Below, piece after piece: positions 1 through 64,000 of a stretch of DNA of 64,000 bases. A program made the position numbers and the translations under genes. Below the pieces are notes generated by a model that ran no database searches, had not been told where the DNA came from, and worked only from the letters and a program-made list of their open reading frames with translations. Origin of the DNA: Cyclobacteriaceae bacterium (GTDB lineage: Bacteria > Bacteroidota > Bacteroidia > Cytophagales > Cyclobacteriaceae); contig JANQSI010000018.1 in NCBI GenBank assembly GCA_028284125.1, positions 400,998-464,997 of the forward strand. The letters run 5' to 3'. Every line of letters begins with the position of its first letter. Position 1 is the stretch's first letter.

Positions 1-85
1 CGCATAATATCTATTTTTGGCTCCAAATCGGGAGACGATTAATGTCTGGTCATTCGATTAACAAACGTGCAATTATCGCCAACAC

Positions 86-727
86 ATGAGAATATTTAAC
101 AAACGATCCAAGAGAAATTTTCTTTTCTGCCTTTTCATTCTTTTTTCTGTAGCTGCCTCGGCACAAGTGAGACTTGGGCTGAAATTAGCACCAGTCATCA
201 TTTCCAATCGAGTGGTGAATGATGCGCAGACCGCTAAGAATGATGGATCGTCTGTAAAGATGTCCATTGGGTTGATTGCTGATAAGCCGCTTGCCGAGAC
301 CTACATGCTGAGTTCTGGGCTTGTTTATGTGCCGAAACGTGTTGCATTCAGAGATGCTGATCAAGGGTTTAGCGAAGAATACAATGTGCAGTATTTACAA
401 ATTCCAATGACTGTCAAATTGTTCACGAATGAAGTTGCACCGGACTTGAAGGTTTATTTCCAGGTCGGTGCGGGATTGGAAATTAAAGTATTTGATGAAG
501 CACTTGATCCGTCTTATACACTTGTTGAGAGCTTTAATCCTGTAGACGTTCCAGTGATTTTGGCAAGCGGGATTGAGTATCGCGCTGGACTTAGTACCAC
601 CATCTTTGCCGCTTTCTCCTATCAGCGCGGACTGACCAATACGATTAACCAAACTACAGATGCGGTGATTGATGACTTGGCAGTTAGAAGTACTGTGGTT
701 TCCATCGATTTGGGAGTGAAGTTTTAG
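86..727 (+). CDS. PorT-family / outer membrane beta-barrel protein
   Basis: 213-aa ORF with signal peptide (FCLFILFSVAASAQ), alternating beta-barrel pattern, terminal aromatic residue; typical Bacteroidota beta-barrel of about 200 aa. Confidence 0.7.
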   Translation: MRIFNKRSKRNFLFCLFILFSVAASAQVRLGLKLAPVIISNRVVNDAQTAKNDGSSVKMSIGLIADKPLAETYMLSSGLVYVPKRVAFRDADQGFSEEYNVQYLQIPMTVKLFTNEVAPDLKVYFQVGAGLEIKVFDEALDPSYTLVESFNPVDVPVILASGIEYRAGLSTTIFAAFSYQRGLTNTINQTTDAVIDDLAVRSTVVSIDLGVKF

Positions 728-1908
728 TTTTCTCTGTTTTTCGTTTCGAAATCGTCTAGCACGCTAGAAACTCCTTTCTGTAGTCTTCTCCACCAGATTC
801 GCCACATTAGGATTACCAGAATCATTCCTGTTCCAATGATGATTGTCCAGGTTTTATAGAATGCGACTTTGGTTTCTTTTTCTCTTTCGGCATCCAGGCG
901 CATCAAGAGTTGTTGCATTCCTTCTTGCTTGAGTAGTCCACCGATTTTTTCTTTTTCATCAGCCATTTTTTCGAATTCTCTACCAAATACTTTCCAATAC
1001 TTTGTAGAATCGGGGGAGGCCTTGGCCAGCCATTCGTAAACTTTAATGTTCTCAGCAGCTAAGTATTGATTTGAATAATACTCTTCTGCTTCTAGCAAAA
1101 ATTTTAAGGCTTCTGACGGTTTTTCTTGCATCAAATAGCATTCTCCGAGATCTCTCAAAACATCAAACCTTTTAACTCCTTGAAAGATTTTTAGTGACTG
1201 TTTCAACAATTCTTCTTGCTTTGGGTAGTTGCCTTGAAAGTAATAGGAACTGGATAGGTCTTTCAATAATCTTGCTTGCATGAATTTATTGGAGGTTATG
1301 CCCAGACCTTTTAAGAAAAATTCTTTGGCACCTTCATATTCTCCGGATCGGATGAACATTTTTCCTATCTCATCATAAATCCTTGCCTTTCTTTCCTGAA
1401 GCCCAGCGTCTTCTGCTTCGTTTAATGCTTCCAGAAAAATTTTCATTGACTTTTCGGGATCAATACCAGCGAGTATGGATCCCCAATTGTACTTGACACT
1501 TAGGCCTGATTTGCGATTGTATTGGTATGCAAATGGAAGCGCTTCCTCATGTTTTTTGGCAGCCTCAAAAAGAAACCCATGACCTTCAAGTATTACGCCT
1601 TGGTTTCTTCTAATATTGAATTCAAGGTAATTGTCAATAGTATCTGCTCTGGAAAGAAGTCTATAAGCATTTGAATACGCTTCAAAAGCATCATAGTTTT
1701 TTCTCGTCTTTCGATGAAGAATAGCTGTTTGATAGTAAGCTAAAGCTGATAGGTAGTTTGATGTATTTGCTTCAATGACTTTCTGACATAAAGCCAATAA
1801 CTCTTTATCAGAGAGCTTAACTTCTCCATTGTAATACTTAATTAGGTCGCTTGATAACAGGGAAAAGGATGTTATCCAAATCAAAAATGACATTATAATT
1901 TTGGTCAT
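724..1908 (-). CDS. TPR-repeat protein with signal peptide and C-terminal TM helix
   Basis: ORF 724..1980; likely start at internal Met 1908 (MTKIIMSFLIWITSFSLLSS signal); repeated TPR-like helices; TM WTIIIGTGMILVILMWRIWW near C-terminus. Confidence 0.65.
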   Translation of the reverse strand: MTKIIMSFLIWITSFSLLSSDLIKYYNGEVKLSDKELLALCQKVIEANTSNYLSALAYYQTAILHRKTRKNYDAFEAYSNAYRLLSRADTIDNYLEFNIRRNQGVILEGHGFLFEAAKKHEEALPFAYQYNRKSGLSVKYNWGSILAGIDPEKSMKIFLEALNEAEDAGLQERKARIYDEIGKMFIRSGEYEGAKEFFLKGLGITSNKFMQARLLKDLSSSYYFQGNYPKQEELLKQSLKIFQGVKRFDVLRDLGECYLMQEKPSEALKFLLEAEEYYSNQYLAAENIKVYEWLAKASPDSTKYWKVFGREFEKMADEKEKIGGLLKQEGMQQLLMRLDAEREKETKVAFYKTWTIIIGTGMILVILMWRIWWRRLQKGVSSVLDDFETKNREN

Positions 1909-2022
1909 GGCGTATTTAAGATTCAGAGTGGATGGCGCCAGTAGTGACCAAGAAATCAAATATAAAGGAAAAAGCGACAAATAACTCTTTGATCTAAATT
2001 GTCGCCCTTTTTGAATGTGTGA

Positions 2023-2187
2023 TTAGGAACCTTTTACTCCGCTACCTTCTTCCAGTTCCCCACTTACATCGGGTTCGGATTGCTCAATTGGTGCATCAGG
2101 TTCATATGGCTGAATGACTTCCTGTTTGCAAGACATGAAAGTGATGCTAAAAACTGTTAATGCGATAACGAATACTAACTTTCTCAT
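2023..2187 (-). CDS. small predicted lipoprotein (54 aa)
   Basis: Read directly on the minus strand; MRKLVFVIALTVFSITFMSCKQEVIQPYEPDAPIEQSEPDVSGELEEGSGVKGS*, lipobox-like FMSC; below the ORF-track length cutoff. Confidence 0.6.
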   Translation of the reverse strand: MRKLVFVIALTVFSITFMSCKQEVIQPYEPDAPIEQSEPDVSGELEEGSGVKGS

Positions 2188-2285
2188 AGTTGATAATTTT
2201 TAATTAAACTGATGAAAATTAGAATTCAACCGTCATTTGCAAGATGTATTATAGGCTACTTGCAGTGTACAGTAGGTAGAATTTG

Positions 2286-4268
2286 CTAGTAAGTAAGCAG
2301 TTTTTGAATTTTTTCTTCCAATCTTGAATTTGGCAGGAAGTGTTTTTCCAAATCAGCGGCAAAAGGTACCGGTGTGTCCAGACTGGCTTCTCGCATGACT
2401 GGAGCATCCAAATGTTCGAAACAATTTTCTGAAATCCAGGCTGCAATTTCACCTCCAATTCCTCCTGTCATACAATCTTCATGAAGGATTAAGACTTTTC
2501 CTGTTTTTCTGACAGATTCATGGATGGTTTCCTTATCCCATGGAAGCAATGTTCGCAGGTCGATAATTTCGATTGAGCTCTCACTTGCTGTCGCGACTTC
2601 CTGGGCCCAATGAACCCCCATTCCATAAGTTACGATTGTTGCTTCGGTTCCTTCTTTCAGGATAGCAGCTTTTCCTATTTCTGTGGTGTAATAGGCATCA
2701 GGGACATTTCCAGTCAGAGATCTATAAAGTGCTTTATGTTCGAAGTAGAGATATGGGTTGGGATCTTGAATTGCTGCGTTGAGTAATCCCTTTGCATCTT
2801 TTGGATTTGACGGATAAACAATTTTTAGTCCTGGTGTGTGGAAGAACCACGCTTCATTGGATTGTGAATGGAAAGGACCAGCTCCCACTCCAGCGCCTGT
2901 TGGCATTCTCACCACTACATCAGCATTCTGTCCCCATCGGTAATGGATCTTAGCCAGGTTGTTGACGATCTGGTTGAATCCACAGGTGACGAAATCAGCG
3001 AATTGCATCTCGACAATCGACTTCACTCCTGCGATACTTAAGCCGAGTGCTGTTCCCACAATAGCGGACTCACAAAGAGGCGTGTTTCGTATCCTGTCTT
3101 TTCCAAAAGCCTCAGTGAAACCTTCTGTTATTTTGAAAACACCGCCATAATCCGCCACGTCTTGGCCCATCAAAACGGAGTCTGGATATTTTTCAAAGCT
3201 TTGTTTCAAGCTGTCGGAAATCGCATCGATGAATCTTTTTTCGGTTTCTTTTCCCTCAGCCGGAACGACATTTTGCTGATAGGGAAAATAAACATCAGCA
3301 AGCTCTCTTGTTTCTTCGAAACTGACAGGGGCTTCAGCAAATGCTTCCTTTACTGCAGCATTGATTTCTGCTTGAATCTCTTTATGAATCTTTTCAATGT
3401 CTTTCGCGTGGCAAACTTTTTCTTTAACCAAAAAGCGTTCATAATTAAAGATGGGGTCTTTTTTGGCCCATTCATCCATGAGTTTGCTGGGAACGTATTT
3501 AGTACCTGAAGCTTCTTCATGTCCACGCATTCTGAAAGTTTTGGCCTCAAAAATGATCGGTCGAGGTTTCTTGCGAATGTCCTTTGCCAATTTTTCAAGC
3601 TCATTCATCACTTCCAAAATGGAGTTCCCTTCAACGCTATATGCTTCCATCCCGTAAGCAGGCCCCTTCACTACGAAGGATTCAAAATTGAATTGTTCAC
3701 GGCTTGGAGTTGATAATCCATAGCCATTGTTTTCGATTACGAAAATGACAGGCAAATTCCAGACAGAAGCTACGTTAACTGCCTCGTGGAAATCGCCCTC
3801 GCTTGTTCCTCCATCTCCGGTGAAAACAAGACTTAATTTCTTTTCCTTTTTTAGTAGATGAGATAATGCAATTCCGTCAGCAATTCCCAATTGTGGACCT
3901 AAGTGAGAGATCATTCCTACAATGTTGTAGTCCTGGGTGCCGAAGTGGAAACTTCTGTCACGCCCTTTGGTAAATCCGTTTTCTTTTCCCTGAAATTGTG
4001 AGAAGAGATTGCGCATAGGTACACCTCGTGAGGTAAAAACTCCAAGGTTTCTATGCATTGGAAGTATATACTCGTCCTTTTCCAAGATCAATGAAGCGCC
4101 AACTGAGATGGCTTCTTGTCCTATTCCTGAAAACCATTTACTAATCTTGCCTTGACGTAGCAAGATCAACATTTTGTCTTCGATTAATCGGGGTGTCACC
4201 AACTCACGATAAATGTGAATTAGCTCCTTGTCTGACCTTGATTTTCTTTCAAACTTCATTTTGATCAA
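2286..4268 (-). CDS. 2-oxoacid (2-oxoisovalerate/pyruvate-type) dehydrogenase E1, fused alpha and beta subunits
   Basis: 660 aa; N-half ThDP E1-alpha (GDGGTSEGDFHEAVNVASVWNLPVIFVIENNGYG), C-half E1-beta (MGQDVADYGGVFKITEGF..., HEDCMTGGIGGEIAAWI). Confidence 0.9.
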   Translation of the reverse strand: MIKMKFERKSRSDKELIHIYRELVTPRLIEDKMLILLRQGKISKWFSGIGQEAISVGASLILEKDEYILPMHRNLGVFTSRGVPMRNLFSQFQGKENGFTKGRDRSFHFGTQDYNIVGMISHLGPQLGIADGIALSHLLKKEKKLSLVFTGDGGTSEGDFHEAVNVASVWNLPVIFVIENNGYGLSTPSREQFNFESFVVKGPAYGMEAYSVEGNSILEVMNELEKLAKDIRKKPRPIIFEAKTFRMRGHEEASGTKYVPSKLMDEWAKKDPIFNYERFLVKEKVCHAKDIEKIHKEIQAEINAAVKEAFAEAPVSFEETRELADVYFPYQQNVVPAEGKETEKRFIDAISDSLKQSFEKYPDSVLMGQDVADYGGVFKITEGFTEAFGKDRIRNTPLCESAIVGTALGLSIAGVKSIVEMQFADFVTCGFNQIVNNLAKIHYRWGQNADVVVRMPTGAGVGAGPFHSQSNEAWFFHTPGLKIVYPSNPKDAKGLLNAAIQDPNPYLYFEHKALYRSLTGNVPDAYYTTEIGKAAILKEGTEATIVTYGMGVHWAQEVATASESSIEIIDLRTLLPWDKETIHESVRKTGKVLILHEDCMTGGIGGEIAAWISENCFEHLDAPVMREASLDTPVPFAADLEKHFLPNSRLEEKIQKLLTY

Positions 4269-4290
4269 TTGGAACTGCGAAATAACTACA

Positions 4291-5313
4291 TCAAGCCCAA
4301 ACCTTCAGGCCTTCTGTACAGTTTTTGCATATTTCTATTTCTGAACGGGAATTTAAGAGGGCATTTCGGAATCCTTGGTAGTTGCGGGAATACCAGATAT
4401 CTCGAAAGCTTGATTCGTTCACATTACCAAAGCTGTGTGTTGCATCCTTATCAAAGCAGCACGGAATCACTTGTCCATCCCAGGTGATTACACAGGAATT
4501 CCACATTTTCCAGCACTTGTTTTCAAGCTTATTTTTGATGCTGAAAGTCCCATCACCATTTGCTCGATACCTTGAGTATTTGTCAAGGGTAGGCATTAGT
4601 TCATTGCCGTGCTCATAATCATAGAGTTGGGCGGTTTTGAATACGACTTTATCTACGCCATATTCTTTAGCTAAATTCTTAATCTCCGAGATTTGATGTT
4701 CATTCGACCGTACAACCAAAAATTGCCAAACCACCTTTAAGGAGTTCTTCTTCAATTTCTTTTTAAATCGAACGATGTTGGTTGTTCCTTCCAGCACTTT
4801 TTTGAGACTTCCTTCTTTCCGGTAAGATTCATAAGTTTCCTGCGTGGATCCATCAATGGAAATGATTAACCGATTCAATCCAGATTCAACCGTCCTTTTT
4901 GCGTTTGATTCATCAAGAAAATGAGCGTTGGTTGATGTAGTTGTATAGATGTTATGATCACTGGCAATATTGACCATATCGAGAAAATCGGGATTTAGAT
5001 AGGGTTCTCCTTGAAAGTAAAAAGTCAGGTACATCAGGTGATCACTGACTTCATCCATTACTTTTTTGAAAAGGGATACATCCAATTTGCCAGTCGGCCG
5101 TGAGAAAGATCTTAAGCCACTTGGACATTCTGGACATCTGAGGTTGCAAGCGGTTGTTGGCTCAATCGCCATGCTGATTGGCAATCCGGATATTGAGGAA
5201 TGACCCTTCCTTTTAGATCTTATATATGAGGTCCAGATGCGAGACGCGTTTGCTATCCTTTTTGGCGTTAGCTTTGAAGCGATTGAAACGGTATCGTTGA
5301 AGTCAACAAACAT
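4291..5313 (-). CDS. radical SAM / SPASM domain protein
   Basis: CNLRCPECPSG radical-SAM cluster motif; C-terminal Cys cluster (CWKMWNSCVITWDGQVIPCCFDKD..., CKNC). Confidence 0.85.
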   Translation of the reverse strand: MFVDFNDTVSIASKLTPKRIANASRIWTSYIRSKRKGHSSISGLPISMAIEPTTACNLRCPECPSGLRSFSRPTGKLDVSLFKKVMDEVSDHLMYLTFYFQGEPYLNPDFLDMVNIASDHNIYTTTSTNAHFLDESNAKRTVESGLNRLIISIDGSTQETYESYRKEGSLKKVLEGTTNIVRFKKKLKKNSLKVVWQFLVVRSNEHQISEIKNLAKEYGVDKVVFKTAQLYDYEHGNELMPTLDKYSRYRANGDGTFSIKNKLENKCWKMWNSCVITWDGQVIPCCFDKDATHSFGNVNESSFRDIWYSRNYQGFRNALLNSRSEIEICKNCTEGLKVWA

Positions 5314-5317
5314 TTAT

Positions 5318-6562
5318 ATGAACAAAGAAATGCATCCAGCGCGGGGGGAGCAATCAAATCTTCCAATAATTGCACTTAGCTTCCCGAAATCAATGCTTAT
5401 TTTATTTCTATTGGTCGTTGGCCTTGGACTAAAAGCTCAGGTAAGATTGTCTGATCAAGCTGAGATTGCAGTTATTACAATTGGGCCGTACCAGGGAGAA
5501 CCTTGGTCTGCTTTTGGGCATAGTGGTATTCGCGTTTACGATCCGCAGCGCGGGATGGATGTATTTTTTGATTATGGTGTTTTTGATTTTGACCAAGGAA
5601 ATTTCTTTTTGAATTTTGCTAAAGGCCTTCTCAAGTATAAGGTTGCTGCCAGGTATTATGAATCTTTCATTAAGCGCGAACAGCAATTAAATCGCTCGAT
5701 CAGGGAGCAGTATCTCAATCTCACCTTAGAAGAGAAGCAACAATTTGTAAACTACCTATGGAATAATGCCAAGCCAGAAAACGCAGAGTATTTATACAAT
5801 TATGTTTACGACAACTGTGCAACGAAAATCAGGGATATTCCAGAGGAGTTATTTCCAGGACGGATAAAGTTTGACATGAGTTACAAAGTGGAGGGTAAAA
5901 CCATTCGTGACTTAATGGATGACTATCTGGATTATCAGCCTTGGGGTGAGTTTGGAATAAATCTTGGATTGGGACAGCAAATAGACCAGGAAGCTCCCGC
6001 TTACGATTACATGTTCTTGCCAGATTATATTTTCAAAAGTTTTGAGGGTGCTACGATCAGAAGAGACAGTGTGGAAGTTCCGCTAGTTTCTAGAGCTGAA
6101 ACTGTTTTCACTCCTGTCAATAAAGAAATGAAGAATGGGATCATGACACCTCTGTCAGTTTTTACTATTCTCTTTTTTATCGTCGGATTTATCACTAACA
6201 GAAATTTCAAAACAGGAAAACGAACCAAATGGATAGATGTGGTTTTGTTTTCTTTTGTGGGTTTTATAGGTTGGTGGGTTGCCTTTTTATGGTTCGGAAC
6301 GGAACACCTTTCCAAAGGAAACCTGAACATTTTATGGGCTATCCCTTTTCACTTGCCTTTGGCATTTTTTATTTCCAAGGAAAAGTGGAGGTCTTTTATG
6401 AGAATCTACTTCAAGCTAACCGCTTTTTGGTACTGTCTATTGTTGATCGTCTGGGCCTTTTTGCCTCAGCCTTTGGGCATGCCATTGGTACCATTGGTTT
6501 TGGCAATGGTACTAAGAGGATTTTACATTGGATACGATTTCAGGAAACCTTTAACCGCTTAG
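5318..6562 (+). CDS. DUF4105 (Lnb N-terminal periplasmic-like) membrane protein
   Basis: ITIGPYQGEPWSAFGHSGIRVYDP...NCATKIRD pattern followed by TM helices; start at 5318 or 5393 (MLILFLLVVGLGLKAQ) rather than the track start 5237. Confidence 0.75.
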   Translation: MNKEMHPARGEQSNLPIIALSFPKSMLILFLLVVGLGLKAQVRLSDQAEIAVITIGPYQGEPWSAFGHSGIRVYDPQRGMDVFFDYGVFDFDQGNFFLNFAKGLLKYKVAARYYESFIKREQQLNRSIREQYLNLTLEEKQQFVNYLWNNAKPENAEYLYNYVYDNCATKIRDIPEELFPGRIKFDMSYKVEGKTIRDLMDDYLDYQPWGEFGINLGLGQQIDQEAPAYDYMFLPDYIFKSFEGATIRRDSVEVPLVSRAETVFTPVNKEMKNGIMTPLSVFTILFFIVGFITNRNFKTGKRTKWIDVVLFSFVGFIGWWVAFLWFGTEHLSKGNLNILWAIPFHLPLAFFISKEKWRSFMRIYFKLTAFWYCLLLIVWAFLPQPLGMPLVPLVLAMVLRGFYIGYDFRKPLTA

Positions 6563-6840
6563 TTTTCCACTTTTACTCCTTTCCAAAAGGCAACATATCC
6601 TTCAATATTTTTTGCCAATTCACTCGCCTCAGGATAGTACCAAGCTGCGTCTGAATTTTCCTGACCATCTACTTCTAAGCTATAATAGCTTGCCTGTCCT
6701 TTCCAAGGACAAACTGAATGTGTGCCGCTTTCTTTGAAGAATTCTTTCTTAATCGAATCGGCAGGGAAGTAGTGATTTCCTTCAACTACTACGGTATCAT
6801 CGCTTTCTGCGATTACTTGATCATTCCAGATTGCTTTCAT
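6559..6840 (-). CDS. DUF427 domain protein
   Basis: 93 aa; MKAIWNDQVIAESDDTVVVEGNHYFPADS...TVCPWKGxAxYY-type motif (HSVCPWKGQASYYSLEVDG). Confidence 0.85.
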   Translation of the reverse strand: MKAIWNDQVIAESDDTVVVEGNHYFPADSIKKEFFKESGTHSVCPWKGQASYYSLEVDGQENSDAAWYYPEASELAKNIEGYVAFWKGVKVEN

Positions 6841-7003
6841 GTTTTAAAGTTTACGAAACAAGTCATTTGGTACAACTTTAATTGTCACCGGTTGGTACGG
6901 CTCAATAATTAAGTTGAGCATTATACTCATTTCATGTGTGTAAGTGTTTATTCAAATAAAGGCGATTTTTGGTGAAATAGTTTAGCCTAAAACCCGGGTG
7001 TCA

Positions 7004-8398
7004 TTATTTTGACAAATCTGGTTCAAGGTTTTTCAGAATAAGCTTGAATGTGGTTCCGACTCCTTTTACCGAATTGACTTCCACTTTTCCTTCAATCTGA
7101 TGGATCGCTTCTTGGGTAAGGTAAAGGCCAAGTCCTGATCCTTTTGATTTCTTATTGGCACGGTAGAACATGTTGAAAATTTTGGATAGATATTTCTCGT
7201 CAATGCCTATCCCATTATCATTAATAGAGATCATCAACATTTCGTTTTCAAGTCGTTTTACGATCACCCTAATCTCTGGATTTTCTTGCTCCAAGTCATG
7301 GTACTTCATGGCATTGGAAATGATATTGGTGATCGCAGTATCTAGTTTATCAGAATCAGTGTACAGGATATCAATTTCTGATTCGTAATGCAATTTGATC
7401 TTATCGTTCGATGGAGAACTAAGCATATTGAAAATCCTGGAAATCGTTTCCCGGATGTTCACTTTGGAGACAACTAATCCAATTTTTTGTCCCTTTCGAA
7501 GTGTGATGATATCCTTTATTACTTTATCCGCCTGTTGAACTTTCAATTGAATAAGGTCAACGAACTCAATTGCATCATCCTTATTCTTCATTTTTTTAAT
7601 AGCTGTTGTTAATCCCAGGATAGCTGTCAATGGAGCGCGTAGGTCGTGAGAAGACCGATACAAAAAAGTGTCCAGCTCGGTGTTTGCTTTTTGTAGCTGA
7701 TCTCTTTCCAATTCTAAAACACTTATAATCATACCAATTCCCATCACAGCTTGAAGCAGGAAATCCACCGTTCCGAGAAAATAGGGAGTATCAATGAAAT
7801 ATTCAATTCCTAACATTGGAGTAAGGAAAGAGAAGAAATAGTTTAACTGTTCAATGCCAAAAAGAAGGAATGCGATGAAAATATATTTAGCTCCAACACC
7901 TGTATGACGGAGTTTATAGATCAGGATTGCTGAAAGGATAAATGAAATTCCAGCTACTAAGGATTTAACACCCACTCTTAGAAATACTCTTATGTTCCCA
8001 GCTTCCGGGTTGTTTGCATAGAGTAAGACAAGTGCAATTGCGATGGGTGCTATACATGCTGAAATGATGGTAACTGTTTTCTTAGTAAGCTCCTTTTGTT
8101 GTGAAAGCTCATATGAACCTACGAGTAGCCAAAGTGCCTGAAATAATCCGGCACTTACAGTAATAATTGAAACAATCGTTCTGACGGGATTGTAGGGACC
8201 CAGATAAACAACACTCGCAAGTGTTAGCGTTGATCCGATCATGTATATCATCAGGCCCAGCCAACTCCATGACCAATATTGGAAATACTTGTTTTGGTAA
8301 TTTTTGTAAAACCTGTTGAGCAGGTACATTACCAGAAAAGCTAGAAGAGCCTGGGAAATGTTTTGGATAAGAACAGTAGAGGTAGCTTGGTTGAGCAT
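7004..8398 (-). CDS. membrane sensor histidine kinase
   Basis: N-terminal multi-TM region, H-box FLYRSSHDLRAPLTAILG, N/G boxes (NIISNAMKYH, INDNGIGIDEKY, GSGLGLYL). Confidence 0.9.
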   Translation of the reverse strand: MLNQATSTVLIQNISQALLAFLVMYLLNRFYKNYQNKYFQYWSWSWLGLMIYMIGSTLTLASVVYLGPYNPVRTIVSIITVSAGLFQALWLLVGSYELSQQKELTKKTVTIISACIAPIAIALVLLYANNPEAGNIRVFLRVGVKSLVAGISFILSAILIYKLRHTGVGAKYIFIAFLLFGIEQLNYFFSFLTPMLGIEYFIDTPYFLGTVDFLLQAVMGIGMIISVLELERDQLQKANTELDTFLYRSSHDLRAPLTAILGLTTAIKKMKNKDDAIEFVDLIQLKVQQADKVIKDIITLRKGQKIGLVVSKVNIRETISRIFNMLSSPSNDKIKLHYESEIDILYTDSDKLDTAITNIISNAMKYHDLEQENPEIRVIVKRLENEMLMISINDNGIGIDEKYLSKIFNMFYRANKKSKGSGLGLYLTQEAIHQIEGKVEVNSVKGVGTTFKLILKNLEPDLSK

Positions 8399-8488
8399 AA
8401 ATTCTACCTTAAGTTGGTGAAAGTTTCCTTAAATGAAAAGCTTTCTTATCGTGGTGTATGAAGAAAGTGTATTAAGAAAAAGTTTATG

Positions 8489-9298
8489 TCATGGAGTAGC
8501 TAATTCGAACGAAGTGAAGGTTCCTTCGGGGACATCTTCACTCACTTGAATATTGGTAAGTTTTCGCTCACCACCTCTATTACCTGACAGTAATATTTTC
8601 CCATATTGCTGATAATCCAACCAAGGGTTAACAAAGTTGGGTTCCGAACTCTCGTTATTACGGTAGTATGCCCATTGAGTGACGAGTTTTGTGTCAAAAT
8701 CAATCCATACGTCATAGAAATTTTCAGGAGTAACCCCAACATCTTCGAAAGTCATTTTGATTACATCAGCCTTCGTGCCAGCTTCCGTTGTATCCTCCCC
8801 CAAATAGTAAAGTGTTACTCCAGAGTCTTTTAATTTGTATGGCATAACCAGCCAATACGAATCGTTGATCCACATGCGATTTCCTCTATCGAGGTATTTG
8901 GAAAGTGAATCGGGATGTGTCAATTCCTCTCCACGTAGCTGAACCCTTCCTTCCTGAGTATTGATATTCATTAAAATGATTAGTTCACGAGATGGATCTT
9001 CAATGCGAACATCGCCGGTATGCTTATCCCAAACATGGTCTCTTCTTCCGAAGAATGACCATGAGATAAATCGAGTTTCATCCCATGCTTCTCTTCCACC
9101 CATTGCAATCATCACCTTATCTGCTAATAACGTTGCTAGTAGATCTGAACCTTCTTGGTTAAATCCCTCAGCGGGGGGGTTACTATATTCGGTATAGTCT
9201 CCTGATTCATTGGAAACCGAATTATCTTCTGTGCTTGTGTTCCGCGAACAAGAGAAAATAATAAGAGATGTGAGTAAGAGAAGAGCTAGTTGTTTCAT
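8489..9298 (-). CDS. predicted lipoprotein of unknown function
   Basis: Likely start at Met 9298 (MKQLALLLLTSLIIFSCSRN lipobox); conserved-looking globular domain. Confidence 0.65.
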   Translation of the reverse strand: MKQLALLLLTSLIIFSCSRNTSTEDNSVSNESGDYTEYSNPPAEGFNQEGSDLLATLLADKVMIAMGGREAWDETRFISWSFFGRRDHVWDKHTGDVRIEDPSRELIILMNINTQEGRVQLRGEELTHPDSLSKYLDRGNRMWINDSYWLVMPYKLKDSGVTLYYLGEDTTEAGTKADVIKMTFEDVGVTPENFYDVWIDFDTKLVTQWAYYRNNESSEPNFVNPWLDYQQYGKILLSGNRGGERKLTNIQVSEDVPEGTFTSFELATP

Positions 9299-9342
9299 GA
9301 GTAAAGGATTTGAGTCAAAGGTAATCAACGTTGAAAAAAGAA

Positions 9343-9363
9343 GGGAGTGCATTACGCACTCCC
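9343..9363 (-). terminator. rho-independent-like terminator after the M1 peptidase gene
   Basis: GGGAGTGC-attac-GCACTCCC perfect 8-bp stem; on the minus strand followed by TTCTTTTTTC. Confidence 0.7.
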
Positions 9364-9395
9364 ATCGAATAAGCTAGGTAGGATCTTATTTTAAT

Positions 9396-11621
9396 TTATT
9401 CGCCTCCTTTGAATTTTTCAAAGCGATCAGGCTCTTCTGTTCTTGGGAAAACATTGTCATCCGTGAACGCATCAGCTGTTAGCTTGTTAGGATCTATGAC
9501 AATTTTTGCCACTTCCTTTTCTTTCATGAACACTTTCTTGACCTCTTTTTCATTGAATCTCCAAATCTCTGCCGGGATTTTTTGAATCTCAACAGATCCA
9601 TCCTTATAGGTCCACTCTACAAAAATTGGAGTGACAAGTCCTCCTTTGTTCTTGAAAGTCAGTTCATAAAAGTTTTTGCCAGCAGCATTTTGCTGAACAT
9701 AAGAGTTGTCCATGCTTTGCCTGAATTCACTTCGCGCTTGAGATTCCTCAAATACGAAGGTCTCTGGTGCGTCACCAAAACTTTTTTCGATTGTATTCTT
9801 TCCGTCAATGGATTGATCAGCACCTTTCACAACACGAGTTTCAAGTCCATTTTCTTCAGTTTGCATTTGAAACCATCGAACATTGTCAAGAGAAACATCT
9901 ACATAATCTGTTCCATAGAACCATCCTTTCCAAAACCAATCTAGATCAACAGCTGAAGCATCTTCCATTGTTCTGAAAAAATCAGCAGGAGTTGGATGCT
10001 TGAATGCCCATCTTTCAGAATAGGTTTTGAACGCTTTATCAAATAGTTCTGGGCCCATAACTGCAGTTCTCAAAATGTTTAAAGCCGTCGCAGGTTTAGC
10101 ATAAGCGTTACTTCCAAACTGCCGGATCTGCTCCGAGTTGGTCATGATTGGCCGAACTAGTCCATTTTCTCCACTCATGTATGGGACAATGTTTGCTGCC
10201 GGTCCTCGCCTTGAAGGATAATTGGGGTCAAGTTCTTGTTCGGTCAAGTATTGAACGAATGTATTGAGTCCCTCATCCATCCAGGTCCACTGACGTTCAT
10301 CCGAATTGATGATCATTGGGAAGAAGTTGTGACCCACCTCGTGAATGATTACACTAATCATTCCACGTTTCGTTCGGTCCGTATACGTTCCGTCAGGATT
10401 AGGACGACCGAAGTTGAAACAGATCATCGGATACTCCATTCCATTGTGCGCTGTGTGGACAGAAATTGCTTTTGGATATGGGTATTCTGTCGTGTATTTG
10501 GAATACGTTTTCAATGTTTGTGCAACTGCAACTGTTGACCATTCTTCCCAAAGCGGATTTCCTTCTTTAGGATAATAAGACATGGCAAGTGGTTCGTTGC
10601 CATCGCTAAGCTTAACAGCCATTGCATCCCAAATGAATTTTCTCGAGGCGCAGAACGCATAATCACGAACGTTTTCTGCTCGGAATTTCCAAGTTGCAGT
10701 CTTTGAAGATTTCTTCTTTTCGTTTGCCTCTGCTTCTTCTTGAGTGACTATGATTACTGGTTTGTCGTATGTCTTTTTGGCTTGTTCGAATCGTTTTAGC
10801 TGTTCACTAGAAAGTACATCCTTTGCATTGAGTAGGGAGCCAGTTGCTCCAACAACAAAATCATTAGGGACAGTAATTTCTACATCGTAATCACCAAATG
10901 TCAATGCGAATTCACCTCGACCGAGAAATTGTTTGTTTTGCCAACCTTCATTGTCACTATACACTGCCATACGAGGGAAAAATTGAGCGAGTGCATAAAG
11001 GTTGTTGTCGTCTTCTTCAAAATACTCGTAACCTGCTCTGCCACCCACGTACATCCTGTTATTGATGTTGTACATCCAATCAATACTAAACGAAACATTC
11101 TCGCCAGATTTAAGTGGTTGCTCTAGATCAAGACGCATCATCGTTTTATTGATGGTGTAGTTCATGTCCTTGCCACCGCTTTTTACCGACTTGATTTTGA
11201 AGCCTCCATCGTAATCTGTTGGACCTGTAATCCCAACAATTGAATTTCTTGTCAGCGTGTCACTAATGGAATTGGAGCGAATCAGAGACGAGTTTGTATC
11301 CTTCGCTCGTACATTTTGATCCAACTGCACCCATAAGTATTCAAGATCGTCCGGGGAATTGTTGTAGTAAGTGATTGTCTCACTTCCAGTAAGGGTCTGA
11401 TTGTTATCGTCGATAGCAATCTTCATTTTGTAATCTGCTTTTTGCTGCCAGTATTCTTTTCCTGGAGCTCCAGAAGCTGTACGATACGTATTAGGAGTTG
11501 GAAGTTGAGTTCCTAGTTGCTCAAACTTTCGCTCCCATTCTTTATCCTTCTGTTTTTGATCTTGGGCGAAAGAGACCAACCCAATCAAAAAAGCGGCTAG
11601 AAATAACAAATTTTTTTTCAT
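9396..11621 (-). CDS. M1-family zinc metallopeptidase
   Basis: Signal peptide; HEVGHNFFPMIINSDERQWTWMDEGLN (HExxH-x18-E). Confidence 0.9.
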   Translation of the reverse strand: MKKNLLFLAAFLIGLVSFAQDQKQKDKEWERKFEQLGTQLPTPNTYRTASGAPGKEYWQQKADYKMKIAIDDNNQTLTGSETITYYNNSPDDLEYLWVQLDQNVRAKDTNSSLIRSNSISDTLTRNSIVGITGPTDYDGGFKIKSVKSGGKDMNYTINKTMMRLDLEQPLKSGENVSFSIDWMYNINNRMYVGGRAGYEYFEEDDNNLYALAQFFPRMAVYSDNEGWQNKQFLGRGEFALTFGDYDVEITVPNDFVVGATGSLLNAKDVLSSEQLKRFEQAKKTYDKPVIIVTQEEAEANEKKKSSKTATWKFRAENVRDYAFCASRKFIWDAMAVKLSDGNEPLAMSYYPKEGNPLWEEWSTVAVAQTLKTYSKYTTEYPYPKAISVHTAHNGMEYPMICFNFGRPNPDGTYTDRTKRGMISVIIHEVGHNFFPMIINSDERQWTWMDEGLNTFVQYLTEQELDPNYPSRRGPAANIVPYMSGENGLVRPIMTNSEQIRQFGSNAYAKPATALNILRTAVMGPELFDKAFKTYSERWAFKHPTPADFFRTMEDASAVDLDWFWKGWFYGTDYVDVSLDNVRWFQMQTEENGLETRVVKGADQSIDGKNTIEKSFGDAPETFVFEESQARSEFRQSMDNSYVQQNAAGKNFYELTFKNKGGLVTPIFVEWTYKDGSVEIQKIPAEIWRFNEKEVKKVFMKEKEVAKIVIDPNKLTADAFTDDNVFPRTEEPDRFEKFKGGE

Positions 11622-11667
11622 CGGTTAAAACTTTAGTTTATTTAATATTTTCTATTCTTCTATTCCT

Positions 11668-12255
11668 TTAGTTAATAAAAGGTGAATCTATCATTAGCAT
11701 TAGCGCTACTCCACCAACGGCAGAAGAGACAATCATTTTCCAATCTCTTCGGCTTACACTTCCAATGGAAACGAAAATGAAACTAGCTATCATGAATATT
11801 CCAACAATTATTATTTGACCGACCTCCAAACCTACATTAAAGGCAAAAAGCTCAAGAAGTATTGATGAGTCCTTACCCAGAAGTGCTCTCAAATAATTGG
11901 AAAACCCAAGCCCATGAATCAGGCCGAAAAATCCGGCATATATGTAGTTTCTGTTAAGCTTCCCACTTGTGATATTTTGTTCTTTCGTAAAAAGATTTGA
12001 AACAGCAGTTATCAAGATGGTTAATGGGATAAGAAATTCTATCAAATCAGGGTTGATCTGAATGTATTCAAGTGTGGCCAGAGCTAGCGTAATTGAATGA
12101 CCAACTGTAAAGGCTGTCACAAGGATTAAAACCTTCTTCCAATCGGAGGACTGATAAAGGGCACAAAGGACAATCACAAATAGAATGTGATCATAGCCGT
12201 TTATATCCAAAATATGGTCCAATCCAAGACCATAGTAAAGACTAAATTCACTCAT
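11668..12255 (-). CDS. HupE/UreJ-family membrane protein
   Basis: GLDHILDINGYDHILFVIVLCAL, TVGHSITLALA, GLIHGLGFSNYL motifs. Confidence 0.8.
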   Translation of the reverse strand: MSEFSLYYGLGLDHILDINGYDHILFVIVLCALYQSSDWKKVLILVTAFTVGHSITLALATLEYIQINPDLIEFLIPLTILITAVSNLFTKEQNITSGKLNRNYIYAGFFGLIHGLGFSNYLRALLGKDSSILLELFAFNVGLEVGQIIIVGIFMIASFIFVSIGSVSRRDWKMIVSSAVGGVALMLMIDSPFIN

Positions 12256-12369
12256 GGGGTAGCGAATATAGGATAAGGATAATGAGGATCAATTCATTTT
12301 TCTGGTTTTAGAAAAATCATTTGATGAACGGTATTGATTACAGGTATGACATTTGCTTAGTTTTGGCTT

Positions 12370-12855
12370 ATGATTTCAACAATTCTCATAGTTATACAGT
12401 CTTTACTGCATCCATTTCATGTCAGTGTTGCGGAGGTAAAGTATAAGGAGGAGAAAAAGGCACTTCAGATAAGCATCCGAATTTTTTTAGATGACCTGGA
12501 AGTCGCTCTTCAGAAGTACTCTGGAAACAATAACCTGGACATTACTAAAAAGAAAAACTGGAATTCTGTAAATGAGAATTTAGAAAAGTACACCCTCGAA
12601 AACTTAAGAATCTACGATGCGAAAGGCCAGATGGATGCGAACTACATTGGTGCTGAAATAGAAGGCGATGTAATGTGGGCTTATGTAGAAGTTGAGAAAG
12701 TAAAAAAGTTAAAAACAATTACCATCTGGAACAGCATACTAATCGAAACTTATGATGATCAAGAAAACATCATTCACTTCCGGGCTTTTGATAAAGTAAA
12801 AAGTGCTCGACTTTTTCAAGGTTCAGAGCAAGAAGTTTTCGTTTGGGAAGAATAG
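12370..12855 (+). CDS. DUF6702-like secreted protein
   Basis: LHPFHVSVAEVKYKEEKKALQISIRIFLDDLEVAL motif, adjacent to HupE/M1 genes as often seen in Bacteroidota. Confidence 0.65.
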   Translation: MISTILIVIQSLLHPFHVSVAEVKYKEEKKALQISIRIFLDDLEVALQKYSGNNNLDITKKKNWNSVNENLEKYTLENLRIYDAKGQMDANYIGAEIEGDVMWAYVEVEKVKKLKTITIWNSILIETYDDQENIIHFRAFDKVKSARLFQGSEQEVFVWEE

Positions 12856-12881
12856 AAACTGTCAATTGACAGATTAATGAT

Positions 12882-14084
12882 TCAAAAAAGTGATCCTTGG
12901 ATTGCTCTAAGCCGATTTGCATCACCAAAAACTGTTTTCCCACCGTACTTCCAAGAATCTCTTCTCTCCTTTTCAATTACATCACTCAATTTTCCATTCG
13001 GGACAAAGTTTGATTCTAATCGCTCAGCAGCTTTTGAAAGAGACTTTAAGGCTTTCAGTTTATCTGAACTACCAATCTTAGCCCGAGCTACTGCAGTTTT
13101 CAATACTCGAATACTTTCGTCATAAACTTTGGTGGGGACAGGAAAGGGATGTCCATCTTTTCCACCATGCGCGAAAGAGAATCTAGCTGGGTCAGCGAAA
13201 CGAGAAGAGGTTCCATAGATCACCTCACTTACTAAAGTCAGGGACTGAAGCGTTCGCGGACCTAGTCCTTGAACGAGCAATAAATCCTCAAATTCGTTGG
13301 TTGGCAATTCATGTGAGAGTGCGAGTACAGCACCTAAGCGTTTGAGATCAACATCTTTTTGTTGCACGTCGTGATGAGCTGGTAGACGGATTTTTCGAAT
13401 CTCACTGATCATTTTATCAGGATCTTCTTTTCCGATATTCACAATTTTATTTCTGGTGTCTTCTGCGAACCTGTGTGTCAAGTTGAGAATGTAGCCTTGG
13501 TTTTTCCCATAGACAAAAGAATGCGGTTCATTCACAAAGCTTTTCAATTCATTGGATGACCAGTGGTACCTACGCGCATAACCAGAGTCAGTATTCATTC
13601 CTTGCTGAACAACCGACCAATCACCTTCGTCTGAAACAACAAAGGAGTGAAGATAGATTTGAAAACCATCCTGGATAGCAGTGTTATCGACTTTTGCAGT
13701 TAGACGGCTGGATCTCACCAATGAATGTCCATCGAGACCAGTCGCATCAGCGACTTTCAACAATTCATCTGGTGTTTGACGACTGTGTTTTCCTCGGCCA
13801 CCACAAACATAAATTCCGAATTCTCTAGCTCTTGGATTGATTGCTTTTTTTAAGGCACCCATCACGGAAGTTGTGATTCCAGAAGAATGCCAATCCATCC
13901 CCATGACGCAACCTAAAGATTGAAACCAAGCGGGATCGCTCAACCTTCGGATGAATTCCTTTTTCCCATACTCAATAAGAATCGCCTCTGTGATCGCTCC
14001 GCCTAGCAAAGCCATTCGATCGGCCAACCATTTTGGTACATGGCCGCCATGTAAAGGGAGATCTGCATATCCTGCTTTTTTCAT
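12882..14084 (-). CDS. DUF763 domain protein
   Basis: MKKAGYADLPLHGGHVPKWLADRMALLGGAI...CVMGMDWHSSGITTSVMGALK...GLGPRTLQSL; true start probably 14084, not 14216. Confidence 0.8.
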   Translation of the reverse strand: MKKAGYADLPLHGGHVPKWLADRMALLGGAITEAILIEYGKKEFIRRLSDPAWFQSLGCVMGMDWHSSGITTSVMGALKKAINPRAREFGIYVCGGRGKHSRQTPDELLKVADATGLDGHSLVRSSRLTAKVDNTAIQDGFQIYLHSFVVSDEGDWSVVQQGMNTDSGYARRYHWSSNELKSFVNEPHSFVYGKNQGYILNLTHRFAEDTRNKIVNIGKEDPDKMISEIRKIRLPAHHDVQQKDVDLKRLGAVLALSHELPTNEFEDLLLVQGLGPRTLQSLTLVSEVIYGTSSRFADPARFSFAHGGKDGHPFPVPTKVYDESIRVLKTAVARAKIGSSDKLKALKSLSKAAERLESNFVPNGKLSDVIEKERRDSWKYGGKTVFGDANRLRAIQGSLF

Positions 14085-14207
14085 CAGGAATAAAATTACT
14101 AAAAATATTAGTATTATCCAAATTATTTTAGTAATCTTAAGTTGTCTATCTGGGGTAAATTCGTTTTGGGCAATATTTATTCTAAATTCTGGTGTTATTG
14201 AACCACC

Positions 14208-15143
14208 ATGAATCATTTAGAACGTGAAAAATATTCCAAAAATCAAATCAAGGATTTGAAGGAGAGGATTGTAGCGACGCCTGAATTAAAGATAGATGAT
14301 AATCTATGTGTTTACATGACCGGATCTTATGCAAGATTAGAAGCGTGTAATCATTCTGATTTAGATCTGTTTTTTATTAGTGATGGAGGATTTTCGAAAA
14401 TTGAAAAAACCCTTGTTGATGCTGCATTGATTAGGTTGAGTCGAGAAATGAAAATTTGTGATTTTTCCGGAGATGGCAAATACCTTGAAATTCACAAATT
14501 GGAAAAGATGACTAAGGAATTAGGGAGCCAGTCTGACGATTATGAGAATTTCTTCACTGCACGTCTCTTACTTCTTTTGGAAAGTTTGCCATTGATTAAT
14601 GAGAACTTATATGAAAGGGTTATAAACGAGATAATTGAATGCTATTTCAAAGATTATGAAAATCATATCGACAATTTTAAACCGACTTTCCTGATCAATG
14701 ATATTATTCGCTACTGGAAAACGATAACCTTAAATTATGAAAACAAGAGAATCGAAAATCCTGATGATGGAAAAATGAGAGTAAGCAATTTTAAATTGAG
14801 ATTTAGCAGGAAGCTCATGTGTTTTTCATTTATTATGAAATTGCTTTCCAAAGAAGAGCCCGTTAATAAGGAAGACGTTTTAGAGATCGTAAAACAAACA
14901 CCTATTGAAAGAATGAAATCTTTAAAAGTTTTTGAAATTGATGATTTAATAGAAGATGTACTTACTTGTTATGATTGGTTTTTATCCAAGACATCAGTTG
15001 AAAAAAGTGAAACAATGACTTGGTTAGAAGACCAGAAGAACAGAAATGAGACTCTAGAAAAGTCCGAAAAGTTTGGAGAACTTTTATTTAAGGTCTTACT
15101 TAAAGTAGATCGGAACGACTATTTAAAATATCTGGTTATTTGA
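14208..15143 (+). CDS. nucleotidyltransferase-fold protein (Pol-beta/DUF294-like) with C-terminal helical region
   Basis: MTGSYARLEACNHSDLDLFFI = hG[S]-x(n)-DxD nucleotidyltransferase signature. Confidence 0.7.
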   Translation: MNHLEREKYSKNQIKDLKERIVATPELKIDDNLCVYMTGSYARLEACNHSDLDLFFISDGGFSKIEKTLVDAALIRLSREMKICDFSGDGKYLEIHKLEKMTKELGSQSDDYENFFTARLLLLLESLPLINENLYERVINEIIECYFKDYENHIDNFKPTFLINDIIRYWKTITLNYENKRIENPDDGKMRVSNFKLRFSRKLMCFSFIMKLLSKEEPVNKEDVLEIVKQTPIERMKSLKVFEIDDLIEDVLTCYDWFLSKTSVEKSETMTWLEDQKNRNETLEKSEKFGELLFKVLLKVDRNDYLKYLVI

Positions 15144-15156
15144 TTAAATTGAAGAT

Positions 15157-15834
15157 GTGGGAAGAAAGCTGTTTTATGTAATCTATATCAAGGATAACAC
15201 TCTTAAAACTATCATTGATGGTATAAGACTTTTTGCTGATCCAACTCAAAAGCACAAAGCTCACCTCACAGTAAGGGGGCCTTACACTAAGTTTCAAAGA
15301 CAATTTGTTGAAGATTGGAATAAGGATCTAGCGAATGGAAAAATGGAAATTAGTGGGATAGGTACTTTTTTTTCAGAGTATCAAAACACAGTTTACCTTA
15401 ACTGCATAGGTACTACTACACTAAGAAGTGTTTGGAATAAGAAAGACTATCCGGATTTTAATCCACATATTACTCTATATAATGGTGAGAGTAAGGATTA
15501 TGCAAATGAGTTAGTAAATATCCTTGAGGCTTTTGATTTTCGCTTTCAAATTGATGCGGACGAATTACAAATACTAAAGTCCCCCGTAATGAAGGGCGAA
15601 TATAGTATTTATGGAGAGCCATTTGTAGCTTCTTGTTTAGACACAGATTTATTGGATGAAATGCTTGATGGTGATATGCCTCCCTTAAAAAATGAGGAAT
15701 CATATTCTATTAACAAGATGAGTAAGGATTTAAGGTTTGATTTTATAAAGCGACTTGGAGCTCTACTAGATGAAAACACAAGTTCAAATGTCAAACGTAT
15801 TCCAAAGCCTCAATCTCCCGTTGTAGCTGAGTAA
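15157..15834 (+). CDS. 2H phosphoesterase superfamily protein
   Basis: Two HxTx motifs: KAHLTVRGPY and FNPHITLYNGE; GTG start; 13 bp after the nucleotidyltransferase stop. Confidence 0.7.
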   Translation: MGRKLFYVIYIKDNTLKTIIDGIRLFADPTQKHKAHLTVRGPYTKFQRQFVEDWNKDLANGKMEISGIGTFFSEYQNTVYLNCIGTTTLRSVWNKKDYPDFNPHITLYNGESKDYANELVNILEAFDFRFQIDADELQILKSPVMKGEYSIYGEPFVASCLDTDLLDEMLDGDMPPLKNEESYSINKMSKDLRFDFIKRLGALLDENTSSNVKRIPKPQSPVVAE

Positions 15835-16323
15835 ACTTCCCTGATTAACGCTAAATGATGCTGAGTAAGCCTTATCAACGAAGTAATCCCTCATTTCCAA
15901 GAACCTTTGTTTGTTAAAATCCCTATGTGCAACTGTAATATGCGGATGAAAGGCTTGATCTCTATAGTTGGCATTATCTAGTTTTAGTTTTTTTCTACAC
16001 CGGTCAACAACCAACTTTTGCAACTTATTGAGCGCTTGATTCTCAACCACATTTACAAAAACGACTCGAGGCTCGAAAAAATCAAACCCATTAAGCTCAA
16101 TCTCGAAAGGCTTGAATTCTTCATTTATCTCATCAATGGTTCGGAACAACTTATCAACCTTTTTTTCCTTCCATCGAAAAGGCATATGAAGTGTGATGTG
16201 TGGTGGTGCATTCAACGCATGTTTACTTCCAAACCGATCTGCAACGAAGTGTTTTAGTTTTGTGATTTCCTTTTGAATTCCTTCTGGTGGAACAATGGCG
16301 ATGAAGTAGAGCTGCTCACTCAT
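15784..16323 (-). CDS. 2'-5' RNA ligase-like 2H phosphoesterase
   Basis: Two HxTx motifs: PPHITLHMPF and FHPHITVAHRD; 51-nt tail-to-tail overlap with the upstream 2H gene. Confidence 0.8.
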   Translation of the reverse strand: MSEQLYFIAIVPPEGIQKEITKLKHFVADRFGSKHALNAPPHITLHMPFRWKEKKVDKLFRTIDEINEEFKPFEIELNGFDFFEPRVVFVNVVENQALNKLQKLVVDRCRKKLKLDNANYRDQAFHPHITVAHRDFNKQRFLEMRDYFVDKAYSASFSVNQGSLLSYNGRLRLWNTFDI

Positions 16324-17119
16324 TCAAGAGTACATTTCGGATCTCCTTCTGATAAGTATCAAAGTTCGCTAAGTTGTTATGTCCTCCTCCATCCACGACA
16401 ATCAATTTTGCAAGACCAGGATCTAATGTTTCGTATAGATCTTTGCCGGATTGTAATGGAACCACATTGTCTTCAGTTCCATGAAAAATGAAGATTGGAC
16501 ACATGGCTTCCTTCAATGATTCGTGATTTTTAAAATTGAATCTAAGCAGGTAACTCGGCGGATAAATCGGTGCGACTCGATTGGCAATGTCACCCAAACT
16601 CAAAAAAGGCGTTTCCAAAATCAATCTCGAAGGATTGTTTTTCCCAGCCAGGTAAGATGCAAACGAGGAACCAAGCGATCTACCAAACAGGATCACTTTG
16701 TCTTCCGTGGTTTTGCTTAATGCAAGTTCATAGAGCTTATCAGCATCAGACAGCATTTTTTTGTAGGTGCGTTTTCCAGTGCTTTTACCATAGCCACGAT
16801 AATCCATAATCAAGACATCAAAACCTAAATCCACAAATGGCTCTATTACCTCTCCCCACCTTCTAAGGCTCCCTGCATTTCCATGAAAGTACAAAATGAG
16901 TCCTTTTGAGCTGTCACTTTTGAAATGGAGTGCGTTGATGATCGCTCCATCTGTCATTTCTATAAAATGCTCTTCATAGTCTGTTGAAAAGTCGTAGGTA
17001 AAATCCTTATCTAGTTTCTCAGGTAAGAAAATGAGCTCCTCTTGAAAAAAATAAATGGCTAAACCAACCAAGAAGTAAAGGGCAAACAGGACGATAAAAA
17101 TGATCTTAAGCAAATTCAA
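16316..17119 (-). CDS. alpha/beta hydrolase (Bem46-like, membrane-anchored)
   Basis: N-terminal TM, GRSLGSSFA nucleophile elbow, FHGTEDNVVP, DGGGHNNL. Confidence 0.85.
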   Translation of the reverse strand: MNLLKIIFIVLFALYFLVGLAIYFFQEELIFLPEKLDKDFTYDFSTDYEEHFIEMTDGAIINALHFKSDSSKGLILYFHGNAGSLRRWGEVIEPFVDLGFDVLIMDYRGYGKSTGKRTYKKMLSDADKLYELALSKTTEDKVILFGRSLGSSFASYLAGKNNPSRLILETPFLSLGDIANRVAPIYPPSYLLRFNFKNHESLKEAMCPIFIFHGTEDNVVPLQSGKDLYETLDPGLAKLIVVDGGGHNNLANFDTYQKEIRNVLLNE

Positions 17120-17127
17120 AGTGGGCT

Positions 17128-18000
17128 TTAGTTTTCTTCTTTTTGTTTAGTCTTTTTTCGGGTGAAGGAGAGGCTTGTTTCATCTGGGTTGATCTCTTTT
17201 ATTTCCCTTGATTCCATAATCTCTTCTAACATCCGATGGTATTCTTCAAACGTGTGAAGATCGTTGTGGCCTCCACCGATCACGGAATAAATCCTTGTTT
17301 TGTCGGGGTTAATTTTGGACAAAGACAAACTTGACTTATAGGGAATTAATCGATCACCGGTTCCATGAATAATTTTGATTGGACACTCCACATATTTTAT
17401 CCATTGATAGGTCTTGAGTGGAAAACGAAGAATTAACGATGCAGGCATGAAAGGGATATATCGTTTGGCCATTTTTGTCATGCTATAATAAGGAGATTCC
17501 AAAATCAGCATTCTTGGACTATTTCGACTTGCGAGTTTGGTCGCAAACCCTGAACCCATGGATCGGCCGTAGATAACGACATACTTCTCATCCACCCGGC
17601 TTTTCAAAATATCGTACACCTTCTGCATGTCATCCTTGATGTCTTTCTCTGAGCGCCTTCCTTTGCTTTTCCCAAAACCACGATAATCCACCATGACCAC
17701 ATCAAACCCAAGTCGCGTGAAATCAACTGCAAATTTCCCCCAACCTTTAATTGAGCGCGAGTTGCCCTTCAAGTAAAGAACAACACCTTTTGGCCTGGGA
17801 ATGCTGAAATGGACACCATTAATTCGAATGTCATCTCCAATGTAGAGATTGTGTTCCTCACTTTTTTGATTAGGATATTTGAATTTGAAATCCGAAGGGA
17901 GTTTCTCAGGTTTGAAAAGGAATTTTTCCTGTAAGAAATAGGCCGCTACATTGGTAATAACATAGATTGATATAATTACTATGATGATTGTCGTAACCAA
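17128..18000 (-). CDS. alpha/beta hydrolase (Bem46-like), tandem paralogue
   Basis: GRSMGSGFATKLA, IHGTGDRLIPY, IGGGHNDL; same architecture as the adjacent gene. Confidence 0.85.
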   Translation of the reverse strand: MVTTIIIVIISIYVITNVAAYFLQEKFLFKPEKLPSDFKFKYPNQKSEEHNLYIGDDIRINGVHFSIPRPKGVVLYLKGNSRSIKGWGKFAVDFTRLGFDVVMVDYRGFGKSKGRRSEKDIKDDMQKVYDILKSRVDEKYVVIYGRSMGSGFATKLASRNSPRMLILESPYYSMTKMAKRYIPFMPASLILRFPLKTYQWIKYVECPIKIIHGTGDRLIPYKSSLSLSKINPDKTRIYSVIGGGHNDLHTFEEYHRMLEEIMESREIKEINPDETSLSFTRKKTKQKEEN

Positions 18001-18053
18001 TGTTTTATATTAAGCTTTCGTTTTTCGGATTTAGGTCCATTAAATATAATGAA

Positions 18054-20528
18054 ATGAGACACTCAATAACCTTTAGCCTTTTTTTCCTGGTTTTTCTAAT
18101 TGCTGCTTGTCAGAGCACAAAAACACCAACCGCTTCTACACCGGCCACACCTTCGCAACCTTCCAATTCTGATGGAATAAGCCAATTCACAACTGGAATG
18201 AACAAACAAGAAGGTTATTTCAATTTCTATTATGATGAACAAATTGGTCGAATATTCCTAGAAGTAGACAAAACGGATACCGAATTCTTATATGTCAACT
18301 CTTTGGCTGCTGGAGTTGGGTCTAATGACATTGGACTCGACAGAGGTCAATTGGGGCCAGAACGAGTTGTCAAATTTCAAAAACATGGCAACAAATTATT
18401 GCTAATCCAACCCAACTATGATTATCGTGCGGTTAGTGATAACAATGATGAAGTTAAATCAGTGGCGGAAGCATTTGCTTCTTCAGTACTCGGTGGATTT
18501 GATATCAAAGCAAAAAACGAAACCACCTACCTGATTGATTTTACAGATTTCTTGTTGAGAGACTCACATAACGTCAGTGGCAGATTGAGAAGCAGAAAGC
18601 AGGGTAACTATTCACTGGACAAATCCAGATCTGCTATTTATATGGACGCCACTTTCAATTTTCCAAAAAATACAGAATTCGAATCGCTTCTTACATTTAA
18701 AGGCTCAGCACAAGGAGGTTGGATCAGGTCTGTTACACCAAGTTCAGACGCAGTGACCGTGAGAACTCACCATTCATTGATAGAGCTGCCAGATAACAAC
18801 TACACACCAAGAGAATTTGATCCTAGATCGGGATTCAATAGCATTTCTTACCAGGACTATGCAACACCAATAGAGGAACCTTTGGTGAAAAGATTTATTA
18901 TCAGACATAGACTGGAAAAGAAAGATCCGAATGCTGCAGTAAGTGAGGCTGTGGAGCCAATCATTTATTATTTGGATAGGGGTGCTCCAGAGCCGATTCG
19001 TTCCGCATTAATCGATGGGGCCAAATGGTGGAACCAGGCGTTTGAAGCAGCCGGATTTCGAAATGCATTCCAAGTAGAAGTTTTACCCGAAGGAGCTCAT
19101 CCACTAGATGTTCGCTACAATGTGATTCAATGGGTGCATCGTTCCACACGTGGATGGAGTTATGGAGCGAGTGTGATCGATCCACGGACCGGTGAAATTT
19201 TGAAAGGACACGTGAGTTTAGGTTCACTTCGCGTGCGTCAAGATTTCTTAATTGCAACCGGACTTTTGCAACCTTATGAAAATGGGGATGAGGCGCCAAT
19301 TGAAATGACGGAATTGGCACTTGCTCGATTACGTCAATTATCGGCGCATGAAGTTGGACACACCATTGGTCTAGCCCACAACTTTGCTTCGAGTGTCAAC
19401 AACAGGGCTTCAGTGATGGATTATCCGCATCCGTATGTCAAAATGGACGACTCAGGAAATATTGACCTAAGTGAGGCATATGATGACAAGATTGGTGTGT
19501 GGGATAAAGTTTCCATCACTTTTGGCTATAGTGAATTTCCAGAAGGTGAAAACAAGGAAAAGCTCAATAATATTTTGGATGATGCCTTTTCATCAGGATT
19601 AAAATACATCACTGATCAGGACGCTCGCCCGGCTAGTGGGCTACATGCCGGGGCTCATTTATGGGACAATGGAAATAGCGCTCATGAAGAGTTGGGAAGG
19701 ATGATGAATATAAGAAAAAGAATCCTTGGCAGTTTCTCAGAAAAAGCCATTCGAACGGGAATGCCTATGAGTACCATAGAAGAAGTTTTGGTGCCTATGT
19801 ATTTGTTCCATAGGTACCAGGTGGATGCTACTTCTAAAATGGTTGGCGGATTGGAGTATAACTATTCTCTGAGAGGAGATGACTTGCCAGGACCAAGTTT
19901 GTTGACAAACAAAAGTCAACTTGAAGCATTGGAAGCACTTTTGGCCACAGTCAAAGTAGAAAACTTAAAATTGCCAGAATCTCTTCTGAACAAAATTCCA
20001 CCAAGAGCATTTGGATTTCCAAGAACGAGAGAAACTTTCCAGTCGAAAACGGGACCTGCCTTTGACTACTTAGCTGCTGTGGAAACCGCTTCCAGTTTGC
20101 CATTTAGTTTTCTATTTAATGCAGATCGAGCCAATCGACTGATTACATATAAGGCAAGGCAGCCAATGCAGCCTGGATTTTCATTGGTGCTCAATCGTAT
20201 TATAAGCTCGGTTTGGAAAAGCCCAAGTACAGATCGTTTGGATAGAACCATTCAGCGCGTGGTTGAAATGGAAATGCTCAACCATTTGATGCGACTGGCG
20301 GTAAATGATCGTGCGTATGATGAAGTTCGTGCAAAATCACTTGCAGGAATTAAGGATATCAAAACATATGCATCTGGCAGAACAGCCAGGAGAACCAATG
20401 AAGACGGTGTATACTATCAATACGTGGTGAATCAAATCGATAAGTACTTAGAAGATCCTTCAGAGTACAAGTCCGGTGATGTAATCAAAGCTCCTGACGG
20501 ATCACCGATTGGTAGTTGCGATTTCTAG
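18054..20528 (+). CDS. zinc-dependent metalloprotease (DUF5117/DUF4953-type), lipoprotein
   Basis: MRHSITFSLFFLVFLIAACQS signal; HEVGHTIGLAHNFASS metzincin-type HExxHxxGxxH motif. Confidence 0.85.
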   Translation: MRHSITFSLFFLVFLIAACQSTKTPTASTPATPSQPSNSDGISQFTTGMNKQEGYFNFYYDEQIGRIFLEVDKTDTEFLYVNSLAAGVGSNDIGLDRGQLGPERVVKFQKHGNKLLLIQPNYDYRAVSDNNDEVKSVAEAFASSVLGGFDIKAKNETTYLIDFTDFLLRDSHNVSGRLRSRKQGNYSLDKSRSAIYMDATFNFPKNTEFESLLTFKGSAQGGWIRSVTPSSDAVTVRTHHSLIELPDNNYTPREFDPRSGFNSISYQDYATPIEEPLVKRFIIRHRLEKKDPNAAVSEAVEPIIYYLDRGAPEPIRSALIDGAKWWNQAFEAAGFRNAFQVEVLPEGAHPLDVRYNVIQWVHRSTRGWSYGASVIDPRTGEILKGHVSLGSLRVRQDFLIATGLLQPYENGDEAPIEMTELALARLRQLSAHEVGHTIGLAHNFASSVNNRASVMDYPHPYVKMDDSGNIDLSEAYDDKIGVWDKVSITFGYSEFPEGENKEKLNNILDDAFSSGLKYITDQDARPASGLHAGAHLWDNGNSAHEELGRMMNIRKRILGSFSEKAIRTGMPMSTIEEVLVPMYLFHRYQVDATSKMVGGLEYNYSLRGDDLPGPSLLTNKSQLEALEALLATVKVENLKLPESLLNKIPPRAFGFPRTRETFQSKTGPAFDYLAAVETASSLPFSFLFNADRANRLITYKARQPMQPGFSLVLNRIISSVWKSPSTDRLDRTIQRVVEMEMLNHLMRLAVNDRAYDEVRAKSLAGIKDIKTYASGRTARRTNEDGVYYQYVVNQIDKYLEDPSEYKSGDVIKAPDGSPIGSCDF

Positions 20529-20531
20529 TTT

Positions 20532-21281
20532 GTGAGTAAATGGTTTTATTCGATCGGTTTCTTATTACTTCTTTCATGCGGTGAAAAGAAGGAATATGCT
20601 TTTGATAAGATCAACTGTGAAGAGGGAGTTGTATCGGATAACGCTAACCTAAAACGAATTTTCAAACCTTGCCGAGAGTATATCTATAGAGCCAGGTATT
20701 GGGATAGGAACTACGAGCTGATCTCGGAAGAATACATTTGGATGATGGCGACTGGAAGAGATTGGGAATACGAACCAGATTCTCAGGATGAAATTGCGAT
20801 TCAATACAAACCTGATCAAACCAAAATTGATTTCATTAAGCAGTATACCATTAACCCTGAATTTGAAAGTGGCTGGCGAGAAGGAGAAGTAACAGGAGTT
20901 ATCGAAACAGATGAAACTGTTTGGATGCACCCATTTCGATCCAATCAATACATTTTTACTGAAGTAGCTGCTTTTCCTTATGTGAAACTTCCCTTGGAGA
21001 GAGGAATTCAATGGACTTCCAGTTTGAACATTTATGAAAATTGGGGAAGATGGTCTGATAACACGCTGCAGAGTACGTACTCAGTTCTTGATTTTGAAGT
21101 GGTTGAAACTGGATTTGGAGATTTGGAGGCCTGGCATGTAAAAGCAGTTACAACCGCAACTTTTGGCACTTCCATTCATGATTTTTGGTACCATGAAGAA
21201 TATGGTTTTGTGAAAATGGTGGTCAACAATTACGAAGGACAAGTATTATCATTTGAACTAGCTGAGGTAAAAGAAGATTAA
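20532..21281 (+). CDS. predicted lipoprotein of unknown function
   Basis: GTG start, MSKWFYSIGFLLLLSCGEKKE lipobox. Confidence 0.6.
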   Translation: MSKWFYSIGFLLLLSCGEKKEYAFDKINCEEGVVSDNANLKRIFKPCREYIYRARYWDRNYELISEEYIWMMATGRDWEYEPDSQDEIAIQYKPDQTKIDFIKQYTINPEFESGWREGEVTGVIETDETVWMHPFRSNQYIFTEVAAFPYVKLPLERGIQWTSSLNIYENWGRWSDNTLQSTYSVLDFEVVETGFGDLEAWHVKAVTTATFGTSIHDFWYHEEYGFVKMVVNNYEGQVLSFELAEVKED

Positions 21282-21338
21282 AAAGTTTTTCGTTTTTTGT
21301 TTGTTTTTAAAAAATCTCCGACTTCCTTTGACCTCAAG

Positions 21339-21407
21339 ATGAACATAACACTATCATTTTATTTTAGCTTTTACTTTTTTCCTAACCAGGAAAGGGGATG
21401 GCTATAA
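21339..21407 (+). CDS. Phe/Tyr-rich attenuator leader peptide (22 aa)
   Basis: atg aac ata aca cta tca ttt tat ttt agc ttt tac ttt ttt cct aac cag gaa agg gga tgg cta taa = MNITLSFYFSFYFFPNQERGWL*; 7 of 8 residues at positions 7-14 are Phe/Tyr. Confidence 0.8.
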   Translation: MNITLSFYFSFYFFPNQERGWL

Positions 21408-21433
21408 TATAATTTGATAGAAAAAATATAGAG

Positions 21434-21463
21434 AAGCCTCCCCACCGGGAGGCTTTTTTTTTT
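21434..21463 (+). terminator. intrinsic terminator acting as attenuator upstream of the prephenate dehydratase gene
   Basis: AAGCCTCCC-cacc-GGGAGGCTT perfect 9-bp stem followed by ten T (21454-21463). Confidence 0.9.
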
Positions 21464-21473
21464 GACTAACAAA

Positions 21474-22313
21474 ATGGTAGAAAAGTTAAAAATAGCGATA
21501 CAGGGAGTTAGAGGAAGTTTCCATCACGAAGCATCCAATCATGTTTTTGGCAAGGACATTTCTTTGGTTGAATGCAAAACCTTTGAAGATGTGACCGATA
21601 GCACCAACAATGGAACCGCGGACTTTGGAATCATGGCCATAGAAAACTCCCTGGCAGGATGTATTATTCCAAACTATAACTTGTTGCGGCAGTCTGGATT
21701 GGAAGTATGTGGCGAAGTTGGGATTCGAGTCAAGTTAAATCTGCTTGCCCTGGAAGGAGATTCGATGGAGGATTTGAAAGAAATTCATTCGCACCAGATG
21801 GCATTGAGACAATGTGCTAGTTTTTTAACAACCGTCAATGGGACCAGGATTGTCGAAGCATTCGACACTGCCGGAAGTGCTCAATATATTTTGGAAAATA
21901 ACTTGAAGGGAGTCGCATCGATTGCCGGGAATCTGGCAGCTTCCGAATATCGCCTTAATGTGATAGCTGCTGGAATCGAAGATCACAAGCTCAATTACAC
22001 CCGATTTTTAGTATTGAAGAGAAACGAATCAGATCCGATTTCAGCTGAATTCAACAAAACGTCTATTTATTTTCAGACGAAACATACTCCTGGATCATTA
22101 GCGCAACTTTTATCAGTCATTAGTGGATTAGGAATCAACCTTTCCAAACTCCAATCCCATCCGGTTCCAAGTAAGAATTCTCTCTACGGATTCTTTGCCA
22201 CACTTGACTTTGACAAAGTAGAGCAGATCGAACATTTAAAAATATTATTAGAAGCAATGACCATTGATTACCAGATTTTGGGCATTTACAAAAAAGGAAA
22301 AACTCATGGTTGA
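21474..22313 (+). CDS. pheA: prephenate dehydratase
   Basis: IAIQGVRGSFHHEAS..., ACT domain (TPGSLAQLLSVISGLGINLSKLQSHPVP); track TTG start at 21462 lies inside the terminator T-tract, ATG 21474 preferred. Confidence 0.9.
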   Translation: MVEKLKIAIQGVRGSFHHEASNHVFGKDISLVECKTFEDVTDSTNNGTADFGIMAIENSLAGCIIPNYNLLRQSGLEVCGEVGIRVKLNLLALEGDSMEDLKEIHSHQMALRQCASFLTTVNGTRIVEAFDTAGSAQYILENNLKGVASIAGNLAASEYRLNVIAAGIEDHKLNYTRFLVLKRNESDPISAEFNKTSIYFQTKHTPGSLAQLLSVISGLGINLSKLQSHPVPSKNSLYGFFATLDFDKVEQIEHLKILLEAMTIDYQILGIYKKGKTHG

Positions 22314-23460
22314 TCATTTAACATCACATCGACTGTCTGGCATTGGCGAGTACTATTTTTCTAAAAAATTGAGGGAAATGGACAGGTTGAACCAAGAGGG
22401 AAAAAATGTCTTGAACCTCGGCATTGGCAGTCCTGATTTGGACCCTCCTGAGGAGGTGAAAAAAGCGCTGGTCAATGGCCTGAATGATCCAAACTTCCAT
22501 CGTTATCAGAGCTACAAAGGAATTCCAGAACTTCGAAGCGGATTTTCTGATTGGTACAAAAAGTTTTACAACGTCACTTTAGATCCGGATACAGAAATAC
22601 TCCCTTTGATGGGATCAAAAGAAGGAATCATGCACATATGCATGGCTTTTTTAAATGAGGGTGATGAAGTACTAATTCCAAATCCGGGCTATCCAACATA
22701 TGCTTCAGCAGTTAAGCTTGCCGGAAGCACACCCAATTACTACGATTTAAAAGAAGAGAATGACTACTTACCAGATCTCGAAACGCTGGAATCAACGGAT
22801 CTGAGCAAAGTGAAATTGATGTGGGTCAATTATCCGCACATGCCGACCGGTACCTCAGCCAACAGGGAAGTTTTCCAAAAGATCAGAAACTTTTGTAGTC
22901 GGCATAATATCATTTTGGTTAATGACAATCCATACAGTTTTACAATGACTGAAAAGCCTGTCAGCATTCTTGAAAACAGGGATTCAAATGAGCTTTTACT
23001 TGAATTGAACAGTTTAAGCAAGTCTCACAACATGTCTGGCTGGCGTATTGGCTCACTAAATGGAAATGCTGCCTTGATAGAAAAGGTCCTGATTTTCAAA
23101 AGCAATATGGATTCCGGAATGTTCAAGCCAGTCATGTATGCCACCGTTGAAGCGTTAAAGCTCGAACAATCCTGGTACGACTCTGTTAATGAAAAATACA
23201 ATGAACGTCGTGAGCTGGTTTACCAGATTGCGGACAAGTTAGGCTGTACCTATAGAAAAGACCAAGTAGGGATGTTTGTCTGGGCGAGAATACCGAAAGG
23301 TGAAAAAAGCGGTGAAGAATTCGCAGATAAGTTGTTGAACGAATACGCGTTGTTTGTCCCGCCGGGAATGATCTTCGGAAAAGAAGGAGATCAACACATT
23401 CGATTCTCGCTTTGCAGCGATCCTAAAATATTTAAAGAAGTACTCAAAAGAATTGATTAA
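22306..23460 (+). CDS. class I/II PLP-dependent aminotransferase
   Basis: NLGIGSPDLDPP, NPGYPTYASAVKLAGS, SLSKSHNMSGWRIG PLP-lysine motif. Confidence 0.9.
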   Translation: MVDHLTSHRLSGIGEYYFSKKLREMDRLNQEGKNVLNLGIGSPDLDPPEEVKKALVNGLNDPNFHRYQSYKGIPELRSGFSDWYKKFYNVTLDPDTEILPLMGSKEGIMHICMAFLNEGDEVLIPNPGYPTYASAVKLAGSTPNYYDLKEENDYLPDLETLESTDLSKVKLMWVNYPHMPTGTSANREVFQKIRNFCSRHNIILVNDNPYSFTMTEKPVSILENRDSNELLLELNSLSKSHNMSGWRIGSLNGNAALIEKVLIFKSNMDSGMFKPVMYATVEALKLEQSWYDSVNEKYNERRELVYQIADKLGCTYRKDQVGMFVWARIPKGEKSGEEFADKLLNEYALFVPPGMIFGKEGDQHIRFSLCSDPKIFKEVLKRID

Positions 23461-23470
23461 ATAGAAACAA

Positions 23471-24583
23471 ATGAAAATCGAACCGATAGATATATTCAAG
23501 CAAAAACGTCCGGTGATCATATCAGGACCTTGCAGCGCTGAGTCGGAAGAGCAACTGATCTCTACGTGCGAAGCAATTGCTAAAACAGGGAAAGTAGACG
23601 TGCTGCGTGCAGGCATCTGGAAACCAAGAACGAGACCGAACAACTTTGAAGGCGTTGGTGCTGTTGGATTGGAATGGCTTACCAAAGCCAGAAAGATGAC
23701 AGGTCTTCCCATTTCTGTGGAGGTGGCCAATTTCAATCATGTGTTTGAAGCGCTCAAGCAGCAAATTGATATTCTGTGGATTGGTGCCCGTACGACTGTG
23801 AACCCTTTTTCCGTGCAAGAAATCGCGGATGCTTTGAAAGGAACTGATGCGACTGTTTTTGTCAAAAATCCAATTAACGCTGATCTGGAGTTATGGACAG
23901 GGGCACTGGAACGATTGAACAAAGCCGGCATTACAAAACTTTGTATGATTCACCGTGGATTTGCTCAACATGGGAAAAGCATTTATCGAAATGAGCCAAA
24001 GTGGCAGCTGGCAGTTGAGATGAAACGACGATTTCCGGAAATTCCAATGGTGTGCGATCCAAGCCACATCACAGGATCAAGAGAAATGTTGCAGGATGTA
24101 TCACAACAGGCACTTGACATGGATTTCGATGGTTTGATGATTGAATCTCACATCAATCCTGAGGTGGCGTTGAGTGATAAGAATCAACAAGTAACACCTG
24201 ATTCGTTAGAGGAAATTTTGGACAATCTGATCGTGCGTCAACCAGCGGTTGTAGATCAAGAACTTAATTCTCAACTAGAAATTCTTCGACAGCAAATAGA
24301 TATCATTGACGATGATCTTTTGAAGTTGCTCGGAGAGCGCATGAAGGTGGCTGAAAATATTGGGCTTGTCAAGAAAGAAAAAGGAGTGACCATTTTACAA
24401 ACAAAGAGATGGGAAGAAATCATTGAGAAAGCTACTGAGAATGGAAAACTCCAGGGGTTGTCCAAGAAATTCATGATTCGATATTTAAAAGCGGTTCACC
24501 AGGAATCCATTGATCATCAAAATGAGATCATGAATTCAGAGAAAAGTCTTGATGTAAGTGCTGCGGAAGGGGGTGTAATTTGA
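23471..24583 (+). CDS. bifunctional DAHP synthase / chorismate mutase
   Basis: N-terminal type I DAHPS/KDO8PS fold (IISGPCSAES...CDPSHITGSR) plus C-terminal AroQ chorismate mutase (EILRQQIDIIDDDLLKLLGERMKVAENIG). Confidence 0.9.
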   Translation: MKIEPIDIFKQKRPVIISGPCSAESEEQLISTCEAIAKTGKVDVLRAGIWKPRTRPNNFEGVGAVGLEWLTKARKMTGLPISVEVANFNHVFEALKQQIDILWIGARTTVNPFSVQEIADALKGTDATVFVKNPINADLELWTGALERLNKAGITKLCMIHRGFAQHGKSIYRNEPKWQLAVEMKRRFPEIPMVCDPSHITGSREMLQDVSQQALDMDFDGLMIESHINPEVALSDKNQQVTPDSLEEILDNLIVRQPAVVDQELNSQLEILRQQIDIIDDDLLKLLGERMKVAENIGLVKKEKGVTILQTKRWEEIIEKATENGKLQGLSKKFMIRYLKAVHQESIDHQNEIMNSEKSLDVSAAEGGVI

Positions 24584-24618
24584 ATTGAGTCTTAACGTCA
24601 ATAAAACTAGCTTTCCAT

Positions 24619-25356
24619 ATGAATTCTCATTCAGCGGCCGAGAGTCAAATTCATGGTGAAAGCAGTATACTTAATAAATTCCAGGATTACCTAGGAGAAT
24701 TCGTCTATGGCGGAATTGATGGCAGTGTTACCACATTTGCTGTTGTTGCGGGTTCTGCTGGTGCGGGATTGGAGAGTTCGATTGTCATTATTCTCGGTTT
24801 TGCCAACTTAATTGCTGACGGATTTGCTATGTCGGTAGGAAGTTTTCTGTCCACCAAATCCGAAAAGCAGAAGTATCAAAAGCACAAGTCTGTTGAATAC
24901 TGGGAAGTTGATAATCTTCCTGAAAAAGAAAAAGAGGAGATCCGTGAGATTTATGCTGCAAAAGGATTTTCTGGAGAGTTGTTGGAACAAGTTGTGGACA
25001 CCATTACGGCAGACAAGGATCGTTGGGTGGATGTAATGATGAAAGAAGAATTGGAAATGGCAGAGGAAACTAAATCACCGCTTGCTATGGGAGGTGTCAC
25101 TTTCCTCTCGTTTGCACTATTCGGAATGGTGCCGCTTTTGATTTACGTCATTGATTACCTGAACCCTGTGAGCAATAACCTCTTTTTCATTTCTTCTATT
25201 TTGACAGCACTGTGTTTCATCGCTATAGGTTTTTTAAAAAGTGCAGTAACAAACACCTCAAGGTTCCGAAGCATATGGGAAACCTTAGTCCTTGGAGGAG
25301 CAGCAGCCACACTTTCTTACTATGTTGGTGATTTCCTTGAAAAATTGCTTGCATAA
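24619..25356 (+). CDS. VIT1/CCC1 family transporter
   Basis: [46 protein letters not shown]. Confidence 0.88.
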
Positions 25357-25419
25357 TTGCAATAAACAGAAATAAAAATCCGTCGAGGAAAACGGAATCC
25401 TGAATATCTTGCACCTCCA

Positions 25420-26385
25420 ATGACTGACCAACTCGAAAAGCTTGAGGCACGCCTCCAAGAAATCTCTCTTGGATCAAACCCACCAAATCTCTACGATCCG
25501 ATCCGATACATTTTATCCCTTGGTGGAAAGCGATTAAGGCCGATGTTGGTTTTGCTGGGCTATGGCTTGCAAAAGGAAGATCCGGAATCCATCATTGAAC
25601 AGGCTTTAACAGTTGAGATTTTTCACAATTTCACACTGATGCATGATGACATCATGGACGAGGCACCACTTAGGCGAGGAAAACCAACCGTTCATGAAAA
25701 ATGGGACAATACAGTCGCCATCTTAAGTGGAGATACCATGATGGTGAAAGCTTACGATCAATTACTTAAAACCGATCCCGACCTTTTGCCATTGGCGCTG
25801 AAAAAGTTCAACACGTGCGCTATTGAAGTTTGTGAAGGACAACAGCTAGACATGAATTTCGAAAACGAAGAAACCGTAACGGATGACCAGTACATAGAGA
25901 TGATCAGATTGAAGACGGCTGTTCTGCTTGGGTTTAGTCTTGAATACGGTGGATTGTTGGCTGGAATGGATGAAAAAGATCAACGTCAACTTCGGCAAAT
26001 AGGAGAAAAAGCAGGAATCGGATTTCAATTAATGGATGATCTTTTGGATGTTTATGGAGATCAGAAAAAGTTTGGTAAACAAGTCGGTGGTGATATTGTT
26101 TCAAACAAGAAAACATACCTGCTGATCAAAGCTTTGGAACTAGCTGATGAATCCCAAAAGACAGAGCTAACCAATTGGTTGAATAAAAGTGAATTTGATG
26201 TTGCCGAGAAAGTAGATGCAGTCAAAAATATATATCAGGAAATAGGAATTTACGAGCTGACTCAAACAAAAATGAACAGCTATTACGATCAGGCTTTTGA
26301 CATTCTTGACCAGCTCGAAGCAAACGAAAATGGAAAAATCCAGCTCGTCCAATTTTTTGAAAGGCTCATGAAACGAGACTCCTAA
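25420..26385 (+). CDS. polyprenyl (isoprenoid) diphosphate synthase
   Basis: GGKRLRPMLVLL, DDIMDEAPLRRGKPT (first DDxxD), DDLLDVYGD (second). Confidence 0.92.
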   Translation: MTDQLEKLEARLQEISLGSNPPNLYDPIRYILSLGGKRLRPMLVLLGYGLQKEDPESIIEQALTVEIFHNFTLMHDDIMDEAPLRRGKPTVHEKWDNTVAILSGDTMMVKAYDQLLKTDPDLLPLALKKFNTCAIEVCEGQQLDMNFENEETVTDDQYIEMIRLKTAVLLGFSLEYGGLLAGMDEKDQRQLRQIGEKAGIGFQLMDDLLDVYGDQKKFGKQVGGDIVSNKKTYLLIKALELADESQKTELTNWLNKSEFDVAEKVDAVKNIYQEIGIYELTQTKMNSYYDQAFDILDQLEANENGKIQLVQFFERLMKRDS

Positions 26386-26474
26386 AGTCCAAGTTTTTTC
26401 AACATTACACTGTCCGTTTTTCTTAGAATTAGTGTTCGATTTCGGATCTTTCATTTTCTCGTAAACTACGATTG

Positions 26475-26497
26475 AAGTGCGTATTCGCACTTTTTTT
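26475..26497 (+). terminator. rho-independent-like terminator
   Basis: AAGTGCG-tatt-CGCACTT 7-bp stem followed by a T-tract. Confidence 0.75.
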
Positions 26498-26545
26498 GGT
26501 GAGGCACAATAGTTGATAAGATTAAAGGTGAAAACCTTTTTTGTT

Positions 26546-28264
26546 ATGAAACCATTGATATTAACAATTGCAGCGTTTGTCTGTCTAAATGTATCTGCTC
26601 AGTCAATTGTATTGGATGATCTTTTTCCAGAAGAAGTGTCTGGAGCTGGATTTTCACTAAGTAGCGATTCCAAGGTTAAAATAGAAGGAACTGGATCGGT
26701 ATTCTATGAAGATTGGAGAGCCATTGTCTATTACGGATGGATCATTGATTCCGAGACTCGTGAAGCCGTTTGGCATCTTTTTGATGAATTCAAAGACCGA
26801 GATTTCAAAGGAGCTAGTGGCCAGTTGGATTTCAGTATTGATTTGGATTTAGAAAAGGGAAATTACGAACTATACTTTGCAGCAGCATATAGCAATGGTA
26901 ATGATTGGAACAACTGGGGAAATACGTGGGCCGTTCGAAATTTTGATGACGTTGTGAATAGAATTTTCGATTCTCGCGACAGACGAAAATACAGAAGTGG
27001 ATACTCCGACGATTTTTACATCAAGGTTTCTTCCGACAATCTTAGAAAAGTTGATTTGGATGACTTGCTAGAAGAATCTATAAGCACGGCAGTTGTTTCT
27101 TTCAATCGTGTGGGGGATGATGAATCATTAAAGAAAGGTTTCAGTCTCAGTGGTCGAACTGATCTTCGTGTTTACTCCGTTGGAGAAGGCGATAAAGATG
27201 AGACATTCGATTATCTGTGGATCTATGATGCTCGCACCCGAGAGCCGGTTTTAGAAATGGAATATGACAACACCGATTTTGCAGGCGGAGCGAAGAAGAA
27301 TATCGTGTTTGATGATGTGATAACGCTGGATGCTGGGGACTATATCGCAAGTTACGCTTCTGATGATTCGCATTCATTTGAAAAGTGGAATGCGCTTCCA
27401 CCCGATGATCCTTCCTTTTGGGGAGCGACCATTTGGCCTGCCACCGAAAAAGATAGGGTTAATGTTATTCCATTCAGAGAACCAAAGACGCTAAAACCGC
27501 TCGTTGATCTGACCAGAATTCGTGATGATGAATTGGTGTCCCAAGGAATTTCGCTTTCCAGAGAAATGGATGTTAGAGTTTTGTGCATTGGTGAAGGGAC
27601 CGAAGATGGGATGGCAGATCATGGCTGGATCATGGATGCAAATAATAGAGAAAAGGTTTGGAAAATGCGATTCAGCAGAACGGATCATGCAGGTGGAGCT
27701 AGAAAGAATAGAAAAGTATCGGATGTAATTAATCTTCCAAAAGGTGACTATATCGTTTACTACGCCACTGATGGCTCACATGCTTATAATGATTGGAATA
27801 GTTCTCGACCTCATGAGGAAGAAATGTGGGGGATCACACTTTGGGCAACAGAGGATAGTGACTTAAGAAATGTGACATCTTTTGATCCTGAAAATTTTGT
27901 CAATAAAAACTCATTGGTTCAGATATTGATGGTTCGAGATGACGAATATATACGAGAGTCGTTCACGATTGACAATGACATGGATGTCAGGGTTCTTGGA
28001 ATTGGAGAAGGTTCAGACGGTGAGATGTATGACTATGGCTACATCAAGGACGAATCTGGCAGAACGATTTGGGAGATGGAATATCGAGATTCTGACTGGG
28101 CTGGTGGAGCATCTAAGAACAGAGAATTCAATGATCGAATCTTCTTGAAAAAAGGTACTTACCGAGTTATTTATAGAACTGATGGCTCACATGCTTACAA
28201 TGATTGGAATGCCAGACCACCTACTGATGAAGAGATGTGGGGGATCGTGGTTTTGAAAGAGTGA
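26546..28264 (+). CDS. secreted protein with four tandem ~130-aa repeats
   Basis: Signal MKPLILTIAAFVCLNVSAQS; repeated (A)GGAxKN, Y.TDGSHAYNDWN, MWGI..W motifs. Confidence 0.7.
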   Translation: MKPLILTIAAFVCLNVSAQSIVLDDLFPEEVSGAGFSLSSDSKVKIEGTGSVFYEDWRAIVYYGWIIDSETREAVWHLFDEFKDRDFKGASGQLDFSIDLDLEKGNYELYFAAAYSNGNDWNNWGNTWAVRNFDDVVNRIFDSRDRRKYRSGYSDDFYIKVSSDNLRKVDLDDLLEESISTAVVSFNRVGDDESLKKGFSLSGRTDLRVYSVGEGDKDETFDYLWIYDARTREPVLEMEYDNTDFAGGAKKNIVFDDVITLDAGDYIASYASDDSHSFEKWNALPPDDPSFWGATIWPATEKDRVNVIPFREPKTLKPLVDLTRIRDDELVSQGISLSREMDVRVLCIGEGTEDGMADHGWIMDANNREKVWKMRFSRTDHAGGARKNRKVSDVINLPKGDYIVYYATDGSHAYNDWNSSRPHEEEMWGITLWATEDSDLRNVTSFDPENFVNKNSLVQILMVRDDEYIRESFTIDNDMDVRVLGIGEGSDGEMYDYGYIKDESGRTIWEMEYRDSDWAGGASKNREFNDRIFLKKGTYRVIYRTDGSHAYNDWNARPPTDEEMWGIVVLKE

Positions 28265-28420
28265 CAGACAACACTGTTTTCCCTTTAACACATCTTGGCT
28301 AAAAATGTACTCCGTTGAGCTTCCAATGTCTTCGACTTGTAGAATTGTGAAGTTCTCGCTTTTGTGATAATTTACATTTGCCCAAAAAGCGATCTCGACC
28401 GGTTTCATTTCCTTTCCCCA

Positions 28421-29224
28421 ATGCCTAAAATCAAGCTTAAGTATATTCTAATATCAGCAGTACTGCTGTGGATGTTCATTTCCACAGTAATGGTGATCGA
28501 AGAGGGTTTAGAAAAAATTCCGAGTAGGATGGTATGGATTCAAAATATCATCTTCGCAATTGGTTGGTTGATCTGGGCTTGTTTTACTCCGTTCATTTAT
28601 TCCATTTACAAAAAGTTCTCAATCATCGATCGATCGACTCGCTCGTTTCTTTTGATTCATCTTGGATTGAGCATTACTGTGGCATTTGTTCATTTGATTA
28701 TCGACGGATTTTTGAAGTACGTGCTGTGGAATATATTCGTTGATGAGACTTCTTTTTATGAGACAATCCTTGTTTTGCTACAAGGGGTTCACATCGACCT
28801 TCTCGTATATTGGGTTCTGGTCGGAGCATTTTCACTGGTTGACTGGATAGGTTTAAATGAATTGAATTCAGGAAAATCCGAGGGAAAGTACCTGGAACGG
28901 TTGGCGGTCAAAGCAACCATGAAATTCCTGATCATCCAGATTGAAGATGTCTGTTGGTTTGAGGCCTATGGTGATTATGTAAAGGTCTATTCCGGCGATA
29001 AATTCTATCTCATAAACGATTCCATGGCAGAACTGGAGAAAAAGCTTGATCCGAAAAAATTTACGAGAATCCATCGATCAACCATCATTAATGTTGCTGA
29101 TGTTCGAGAAATAGAACCGCACATGAACAAGGAATTTTTCCTAACCATGAAAAATGGTAAGAAGCTTAAGGCAAGCAGAACCTATCAAGAAAACCTCAGA
29201 AACTTCATTGATAACTCCATTTGA
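28421..29224 (+). CDS. membrane-anchored LytTR-family transcription regulator
   Basis: Four predicted TM helices then LytTR domain (WFEAYGDYVKVYSGDKFYLINDSMAELEKKLDPKKFTRIHRSTIINVADV). Confidence 0.88.
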   Translation: MPKIKLKYILISAVLLWMFISTVMVIEEGLEKIPSRMVWIQNIIFAIGWLIWACFTPFIYSIYKKFSIIDRSTRSFLLIHLGLSITVAFVHLIIDGFLKYVLWNIFVDETSFYETILVLLQGVHIDLLVYWVLVGAFSLVDWIGLNELNSGKSEGKYLERLAVKATMKFLIIQIEDVCWFEAYGDYVKVYSGDKFYLINDSMAELEKKLDPKKFTRIHRSTIINVADVREIEPHMNKEFFLTMKNGKKLKASRTYQENLRNFIDNSI

Positions 29225-29358
29225 CCATCAACGGCTCGCCAAGTATTTCGTTCGGGTAAACTTTTAGCCTCATCGTCTAATAGATTGTTTAAATGCACGC
29301 GACTGATAATCGCGTATAGGCTTCAAGTCAATACATTGAACCTAAAACTACAATACTT

Positions 29359-29931
29359 ATGAGACTACCTATTCTATTATTTTCAATACTATGCGTGTGG
29401 ACTTCGTATGGCCAAAAAAGGCAATCGAGTGAATGGCAAATCAAAACCGCTGTTTTAGCTGCCCCAGAAAAATTTCGCGACGATGCAATGGTGTATGGCT
29501 ATGACAGAAATGACAAGCTCATCGTCTTAAGAAAAGGAACCAATCAATACATCTGTTTAGCTGACGATCCCAATAAAGAAGGATTTGAAGCAGCGGCTTA
29601 CCACAAAGAGTTGGATGATTTCATGGCCAGAGGACGAGAATTGAAGGCACAAGGAAAAACCTTTAAAGAACGATTTGATATTAGGGAGGAGGAAGTAAAG
29701 TCAGGGAAACTCAAAATGCCTGATAAAACCACACTTTTCGTTTTACACGGATCGATCAATGAAGATACCAATGAAGTTGAAGACCAATACCTGAGATATG
29801 TGGTCTACATACCATATGCAACCGAAGAATCAACAGGTCTTCCTGCAGCAGCAATGGGAAAAGGCCACCCATGGATCATGGATCCTGGAACGCATCGTGC
29901 TCATATCATGATCTCGCCAGTCAAGAACTAA
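29359..29931 (+). CDS. secreted protein of unknown function
   Basis: Signal peptide LPILLFSILCVWTSYGQ; uninterrupted 190-aa ORF. Confidence 0.6.
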   Translation: MRLPILLFSILCVWTSYGQKRQSSEWQIKTAVLAAPEKFRDDAMVYGYDRNDKLIVLRKGTNQYICLADDPNKEGFEAAAYHKELDDFMARGRELKAQGKTFKERFDIREEEVKSGKLKMPDKTTLFVLHGSINEDTNEVEDQYLRYVVYIPYATEESTGLPAAAMGKGHPWIMDPGTHRAHIMISPVKN

Positions 29932-29950
29932 AATAAGATTATTAGTAATT

Positions 29951-30814
29951 ATGAAAACTAAATTTTTATTAGTGCTGCTGACACTAATCTCAGCTGGACT
30001 GGTTGCTCAAAAGAAGGTAGAAAGAGTCGCTCCAGGTGTCATTTCTACTGGACGGGATTACTGCACAACGATGACTCCAGATGGAACCAAAATGTACTTT
30101 GCACGAACATCATCCAACGGAGTGGACGCAATCATGGAGTCCAGTTTGGTTAACGGAAAATGGAGTGAGCCAAAAGCAGTTTCTTTTACCGGAACTTTTG
30201 ATGACACGGATCCATTAATAAGTCCCGATGGGAAATCCATGTACTTCATGACCAATCGGACGGCAGATCAGAAAGGGTGGAAGGAAGACTTTGATTTATG
30301 GGTGGTCGATCTGGTTGATGGCGAATGGGGCGATCCTTACAGACTACCTGATTTCATCAATACATCCTTTACCGAGGGATTTCCAAACATCACATCAGAA
30401 GGAAACTTGTATTTCTTTCGAGCGAACAAGCCTGGGCACAGCGAGCAAGATATTTGGTATGCCAAGAAAGTTGGTGGAGGCTTTGATATGCCAAGAAAAT
30501 TGGGAGATGGGATAAATACTGAAAAGTGGGATGGTCATCCATTTGTTTCAGCGGATGAAGAATTCATGATCTTTTATTCCAACCGAGATGGTGGTCATGG
30601 ACGTTGCGATCTTTATATAAGTTTCCAAAAAAATGGTGAGTGGTCTGATCCAAAAAATCTTGGGCCATCCGTTAATTCGGAACACTGTGACATGGTTCCT
30701 TTCGTTACCAGAAATAACGAAACGCTTTACTTCACACGAATAGAAGACGGTAAAAGAAATATCTATCAAGTCTCGTTTGAAAAGATCTTTAATCAGTTTC
30801 TATCATCAAAATGA
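29951..30814 (+). CDS. PD40/WD40-like (TolB-type) beta-propeller secreted protein
   Basis: Signal peptide; repeated TPDGTKMYFAR, SPDGKSMYFMTNR, SADEEFMIFYSNRDGG motifs. Confidence 0.8.
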   Translation: MKTKFLLVLLTLISAGLVAQKKVERVAPGVISTGRDYCTTMTPDGTKMYFARTSSNGVDAIMESSLVNGKWSEPKAVSFTGTFDDTDPLISPDGKSMYFMTNRTADQKGWKEDFDLWVVDLVDGEWGDPYRLPDFINTSFTEGFPNITSEGNLYFFRANKPGHSEQDIWYAKKVGGGFDMPRKLGDGINTEKWDGHPFVSADEEFMIFYSNRDGGHGRCDLYISFQKNGEWSDPKNLGPSVNSEHCDMVPFVTRNNETLYFTRIEDGKRNIYQVSFEKIFNQFLSSK

Positions 30815-30840
30815 TCAAACCAGAATTGTATTAGGGTGAG

Positions 30841-31065
30841 TTAGCGATTTATATTTTTCACTCTTCCCACGATTCCTGATTCCAGCATTACTTTGATCCC
30901 ATGCGGGTGATTGGCAGATTTAGTAAGTATTTTCCTCACAACTCCTTCTGTCAATTCACCCGTTCTTTGATGATGCTTTTGGACGACCTCAACTAGCGCA
31001 CCGATATGAATATTGCTCCTTTTGGTTCCTTCGGACATAGTTAAAGTCAAATATGGTATACCCAC
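30841..31065 (-). CDS. YwbE family protein
   Basis: VEVVQKHHQRTGELTEGVVRKILTKSANHPHGIKVMLESGIVGRVKNI. Confidence 0.85.
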   Translation of the reverse strand: MGIPYLTLTMSEGTKRSNIHIGALVEVVQKHHQRTGELTEGVVRKILTKSANHPHGIKVMLESGIVGRVKNINR

Positions 31066-31355
31066 TCTTTATATTGACTATCAAGAGGATTAAAATCTGT
31101 AGGGTGCTCAAATTTTTGACTTAGAATTTCTACTTCATTGATTTTCTTCAAGGCCAAGTTTCTGTAGCCTGCTTTTCCTCCGGCTTTTGTAAAACCAGCA
31201 AGTTGTTTACAAACAAGAACTATCTCATTTTTTGAGCTTTTACAAACACCAAAGGGAGCTATCACGCGAGGAAATGGCTCATTTTTTAGGATAATTCTAC
31301 ACGTTTTCTGAGCTTCGGAAGCTTGCCAAAGTTGCTGTACAATCTCTTCAATCAT
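31047..31355 (-). CDS. conserved hypothetical protein (102 aa)
   Basis: ORF overlapping YwbE by 19 nt; no frame competitor. Confidence 0.6.
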   Translation of the reverse strand: MIEEIVQQLWQASEAQKTCRIILKNEPFPRVIAPFGVCKSSKNEIVLVCKQLAGFTKAGGKAGYRNLALKKINEVEILSQKFEHPTDFNPLDSQYKEWVYHI

Positions 31356-31405
31356 AAAATTAAAAATTTGGGAGATTGGCTATTTTAATTAACGGTGTAA
31401 TAAAG

Positions 31406-32347
31406 CTACCTCAAACTTTGCAACCACCCAAACAGCTCCATTGCCCAGGCAACTCCCAGGTGGATCATTATACCACCCCAGATGTTTCTTGTGTTGTACG
31501 AAATAATCCCAAGTAAGTATCCACCAAAAATAGAGCTGATGGTTTCAGCCATAGGTTTTCCAAAATGGAGAAAAGCGTAAGAAGCTACCATTGGTAAAAC
31601 CGCATAGCTTCCAAGTGTTCTGGAGAATGCGAAGATCATGAACCCTCGAAAGATCAATTCGACAGAAATGAAATTACTTCCATAGCAGATTTCAAAAAAA
31701 GTAGCCACCATCCATTCAGGAGTGTCGGTGCTTCTGATGTACATAGCGGGGCCTGAGTGACTATATCTTGGATAGAAATTTTGGAGATCTGACATGAACG
31801 ATCCAATGCCGAGAAAGAAGACGGCTATTCCAAGCATCATCAGGTAGGGTTTAGGATCGAATTTTTTGAAGCTCAGACCATATAAGTTTTTCTCCTCATC
31901 CTTTTCGAGAAATTGATACAGAATTAGTAACGGCACAACAACTAGAAGAAGACTTGAGCTCCAATTGAGACATTTCACGATAAACGGCCACTCAAGTCTG
32001 GGTAAGGTAGTCTTCAAGAAGTTAAACCCATAAAAAGATCGATCCAAAGCCAATAAGCCAAATCCTACCACGAACTTCAGCCAGTAATTTTGGCTGGTGA
32101 GCCATTCTCTTTTTTTGTTGAAAGCAAAAAGAATCAAACAAACAACCAGGAACGGCCCGCCTTGAAATAGAAACATCCACAGCCATTTGATGGGCTCTCC
32201 AGTGTACGAATCGATCACACTATCTTCAAAATCGTAGCGATAGTTCAGCGCGATACATATTGCCAGGAATACAAGAATGCTCGCATACAGCTTCCAATCA
32301 AAGTGTTCTCTTTGATAATTGATGAGATATTTCCAGACAGTTTTCAA
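31406..32347 (-). CDS. CPBP-family intramembrane metalloprotease
   Basis: Multi-TM with SVELIFRGFMIF and AFLHFGKPMAE motifs. Confidence 0.75.
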   Translation of the reverse strand: MKTVWKYLINYQREHFDWKLYASILVFLAICIALNYRYDFEDSVIDSYTGEPIKWLWMFLFQGGPFLVVCLILFAFNKKREWLTSQNYWLKFVVGFGLLALDRSFYGFNFLKTTLPRLEWPFIVKCLNWSSSLLLVVVPLLILYQFLEKDEEKNLYGLSFKKFDPKPYLMMLGIAVFFLGIGSFMSDLQNFYPRYSHSGPAMYIRSTDTPEWMVATFFEICYGSNFISVELIFRGFMIFAFSRTLGSYAVLPMVASYAFLHFGKPMAETISSIFGGYLLGIISYNTRNIWGGIMIHLGVAWAMELFGWLQSLR

Positions 32348-32458
32348 TTGGGTGGTGAATCTAAGGATTTTCTTTCAGAGGAAGCTTGAAGCAGTGGCGG
32401 ACTTTTTTGCAAAGTAATATGAACGATAATTCTTAATTTTCAATTATTAATTCATCCT

Positions 32459-33229
32459 ATGTGTTTGATTGTTTTTGCATACAAAACCCATCCTAATTAC
32501 AAGCTTATTTTAGCAGCGAATCGAGATGAATTTTACGATCGGCCCACAACTACCGCCGATTGGTGGGAAGATCATCCTACTATTTTGGGTGGACGAGACC
32601 TCAAAGCGAAAGGAACCTGGATGGGAGTAGATAAAGAGGGAAGATTTGCTGCTGTTACTAATTTCAGAGACCTTTCGAATATACGAGATGATGCTCGGTC
32701 GAGAGGAGATTTACCCGTTGATTTTCTACGCAATGGAAATTCATCAAAAGAATATATAGAAGAGGTACTTAAGAGAGCAAGCGAGTACAATGGTTTCAAT
32801 TTGCTAACGATGGACAATGAAATGATTCATATCAGCAATTATGAAAACAAGATCAATACGCTAAGTGAAGGCGTCTTTGGACTCAGCAATGCATTACTAG
32901 ATACGGCCTGGCCTAAAGTAGAGCGATCTAAAAGAAGTTTTGAATCGCAGATCAATAAAGGATTTCAACTGGAAGATTTGATCACTCTTATGCAAGATGA
33001 GGAAGTTGCCATCGATAATGACCTTCCAGAGACTGGGCTCCCTTTGGAAATGGAACGAGCGGTTTCTGCGATGTGCATCCGTACACCTAACTATGGCACT
33101 TGTTGTTCGACAGCAATCACGATCGATTATGATGGAAATGTTGAATTCATAGAGCAGAGTTATCCCGTTGGGGCTAGGCAGGAGAAATCCGTTCGGCATT
33201 CATTTAAGATAGAAAGGGCCGAAGCATGA
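32459..33229 (+). CDS. NRDE family protein (TANGO2 homologue)
   Basis: MCLIVFAYKTHPNYKLILAANRDEFYDRPT. Confidence 0.92.
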   Translation: MCLIVFAYKTHPNYKLILAANRDEFYDRPTTTADWWEDHPTILGGRDLKAKGTWMGVDKEGRFAAVTNFRDLSNIRDDARSRGDLPVDFLRNGNSSKEYIEEVLKRASEYNGFNLLTMDNEMIHISNYENKINTLSEGVFGLSNALLDTAWPKVERSKRSFESQINKGFQLEDLITLMQDEEVAIDNDLPETGLPLEMERAVSAMCIRTPNYGTCCSTAITIDYDGNVEFIEQSYPVGARQEKSVRHSFKIERAEA

Positions 33230-33660
33230 GTATCCATTTCGAAAAATTGGAGCGGATGTATTTATCCGCAAACATGAATACTCATATCTACGACACTACC
33301 ACCATCAAGATCAGTGAGGAAAGAGCTGAGATTGGTCTAACGATCTCAGAGAAATACTTTCATGCATTGGGTGCGATCCATGGGTCCGTGTATTTCAAAT
33401 TGCTGGATGATGCGGCTTTTTTTGCTGTTAACTCCATTGTAACTGATGTATTCGTGTTGACGACCAGCTTTAACATCAACTTAATTCGACCGGCCAATGA
33501 AGGAATAATAAAATCCGTCGGTACCGTTCGTTTTAAATCCAAAAACCTCTGGACAGCTGAATCTACTTTGTACAATGAGGCAGGAAAGGAGATCGCGTTT
33601 GGTACGGGGAATTTTGCGAAAAGTAAAGTGGCACTTACTGAGGAGATCGGATATTTATAA
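33226..33660 (+). CDS. PaaI-like hotdog-fold thioesterase
   Basis: FHALGAIHGSVYFKLLDDAAFFAVNS; ATGA overlap with the NRDE gene. Confidence 0.85.
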   Translation: MSIHFEKLERMYLSANMNTHIYDTTTIKISEERAEIGLTISEKYFHALGAIHGSVYFKLLDDAAFFAVNSIVTDVFVLTTSFNINLIRPANEGIIKSVGTVRFKSKNLWTAESTLYNEAGKEIAFGTGNFAKSKVALTEEIGYL

Positions 33661-33706
33661 GAAGCCTGCATAAAATCTCGTTTGATTTCTTACCTTCAGC
33701 GCCTAA

Positions 33707-34909
33707 ATGGGGTTTTGGAAGAAATATTTTGGCCCAAGCACGCTAGTGACCGCCGCTTTTATTGGTCCTGGGACGCTTACCGTTTGTACGGTTGTAGGTA
33801 CAGATTTTGGATATAGCCTGCTTTGGGTTCTCCTCTTTGCAGTCATAGCTACAATTATTTTACAAGAAATGGCTGCACGACTTGGTTTGATTACACAAAA
33901 AGGTTTAGGCGAAGCAATCAGGTCAGAAATCACCAATCCTTCAGCAAGGATTTTAAGCATTGCATTGGTTTTTATTGCGATAGTATTTGGAAATGCTGCC
34001 TATGAAGCGGGAAATATTTCAGGCTCAGCGTTAGGGATTAGTGGAGTTTTTGGTAATTCCATTCCCTGGCCATTAATTATTGGTTTGGTTGCTTTTGTCA
34101 TTCTTTATGTTGGAAAAATTAAGCTGATCGAACGGATTCTTATTGGCTTAGTCCTTCTGATGAGCATTGTTTTCATTCTTACGGCCATTGTCATCCAGCC
34201 AAATGTCTCAGAAATCTTCTCTGGGTTATTTATCCCATCTTTCAGTTCTGAAAGTCAACTAGCAATACTCGCATTAATCGGGACTACTGTCGTTCCATAT
34301 AATTTGTTTTTGCACGCTTCCTCGGTAAGCCAGAAATGGAAAAAGAAGGAACAACTTTCAGAGCTTCGAATCGAAAATGGAGTCGCAATTGGCATTGGGG
34401 GGTTGATTTCAATGGCGATTGTCATTACAAGTGCAGCGGCGCTATTTGGAAAAGGAAGTGTTGCTAATATCAACGACATGGCGCTTCAGCTTGAACCTTT
34501 AATGGGAAGTTGGGCAAGAATATTTTTGGCTACCGGATTGTTTGCTGCTGGAATTTCTTCCTCTATCACAGCTCCACTGGCCGCAGCATTAACTGCCAAA
34601 GGAATTTTTCATTGGGATGGAGATGAAAAGTCTTTCATGTTCCGGCTAATCTGGTTTTTTGTCCTTGGGATCGGAACCGCTTTTTCAATGGCAGGATACA
34701 GCCCAATCGAAGTAATTCGTGTCGCTCAAATTGCAAATGGAATTCTACTTCCGGTTGTCGTTTTCTTCTTGATTTACATTAGCAATAAAAAATCCTTGCT
34801 TGGAAACTTCACTAACAAACCAATTCACAATGTGTTGGCAGGAATTGTGATTTTGGTCAGTTTGATCATCAGCTTCAGGAGTTTCAATAGCGTGTTTAAC
34901 TTTATCTGA
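33707..34909 (+). CDS. Nramp-family transporter, non-canonical metal-site motifs
   Basis: GPSTLVTAAFIGPGTLTVCTVVGTDFGYSLLW (TM1) and GTTVVPYNLFLHASSVSQKW (TM6). Confidence 0.85.
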   Translation: MGFWKKYFGPSTLVTAAFIGPGTLTVCTVVGTDFGYSLLWVLLFAVIATIILQEMAARLGLITQKGLGEAIRSEITNPSARILSIALVFIAIVFGNAAYEAGNISGSALGISGVFGNSIPWPLIIGLVAFVILYVGKIKLIERILIGLVLLMSIVFILTAIVIQPNVSEIFSGLFIPSFSSESQLAILALIGTTVVPYNLFLHASSVSQKWKKKEQLSELRIENGVAIGIGGLISMAIVITSAAALFGKGSVANINDMALQLEPLMGSWARIFLATGLFAAGISSSITAPLAAALTAKGIFHWDGDEKSFMFRLIWFFVLGIGTAFSMAGYSPIEVIRVAQIANGILLPVVVFFLIYISNKKSLLGNFTNKPIHNVLAGIVILVSLIISFRSFNSVFNFI

Positions 34910-34911
34910 TT

Positions 34912-35655
34912 ATGGCAACAATCGACTTAAATTCAGACCTTGGCGAGCAGGCTGATTCGACATTAGAGGAGGGAATCATGCCTTACATTTCATCATGCAA
35001 CATTGCTTGTGGAGGTCACGCGGGTGATGAGGAATCTGTTCGAAGAACGATTGACTTGGCAATTCAACATGATGTCGCCATAGGAGCGCACCCAGGCTTC
35101 CCAGACAAAGAGAATTTTGGAAGAAAGATTATGGAAATTGATCCAGAGGAGCTCTCAGAATCAATAAAGGAACAAGTTTCCCTGGCGAAAAAAATCACAG
35201 AAGAGGTTGGACAGAAAATGCATCATGTTAAACCCCACGGAGCGCTTTATAATTTAGCTTCAGTGGATTCCGCGACATCGCGCTTGATCATTGAAGCCTT
35301 GCAAGAAGTCGATCCGGATGTTCCCTTGTATGGCTTATCTCATTCAGAAACTGAAAAAGTAGCAAAAGCTACCGGAATCAATTTTATAGGTGAGGCATTC
35401 GCTGATCGAAAGTACGAACTCAATAAAACACTTCGCAACCGGAAATTCGATGACGCCATGATCTACGAGGAAGAAGATGTATTAGCTCAGGTTGAAAACA
35501 TCACATTTCATCAGCGAGTGTTTAATAATGGAACTCCACTTGATATCGAAGCACAAACCATTTGTTTACACAGTGATACCAAAGGAGCAGTAAATTTGGC
35601 TCGGGCAATACGCGAACATCTTGAGCAAAAAGGAGCTATCATCACTGCAGTTTAA
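34912..35655 (+). CDS. pxpA: 5-oxoprolinase subunit A (LamB/YcsF)
   Basis: IDLNSDLGEQ...SCNIACGGHAGDEESVRRTIDLA...IGAHPGFPDKENFGR...VKPHGALYN. Confidence 0.93.
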   Translation: MATIDLNSDLGEQADSTLEEGIMPYISSCNIACGGHAGDEESVRRTIDLAIQHDVAIGAHPGFPDKENFGRKIMEIDPEELSESIKEQVSLAKKITEEVGQKMHHVKPHGALYNLASVDSATSRLIIEALQEVDPDVPLYGLSHSETEKVAKATGINFIGEAFADRKYELNKTLRNRKFDDAMIYEEEDVLAQVENITFHQRVFNNGTPLDIEAQTICLHSDTKGAVNLARAIREHLEQKGAIITAV

Positions 35656-36310
35656 CAAAATATCCTGGGAGATATTCCGGTTAGGAGAACAGTGTCTGTT
35701 ATTGCAAGCGCCAGCTACTATTCCAATTGAAAAGATCCACCAAAGTACAAGACTGATCAAAGCTGTTCTCGGAGACTCACTACAAGATATTGTTCCCTCC
35801 TACAATTCGATCGCCCTTTTTTATGAAGAGGGGAAAGAGTCTTTGATCGAAGAATTAACCTCAGCAAAAGTCTCAAACCAGAAAGACTCAAAATCAATCA
35901 AAAAGCTTGAATTGCCTATTTGCTATGAATTGGGCCTTGATATTGATGAAGTGGCAGTACATTCGGGAATTTCGAAGGACGAAGTGATTAACATTCACTT
36001 AAGCGGCACTTACCGAGCAATTTTAATAGGATTCACTCCGGGGTTTATTTACATGGATGGACTGGATTCTAGACTGGCTTGTCCCAGGAAATCAAACCCA
36101 AGAAAATACATCGAGTATGGGTCCATTGGAATCGGCGGAGAACAGACCGGAATTTACTCCTTGGCAAGTCCAGGAGGTTGGAACATCATCGGAAGAACAC
36201 CGCTTCACCTTTTCGACTCAAAAAGGAAACCACCAATGAGCGTTGAGGTCGGTTCCGAAGTTTCCTATGTACGAATTACTAAAGAAGAATTTGAGACATG
36301 GGGAAATTGA
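35621..36310 (+). CDS. pxpB: 5-oxoprolinase subunit B (KipI-like)
   Basis: LPICYELGLDIDEVAVHSGISKDEVINIHLSGTYRAILIGFTPGFIYMDGLD...GSIGIGGEQTGIYSLASPGGWNIIGRTPL. Confidence 0.93.
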   Translation: MSKKELSSLQFNKISWEIFRLGEQCLLLQAPATIPIEKIHQSTRLIKAVLGDSLQDIVPSYNSIALFYEEGKESLIEELTSAKVSNQKDSKSIKKLELPICYELGLDIDEVAVHSGISKDEVINIHLSGTYRAILIGFTPGFIYMDGLDSRLACPRKSNPRKYIEYGSIGIGGEQTGIYSLASPGGWNIIGRTPLHLFDSKRKPPMSVEVGSEVSYVRITKEEFETWGN

Positions 36311-37143
36311 AGGTGATAAAAGCGGGAGCATTGTCGACGATCCAGGATAAAGGGAGGTTTGGTTTTCGACAATATGGGATTCCTCAGTCCGGTGCGATGG
36401 ATATCAAATCCATGAAAAATGCGAATCAGCTTGTTTCTAACAAATCTGATTGGCCGGTTATTGAAACAGCGATACAAGGAATAGAACTGGTAGCTTTAGA
36501 AGAAACTGTTGTAGCTGTTACAGGCGCTACCGTAACAATTCAAGTCAACAACCGACAAGTTGCAATGAACGCCTCTAATCACTTACAGGCAGGTGATTTC
36601 TTGTGCATTTCAAAGCCAATGGAGGGTGTTTATTCCTACCTTGGAATTAGTGGAAGATTAGAAGCGAATGAAGACTTTGGAAGTAATTCGACTTACGTAA
36701 TGGCCGGTTTTGGTGGCATTGAAGGTAGAGTCTTGAAACAAGGAGATATTCTTCAGACACAGAATGCTCCAGTATTTAAGGCAAGCTCCATTCAAACAGA
36801 ATCGAAAACCAATGAGATCGAAATCATTCACATAATCAAAGGGCCAGAGTGGAAGTTACTAAAGGATCTTCCTGAGCGAACCATTTTCCAAATTGATCCT
36901 TCAAGCAATAGAATGGGAATCAGGCTGCTTGGTGATCCACTTAACATTGAAGGTGAAGAAATTCTGTCTTCTGCAGTTATTCCCGGAACTGTTCAACTTC
37001 CACCGAACGGCATCCCGATTATTTTGATGAACGACTGCCAGACCACCGGCGGCTATCCAAGAATTGGAAAAGTTATAGATGAAGATTTGGGAAGATTGGC
37101 TCAGTTGAACCCAATGCGCAAAGTGAGATTGAGGTTGGTTTGA
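36298..37143 (+). CDS. pxpC: 5-oxoprolinase subunit C (biotin-dependent carboxyltransferase-like)
   Basis: LKVIKAGALSTIQDKGRFGFRQYGIPQSGAMD...SNRMGIRLLG...QLPPNGIPIILMNDCQTTGGYPRIG. Confidence 0.93.
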   Translation: MGKLKVIKAGALSTIQDKGRFGFRQYGIPQSGAMDIKSMKNANQLVSNKSDWPVIETAIQGIELVALEETVVAVTGATVTIQVNNRQVAMNASNHLQAGDFLCISKPMEGVYSYLGISGRLEANEDFGSNSTYVMAGFGGIEGRVLKQGDILQTQNAPVFKASSIQTESKTNEIEIIHIIKGPEWKLLKDLPERTIFQIDPSSNRMGIRLLGDPLNIEGEEILSSAVIPGTVQLPPNGIPIILMNDCQTTGGYPRIGKVIDEDLGRLAQLNPMRKVRLRLV

Positions 37144-37147
37144 AGTT

Positions 37148-38023
37148 CTACCAAAGCCTGTCCAAAACCACTTCAATCAACTCATCCATGGCTTCAATGG
37201 GTTTTTCGTGGAACTCTTTCTTTTCCCGATTGGCAAGAATCAAGCAGCACGTACAACACTGATGGCCTAGCAATTTGCTCAATGAATAAAGCCCGGAAGT
37301 TTCCATTTCAAGGTTGGTCACTCTTCTCCCATCATGAGAGAAAGACTGAAATCGCTCATTCATTTGAGGATTGCTGAGCTCAAGAGCTAACTTCCTGCCT
37401 TGAGGTCCATAAAAACCAGTGGCTGTCGCGGTAATTCCTTTAATCATATCGAATCCAACCTGCTCGAGCAGCGCCCCTGAAGCTTGAACCACATATGGTC
37501 TGGCGAGAGCCGAACTCCAGTGAATGTGATTAAGAATTTCTTTCTGTAATCCTATTTCCTCTTCATTGAATTCATGGTTGTAATAATAGATTAGTCCATC
37601 AAAGCCTAAGCTGAACTCTGAAATCACATGAGAACCTATTGGAATATCTTCATGCAAAGAACCGGAGGTGCCAATTCTAACTATTCTCAATTTCCTGAGC
37701 TTTTCGTTGAACTGCCTGGTTTCAGGATTGACATTAACTGCAGCGTGAAGTTCATTAAGGACAATATCAATGTTGTCCGTTCCAATGCCAGTGGAGAGTA
37801 CCGTGATGGGGTTTCCTTTGTAAACTCCTGTATGAGTCACAAATTCCCGGGATTGGATTTTGAAATCAATGCGATCAAAAAAATTACTGACTTGGCTGAC
37901 ACGGTTTTGATCGCCAACGAGGATAATCGTATCAGCAATGTTCTCACCTTTTAGTTGAAGGTGATAGACACTATCGTCTGGATTTAAAATGAGTTCAGTG
38001 TCTTGAAGCGGCTCCTGATTCAT
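37148..38023 (-). CDS. nucleoside phosphorylase (uridine phosphorylase-like)
   Basis: TVLSTGIGTDNIDIVLNEL...RIGTSGSLHEDIPIGSHVIS...NLEMETSGLYSLSKLLGH. Confidence 0.88.
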   Translation of the reverse strand: MNQEPLQDTELILNPDDSVYHLQLKGENIADTIILVGDQNRVSQVSNFFDRIDFKIQSREFVTHTGVYKGNPITVLSTGIGTDNIDIVLNELHAAVNVNPETRQFNEKLRKLRIVRIGTSGSLHEDIPIGSHVISEFSLGFDGLIYYYNHEFNEEEIGLQKEILNHIHWSSALARPYVVQASGALLEQVGFDMIKGITATATGFYGPQGRKLALELSNPQMNERFQSFSHDGRRVTNLEMETSGLYSLSKLLGHQCCTCCLILANREKKEFHEKPIEAMDELIEVVLDRLW

Positions 38024-38027
38024 GGAA

Positions 38028-38918
38028 CTAAAACAACTTGGCCACTTCCTCTGCTAACAAATCTGCCGCATCAGAGTTTTGTCGAAACCACATTTCGGGC
38101 TCAATAATTTCCAATTCCATGACAGCCGGAACACCCGTATTATCATTCGCAATATCTACTCGCGCATAGAGTGGAACCGTTTCGCATGCCTCCATGGTCT
38201 TAACTGCTAACTCAATTTCTTCAGGAGTTGGATTGTAATCTTCTACTGATCCTCCAAAGTCATCTTGAACACGAAAATCACCAAGTTTTGCTTTCTTAAT
38301 AACCGCATGAGTGAATTGCCCACCGATTAACATGAGCGATAACTCTCCTCTTTCAAGGATGCTGTTCAAAAACGGTTGAAGCATCATGGCCTCATCTGAA
38401 ATGAGCTTTGAAAACACCTCTTCGTGTCCGCCAACATTTTCTGGTGAAAGTTTAAAAGTATTTTTAGCAGATGCTGAAATCGCAGGTTTAAGCACAGTCT
38501 GTTCCCAACCCAACTGCTCATGAATTTGCTTTAATGTTCGTGTGTCTTTCGGCTCGATAAAACGTGTTTCTACCGTGTGAACTCCTGACATCTTTAGATC
38601 CTGCATGTAATGTTTATCCAGATTCCAGGAAACCAAATCATACGAATTGATCAGCTTGGTTTTGAAGGCCACATCCATCAGCCAGTCAGCAAACTCGTTG
38701 AATTTCTCTGCATAATCCCAGGTGGTTCTGAAAAGGACATACTTCGTGGATTTCCAATCGAAATTAGGATCTGTCCAAGCGACTTTTTTCACCGCCAGTC
38801 CTTTCTTGATCAACCCAGTCATTACCAATTGATCTTCGAACATCACATTGGTGGTGTATGCATTAGACTCTTTCGGAGCGACAAATCGCTCATCTGTAAG
38901 AATGACTACATCAAGCAT
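38028..38918 (-). CDS. ATP-grasp-like protein
   Basis: FRTTWDYAEKFNEFADWL...TVLKPAISASAKNTF...MLQPFLNSILERGELSLMLIGGQFTHAVIKK...YARVDIAND. Confidence 0.75.
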   Translation of the reverse strand: MLDVVILTDERFVAPKESNAYTTNVMFEDQLVMTGLIKKGLAVKKVAWTDPNFDWKSTKYVLFRTTWDYAEKFNEFADWLMDVAFKTKLINSYDLVSWNLDKHYMQDLKMSGVHTVETRFIEPKDTRTLKQIHEQLGWEQTVLKPAISASAKNTFKLSPENVGGHEEVFSKLISDEAMMLQPFLNSILERGELSLMLIGGQFTHAVIKKAKLGDFRVQDDFGGSVEDYNPTPEEIELAVKTMEACETVPLYARVDIANDNTGVPAVMELEIIEPEMWFRQNSDAADLLAEEVAKLF

Positions 38919-39807
38919 CTAATTGAGATCTTAAAAGCGTTAATCCTTCTTTGAATGACACTGGTTCGTATCCAAGCTCTTCTCTTGCTTTGTCGAGAAT
39001 AAAACCTGTTCGTTGAGGTCGCTTGGCTGGTTGACTAAAAATTGAACCGTCCACTTCTTCTATCAGTGTGGGATTTAGTTTGAAAAAGATGGCAGTCTGC
39101 ATGGCCATTTCGTGGGGTGTCAGTGTATCTTTTCCTGAAATGTGGAAAATTCCTTCCGCATTCTTTTCGATGATCAAAGCACATCCTTTGGCTAAGTCTT
39201 CTGCAAGTGTTGGCGTTCGCCATTGATCGTTGACAACTTTAATCGACTGGCCTTCTTCCAGGTTTTTTTTGGCCCATAGAATAATGTTAGAGCGGTTCAT
39301 ATCTTGAGCTACGCCATAGACAAGCATGGTCCTAACAATGGCCCACTTGATGTATGTTTTTTCAAAAAGCTTTTCTGAAGCCAGTTTGCTTTCCGCATAA
39401 TGACTTTGTGGATTTGGCCAGTCATCTTCTTCGTAAGGGCCATTTTCTCCATCAAATATGAAATCAGTGGAGAGATGAATGAGCTTGCTTCCACTTGATT
39501 CGCATGCTTTGATCAGGTGCTCTACTGCTTTTACATTTAGATCCCAACACTGCTCTTTTTCCATTTCGCACTTATCTACGTCAGTCATTGCTGCAGTATT
39601 GATCACTACATCTGGCATAGACATTCCGACCATAGAATTTACCTCCTCTTGGGAGGTCACATCCATAGGAAAGTATTTGTAAGACCCTGGTCGATTTCTG
39701 TTCACTCCTTTTCCAGTCGCAATGATTTCTACGGACGGATCATTTTCATAGAATTTGATCAGTTTTTGTCCTAGTAATCCATTTGCGCCGGTGATGAGGA
39801 GTTTCAT
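38911..39807 (-). CDS. dTDP-4-dehydrorhamnose reductase-like SDR protein
   Basis: LLITGANGLLGQKLIKFYE...STDFIFDGENGPYEEDDWPNPQSHYAESKLASEKL. Confidence 0.85.
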   Translation of the reverse strand: MKLLITGANGLLGQKLIKFYENDPSVEIIATGKGVNRNRPGSYKYFPMDVTSQEEVNSMVGMSMPDVVINTAAMTDVDKCEMEKEQCWDLNVKAVEHLIKACESSGSKLIHLSTDFIFDGENGPYEEDDWPNPQSHYAESKLASEKLFEKTYIKWAIVRTMLVYGVAQDMNRSNIILWAKKNLEEGQSIKVVNDQWRTPTLAEDLAKGCALIIEKNAEGIFHISGKDTLTPHEMAMQTAIFFKLNPTLIEEVDGSIFSQPAKRPQRTGFILDKAREELGYEPVSFKEGLTLLRSQLDA

Positions 39808-40643
39808 TTTGAGTCAGGATATTCGTATCCGTATTTTTTAGTGATAGCTTTTTTTCGAACGGTTTCTAATTCCATCGTCATATAGATAAGCTCTGTTGGG
39901 CGTTCTCCTTGCGTTTCAACGGCTGCAATTTTATCTACAACGTCTAGTCCTTCTACAACACGACCAAAAACGGTGTATGCATCATCTAGATGGGGAGTAC
40001 CGCCTACAGTAGTATATGCCTCGAGTCTATCCTGGTCAAACTCCTTATCTAGTTCAATATTCATGACTCGCTCACACTCTTCTTTGTACTCAAGCGCGAG
40101 TTGATTCATTTTTTCAAATTCCCTGGCTCGCTGGAGTTCAATGAATTGATTTCTTAGGCTGTCGTATCCATCTTGCTGGAGCATTGAACTTATGGCCTGA
40201 TTAAGCTTAACTTGATCAACAGTTAATTCTTCTTCTCTATAAACTTTTCCCTGAACGATGTAAAACTGGCAAGAGGATGACACTCGTTCTGGATTTACAT
40301 GATCGCTCTGACGAGCTGCTGCAAGTTCCCCTTTTTTGTGAAAAAGGCCGTCTACGATCTCAGCAGGTATTCGTGCTTCTTTTGGTTCTCGTGTTCCCTC
40401 TTTTTCATATACATTCCCACCTTGTATCATAAATTGATTGACAACTCGATGAAAAATGGTGCTATCGAATCTTCCTGATCGGGCCAACTCCAAAAAGTTT
40501 TCTTTGTGCAGCGGAGTTTCATCATACAAGAGCACTTTTATGTCACCATAAGAAGTCTTAATGGTTACGATATAGTCTTTGTTTTTATCGCCACAAGCGG
40601 TTAGAATAAGGAGGTTGGCTAGTAAAAAAAGAATTTGTTTCAT
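39804..40643 (-). CDS. cyclophilin-type peptidyl-prolyl cis-trans isomerase (lipoprotein)
   Basis: ILFLLANLLILTACGDKN; TSYGDIKVLLYDETPLHKENFLELARSGRFDSTIFHRVVNQFMIQGG. Confidence 0.92.
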   Translation of the reverse strand: MKQILFLLANLLILTACGDKNKDYIVTIKTSYGDIKVLLYDETPLHKENFLELARSGRFDSTIFHRVVNQFMIQGGNVYEKEGTREPKEARIPAEIVDGLFHKKGELAAARQSDHVNPERVSSSCQFYIVQGKVYREEELTVDQVKLNQAISSMLQQDGYDSLRNQFIELQRAREFEKMNQLALEYKEECERVMNIELDKEFDQDRLEAYTTVGGTPHLDDAYTVFGRVVEGLDVVDKIAAVETQGERPTELIYMTMELETVRKKAITKKYGYEYPDSK

Positions 40644-40678
40644 GTGAGTTACTCTGAGTTAGAATTTAAAGAAGCAAT

Positions 40679-41599
40679 TTAAATAGCAGATCTGATATCG
40701 TCCAGAACTTTTTTGCCTCCGCTTTCCAGTATTTCATCAGCAAGAGAGACCCCCAGCTGTTCTCCTGATCCATACATGGTTCGTTTGATCAGTTGTTTTC
40801 CATCCAGACTGGCGATTCCCCCGGTTAATTCTATTTGTCCATCTTGTTCCATTTGTGCAAGTCCAAAAACTGGAATACTGCATCCTCCATCCATTCTTCG
40901 AAGGAAAGCGCGTTCAACTGAAATCAGCTGCTCGGTGAGTTTATGGTTCGTTAAGGATTTGATTTTTTCAGCTAACTCAGCATCGAGTCTTTCATGAACC
41001 TCAATCGCAACGGCTCCTTGACCGACAGGTGGAGTAAATCGCTCAATATCAAACCAGTATTGGACCATATGATCCAACTTCATTCGTAAAACACCTGCAT
41101 AGGCCAAAATGAGACCTCCCATAAGTCCTGTCTTCAGTTTTTCAACTCGAGTCTGAAGATTTCCCCTAGCATCAATTGTTTTAATATGCGGATAGAAATG
41201 TTTCAAAAGGGCGATCCTTCGTGTAGATGAGGTTCCAAGGACGAGGTTTGAATCGTTTAAATCAATTTCCCGATCTGAGACAATGACGTCATCTGGGGAT
41301 TCTCTTTCACAAAAAGAAAGAATTCGAAACCCGTCAGGTAAAACAGAGGGAAGATCCTTTGCGCTATGAACCGCAATGTCTACTCGCCCGCGCATCAGTG
41401 ACATTTCCAATTCCTCTGTGAAAACCCCTTTGCTCCCGATTTTGGATAGAGTTACATTTAGGATCTTGTCACCTTTGGTTTCAATAGGAACCAATTCCGG
41501 TTGATATCCACCTGCATCCAAAAGATCTGCGACGTGATTGGCTTGCCACAAAGCCAGTTTGCTATTTCTTGTCCCGATTTTGATTCTTTTCCTTTCCAA
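40679..41599 (-). CDS. hemC: hydroxymethylbilane synthase
   Basis: IGTRNSKLALWQANHVADLL...GTSSTRRIALLKHFYPHIKTIDARGNLQTRVEKL...RMDGGCSIPV. Confidence 0.95.
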   Translation of the reverse strand: MERKRIKIGTRNSKLALWQANHVADLLDAGGYQPELVPIETKGDKILNVTLSKIGSKGVFTEELEMSLMRGRVDIAVHSAKDLPSVLPDGFRILSFCERESPDDVIVSDREIDLNDSNLVLGTSSTRRIALLKHFYPHIKTIDARGNLQTRVEKLKTGLMGGLILAYAGVLRMKLDHMVQYWFDIERFTPPVGQGAVAIEVHERLDAELAEKIKSLTNHKLTEQLISVERAFLRRMDGGCSIPVFGLAQMEQDGQIELTGGIASLDGKQLIKRTMYGSGEQLGVSLADEILESGGKKVLDDIRSAI

Positions 41600-41615
41600 A
41601 GCTGATGTTTCCTGG

Positions 41616-42734
41616 TTAACTGTTGATTCTCTTGACGATTGCGAGTGACAAATTTAGGTGAGTGATTCGTGGGTTAGAATTTCTTTCTAAATGCAAAAGG
41701 GCCTGATTGAGGAGCTCGTACATTGACTGAAGTTTTTCAAATCCTAATTTTTCTGCATACTTCCCAATGAATGTATCTTCCTCTTGATTGATAATCGTTG
41801 GTTGACTTCCTGCAAATTTCAACAGAGAATTTCGTATCAATGATATAGAATACGTCAAGAATCCCCGCTGGTTTGCTTTTCCACTTTTTGAAAAATCTTC
41901 ACTTCCACGAACAAGTGAAGTCAAGTCACGATTCCAGCAAGCTAACATCCAATCCCTAAATTGACTATAAGCCATTTCGTCCTCTGTTTGTAGTAATCGG
42001 AGCCCTACACCAATTCTTCCTTGTGATATTTTAGCTAGTTGCTTGGCTTGTTGTTCTCCGATATTCTTTTCGATTAAATAGGCTTGAATTTCTTCTAGTT
42101 GGTTCGGTGGAAGATTGATCAATTGACTTCTTGAGGTGATGGTTTGCAAAAGTGAATCGTAACCAAACGTCACCATTAAATAGATGGTTTTTTCTGGCGG
42201 TTCTTCCAATACCTTTAAGAGTGCATTGGCACCAGCAGAGTGCATGTGCTCTACTCCCCAAATGAAAATGATCTTATATCCGCCTTCCACAGATCTCATG
42301 CTCACATTCTTGAGAATTTGTCTGCTGTCTTCTCTGCTCAGTTGTAAATTTTTGTTTTCCTGACCATAGCTCATTGCCCAATCATCGAAAGTGCCGTAGG
42401 GAGAGTCAGTCATGAACGTTCGCCAAAGTGGGAGCGCTTCTGCCAGGACTTTTTCATATTTTCCGCTATCTGAAGCCGATATTTTTGGGAAATACCAATG
42501 AACATCCGGATGAATCGATTTCTTTATTCGGGTGCAGTTGGCACATTTACCACAAGAATCTTCATCACTCCTGTTTTGACACATGAGATAACTGGCATAG
42601 GCTTTAGCCATTGGAAATGCTGCAGTTCCTGAAATGCCAGAAAACAACTGGGCATGAGCTACTTTTCCCTTTTTGAAAGCACCAATCAGTTGTTTTTTTA
42701 GATCAGAATGTCCTGGTATGTCTGAAAACTGCAT
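41616..42734 (-). CDS. holB: DNA polymerase III delta' subunit / AAA clamp-loader protein
   Basis: HAQLFSGISGTAAFPMAKAYASYLMC; zinc module C-CGKCANC; GANALLKVLEEPPEKTIYLMVT. Confidence 0.88.
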   Translation of the reverse strand: MQFSDIPGHSDLKKQLIGAFKKGKVAHAQLFSGISGTAAFPMAKAYASYLMCQNRSDEDSCGKCANCTRIKKSIHPDVHWYFPKISASDSGKYEKVLAEALPLWRTFMTDSPYGTFDDWAMSYGQENKNLQLSREDSRQILKNVSMRSVEGGYKIIFIWGVEHMHSAGANALLKVLEEPPEKTIYLMVTFGYDSLLQTITSRSQLINLPPNQLEEIQAYLIEKNIGEQQAKQLAKISQGRIGVGLRLLQTEDEMAYSQFRDWMLACWNRDLTSLVRGSEDFSKSGKANQRGFLTYSISLIRNSLLKFAGSQPTIINQEEDTFIGKYAEKLGFEKLQSMYELLNQALLHLERNSNPRITHLNLSLAIVKRINS

Positions 42735-42737
42735 TGG

Positions 42738-43919
42738 CTATTTTTTCTCCCAAACTCTAAACTCAGACGTGAAATCAAAAATTGCTTCCATGATGGCTTC
42801 ATCTTTTTCAGTCAACTCTTTTTCTCTTCTGGCCAAAACAAGCCTGGCTGTTTCAAAAACTTTTCTCGTAGGATAAGTAGAAAAACCGGAAGCTCCGCCC
42901 CATGCAAAAGATGGGATAAAATTTCTTGGAAAACCATCTCCAAAAATGTTAGCAGAAACTCCAACGGTGGTTCCGGTATTGAACATGGTATTGATGCCAC
43001 ATTTTGAATGATCCCCCATGATCAATCCACAGAATTGAAGTCCAGTGTCCTTGAATCTGCTGCTATCGAAATCCCACATTTTCACATTGGCGTAGTTGTT
43101 TTTCATGTTGGAATTGTTCGTGTCTGCACCAAGATTACACCACTCGCCAATGACAGCATTTCCTAGGAATCCATCATGTGCCTTATTAGAATATCCCTGA
43201 ATGACAGAGTTCGAAACTTCTCCACCAACTTTGGAATGTGGACCAATGGTGGAATCTCCTTTTAGTTTCGCTCCCATATTAATGACGGAGTGATCGCATA
43301 GTGCCAACGAACCTCGGATCAAGGCTCCTTCCTGAACTTCTGAATTTTTTCCTATGTAAATGGGTCCCGTTTCCGAATTGAGAACTGCAGATTTAATGAC
43401 AGCTCCTTCTTCTATGAAAACTTGGTCTCCATAAACTTTTGTGTTGGGATCATTTAATGGTTGAGATTCTCTTCCATTTGTGAGTAATTCAAAATCACTT
43501 CTGATTTCTTGACTGTTTAGTCGGAAAATGTCCCATGGGTAATCAGCAGAAACGCTATTTTCTACTTGAACAGCTTCTCTGGAGCCAACTTCAAATGGTT
43601 CTTCTGGATCAAAATATCCTGCAAGTACAATCTCGCCCTGAACCAAAGCCTGATTGTCAGTTAGTTCTTTAATAGCAATTACTACTTCCGGAGTTGGGAG
43701 AAGCCCACCTTTAATGAAAAGTGTTTTGCTTGAAGGCTTTGGGAATTGGATCTCTAAATAGTTCTTGGAAATAAAATTGGATTCATTGATACCTAATAAT
43801 TTCTCCCATTTTTCACGGATCTTCAGAATTCCTACACGCAATTCAGAGACAGGTCTGGTGTAGGTAAGTGGCAGCATTCGGTACCACGATTCCTTTTGAT
43901 CAATGAAAGTCACTTGCAT
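42738..43919 (-). CDS. GlmU-like putative sugar nucleotidyltransferase/acyltransferase
   Basis: RPVSELRVGILKIREKWEKL; left-handed beta-helix hexapeptide region (GDSTIGPHSKVGGEVSNSVIQGYSNKAHDGFLGNAVIGEWCNLGADTNNSNMKNNY). Confidence 0.9.
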   Translation of the reverse strand: MQVTFIDQKESWYRMLPLTYTRPVSELRVGILKIREKWEKLLGINESNFISKNYLEIQFPKPSSKTLFIKGGLLPTPEVVIAIKELTDNQALVQGEIVLAGYFDPEEPFEVGSREAVQVENSVSADYPWDIFRLNSQEIRSDFELLTNGRESQPLNDPNTKVYGDQVFIEEGAVIKSAVLNSETGPIYIGKNSEVQEGALIRGSLALCDHSVINMGAKLKGDSTIGPHSKVGGEVSNSVIQGYSNKAHDGFLGNAVIGEWCNLGADTNNSNMKNNYANVKMWDFDSSRFKDTGLQFCGLIMGDHSKCGINTMFNTGTTVGVSANIFGDGFPRNFIPSFAWGGASGFSTYPTRKVFETARLVLARREKELTEKDEAIMEAIFDFTSEFRVWEKK

Positions 43920-43981
43920 GGATCAAACTTAATTAAAGATGTGAAGAGGTAATCCTTTCATGGATTGTTTTGGCATAAAAA

Positions 43982-44009
43982 AAGTCTTTGAGTAAATACC
44001 CAAAGACTT
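43982..44009 (-). terminator. terminator downstream of rpmE2
   Basis: AAGTCTTTG ... CAAAGACTT 9-bp stem; minus-strand T-tract follows. Confidence 0.75.
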
Positions 44010-44029
44010 CTTTAAAGATCTTGGTGATC

Positions 44030-44272
44030 TTATTTTTTGTATTTCTTGTTGAATTTCTCCACTCGTCCAGCAGTGTCCACGAAAAGTTTCTTACCAGTGT
44101 AAAACGGATGCGATGCAGAACTTACTTCCACCTTCACAAGCGGGTATTCGTTACCATCTTCCCATTTGATGGTTTCCTTAGAAGTCATAGTAGATCTTGT
44201 CAAGAATTTGAAATCACTTGAGGTATCAAGAAAAACGACTTCTTTGTACTCCGGATGTATGTCTTTTTTCAT
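44030..44272 (-). CDS. rpmE2: 50S ribosomal protein L31 type B (zinc-free)
   Basis: [29 protein letters not shown]...[24 protein letters not shown]; no CxxC. Confidence 0.95.
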
Positions 44273-44368
44273 TTTCTAGTCCTGTTTTTCAAAAAGGATG
44301 GCAAAGATAGGTATTATTTTGTCATGATCAAACCATAAGATTCAATCAAAATCAGATATGTTTGGTTC

Positions 44369-46012
44369 ATGAGAATAGCTTTCATTCTTGTCTTTCTCTT
44401 GTCGGGTGTAATCTCGATGGCTCAATCCACAGATTTCCCCTTGGGCCATTCGGTGTATTCCTTTATGGAGAGTGAAGATATTGCAAGTGAGAGTAACTTC
44501 TTTACAACAGTCAAGCCGTTTTCAAGAAAAGGAGTTTACAATTTTCTTGGGTCGGATTTGAATAGTTATTACAAAAAGGAGATGAAAGAATTCTCCATGG
44601 ATTCAGTTAAATCTTCAAAACCCATTCTCAATAGACTGTACGTTTTCCCTGAGGACCTTTATTACCATAAGGACAAAACCTTAGATCTTCATGTGAACCC
44701 GGCGATGCAGTTTTCATTTGGCACTTCTAATGAATCAGGGTCAGACAATCTGTTTATGAATTCCCGAGGTGTGGAAATAAGAGGTACCATCGATGATAAG
44801 GTTGCCTTCTATTCTTATCTATCAGAAAATCAGGCCCGATATCCAGAATATGTGAATTCTGTTCGCGATAGCACAATCGCGATTCCTTACGAAGGATTTT
44901 GGAAGCAATTCAAGGATACGGGTGTAGATTTTTTCCGAGCACAGGGCTACATCGATTTTGGACTTTCTCGGAGTATATCAGCACAGTTGGGATTCGGGAA
45001 ACATTTTGTTGGAAACGGAGTGCGTTCATTAATCTTATCGGATTATGCGAACAACTATCCATATCTCAGAATCAACACTCAGACCAGCATTTTTGAATAC
45101 ACGAATATTTTCGCTGAGTTGATAGCAGATGTTCAGGGTGGAGTGTTTGGAGTCTTAGGAGTAGGAGGATTTTCCAAAAAATACATGGCCTTCCATCACT
45201 TAAACATCAAGCTTAGACCAAATCTGACTATTGGTCTTTTCGAATCAGTCATGTACGGAGATTCGACAGGTGGCTTGAAATTGGAATACATGAATCCGAT
45301 CATTTTCTACCGGGCGATCGAGCAACAAAATGGAAGCGAGGATAACGCAATCGCTGGGTTGGATTTTAAATGGAATATCAAGAATCGATGGTCTCTTTAT
45401 GGACAATTGGTCATTGATGAGCTATTAGTTAGTGAGGCTTTTTCCGGGACGGGCTCGTGGAGAAACAAGCAAGGGATTCAATTAGGAGCAAAATACATTG
45501 ATGTCTTTGGGGTTGAAAACTTGATGGTTCAGGCTGAATTAAACACGGCACGTCCATATACCTATGCGCATGAAGATGGATTTACTAGCTACAGTCACTA
45601 TAATTTGGCTTTAGCTCATCCTCTTGGAGCGAACTTCACTGAATATTTAGGAAGGACGACCTTTCAATTATCTGATCGGTGGAATTTCGAAACGGTGATA
45701 ATGTTAGCAAAATATGGGAACGATATCGGAGCGGTGAACTTTGGTCGAGATATTTTGAAAGATTATACCATGCGAAGACCAGATGGCAATGGAGGGTCGC
45801 TTGAGTTCGGAAATGATCATCTCCAAGGAAATGAAACGGATTTGACGATGATGTTTGTTCGAGCCTCTTATATGTGGAAACACAATCTATTTTTCGACTT
45901 TGAATCTACATTCAGAAAGGAAAAAGACAATTTGGGGCTGATTGATGCATCTGCTGCAATTTTTGGTCTTTCCATTCGGTGGAATGTTCCGGCAAGACAG
46001 TATTTGTTCTAG
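44369..46012 (+). CDS. outer membrane protein, RemB/Wzi-like (gliding-motility associated)
   Basis: Signal peptide; GFGKHFVGNGVRSLILSDYANNYPYLRINT..., barrel-like C-terminus WNVPARQYLF. Confidence 0.6.
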   Translation: MRIAFILVFLLSGVISMAQSTDFPLGHSVYSFMESEDIASESNFFTTVKPFSRKGVYNFLGSDLNSYYKKEMKEFSMDSVKSSKPILNRLYVFPEDLYYHKDKTLDLHVNPAMQFSFGTSNESGSDNLFMNSRGVEIRGTIDDKVAFYSYLSENQARYPEYVNSVRDSTIAIPYEGFWKQFKDTGVDFFRAQGYIDFGLSRSISAQLGFGKHFVGNGVRSLILSDYANNYPYLRINTQTSIFEYTNIFAELIADVQGGVFGVLGVGGFSKKYMAFHHLNIKLRPNLTIGLFESVMYGDSTGGLKLEYMNPIIFYRAIEQQNGSEDNAIAGLDFKWNIKNRWSLYGQLVIDELLVSEAFSGTGSWRNKQGIQLGAKYIDVFGVENLMVQAELNTARPYTYAHEDGFTSYSHYNLALAHPLGANFTEYLGRTTFQLSDRWNFETVIMLAKYGNDIGAVNFGRDILKDYTMRRPDGNGGSLEFGNDHLQGNETDLTMMFVRASYMWKHNLFFDFESTFRKEKDNLGLIDASAAIFGLSIRWNVPARQYLF

Positions 46013-46127
46013 GTAATGGCCTAAATAAGGCCGTCTGTCTAAAAAAATGGCATAATAGAAATCAATCTGATGCCGGAACAGAACTTTCCAAATGATTTTC
46101 CTAACTTTCCCGACCGGCAAAACCAAA

Positions 46128-46493
46128 ATGAAAAGATTTAAACTAATTTTCCACATTAGCTATGTCATCATAGCCCTATTCATTCTCTATTTCTCAATAG
46201 ATGTATTGGTAAATACGAATGAGTATCTATCAAAGATTAAGCTTTCCCAGTACATAGAATTCCCACGCTATGTGATGATAGCTTTTTTGGTCCTTTCGAT
46301 CATTATGATCACTGAGTTTATTCTGGAGCGGTTTAACGTTTACAGAATTAAAGAAGGAATTGAAGATATGGAACACGAGATTGTAAAACTGAAAGCCAAA
46401 TTGTATGATCGGTCTCAAGAAGAGGATGATGTTGATGACGAAGAGGAAGAAATAGAAGTAGAGGGTGTTGACAAAGAAGAAGATGATGATTAA
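46128..46493 (+). CDS. small membrane protein with very acidic C-terminal tail
   Basis: Two TM segments; EEDDVDDEEEEIEVEGVDKEEDDD tail; likely start at Met 46128. Confidence 0.6.
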   Translation: MKRFKLIFHISYVIIALFILYFSIDVLVNTNEYLSKIKLSQYIEFPRYVMIAFLVLSIIMITEFILERFNVYRIKEGIEDMEHEIVKLKAKLYDRSQEEDDVDDEEEEIEVEGVDKEEDDD

Positions 46494-46505
46494 TGCCTTC
46501 AGCGT

Positions 46506-47081
46506 ATGACCGAGTTAATCATTCAAGAGCTAAATGAAGCCCAGAAAGTTTTAACCACATTTCTTCAAGACTCAGAAACTCATGCAAAAATCAACGATGC
46601 AGCCACATTGATGGCATCAACCATAAATGACGGTGGGAAAATCTTTTCCTGTGGAAATGGAGGATCTCATTGTGATGCCATGCACTTTGCTGAAGAATTG
46701 ACGGGTCGCTTCAGAGAAAATAGAAAACCGCTACCCGCAATTGCCATTTCAGATCCTTCACACATTTCATGTGTTTCCAACGATTTCGGATATGATCATA
46801 TCTTTTCACGCTACATTCAAGGCCTTGCGAAAGAAAATGATGTAGTTCTTGGAATCAGCACCAGTGGAAACTCTAAGAATGTCATCAACGCTTTTAATAC
46901 TGCCAAAGAAATCGGAATGAAAACCATTGCCTTATCTGGAAAAGATGGAGGACAATTGGCTGAAGTTTCTGATATAGAAATTCGTGTCCCTCACCAGGGA
47001 TATGCGGATCGCATTCAGGAGATCCATATCAAAGTCATCCACATATTAATACTGTTAATAGAAGAATTGACGATCAAGTAA
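46506..47081 (+). CDS. gmhA: SIS-domain phosphoheptose isomerase
   Basis: [40 protein letters not shown]...[14 protein letters not shown]...[15 protein letters not shown]. Confidence 0.93.
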
Positions 47082-48619
47082 TGCTTGCAAAAACGTATGG
47101 GAACGCCGTTTTCGGTGTTGAAGCTTCTACCATTACCATTGAAGTGAATGTAGGTCAGGGCACCAAATTCTTTATGGTTGGACTGCCTGACTCTGCTGTG
47201 AAAGAAAGTGAACAGCGAGTAGAATCTGCCATCAAAAATCATGGCTTTAAAATGCCTCGTCAAAAAGTGGTAGTCAACCTAGCACCGGCAGATATTAGAA
47301 AGGAAGGTTCAGCTTACGATTTGCCGATTGCACTAGGAATTTTAAAAGCTTCCGAACAGCTATCTTCCGAAGATTTAGAAAAGTATGTAATCATGGGAGA
47401 GTTAGCTCTAGACGGAGGGCTTAGACCAATCAAGGGAGCTTTACCAATTGCGATTGAGGCGAGAAAAAATGGATTTAAAGGCTTTATTCTCCCAATGGAG
47501 AATGCTTCAGAAGCGGCAATCGTGGATGAGTTGGACGTGGTAGGTGTTGAGAATATAGAGCAAGCCATACATCATTTAGAGGGCACGGAAGTAATCCAAC
47601 CGATGAAGTATGACACAAGAGATGTGTTCTACCATGAAATGGACAACTATGCTTCCGACTTTGCCGATGTACAAGGGCAGGAGAACATAAAAAGGGCCAT
47701 GGAAATTGCTGCAGCGGGAGGTCACAACGTGATTATGATTGGTCCTCCGGGAGCGGGAAAAACAATGTTAGCGAAAAGGCTTCCATCCATTTTACCTCCT
47801 TTGTCTTTACATGAGGCTTTGGAAACAACCAAAATCCATTCAGTAGCTGGAAAGCTTGGCGCAAATGGAAAGTTGATCGCTCAACGTCCGTTCAGGCAAC
47901 CTCACCATACGATTTCGGATGCTGCACTGGTAGGAGGCGGTGGAATCCCACAACCAGGAGAAATATCTCTGGCCAATAATGGTGTTCTTTTTCTTGACGA
48001 ACTTCCAGAATTTCAACGTTCAGTACTTGAGGTGATGCGTCAACCTTTGGAAGAACGGAAAGTTACTATTTCTCGTGCCAAATTTTCCATTGATTATCCA
48101 TCGAACTTCATGCTGATCGCAAGCATGAATCCATGTCCTTGCGGGTATTACAATCATCCAGAAAAAGAATGTGTGTGTGCGCCTGGAGTTGTGCAGCGAT
48201 ACCTCAATAAAATAAGTGGGCCTCTGTTGGATCGTATTGATCTGCATGTGGAAGTGACACCCGTTTCTTTTGATCAAATGACTTCAGAGCGCAAGGCTGA
48301 ACCAAGTACGGAAATAAGACAAAGAGTTATTGAAGCGCGAGCGATTCAGGAAAAACGCTTTGAAGAAAATGCTGAAATATTCAATAACGCCATGATGAAC
48401 TCAAACATGGTCAAGGACATTTGTCCAATTAATTCTGCCGGGAAAACGCTCCTTAAAACCGCCATGGAAAGATTGGGCCTTTCAGCCAGGGCGTATGATC
48501 GAATTCTAAAGGTCTCGAGAACCATTGCTGATTTGGCGGGTGCTGAATCGATCTCAATAGAACATTTGGCGGAGGCGATCCAATATCGAAGTTTGGATCG
48601 TGAAGGTTGGGCTGGGTAA
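47081..48619 (+). CDS. YifB family Mg chelatase-like AAA ATPase (ComM-like)
   Basis: VFGVEASTITIEVNVGQG; GPPGAGKTMLAKRLPSILP; FLDELPEFQRSVLEVMRQPLE. Confidence 0.95.
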   Translation: MLAKTYGNAVFGVEASTITIEVNVGQGTKFFMVGLPDSAVKESEQRVESAIKNHGFKMPRQKVVVNLAPADIRKEGSAYDLPIALGILKASEQLSSEDLEKYVIMGELALDGGLRPIKGALPIAIEARKNGFKGFILPMENASEAAIVDELDVVGVENIEQAIHHLEGTEVIQPMKYDTRDVFYHEMDNYASDFADVQGQENIKRAMEIAAAGGHNVIMIGPPGAGKTMLAKRLPSILPPLSLHEALETTKIHSVAGKLGANGKLIAQRPFRQPHHTISDAALVGGGGIPQPGEISLANNGVLFLDELPEFQRSVLEVMRQPLEERKVTISRAKFSIDYPSNFMLIASMNPCPCGYYNHPEKECVCAPGVVQRYLNKISGPLLDRIDLHVEVTPVSFDQMTSERKAEPSTEIRQRVIEARAIQEKRFEENAEIFNNAMMNSNMVKDICPINSAGKTLLKTAMERLGLSARAYDRILKVSRTIADLAGAESISIEHLAEAIQYRSLDREGWAG

Positions 48620-48661
48620 GTAAGAGTAAGACGAGACATTCTTGTTATCCAAATGTAAGAA

Positions 48662-49729
48662 ATGGAACCGCTTAATCTCTTTCAGTTTTTTCTTCTGTTG
48701 GTTATTGGCCAAGGCCTTTTTCTTGCTTTCATTCTTTTCACAATGAAAAAGGGTGACACTGTGGCCAATAAGCTTTTAGCTGGTGCGGTTTTTCTAATGA
48801 CCCACTACACCATTTCCTTTTTTCTGAATGACACGGGTTATAGATGGTACACTGGCACATTATTTCTGTCTGGCTATAGCATTGTGCCCCTTATTCCGGC
48901 CACATTTTACTTATACCTGCGGAGATTAACGACTCGTTCACCGTTGAAAGGTGTGTTTCCACACTTCATTCCATTCCTAATCCAATTTTTTTATTGGCTG
49001 CCGAATAATACCGATGGATTTTACGGTGCTCTCGACATGGAAATGATTAAGTCCTACTACCCTTATTTAATTGTAAGAATAGGATCTGCCATTCACATTT
49101 TGCTGTTCTTGTTCTATGGATATCTGATTTTCAAACGACTGGATTTCAGAAAGATTCCGGTTGAGAAAATTAGTTGGATTCAAAAAATTCAGTCCTTATT
49201 CCTAATTCTTGCTATCACTTTCACGATTGGAACCTTCCTGCTGTGGACTGTTGATCTTCTAGTAGCTCGTCATATATTTTTCACTTTCATTTCCTTCATT
49301 ATCTACCTCATCGGTTACTATGGCTATGTGCAATCAGATATACTGTTTGATGTAGTTAGGAAACTGAAACCTAAATACCAATCCTCAAAATTGACTCCGA
49401 CAAGATCGAAAGGAATTTATTTGGATTTGCTGGATTTAATGAATGAAGAAAAGCTTTACCTAAGTTCAAGTATAAAGCTTGCTCAAGTTGCTTCTAGACT
49501 CCAAGTAACATCCCATGACTTATCGAGGGCAATCAATGAAAACTATGGTGGCAGTTTTATTGATTTTATCAACAAGTACCGTGTAGACGAAGCAAAGAGT
49601 ATATTGACTGGGAGTCAGCGACCGAAAATGTTTGCGGTGGCGCTTGATTCTGGGTTTGGCAACAAAGTGTCGTTTTATAAAAATTTTAAAAAATTCACAG
49701 GAGCACTTCCCTCAGAGTTTGTAAAATGA
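48662..49729 (+). CDS. AraC-family regulator with N-terminal multi-TM domain
   Basis: Seven-TM-like N-half; C-terminal HTH (LAQVASRLQVTSHDLSRAINENYGGSFIDFINKYRVDEAK...VALDSGFGNKVSFYKNFKKFTGALPSEF). Confidence 0.88.
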   Translation: MEPLNLFQFFLLLVIGQGLFLAFILFTMKKGDTVANKLLAGAVFLMTHYTISFFLNDTGYRWYTGTLFLSGYSIVPLIPATFYLYLRRLTTRSPLKGVFPHFIPFLIQFFYWLPNNTDGFYGALDMEMIKSYYPYLIVRIGSAIHILLFLFYGYLIFKRLDFRKIPVEKISWIQKIQSLFLILAITFTIGTFLLWTVDLLVARHIFFTFISFIIYLIGYYGYVQSDILFDVVRKLKPKYQSSKLTPTRSKGIYLDLLDLMNEEKLYLSSSIKLAQVASRLQVTSHDLSRAINENYGGSFIDFINKYRVDEAKSILTGSQRPKMFAVALDSGFGNKVSFYKNFKKFTGALPSEFVK

Positions 49730-49911
49730 AGCACACAGTCCATCTCAAAGGCCTTTTTCTTGACAAATTCAGAAACGAGTTAACAACTATAGGAGTTAAC
49801 CCAAAACGCATTTTCTTAAACCTTTTTTGACTGGTTAATAACGATCATTGAACCCGATGATGAGCTGAAGAAATCAACTTCTTCAAGCTGTCATTTTAAA
49901 ATTTGATTGTT

Positions 49912-50814
49912 ATGAAAATTGAAAAATCAGGAATGCTTTTTTTGGCGATTGCTTCTGTTGGCATGCTACTTAGTAGCTGTGGAAGTGATGATTCAGACGA
50001 TTCAGATCCGGTATTGGGACCAGAATCAAATATCGTGGTTGAAACAATAAATGTTTCTGGGACCTATACAGGTGACGATGCAATTTCCATTGGTGCCGAT
50101 GGATCATTGTATGTTTCACACTTAGCGAGCGCAGCTGGAAGGACCATATTCAAAGTTTCTCCGGATGGAACGAGCACTTCTTTTGCCTCTGGCTTGACAG
50201 CTCCCATGGGACATGTATTTAGTGGTTCCTCTTTATTTGTTGCATTTAATGGACCCACCATTATCGCAGAGATCACTGCGGACGGAACAGTTTCCACTTT
50301 TATTGAGGACAGTAGGTTTCAAGGCGGAAGTTTTGCAATTGATAGTGATGGAAACCTTTATCATACGGTATTTAAAACCAACAAAATTTATAAGATTACT
50401 CCCGACAAGGTTGTGTCAGAAATCGCAAGTGGTGGAGCATTAAGTGTGACCTATGGAATAGCAGTCGATGAAAACGATAATATCTATGCTGCGAATTTTT
50501 CTGATGGGCGAATCAACAAAATCACCCAGGCGGGGGAAGTGACGACAATAGCCACACTACCAACAAGTATCGGCTATCTGATTTATGCGAATGACAAGTT
50601 ATACGCTACCGGATTTTCGAATCACAGGATTTATTCAATCGAACTGGATGGAACCGCTTCGGTTCTGATAGGTACTGGTCAATCCGGAAATGTTGATGGA
50701 GTTGGAGCAACCGTATCTTTTTCCTCACCTAACGGAATAGCCGCTTCTGCTGATGGGAAAACACTGTATGTGACCCAAAAGGATTTCAGTATCCGCAAGC
50801 TGACGCTTGAATAG
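49912..50814 (+). CDS. NHL-repeat beta-propeller lipoprotein
   Basis: Lipobox LLSSCGS; repeated ISIGADGSLYVS, IAVDENDNIYAANFSDGRINKI, GIAASADGKTLYVT. Confidence 0.85.
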   Translation: MKIEKSGMLFLAIASVGMLLSSCGSDDSDDSDPVLGPESNIVVETINVSGTYTGDDAISIGADGSLYVSHLASAAGRTIFKVSPDGTSTSFASGLTAPMGHVFSGSSLFVAFNGPTIIAEITADGTVSTFIEDSRFQGGSFAIDSDGNLYHTVFKTNKIYKITPDKVVSEIASGGALSVTYGIAVDENDNIYAANFSDGRINKITQAGEVTTIATLPTSIGYLIYANDKLYATGFSNHRIYSIELDGTASVLIGTGQSGNVDGVGATVSFSSPNGIAASADGKTLYVTQKDFSIRKLTLE

Positions 50815-50851
50815 TCGAATAGATTTTAAACAAAAATTCATTAAAAAGATC

Positions 50852-51805
50852 ATGAGAAATATTTCACTTCTTTTCTTATTCCTTTGGTTGCTTTCATGTG
50901 GCGGTGAGGATGAACCAGATACTTTTGATGTTTGTGGAAATCCGACATCTGAAACGGTCAATGATAAGAGATGCCTTTATACAGTCTCAACACTCACCGC
51001 AAGCTTCGATGGAAGTGGAGGCCTCACGGTTGCTGAGGATGGCTTTATTTATGTCGCGGATTTTGGAGAAAGCCTCAACAATGGAAATGGGAAGACGGTT
51101 TCCAAAATTGACCCTATTACCGGAGAAGTTGTGCTTTTCGCTGAAGGGTTGAATGGAGCTTCTGGAAATACATTTTCTACAACTGGTAATCTATTTCAAT
51201 CAAACATTAGAGGTCAATCGGTGAGCCAAATTACACCCGATGGCCAGGTAAGTCTGTTTTCTGAGACAGGGTTGGCCAGTCCAGTTGGTTTGGCTTTTGA
51301 TCAAAATGGAAATCTCTATGTGAGCAATTGTGGTCAAGGGGGCTCTATTCAGAAGATTGAACCAGATGGAACCTCAACCCGATTTGTGTCCGGCGGTCTA
51401 TTCGATTGTCCAAATGGCTTAACCATTGATGAGTCCGGAAACCTCTACACCGCCAATTTTAATAATTCAGATGTGGTTAAAATTTCCCCAGATGGTACTG
51501 CTGAACTACTTGTTTCGCTCCCAGGAAGAAGTAATGCGCACCTCACTTTTGCAAATGGGGTGCTCTATGTACTCAGCAGAAGTGGTAATAGATTGTATGA
51601 AGTGACACTCGCAGGAGAGGTTTCAGTAATCGCTGGAACCGGATCTTCCGGTAATATTGATGGAAGTGGTGAAGTAACATCATTCTCAGTTCCAAACGGG
51701 ATCGATGTGAGCCCGGATGGATCTAAGATTTATGTTACTTCAGGAGTTCCTGGAGAAGGCACTCAGTTAAATCCGGTTTTAGTACGTGTTGTCGAGCTTA
51801 AGTGA
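50852..51805 (+). CDS. NHL-repeat beta-propeller lipoprotein
   Basis: MRNISLLFLFLWLLSCGGEDEPD; GLTVAEDGFIYVADFG, GLTIDESGNLYTANFNNSDVVKISPDGT. Confidence 0.88.
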   Translation: MRNISLLFLFLWLLSCGGEDEPDTFDVCGNPTSETVNDKRCLYTVSTLTASFDGSGGLTVAEDGFIYVADFGESLNNGNGKTVSKIDPITGEVVLFAEGLNGASGNTFSTTGNLFQSNIRGQSVSQITPDGQVSLFSETGLASPVGLAFDQNGNLYVSNCGQGGSIQKIEPDGTSTRFVSGGLFDCPNGLTIDESGNLYTANFNNSDVVKISPDGTAELLVSLPGRSNAHLTFANGVLYVLSRSGNRLYEVTLAGEVSVIAGTGSSGNIDGSGEVTSFSVPNGIDVSPDGSKIYVTSGVPGEGTQLNPVLVRVVELK

Positions 51806-51825
51806 CAGCCAATTTTTAACCCAGT

Positions 51826-54393
51826 CTATTCAGTCCTAAGTTGCTGGACAGGATTCAGTTTGCCGGTCTGCCACATTTTGTAGCCTACTGCCACTACCAC
51901 TATAAATAGCACAGATAGCACCGCTTTGGTGAAATGTATAATGTTGGCATCAATGTGATAAGCGTAGATAATGTCCATCACCGTTTTCAAAATGACGTAG
52001 GCAGACGCCAATCCCATTACAGAAGAAATGCCGAGAATCCAGTAGAGATTCCGACCCAATAGCCCTATGATTACATTCCTTGAGGCGCCAAGTACTTTTC
52101 TCACTCCGAACTCTTTGCTTCGACGTTGAACAGTAAGCGCCACAAGCGTGTAAAGCCCAAGCACAGAAATTAGAATTGAAATCACGCCTAAGAATACATT
52201 GATAATGATCATTATTTTGTTGGTTTCCGTCACATTATCCATTACATCTTTTTGATAAAATCCATTGTACAACTCTCTAGGGAAAAGATCATACCAGGTT
52301 GCTTCAACAAATTCATTGGCATTCTCGATGTTTCCTGAAGTCTGAATAGAGGCGTATCGGAAGTCTGTCTTATCAGACAATTTGATGATTGTAGGGACGA
52401 TTCTGTTGCTCATCATGATAGGTCGAAGGTTGAAATCGTCAACGATTCCAATCACTTTCAAATTCTCGTCGCCCACTTTTATTACTTGATTAAGAAGATC
52501 AATCCCCAACTCATCTTCAAGCATTTGATTGATAATTATTTCGTCTTTGGGAGCATTTGCATTGCTAAAAAATGAACCTTTAGACAACCGTAAACCAAGT
52601 GTCTTTGGATACTCTGATCCAACGTTTAATAATGCTGCAAAATACTCCACTCCTTCATGAGCGACATTCCTTTCCTCACTTGTAAAACCAATAAGAGAGC
52701 TTGTTCCGGCGACTGAGGTTACTTCACTATTTTGAGAAATCAAATCTCTCAACTCATCAAACTGTTCTGGACGGTTAAGCGGAACATTAACAACATTTTC
52801 CAATCCGTAACCTCTATCAAGTGTATCTTGATATTTAGCATTGTCAATGAGGATGAAGAGACCAGCCATATTGTAAAAACATAGAGAGAATTGGAATGTC
52901 AGCAATACTGACATCAATCTGTTTTTGCCACTCAAAGCAACTTTTTCCCGAAAAATGGCTATAGGAGCAAATCTGGAAACATGAAAAGCAGGATAGGCTC
53001 CTGATAGAATGGTAACTATTGAAATGAGAATTACACTAAAGGTTAAAATTTCACCAAAGGGTATTTTATCCATTTGAATGAGTTCACGCTGAAACAGTGC
53101 ATTGTATGATGGAATCAGTAATAATGAAATCAAATAAGATAGCATGACGGCAAAAGAGATCATTAACGCATTCTCAAGCATGAATTGAAAGATGGTACTC
53201 TTCCTATTTCCGCCCATAATCTTACGCACCGCCACTTCCTTCAATCGCTTACCTGACAATGCAATACTTGTGTTGATGAAATTGAAGCACGCGAGAAGTA
53301 AAATAGCTATCGCAGATCCAGTAATGCCCATTACAGAGGAAGAATGTAGATGTTCTCGGAATCTTCCGGCGTAAAGAGAGCTCTCCATTCTTGGCCAGTC
53401 AAGAACGTTATCCAAAGTAAACTTCGAGATTTCTAACTGTGGATTTGAAGCATTCTGAATGTCTTTGAAGTCATTCAATATTCCTTCAATTCTTGGCAGC
53501 TCATTTTTAGTAGCATAAACGAAAGATCCATCCACCCACTGGCTCCAGTCGTTCCTGTCAATATCATATGACTCAAAATAATTGTCCAGAGATATCATGA
53601 TTGAATGAAAGAAACTTGTATTGGTTGGTGGGTTTTCAAACACGTCTTTGACCACAAATGAGACCTCATTCTGATTTGGAAAAACCAAATAAACTAAATC
53701 ACCAACCGGATAGGGTTCATTGAATAGTTTCAAAGCTGTTCTGGCTGAGATGATAATTTCATTGTTGTCCGGAGCGGAGATTGGATTACCATTGAGATTT
53801 TTAAATTCAAAAAACTGGTAAAACTCATTGTCAGCAAAGCCAACACTCTCATTGAACAACTTTTTTTGAAGTCGAACTGGGATTGTCTCCCGTGTGTATC
53901 TCATTGCAGGGATATCACTTGTTTTCAGAGCGTCCACTAATGGGATGGCACTCGTTCCAACTGTCCGATCGCTGGTGCGCAGACCATGTATCTTGTAAAG
54001 ATTGTTCGCCTTTTCGAAATAAGTGTTGAACGAAGAATTGAACCGATAATTAAAATACCCGATTGTGCAAATGGAAAGAGCTAGTGCAAGTCCGAATATG
54101 TTGGCAAAAACATAAAATGGGTTGAGTTTTATAGCTCTGATGGATGTTTTGAGATAATTTTTTGGTAGATGACTCATCTTGAATGATAGAATTTTGAGTT
54201 GTTTAAATACCGAAGGCCTGATCATTTTAAGCACTTCTTTTCGATAAATTGACCTTGCTTTTTTTAAGCTAAAGAGCTGTTTGTTTTCAATGAAATTCTC
54301 CTCCAGGTCTCCCTGTAATTCTTCAAAGAAATCTCCATGACAAAATCCTTTGAATAATTGATAGGACCATTTAGGTATATCAGGGTGTCTCAT
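51826..54393 (-). CDS. FtsX/MacB-like permease with N-terminal permease prefix domain (no ATPase)
   Basis: N-terminal FFEELQGDLEENF prefix; two FtsX-like blocks (LKEVAVRKIMGG, RSKEFGVRKVLGAS); start 54393 gives ATGA overlap with the PadR gene. Confidence 0.88.
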   Translation of the reverse strand: MRHPDIPKWSYQLFKGFCHGDFFEELQGDLEENFIENKQLFSLKKARSIYRKEVLKMIRPSVFKQLKILSFKMSHLPKNYLKTSIRAIKLNPFYVFANIFGLALALSICTIGYFNYRFNSSFNTYFEKANNLYKIHGLRTSDRTVGTSAIPLVDALKTSDIPAMRYTRETIPVRLQKKLFNESVGFADNEFYQFFEFKNLNGNPISAPDNNEIIISARTALKLFNEPYPVGDLVYLVFPNQNEVSFVVKDVFENPPTNTSFFHSIMISLDNYFESYDIDRNDWSQWVDGSFVYATKNELPRIEGILNDFKDIQNASNPQLEISKFTLDNVLDWPRMESSLYAGRFREHLHSSSVMGITGSAIAILLLACFNFINTSIALSGKRLKEVAVRKIMGGNRKSTIFQFMLENALMISFAVMLSYLISLLLIPSYNALFQRELIQMDKIPFGEILTFSVILISIVTILSGAYPAFHVSRFAPIAIFREKVALSGKNRLMSVLLTFQFSLCFYNMAGLFILIDNAKYQDTLDRGYGLENVVNVPLNRPEQFDELRDLISQNSEVTSVAGTSSLIGFTSEERNVAHEGVEYFAALLNVGSEYPKTLGLRLSKGSFFSNANAPKDEIIINQMLEDELGIDLLNQVIKVGDENLKVIGIVDDFNLRPIMMSNRIVPTIIKLSDKTDFRYASIQTSGNIENANEFVEATWYDLFPRELYNGFYQKDVMDNVTETNKIMIIINVFLGVISILISVLGLYTLVALTVQRRSKEFGVRKVLGASRNVIIGLLGRNLYWILGISSVMGLASAYVILKTVMDIIYAYHIDANIIHFTKAVLSVLFIVVVAVGYKMWQTGKLNPVQQLRTE

Positions 54394-54716
54394 TGAAAAT
54401 GAACTTTTGGAACCAATGTCCACATTTCATCTCGGATTGTCTTAGCATCGCTAAGCGCAGATTTTCCGAGATTGGTTACAGAATAAAATCGCTTTCTTCT
54501 TCCTCCGCGTTCAGTGGTTGCCCCACCGAATGTGGATTCAATGAAGTTCTTTTCTGAAAGCCTTGTTAATGCTGCATGCAAAGCGCCACGGCTAATCGTT
54601 CTTCCAAGTCGGTGACTCATTTCATTTTGAATTTTGGCTCCATAAGCATTCTCATCTAAAATAAGAATGGCGAGTAGAACGATTTCTTGAAATTCTCCGA
54701 GACCAGTTTCTTTCAT
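54390..54716 (-). CDS. PadR-family transcription regulator
   Basis: GEFQEIVLLAILILDENAYGAKIQNEMSHRLGRTISRGALHAALTRLSEKNFIES...RGGRRKRFYSVT. Confidence 0.92.
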   Translation of the reverse strand: MKETGLGEFQEIVLLAILILDENAYGAKIQNEMSHRLGRTISRGALHAALTRLSEKNFIESTFGGATTERGGRRKRFYSVTNLGKSALSDAKTIRDEMWTLVPKVHFQ

Positions 54717-54916
54717 GATCTTATTAGTTTCTTAATTGAAGACCAAACGTAAGTAAAAGATATTTGTTTCACAATTGAAGACCTAATTAGTTTTCAAATA
54801 ATCATTTGTATTGAAAAAGATGGAAATACTGAACTATTGGCATAGTCAAATAGAATCTATTGCCATAGTAGCGTTTCAGTAGTATATTGTATGTTATTTT
54901 AACTCAATGACAATAG

Positions 54917-55684
54917 ATGAGTGACATTACATTAAGTGGCGGATCTACCCGCTTCGGAGACACCGAGAGACGAGACTTGTGGTGGCTTCCTCCACTTTCG
55001 ATATTTCTCGGTCTTAGTGCATTTATTGTTTATGCAACATTTCGAGTGTTCTACAATGCAGATTACGTCGTGGACAATGAAACTTCTGCCTACCTTCTTT
55101 CACCGTTGTATTCTCCGCTCATAATTGTTCCGTCACTTCCATCCTGGATTTCGCCAGCGATGCTTGTTTTGTGGGCGCCTGGAGGATTTAGGTTGACCTG
55201 CTACTACTATAGAAAAGCTTATTATCGATCCTTTGCTTTAGATCCTGCGGCTTGTGCTGTTTCTGAGCGAAAAAAGAATTATGCAGGAGAAACAAGATTG
55301 CTGCTCATTCAAAACATTCACCGCTACTTCTTGTACTTGGCATTAGTTTTTATTGTCATTCTTTCCATTGATTTTATCCATTCGGTGATGTGGCCAGAAG
55401 GCTTTGGTATGAGTGTCGGTTCGCTTGTGATTTTAGGGACAGTCGTTCTTCTTGGATTGTACACGTTTTCATGTCATTCACTTAGGCATCTCGTTGGTGG
55501 AAAAATAGACTGCTATTCGTGTGTGGCATTTGGAAAAGCAAGACATTCAGCTTGGAAAGGAGTGACCAAATTGAATAAAAGCCACATGTACTGGGCATGG
55601 ACCAGTCTTTTCATGGTCGCTTTTGCTGATTTCTACATCTGGCTGGTGAGTAGTGGTACAATAACCGATATCCGACTCTTTTAA
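54917..55684 (+). CDS. succinate dehydrogenase/fumarate reductase membrane anchor subunit
   Basis: Multi-TM protein immediately upstream of flavoprotein and Fe-S genes. Confidence 0.8.
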   Translation: MSDITLSGGSTRFGDTERRDLWWLPPLSIFLGLSAFIVYATFRVFYNADYVVDNETSAYLLSPLYSPLIIVPSLPSWISPAMLVLWAPGGFRLTCYYYRKAYYRSFALDPAACAVSERKKNYAGETRLLLIQNIHRYFLYLALVFIVILSIDFIHSVMWPEGFGMSVGSLVILGTVVLLGLYTFSCHSLRHLVGGKIDCYSCVAFGKARHSAWKGVTKLNKSHMYWAWTSLFMVAFADFYIWLVSSGTITDIRLF

Positions 55685-55686
55685 TT

Positions 55687-57501
55687 ATGGATAGATATAC
55701 GACGCTGAATTACGATGTGGTGATAATTGGTGCTGGTGGCGCTGGATTACGTGCAGCTATTGAAGCCTCCGCAAGTGGTGCCAAAACCGCTATCGTTTGT
55801 AAGTCTCTTCTTGGAAAAGCTCATACGGTAATGGCTGAAGGTGGAGTTGCGGCCTCATTGGCCAATTTGGATGAACGTGACAACTGGCAAACACATTTCA
55901 GGGATACGATGAAAGGTGGGAAATACCTCAACCAGTGGCGGATGGCTCAACTACATGCCCAAGAAGCGCCAGATAGAGTCAATGAATTGGAAGAATGGGG
56001 AGCTGTGTTTGATCGAACAAAAACTGGAAAAATCCTACAACGGAATTTTGGAGGACATACCTATCCAAGATTGGCGCACGTAGGGGACCGAACTGGACTC
56101 GAGCTTTTGAGAACGCTTCAAGACAAAGGTGTTCATTCAGGAATTGATGTATACATGGAATACACGGTTCGTCGATTGCTGAAAACCGATGGAGCAGTTT
56201 CTGGTTGTGTGGCTTATGAAAGAGAGACTGGACGATTTACGGTGTTCAATACCAAAGCAACAGTGCTTGCTACCGGAGGTACTGGAAGATGTTGGGAAGT
56301 AACATCCAACTCTTGGGAGTATACCGCAGATGGACATGCGCTCGCCTTATGGGCTGGAGCCGATCTCCTGGATATGGAATTCATTCAATTCCATCCTACC
56401 GGCATGGTTTGGCCACCAAGTGTAAAAGGAACACTTATTACTGAAGGCGTTCGAGGCGAGGGAGGTGTTTTGAAAAACAGTGAAGGCAAACGATTCATGT
56501 TTGAAAATATTCCTGAAATGTTCCAGGGAGACTATGCCGAGACAGAAGAGGAAGCAAATGGCTGGGTGAAGGCCGTTGTTGCTGGAAAAATTCCTAAAGA
56601 AAGAAGACCACCTGAGCTATTGACAAGAGATGTAGTTGCGCGTGCGATACGGAAAGAGGTGTTGGCTGGACGAGGAGCTCCTCATGGAGGTGTTTACCTA
56701 GACATTGCATCACGAAGGCCCGGAGAGGAAATCAAGAAGAAACTGCCAAGCATGTACCATCAGTTCAAGCAACTGGCTGATGTTGATATCACGAAAGAAC
56801 CGATGGAGGTTGGTCCAACTTGCCATTACACCATGGGTGGAGTAAAAGTAGACCCTGAAACTCAAGCTTCTACCGTTGCTGGATTGTATGCCGCAGGTGA
56901 GGTTGCCGCTGGATTGCATGGCGCAAATCGCTTGGGTGGGAATTCGCTTTCAGATTTATTGGTATTCGGAAAACGTGCTGGTGAGTTTGCGTCTAAGCAT
57001 GCCAATGGAATTTCTGAAAATCCCTCAATCAATAAAGCCGATGTAGACAAAATCATTGATGATTGCTTAAAACCATTCAATGAATCGGATGGAGAGAATC
57101 CGTATTCCATTTCGGAAGATCTTCAGAAAATGATGCAGTTAAAAGTTGGAATTGTTCGCTCTGAGTCGGACTTGAAAGAAGCTGTTGAGGATATAGAAGC
57201 ATTCCGCGAAAGGGCGAAGACAGTCAAAGTTGGCGGTAATGTTCAATTCAATCCAGGTTGGCATTTGGCATTGGATCTTGAGAATATGTTGGACATCAGT
57301 GAAGTAGTAGCAAAAGCAGCACTTCAACGAGAAGAAAGCAGAGGAGCGCATACGCGAGAAGATTTCCCAGACTCTGAAGATGAGTGGGGTAAAGTCAACT
57401 CAATAGCCAGACAAACGGATAGTGGATATGAGGTTGTGAAAATACCATTGGAAGCACCACCAGCGGAGCTTCAAGAATTGTTAGACAAACAGATCACTTG
57501 A
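55687..57501 (+). CDS. succinate dehydrogenase/fumarate reductase flavoprotein subunit
   Basis: VVIIGAGGAGLRAAIEAS; HTVMAEGGVAA; GPTCHYTMGGVKVDPET; GANRLGGNSLSDLLVFG. Confidence 0.94.
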   Translation: MDRYTTLNYDVVIIGAGGAGLRAAIEASASGAKTAIVCKSLLGKAHTVMAEGGVAASLANLDERDNWQTHFRDTMKGGKYLNQWRMAQLHAQEAPDRVNELEEWGAVFDRTKTGKILQRNFGGHTYPRLAHVGDRTGLELLRTLQDKGVHSGIDVYMEYTVRRLLKTDGAVSGCVAYERETGRFTVFNTKATVLATGGTGRCWEVTSNSWEYTADGHALALWAGADLLDMEFIQFHPTGMVWPPSVKGTLITEGVRGEGGVLKNSEGKRFMFENIPEMFQGDYAETEEEANGWVKAVVAGKIPKERRPPELLTRDVVARAIRKEVLAGRGAPHGGVYLDIASRRPGEEIKKKLPSMYHQFKQLADVDITKEPMEVGPTCHYTMGGVKVDPETQASTVAGLYAAGEVAAGLHGANRLGGNSLSDLLVFGKRAGEFASKHANGISENPSINKADVDKIIDDCLKPFNESDGENPYSISEDLQKMMQLKVGIVRSESDLKEAVEDIEAFRERAKTVKVGGNVQFNPGWHLALDLENMLDISEVVAKAALQREESRGAHTREDFPDSEDEWGKVNSIARQTDSGYEVVKIPLEAPPAELQELLDKQIT

Positions 57502-57502
57502 T

Positions 57503-58243
57503 ATGGAGCAAGAAGCAAAACTTCAAATTTTCAGAGGCGATAAGGATGGTGGGGAAATGGTTGATTACAGTGTTCCAAGAATTCCAGGAATGGTGGTATT
57601 GGATGCTGTTCACTCTGTACAGAAACAACAAGCCGCTGATCTTGGTGTCCGATGGAATTGCAAGGCAGGTAAATGTGGCTCATGCAGTGCGGAGGTGAAT
57701 GGTAAGCCGAAGTTGATGTGCATGGAGCGAATGGATAAGTATCCGGAAGACGAAACCATTTCAATTCGCCCAATGAAGACTTTTCCTGTTATCAAAGACC
57801 TGGTTTGTGATGTGTCATGGAATTTTGAAGTCAACAAAAAGATCATTCCATTCACTCCGAAGGAAGGCGAACGGATATTTTATCAGTATGAAGCCGATCG
57901 GGTGCAAGAATTTAGAAAATGCATTGAATGTTTCCTATGTCAAGATGTTTGTCATGTTTTGAGAGAACATGAGCTTCAAAACGAGTTTATAGGCCCTCGA
58001 TTTTTGGTGCGATCTGCGAGTCTCGAAATGCATCCCTTAGACGTGGCTGATCGAAGCGAGCAATTGGTGAAGGAACAAGGAGTCGGGCTTTGTAACATTA
58101 CGAAGTGCTGTACAGAAGTTTGTCCAGAAGAAATTACCATTACGGATAATGCGATCATTCCATTGAAAGAACGAATGGTAGATAAATACTATGATCCGTT
58201 GAAGTGGTTGTGGCGTAAGCTGTTTAGAAAGAAATCTGCTTGA
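57503..58243 (+). CDS. succinate dehydrogenase/fumarate reductase iron-sulfur subunit
   Basis: NCKAGKCGSCSAEVNGKPKLMC; CIECFLCQDVCHV; CNITKCCTEVCPEEI. Confidence 0.94.
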   Translation: MEQEAKLQIFRGDKDGGEMVDYSVPRIPGMVVLDAVHSVQKQQAADLGVRWNCKAGKCGSCSAEVNGKPKLMCMERMDKYPEDETISIRPMKTFPVIKDLVCDVSWNFEVNKKIIPFTPKEGERIFYQYEADRVQEFRKCIECFLCQDVCHVLREHELQNEFIGPRFLVRSASLEMHPLDVADRSEQLVKEQGVGLCNITKCCTEVCPEEITITDNAIIPLKERMVDKYYDPLKWLWRKLFRKKSA

Positions 58244-58267
58244 GAAATCGCATTTTCATTTACTAAA

Positions 58268-58455
58268 GTCACCCTGAACTTGTTTCAGGGTCTTCTTCTA
58301 ACGACACAGTAGTGGAAGATGCTAAAATGAATTCAGCATGACTACTGTATAAAAATTATGTTGACTGAGATGCTTCTTACGTCAGCATGACACCAAAATT
58401 TCAAAAAAGCAAAATCCAGAATTGAATGTTATCCTGAGCGTAGCGAAGGATCTAA
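58268..58455. repeat. cluster of small intergenic palindromic repeat units
   Basis: CCCTGAA-cttgt-TTCAGGG (58272-58290), ATGCT..AGCAT (58319-58339 and 58370-58388), ATCCTGAGCGTAGCGAAGGAT (58431-58451). Confidence 0.7.
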
Positions 58456-58469
58456 TTGCTGATACATCA

Positions 58470-58976
58470 TTACTCCCCCAAAGTACCCTGACTTCCATCA
58501 TCGTCCGGTGCAGGTCGGAGATCGAATTCTTCAATCATTCGGACACACGTGTTATAGCGAAGAATGGATTCCTCATTTTTATCCGGGTGAGATTTGGCAG
58601 ATTTCTCATAGTACTCCAAAGCCCGTAAGATATGGTAATAAGCAATGTAGTTGGCTCTTGGTCCACCTCGCCTAATGGCGGATGACGCTTGTCTTTCATA
58701 AACGATTCCATGCGCGTAATCCCGTTGATACTCATCTCGAAGTTTATCAATGATCTCTTCGGCATCTTGCATACTCTTTCCATTTTTTTCATTCACAAAC
58801 TGATCAGTAATCGCCAGGAATAGAATGATCAGGTTCTGCTGATGATCTGGATCTACGGCATAAACATCCCTGCATATACTCTCCGCATGCCAAGGCTGAT
58901 TGAGTTGGCGATACTGCTTTGCTCTATCAATGGCCTTAGGAATAGCTTCTTTGGAGAGAGGTTTTAGATCAAACAT
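58470..58976 (-). CDS. TPR-like hypothetical protein
   Basis: Uninterrupted 168-aa helical ORF; AKQYRQLNQPWHAESICRDVYAVDPDHQQNLIILFLAITDQF. Confidence 0.65.
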   Translation of the reverse strand: MFDLKPLSKEAIPKAIDRAKQYRQLNQPWHAESICRDVYAVDPDHQQNLIILFLAITDQFVNEKNGKSMQDAEEIIDKLRDEYQRDYAHGIVYERQASSAIRRGGPRANYIAYYHILRALEYYEKSAKSHPDKNEESILRYNTCVRMIEEFDLRPAPDDDGSQGTLGE

Positions 58977-59071
58977 ATGGAAAGGTTTTATGTTGATCGT
59001 TTAAGATAAGAAAAAGTGCCCTTATTTATTGCATTCTTTGTGGTGTAAATGAACCTCTTCAGTTTTCACTA

Positions 59072-61687
59072 TCACTCATTTCTTAGTATCTCCGCCGGAT
59101 TTGTTCGCATCGCTTTCCAGGTTTGAGTCCCAATAGTGAGTCCGCCAACCACTAGGATAAATAGAAAGGCAATCCCAATGATGTCGAAACCAAAACTTAT
59201 TCGATAAGCGAAAAGCTCTAACCAGGCTTTGTTCCCGAAGAAAGAAATTAAGCTACCGATCAATGTGGAAACGATGATCATGATGAAGAAGCTTTTACCA
59301 AGAATGAAAACAAGTGTTCTTCCATCTGCTCCGAGGATTTTTCGAATCCCTACTTCTTTCAGTCGAGTCTGAATAGAATAAGTAGCAATTCCAAGAAGTC
59401 CCATGCCGGCGATTACGATACTTAGGATTGAAATAAGTCCTACGATGTAAACGATATCGTAAAACACCGCGTAGAATTCTTCAATTTGCTCGTCAAAATA
59501 TTTGTATTCAAAATCATGATTTGGATCAAACCCGGCCCAGGTATTTTCTAATTGCTTCAATTCTTCGATCCGGTTAGCTCCGGAAACTTTTACTTGTGCC
59601 CATTCAAATTCCTCTGGGTTATATCGCAGGAGCAATGGTTTGATATCCATATAGAGGATCATGAAGTTGTAGTTTTTTACTACACCTACAATGTTCACAT
59701 TGGTGCTGTCCTCAAGAATAAGATTTCCGCCTATGGCGTCTTCCGCGGTTTCATAACCAAAGGATTCCACCGCTTCTTCATTGATAATGATCTCTCTTTC
59801 CTCTGTTTGTCCTGGGGTAAAATTGGAACCAGCGATTAATTCAAGCTTTAGGTTCTCAATGTAGTTTTCGTCCACAGAAAAGAAATTGTATTTCACTTCT
59901 TCATCTGTCACATTTTGTCTAACTACAATATCATCATGCCTGCCTATACTAGGGATGTTGTTCGCTCCCGATACCAATTGGACGAAAGACAGTTTTTCAA
60001 GTTCCGGTCTTAATAGATCGTAATCCTGACCCTGGAGATCAATGTTCACAATATCGGCTTTTGCAAAACCATAGTCTTTGGTAATCATGAATTTGATCTG
60101 TCGATGCACCAAAGTCGCTGAGATAATCAGAACAATCGATATGACCAATTGCGTCACAATCAAGGATTTTCGTAAACCAATCTTTGACATTTTAGGACCG
60201 TTCATTCCCTTGAGCGCATTGATCGGTTTAACCGATGACATGTAAAGTGACGGGAAGAAACCTGTAAAAAGCCCAGTTAGCAGACTGAAGATCAAAAACT
60301 GAACATAAACTTTAGTGTCAGGATTAAGCTTCCATTCCAAAAGCGAACTCATGCTCAAACTTTCAAATGCAGGAATCAATAGCGTTAAAAGTCCGATGGC
60401 AATTACCAGTGAGAATAAAGAAACCAATACGGCTTCAATGACAAACTGAATAACGACTTGACTCTTCGTAGAACCCATTACCTTTCTCACCCCAACTTCC
60501 TTGAATCTTGTGAGCGCTCGTGCCGTGGTGAGATTCGCATAATTGAATGCTGCACAGGTCATGATCAAAATGGCCAATACCACTAATCCATAGATAAAAA
60601 AGTTAGGCATGGATTGTCCTATCTGATTTCCCATTAATGGACCGGGGGTAATATTGGTCATTTTTTGCATGCCGAAGATGACATCATATTCTGAGTCCTC
60701 ATCGTAATTTTCATCTGCCCAACGATCAAGTTCGTCTTGTAAGTTTTCTGGAGACGTTCCAGAACCGAATTTGAAATAGATCCAGGCACTTGAAAGTTTA
60801 TCCCAGTCATTCAAGGACTCAGATAGCTTGCCCTGTTTCTCAAAAGAAGCTACGGTGGAATAAGAGGCCAGGGCTTCAAAACTCACATGGGTTTTTCCTG
60901 GTATCTCTTTCAGAACACCTGTTACTTTGAAGGGACCAAGATCACCAACCACTAATTCCTGTCCAATCGGGTCTTTATCTCTAAAGAATTTCTCAGCGAT
61001 ATCATTTCTCAAGACGACAGTATTTGGTTCTACTAGTGCTGTTGACTTGTCTCCTTGCTCGAGTTCTAGTCCAAAAAGCGCAATAGCTTCAGGATTGGTA
61101 TAATATCCTGAAAGCGTGATAGCTTTTCCATTATCAATTATTTCACCGGAGAATCCTCTACGAAGTGGAACCACTTCCTCAAGGCCGGTGTATTCATTTG
61201 TGAGTTTATCGACTAGTGGTAAAGGAGTGGTAGCAAGCCAAAGGTTAACATCATTGAGACGCTTATGCTTGAGTCTGTAAATGTTGTCTCTTTCAGCATT
61301 GAATTCGTCATAGCTTGTTTGATCATCAATAGTGGCAATAATTAGTAGGCAAATGGCCATGGAAATTGCAAGACCAACCACATTGATTGTAGTGAAAGCC
61401 AAGTTTCTTTTAATGTTACGTAAAGCAACGAGTGTGTAGTTTTTAAGCATAATCGTAGGCGTAAATGTTTTTCTGGTTGATTTCTTTCTTAATGTGAATC
61501 GGTTAATAAATCGGATGACATCCATCCAATAGAGAAGGTTAGATTTCAACCGCGAATGTGACTCCAGGTACAGTTCGTATCGTTCATGTAAGTCACCTTG
61601 AATGGATTCCCCAAGTTCATTTTGGCAATACCAGTTAAAAAACCAATCTGCCAGTCGAGGAGGCGTTATGTTCTTTCGAGAACTCAT
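59072..61687 (-). CDS. FtsX/MacB-like permease with N-terminal permease prefix domain (no ATPase)
   Basis: LGESIQGDLHERYELYLESH prefix; FKEVGVRKVMGS and LKEVGIRKILGAD FtsX-like blocks; C-terminal NPAEILRNE. Confidence 0.9.
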   Translation of the reverse strand: MSSRKNITPPRLADWFFNWYCQNELGESIQGDLHERYELYLESHSRLKSNLLYWMDVIRFINRFTLRKKSTRKTFTPTIMLKNYTLVALRNIKRNLAFTTINVVGLAISMAICLLIIATIDDQTSYDEFNAERDNIYRLKHKRLNDVNLWLATTPLPLVDKLTNEYTGLEEVVPLRRGFSGEIIDNGKAITLSGYYTNPEAIALFGLELEQGDKSTALVEPNTVVLRNDIAEKFFRDKDPIGQELVVGDLGPFKVTGVLKEIPGKTHVSFEALASYSTVASFEKQGKLSESLNDWDKLSSAWIYFKFGSGTSPENLQDELDRWADENYDEDSEYDVIFGMQKMTNITPGPLMGNQIGQSMPNFFIYGLVVLAILIMTCAAFNYANLTTARALTRFKEVGVRKVMGSTKSQVVIQFVIEAVLVSLFSLVIAIGLLTLLIPAFESLSMSSLLEWKLNPDTKVYVQFLIFSLLTGLFTGFFPSLYMSSVKPINALKGMNGPKMSKIGLRKSLIVTQLVISIVLIISATLVHRQIKFMITKDYGFAKADIVNIDLQGQDYDLLRPELEKLSFVQLVSGANNIPSIGRHDDIVVRQNVTDEEVKYNFFSVDENYIENLKLELIAGSNFTPGQTEEREIIINEEAVESFGYETAEDAIGGNLILEDSTNVNIVGVVKNYNFMILYMDIKPLLLRYNPEEFEWAQVKVSGANRIEELKQLENTWAGFDPNHDFEYKYFDEQIEEFYAVFYDIVYIVGLISILSIVIAGMGLLGIATYSIQTRLKEVGIRKILGADGRTLVFILGKSFFIMIIVSTLIGSLISFFGNKAWLELFAYRISFGFDIIGIAFLFILVVGGLTIGTQTWKAMRTNPAEILRNE

Positions 61688-62013
61688 TGATTTTCAAAGA
61701 CCACTTTTGGAATCATGGACCACAAATGACTTCTCGCATTCTTAGCATCTAACAATGCTTGCTTACCAGCGCTTGTGATCATAAAGATCCGTTTCCTTCT
61801 ACCACCCCTACTTTTTGTTGTCCCGCCCACCTCGGATTTGACTAATTCTTTTTCTTCCAATCGATACAAAGCCGTGTGAACACTACTCATGGTCACAGGT
61901 CTTTTTAGTTCTTTTTCAATTGCTGTAGTGACGGAAAGCCCGTAGGCCTCATCGTTTTGAGCTGCCACTACCAAAAGAACGATTTCTTCAAATTCACCAA
62001 GGTTAAAGCGCAT
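61684..62013 (-). CDS. PadR-family transcription regulator
   Basis: MRFNLGEFEEIVLLVVAAQNDEAYGLSVTTAIEKELKRPVTMSSVHTALYRLEEKELVKSEVGGTTKSRGGRRKRIFMIT; start 62013 preferred over 62037. Confidence 0.92.
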   Translation of the reverse strand: MRFNLGEFEEIVLLVVAAQNDEAYGLSVTTAIEKELKRPVTMSSVHTALYRLEEKELVKSEVGGTTKSRGGRRKRIFMITSAGKQALLDAKNARSHLWSMIPKVVFENQ

Positions 62014-62202
62014 AGAATTTACCCATTTGTAAAACAAATACGAAGATAGACGATAAAAAGTTGTAAGGAGAAAATCCTGGCGCTTAAGGTTAAAGGGTGG
62101 GTAGTCAGAATTTATCTCATTTCTTAAAAATGAGAGATATGCAAGGTGAAGAAGAATCCAATCCGAAACTCTTCCTTCTAAATTTCTCCAAAACTTAAAA
62201 AT

Positions 62203-63159
62203 ATGAGCTTAAAAATGGCAAGTCTTAGTATAGTAGTTCTATCTATCCTTTCATGTGGAGGAGATGATTCTCCGACTTTTGATGAGTGTGGAAATCCCAC
62301 AACTGAAACAGTGAATGACAAAAGATGTTTATACACTGTTTCAACATTGACTTCAAGTTTTGACGGAAGTGGTGGTCTGACGGTTGATGCTGAAGGTTTT
62401 ATCTATGTCGCTGATTTTGGAAATCGAATTGATTTTGCGGATGGCGAAATTGTTTCAAAAGTTAATCCTGAAACTGGTGAAGTATCGCTTTTCGCTGATA
62501 GCTTGGAAGGTCCTTCTGGTAATGCTTTTAGGCCCAATGGAAATTTGATTCAAGCCAATATCCAGGGAAATTTTGTTAGTGAAATTACTCCCGATGGACA
62601 GGTAACTACTCTTTCGAATTCCGGATTACGTGCGCCAGTAGGTGTAGCACTTGATGAAGACGAAAACATATACGTATGTAATTGTAATGGAGGTACCATT
62701 CAAAAGATTGCCCCTGATGGAACCTCCACTCCCTTTTCTACAGACGGAAACATTCTTAGATGTCCAAATGGGTTGACCATCGATGAGAATAGCAATTTGT
62801 ACGTAGCTAATTTCAGTAACAGTAGCATCGTAAAAGTTACCCCTGATGGAACCCCAACCGTTTTGGCCAGGCTTCCAGGTAGTAATAACTCACATTTGGT
62901 CTATGGCAATGGCGTTCTTTATGCTTTGAGCAGGGGAGGAAATAAGTTGTATGAAGTAACGCTTGATGGTGAGGTGTCGATTATAGCTGGTACAGGAGCT
63001 GCCGGAAATGAAGACGGAGATGGAAACGTGGCAAGCTTTTTCATTCCAAATGGAATCGGAATCAGTCCTGATGGAAGCAAAATTTATGTGGTATCACGAC
63101 TTGTCAATGAGGGGAGCCCCTTAAATCCTGTTGTTGTCAGAGTTATTCAACTGAAATAA
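62203..63159 (+). CDS. NHL-repeat beta-propeller lipoprotein
   Basis: Lipobox ILSCGGDDSP; N-terminal region nearly the same as the 50852..51805 protein (CGNPTTETVNDKRCLYTVSTLTSSFDGSGGLTV). Confidence 0.88.
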   Translation: MSLKMASLSIVVLSILSCGGDDSPTFDECGNPTTETVNDKRCLYTVSTLTSSFDGSGGLTVDAEGFIYVADFGNRIDFADGEIVSKVNPETGEVSLFADSLEGPSGNAFRPNGNLIQANIQGNFVSEITPDGQVTTLSNSGLRAPVGVALDEDENIYVCNCNGGTIQKIAPDGTSTPFSTDGNILRCPNGLTIDENSNLYVANFSNSSIVKVTPDGTPTVLARLPGSNNSHLVYGNGVLYALSRGGNKLYEVTLDGEVSIIAGTGAAGNEDGDGNVASFFIPNGIGISPDGSKIYVVSRLVNEGSPLNPVVVRVIQLK

Positions 63160-64000
63160 CTAGTCGATGAACGACTTGGGAGTTCTTCCTTCTAATTTTT
63201 TGAACGCTCGGTAAAAAGTGGCAAGGCTCGTGAAGCCAGCATCATTTGCTATTGACTGAATAGTAAACTGCTTGCTGTGAGCACTTGCCAGTTTTTGCTT
63301 GGCTTCTTCCAATCGGTATTGATTGATGAAATCTCTAAAGTTCAGATTCGTGAATTCTTTAATTGTTTGAGACAAATGGTGCTTCGAATATTGCAATTGC
63401 TTTGAGAGTGTTTGAAGATCAAATTCTGGGTCCCTGTAGGGTTTGTGGTCTTCGAGAAATTTAAGCAGCTTCAGAAATGCTTCATTCAATTCAACATCTG
63501 TGTTTTTTGGATTCAGTTTTCTTGGATTGCCAATCAAATACAAATCTTTAGGCGAACGTAAACTGCGGACAAAAAGAACAAGCAGAAATCCTGTAAAAAG
63601 GATGAAATAGGTAGAGCCGACCCACCATAAGTTTTCAACTCCAACATTTAAAACAACAATGGAAAGAAAACCTAAAAATCCCAACACGCCGAGCCCTATG
63701 ATCAATTGCAAGATCCACATACGTTCCTTCCTCCTATACTCATAGGAAGATTCGCTTTTCATTAAGGACCAACTTGAGATAATGTAGAATACGGATTGAC
63801 AAAAGAAAATAACGAAATTGATCGTATGAATTGGAGCAGAGGATCCCTTCTCCGTCATCTGGAGATAGTAGAGTTTAATTTCGCCAGGATAAGAGTAAAA
63901 ATCGAGTGTAGTAAATAGTACCCAAATGGCTGGCAGAAAGTGCCATAAATCCTTTTTAGTTACAATCCGCTTAGTAGCATAAAGTCTAATGTAAAAGAAG
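63160..64000 (-). CDS. AraC-family regulator with N-terminal TM domain, truncated by window edge
   Basis: HTH: LSKQLQYSKHHLSQTIKEFTNLNFRDFINQYRLEEAKQKLA...FTSLATFYRAFKKLEGRTPKSFID; same frame stays open upstream of track start 63858 to 64000 (...FLPAIWVLFTTLDFYSYPGEIKLYYLQ-MTEKG). Confidence 0.85.
   Translation of the reverse strand, partial: FFYIRLYATKRIVTKKDLWHFLPAIWVLFTTLDFYSYPGEIKLYYLQMTEKGSSAPIHTINFVIFFCQSVFYIISSWSLMKSESSYEYRRKERMWILQLIIGLGVLGFLGFLSIVVLNVGVENLWWVGSTYFILFTGFLLVLFVRSLRSPKDLYLIGNPRKLNPKNTDVELNEAFLKLLKFLEDHKPYRDPEFDLQTLSKQLQYSKHHLSQTIKEFTNLNFRDFINQYRLEEAKQKLASAHSKQFTIQSIANDAGFTSLATFYRAFKKLEGRTPKSFID

Follow-up and report, generated by a model that had tools for sequence, protein, structure and literature searches.

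A ribosome-mediated transcription attenuator of the pheL/trpL type, which would sense charged tRNA-Phe and probably also charged tRNA-Tyr, very probably precedes pheA in the window, i.e. the stretch of 64,000 nucleotides of Cyclobacteriaceae DNA analyzed here; we assign this reading a probability of about 0.93. The mechanism of leader-peptide attenuation was established in enterobacteria and is found in textbooks. The anatomy of the region, its conservation, the co-variation of its paired strands and the spacing of its parts are read directly from the sequence. A leader-peptide attenuator had already been proposed at this place by a sequence-only reading, and the proposal is supported by conservation throughout the phylum and by strands that vary together, the regulation itself being predicted. 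The genes under its putative control (as all features of the window below, on the forward strand) are pheA, encoding a prephenate dehydratase with a PDT and a weak ACT domain (21474..22313; PF00800, E 4e-54), a class I/II aminotransferase (22306..23460; PF00155, E 1e-62) and a DAHP synthase fused to chorismate mutase (23471..24583; PF00793 and PF01817); their order is conserved, and the domain matches agree with the operon content assigned previously (prephenate dehydratase, aminotransferase, DAHP synthase/chorismate mutase).

The leader peptide ORF, MNITLSFYFSFYFFPNQERGWL, extends from an ATG at 21339 to a TAA at 21405-21407 (21339..21407) and carries seven Phe/Tyr codons in eight. These control codons, F Y F S F Y F F (21357..21380), are given by direct translation and by a frame-specific restriction to Phe/Tyr codons in the homologues; positions 21357-21365 encode F-Y-F and 21369-21380 encode F-Y-F-F, with AGC (Ser) in between. 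An ATG ORF equally rich in Phe/Tyr arose in just 45 of 20,000 dinucleotide shuffles of 21282-21480, and the pheA leader is the single site picked in the 64-kb window, on both strands, by the ORF and terminator detector described below. Of the 718 T[T/A]N codons in the leader runs of the homologues, 717 end in T or C and one in G; moreover, run codons specify Phe or Tyr in 627 of 810 cases in frame, against 204-221 in the other frames. The in-frame excess and the T/C third base together indicate that selection acts on codons, not on T content.

An intrinsic terminator (21430..21463; -19.7 kcal/mol) is located between the leader ORF and the first gene. Its arms are AAGCCTCCC (21434-21442) and GGGAGGCTT (21447-21455), separated by the loop CACC (21443-21446), and the predicted stem reaches 13 pairs once flanking A-U and G-U pairs are counted; ten Ts (21454-21463), the first of them within the stem, precede the pheA ATG at 21474. 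Region 2, the 5' strand of the antiterminator, lies in the last leader codons (GGGGATGGCT, 21394..21403) and pairs with AGCCTCCCC (21435-21443) in a duplex of -18.1 kcal/mol, with a bulged T at 21399. Region 3 (21433..21443), defined by folding and arm analysis, is common to antiterminator and terminator: the antiterminator takes the 5' arm of the terminator, and the two structures are mutually exclusive. The leader ORF and its Phe/Tyr codons, as reported by the sequence-only reading, agree base for base with our own; the terminator hairpin with its ten Ts is present exactly as it had been described, and both strands of the competing pairing, with its one bulged U, were found again. A further element, absent from that reading, is a 1:2 hairpin (21351..21420) with an outer stem at 21351-21356 / 21415-21420 and an inner pairing that sequesters region 2; it belongs to the best fold of 21330-21480. 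The folding check proposed for this segment was run and gave -45.2 kcal/mol versus -24.6 +/- 3.7 for shuffles (z -5.6), a stability far beyond that of the shuffles. Region 2 begins 14 nt past the final Phe codon, and a single nucleotide separates its end from the stop codon; a stall would leave it free, and a ribosome at the stop codon would cover it.

We infer from the sequence where transcription starts, that the ORF is translated, how the leader responds to amino acids and whether Phe and Tyr both matter. In the proposed mechanism, RNA polymerase would start just upstream of the leader ORF and a ribosome would translate the 22-codon peptide behind it. When Phe or Tyr is short, the ribosome would stall in the F-Y run (21357-21380) with its front edge just short of region 2 (21394-21403), which would be released from the 1:2 hairpin; freed region 2 would pair with region 3 (21435-21443) and block the terminator, and pheA, the aminotransferase and the DAHP synthase/chorismate mutase would be transcribed. 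When both amino acids are plentiful, the ribosome would proceed to the stop codon (21405-21407) and cover region 2, and the terminator (21434-21463) would end transcription. With no translation at all, the 1:2 hairpin would form and the terminator would win.

The comparison included pheA relatives from the window's own family and 80 named genomes, with alignment, covering Hymenobacter, Chitinophagaceae, Flavobacteriaceae, Marinifilum, Alistipes, Parabacteroides and others. The detector, which requires an ATG ORF of 10-45 aa with six or more Phe/Tyr among 10 residues and a terminator within 130 nt, was positive upstream of 71 of the 80 pheA genes and in none of the 1971 control windows taken from these loci. 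Seven of the nine negative loci (L073, L074, L076, L107, L109, L115 and L126) have leaders recognizable by eye, missed because of a terminator mismatch, a GTG start or a short stem. Of the 79 pheA upstream regions that could be assessed, 78 thus have a Phe/Tyr-rich leader ORF, L131 being the sole assessable locus without one and L127 being cut by its contig. At the level of sequence, the presence of Phe/Tyr leader, terminator and competing stem before pheA is phylum-wide in Bacteroidota. In the window's family, a pheA gene that stands first in its operon has the leader, and the same leader occurs in a locus of Ekhidna (L071, G008:C149), a member of the Reichenbachiellaceae (Cytophagales, Bacteroidota). 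No leader was seen in many members of the window's family in which pheA stands directly behind another gene, mostly one for a membrane protein or aroA; this branch (L040-L047, L052-L055, L057-L059, L061, L063-L069 and others of the family) apparently underwent a loss or change of regulation.

The distribution bears on a rival explanation, according to which the hairpin does no more than terminate the gene before it (20532-21281) and the Phe/Tyr ORF arose by chance in T-rich DNA. That gene does run in the same direction, with 57 nt between its end and the leader ATG, and the region is T-rich; however, the same layout is found before pheA in unrelated neighborhoods across the phylum and in 0 of the 1971 control windows, the codons are confined to T[T/A][T/C] in frame, and the strands of the 2:3 and 1:2 pairings track each other, so we hold this explanation to be extremely improbable.

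The attenuator is further supported by the pairing itself, which was studied in 89 non-redundant leaders out of 95 collected. The codons that follow the Phe/Tyr run contain region 2, a repeat of the terminator's 3' arm, and therefore both can pair with region 3. The letters of the arms vary and the pairing is kept: GGGGATGGCT/AGCCTCCCC in the window corresponds to CGGGACT/AGTCCCG in Flavobacteriaceae, CGAGGCT/AGTCTCG in L147, GGCAGGA/TCCTGCC in L150 and CCGAGATC/GGGTCTCGG in G081. In swapped-partner permutations, which ignore shared ancestry and whose counts are therefore support and not probabilities, the mean 2:3 duplex over the 89 leaders was -15.7 kcal/mol with the own arm versus -12.0 +/- 0.3 with arms dealt among genomes (reached in 0 of 5000 permutations), and the 1:2 pairing -15.4 versus -11.3 when swapped (0 of 5000); within clades, the 2:3 value was reached in 209 of 5000 permutations for the Ekhidna-like group (8 sequences), 87 for Flavobacteriaceae, 2 for other family members and 0 for the rest. 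The gain in the Ekhidna-like group is modest because its arms are nearly identical. Region 2 of the window pairs better with its own arm than with all but one of the 88 other arms. Pair counting on a MAFFT alignment of the eight Ekhidna-like leaders was set aside, the terminator loop being misplaced there, and the swapped-partner permutations were used instead. Conservation of the Phe/Tyr ORF and co-varying stems in relatives had been suggested in advance as a check, and loss of the ORF or of the competing stem in orthologous regions as a sign against attenuation; both turned out to be conserved before pheA across the phylum, the ORF with its terminator being detected automatically in 71 of 80 cases, and the arms change together in 2:3 as in 1:2.

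A ribosome with a codon in its A site covers about 9-10 nt beyond that codon. Region 2 starts to pair at a median of 10 nt past the last Phe/Tyr codon, and this spacing is 7-11 nt in 72 of the 95 leaders. In a simple three-state model, which folds only the RNA left free by the ribosome, the terminator forms in 86 of 89 leaders with no ribosome, the antiterminator in 84 of 89 with the ribosome stalled at the last Phe/Tyr codon, and the terminator in 89 of 89 with the ribosome at the stop codon. Some Chitinophagaceae have 27-33 nt from the start of region 2 to the last base of the stop codon, and therefore a ribosome standing at that codon would not cover all of region 2.

What is kept across leaders also speaks about the peptide. 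Aromatic-rich peptides could act at membranes, and a leader peptide with a role in trans is known elsewhere (peTrpL, PMC7298713); on this precedent the short ORF might encode a functional hydrophobic micropeptide whose place before pheA is secondary. We consider this scarcely credible, because only the Phe/Tyr content and the codons encoding region 2 are kept, and the other residues and the length (18-44 aa) are free to vary.

Terminator/antiterminator switches are also used by T-boxes, metabolite riboswitches and RNA-binding regulatory proteins, any of which could in principle make the leader answer another signal. No Rfam T-box match was found in the window, nor any match to Bacteroid-trp (RF01692), whose best match in the genome, located elsewhere, scores 25.9 bits against a cut-off of 49. 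Only a leader-peptide family reaches its Rfam gathering score, namely Phe_leader (RF01859; 21338..21462, 57.3 bits, gathering 55), and the conserved codons and their spacing to region 2 are readable only by a ribosome; another signal is therefore highly unlikely.

The short leader ORF is rich in codons for the products of the operon, and ribosome-mediated attenuation would likely sense both Phe and Tyr. The mean is 5.6 Phe codons and 3.4 Tyr codons per leader; Phe occurs in every leader and Tyr in all but one, and the final control codon is Phe in 76 of 95. The usual operon comprises pheA, aminotransferase, tyrA and DAHPS-CM (48 of 71 leader loci), and 18 more loci have pheA, aminotransferase and tyrA. 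Since most homologous operons carry tyrA, Phe and Tyr are both operon products. The operon of the window is without tyrA, yet Tyr codons are present in its leader; tyrA of this genome is on another contig and no leader was found upstream of it, and Tyr sensing is therefore of less obvious use there.

A Bacteroidota-type promoter directly before the leader ATG, unmentioned in the sequence-only reading, is suggested by its motifs. The putative sigma-A promoter (21300..21330) consists of TTTG at 21300-21303, of the -33 type, and TTCCTTTG at 21323-21330, which has one mismatch to the -7 box TAnnTTTG; transcription is predicted to start at about 21335, leaving a leader 5' UTR of 3-4 nt. An exact TAnnTTTG stands ahead of 41 of the 95 leaders, against a background of 0.7%; in most of these, 4-10 nt separate it from the leader ATG (5-8 nt in 29 of 41), and a T-rich/TTTG -33 element lies at constant spacing from the -7 box across leaders. 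With the -7 box placed at positions -12 to -5 (PMC9723704), its closeness to the ATG predicts a 5' UTR of about 0-6 nt in the leaders with an exact box. In most Flavobacteriaceae leaders a 5' UTR of about 14 nt is predicted. As far as we know, initiation in Bacteroidota is not led by a Shine-Dalgarno sequence.

In some loci a second Phe/Tyr leader ORF follows the first, the pair being located about 70-300 nt upstream of pheA: L072, L073, L075 and L077 in Hymenobacter, and L078, L080, L082, L089, L093 and L098 in Chitinophaga. For both leaders of L078, L080, L082 and L089 the detector finds a terminator and a 2:3 alternative; in the remaining tandem loci one or both hairpins are mismatched beyond its tolerance and are seen by eye only. 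Two short ORFs in one leader are known from Salmonella mgtCBR (PMC3641672), which is a virulence/Mg2+ transport operon, whereas both leaders of Hymenobacter and Chitinophaga have the same Phe/Tyr codons. A wider picture can be advanced tentatively, at somewhat less than even odds: Bacteroidota would possess their own phylum-wide, convergent family of dual Phe/Tyr attenuators on nearly leaderless mRNAs (start codon about 0-6 nt from the 5' end, without Shine-Dalgarno), and in at least two lineages, Hymenobacter and Chitinophaga, two complete attenuators in series would form a two-stage gate.

Other amino-acid operons of the same genome were also inspected. A His leader, MKTKRLHHHLHHYNFSLEEVGR, followed by the terminator GCCCGTCGGATTACCGTCGGGCTTTTTT, precedes the his operon (L152, G000:C5; ORF from about L152:1145, hisG at 129344). 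A Trp leader, MNNKTYWWWISRILC, with the terminator GAAACCCGCC/GGCGGGTTTT, lies before trpE (L153, G000:C8, minus strand; trpE domain 59325-59747) and is unrecognized by Rfam Bacteroid-trp. An Ile/Leu/Val leader, MKNILSNILVIINVIIIYDMS, is located upstream of ilvD at 248588 (L154, G000:C5; ORF from L154:1260), and its region 2, GAGTTGAGAAGG, is exactly complementary to CCTTCTCAACTC of the terminator. At the end of the trp operon (L159:1146-2894, G000:C8, minus strand) lie a second DAHP synthase and what seems, judging by its sequence alone, to be an aromatic amino acid hydroxylase. No leader was found at thrA, examined as a contrast, and no type II DAHP synthase was found in the genome. Two DAHP synthase genes were found, one in the operon with the Phe/Tyr leader and one in the operon with the Trp leader. 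Together with the pheA leader, the His, Trp and Ile/Leu/Val leaders suggest that attenuation is one of the principal ways in which these bacteria control their amino-acid operons.

Attenuation of pheA in Bacteroidota is not wholly new, having been hinted at in the parts of two studies considered here. For the operon pheA>hisHb>aroA-aroQ>tyrA of Bacteroides thetaiotaomicron, of the same type and from the same phylum, a putative attenuator from Merino's database is listed in Table 7 of PMC1173090, where neither a leader peptide nor comparative evidence is given. In Flavobacterium psychrophilum, a structured 5' element upstream of the same gene, conserved in Flavobacteriaceae, has been described together with strong clues for leader-peptide attenuation before amino-acid operons (PMC9723704); the main text of that study gives no detail of the pheA mechanism and no Rfam match. 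Short ORFs resembling leader peptides have been noted in B. thetaiotaomicron (PMC7366714), and our literature search on pheA attenuation in Bacteroidetes, the comparative work of Vitreschak 2004 being outside its scope, retrieved nothing past the papers cited here. Bacteroid-trp RNA (RF01692), listed as a cis-regulatory RNA motif for Bacteroidetes (Weinberg 2010, PMC2864571), has a name that suggests the trp leader and is a family distinct from the Phe/Tyr leader. The present analysis adds the leader peptide itself, its phylum-wide conservation, the co-variation of the competing stems, the spacing to the ribosome edge, the near-leaderless placement of the promoter and the tandem forms. The 95 leaders, diverse in sequence, are a ready comparative data set for an RNA family; they also offer a clean system for asking by what means ribosomes could load onto so short a 5' end quickly enough to keep up with RNA polymerase.

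A known system of similar anatomy is the enterobacterial pheL-pheA attenuator (RF01859), which shares with the window a Phe-rich leader ORF, the 1:2, 2:3 and 3:4 alternatives and a terminator before prephenate dehydratase; unlike it, the Bacteroidota leaders mix Phe and Tyr codons and have region 2 inside the ORF, and the operon consists of separate pheA, aminotransferase, (tyrA) and DAHPS-CM. The full-length Rfam match above gathering and a similar terminator, GCCTCCC/GGGAGGC, might suggest a working leader that descends from the enterobacterial pheL through transfer. This descent appears unlikely, since same-genus relatives score 53.5, 50.9 and about 37-39 bits, other family members lower, and none of 31 further leader loci (two scans, of 16 and 15 pheA loci) reaches any Rfam leader family; besides, the peptide differs in its Tyr codons and in the position of region 2. 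The letters of the terminator change freely in the lineage, and therefore the likeness of one genome to pheL is probably coincidental. With the relatives below the RF01859 threshold and the extra likeness confined to one lineage, convergence fits better than descent. Of the pheL/pheA-like logic recognized by the sequence-only reading, the anatomy of the mechanism thus holds and shared descent is improbable: the likeness to enterobacterial pheL is probably one of working.
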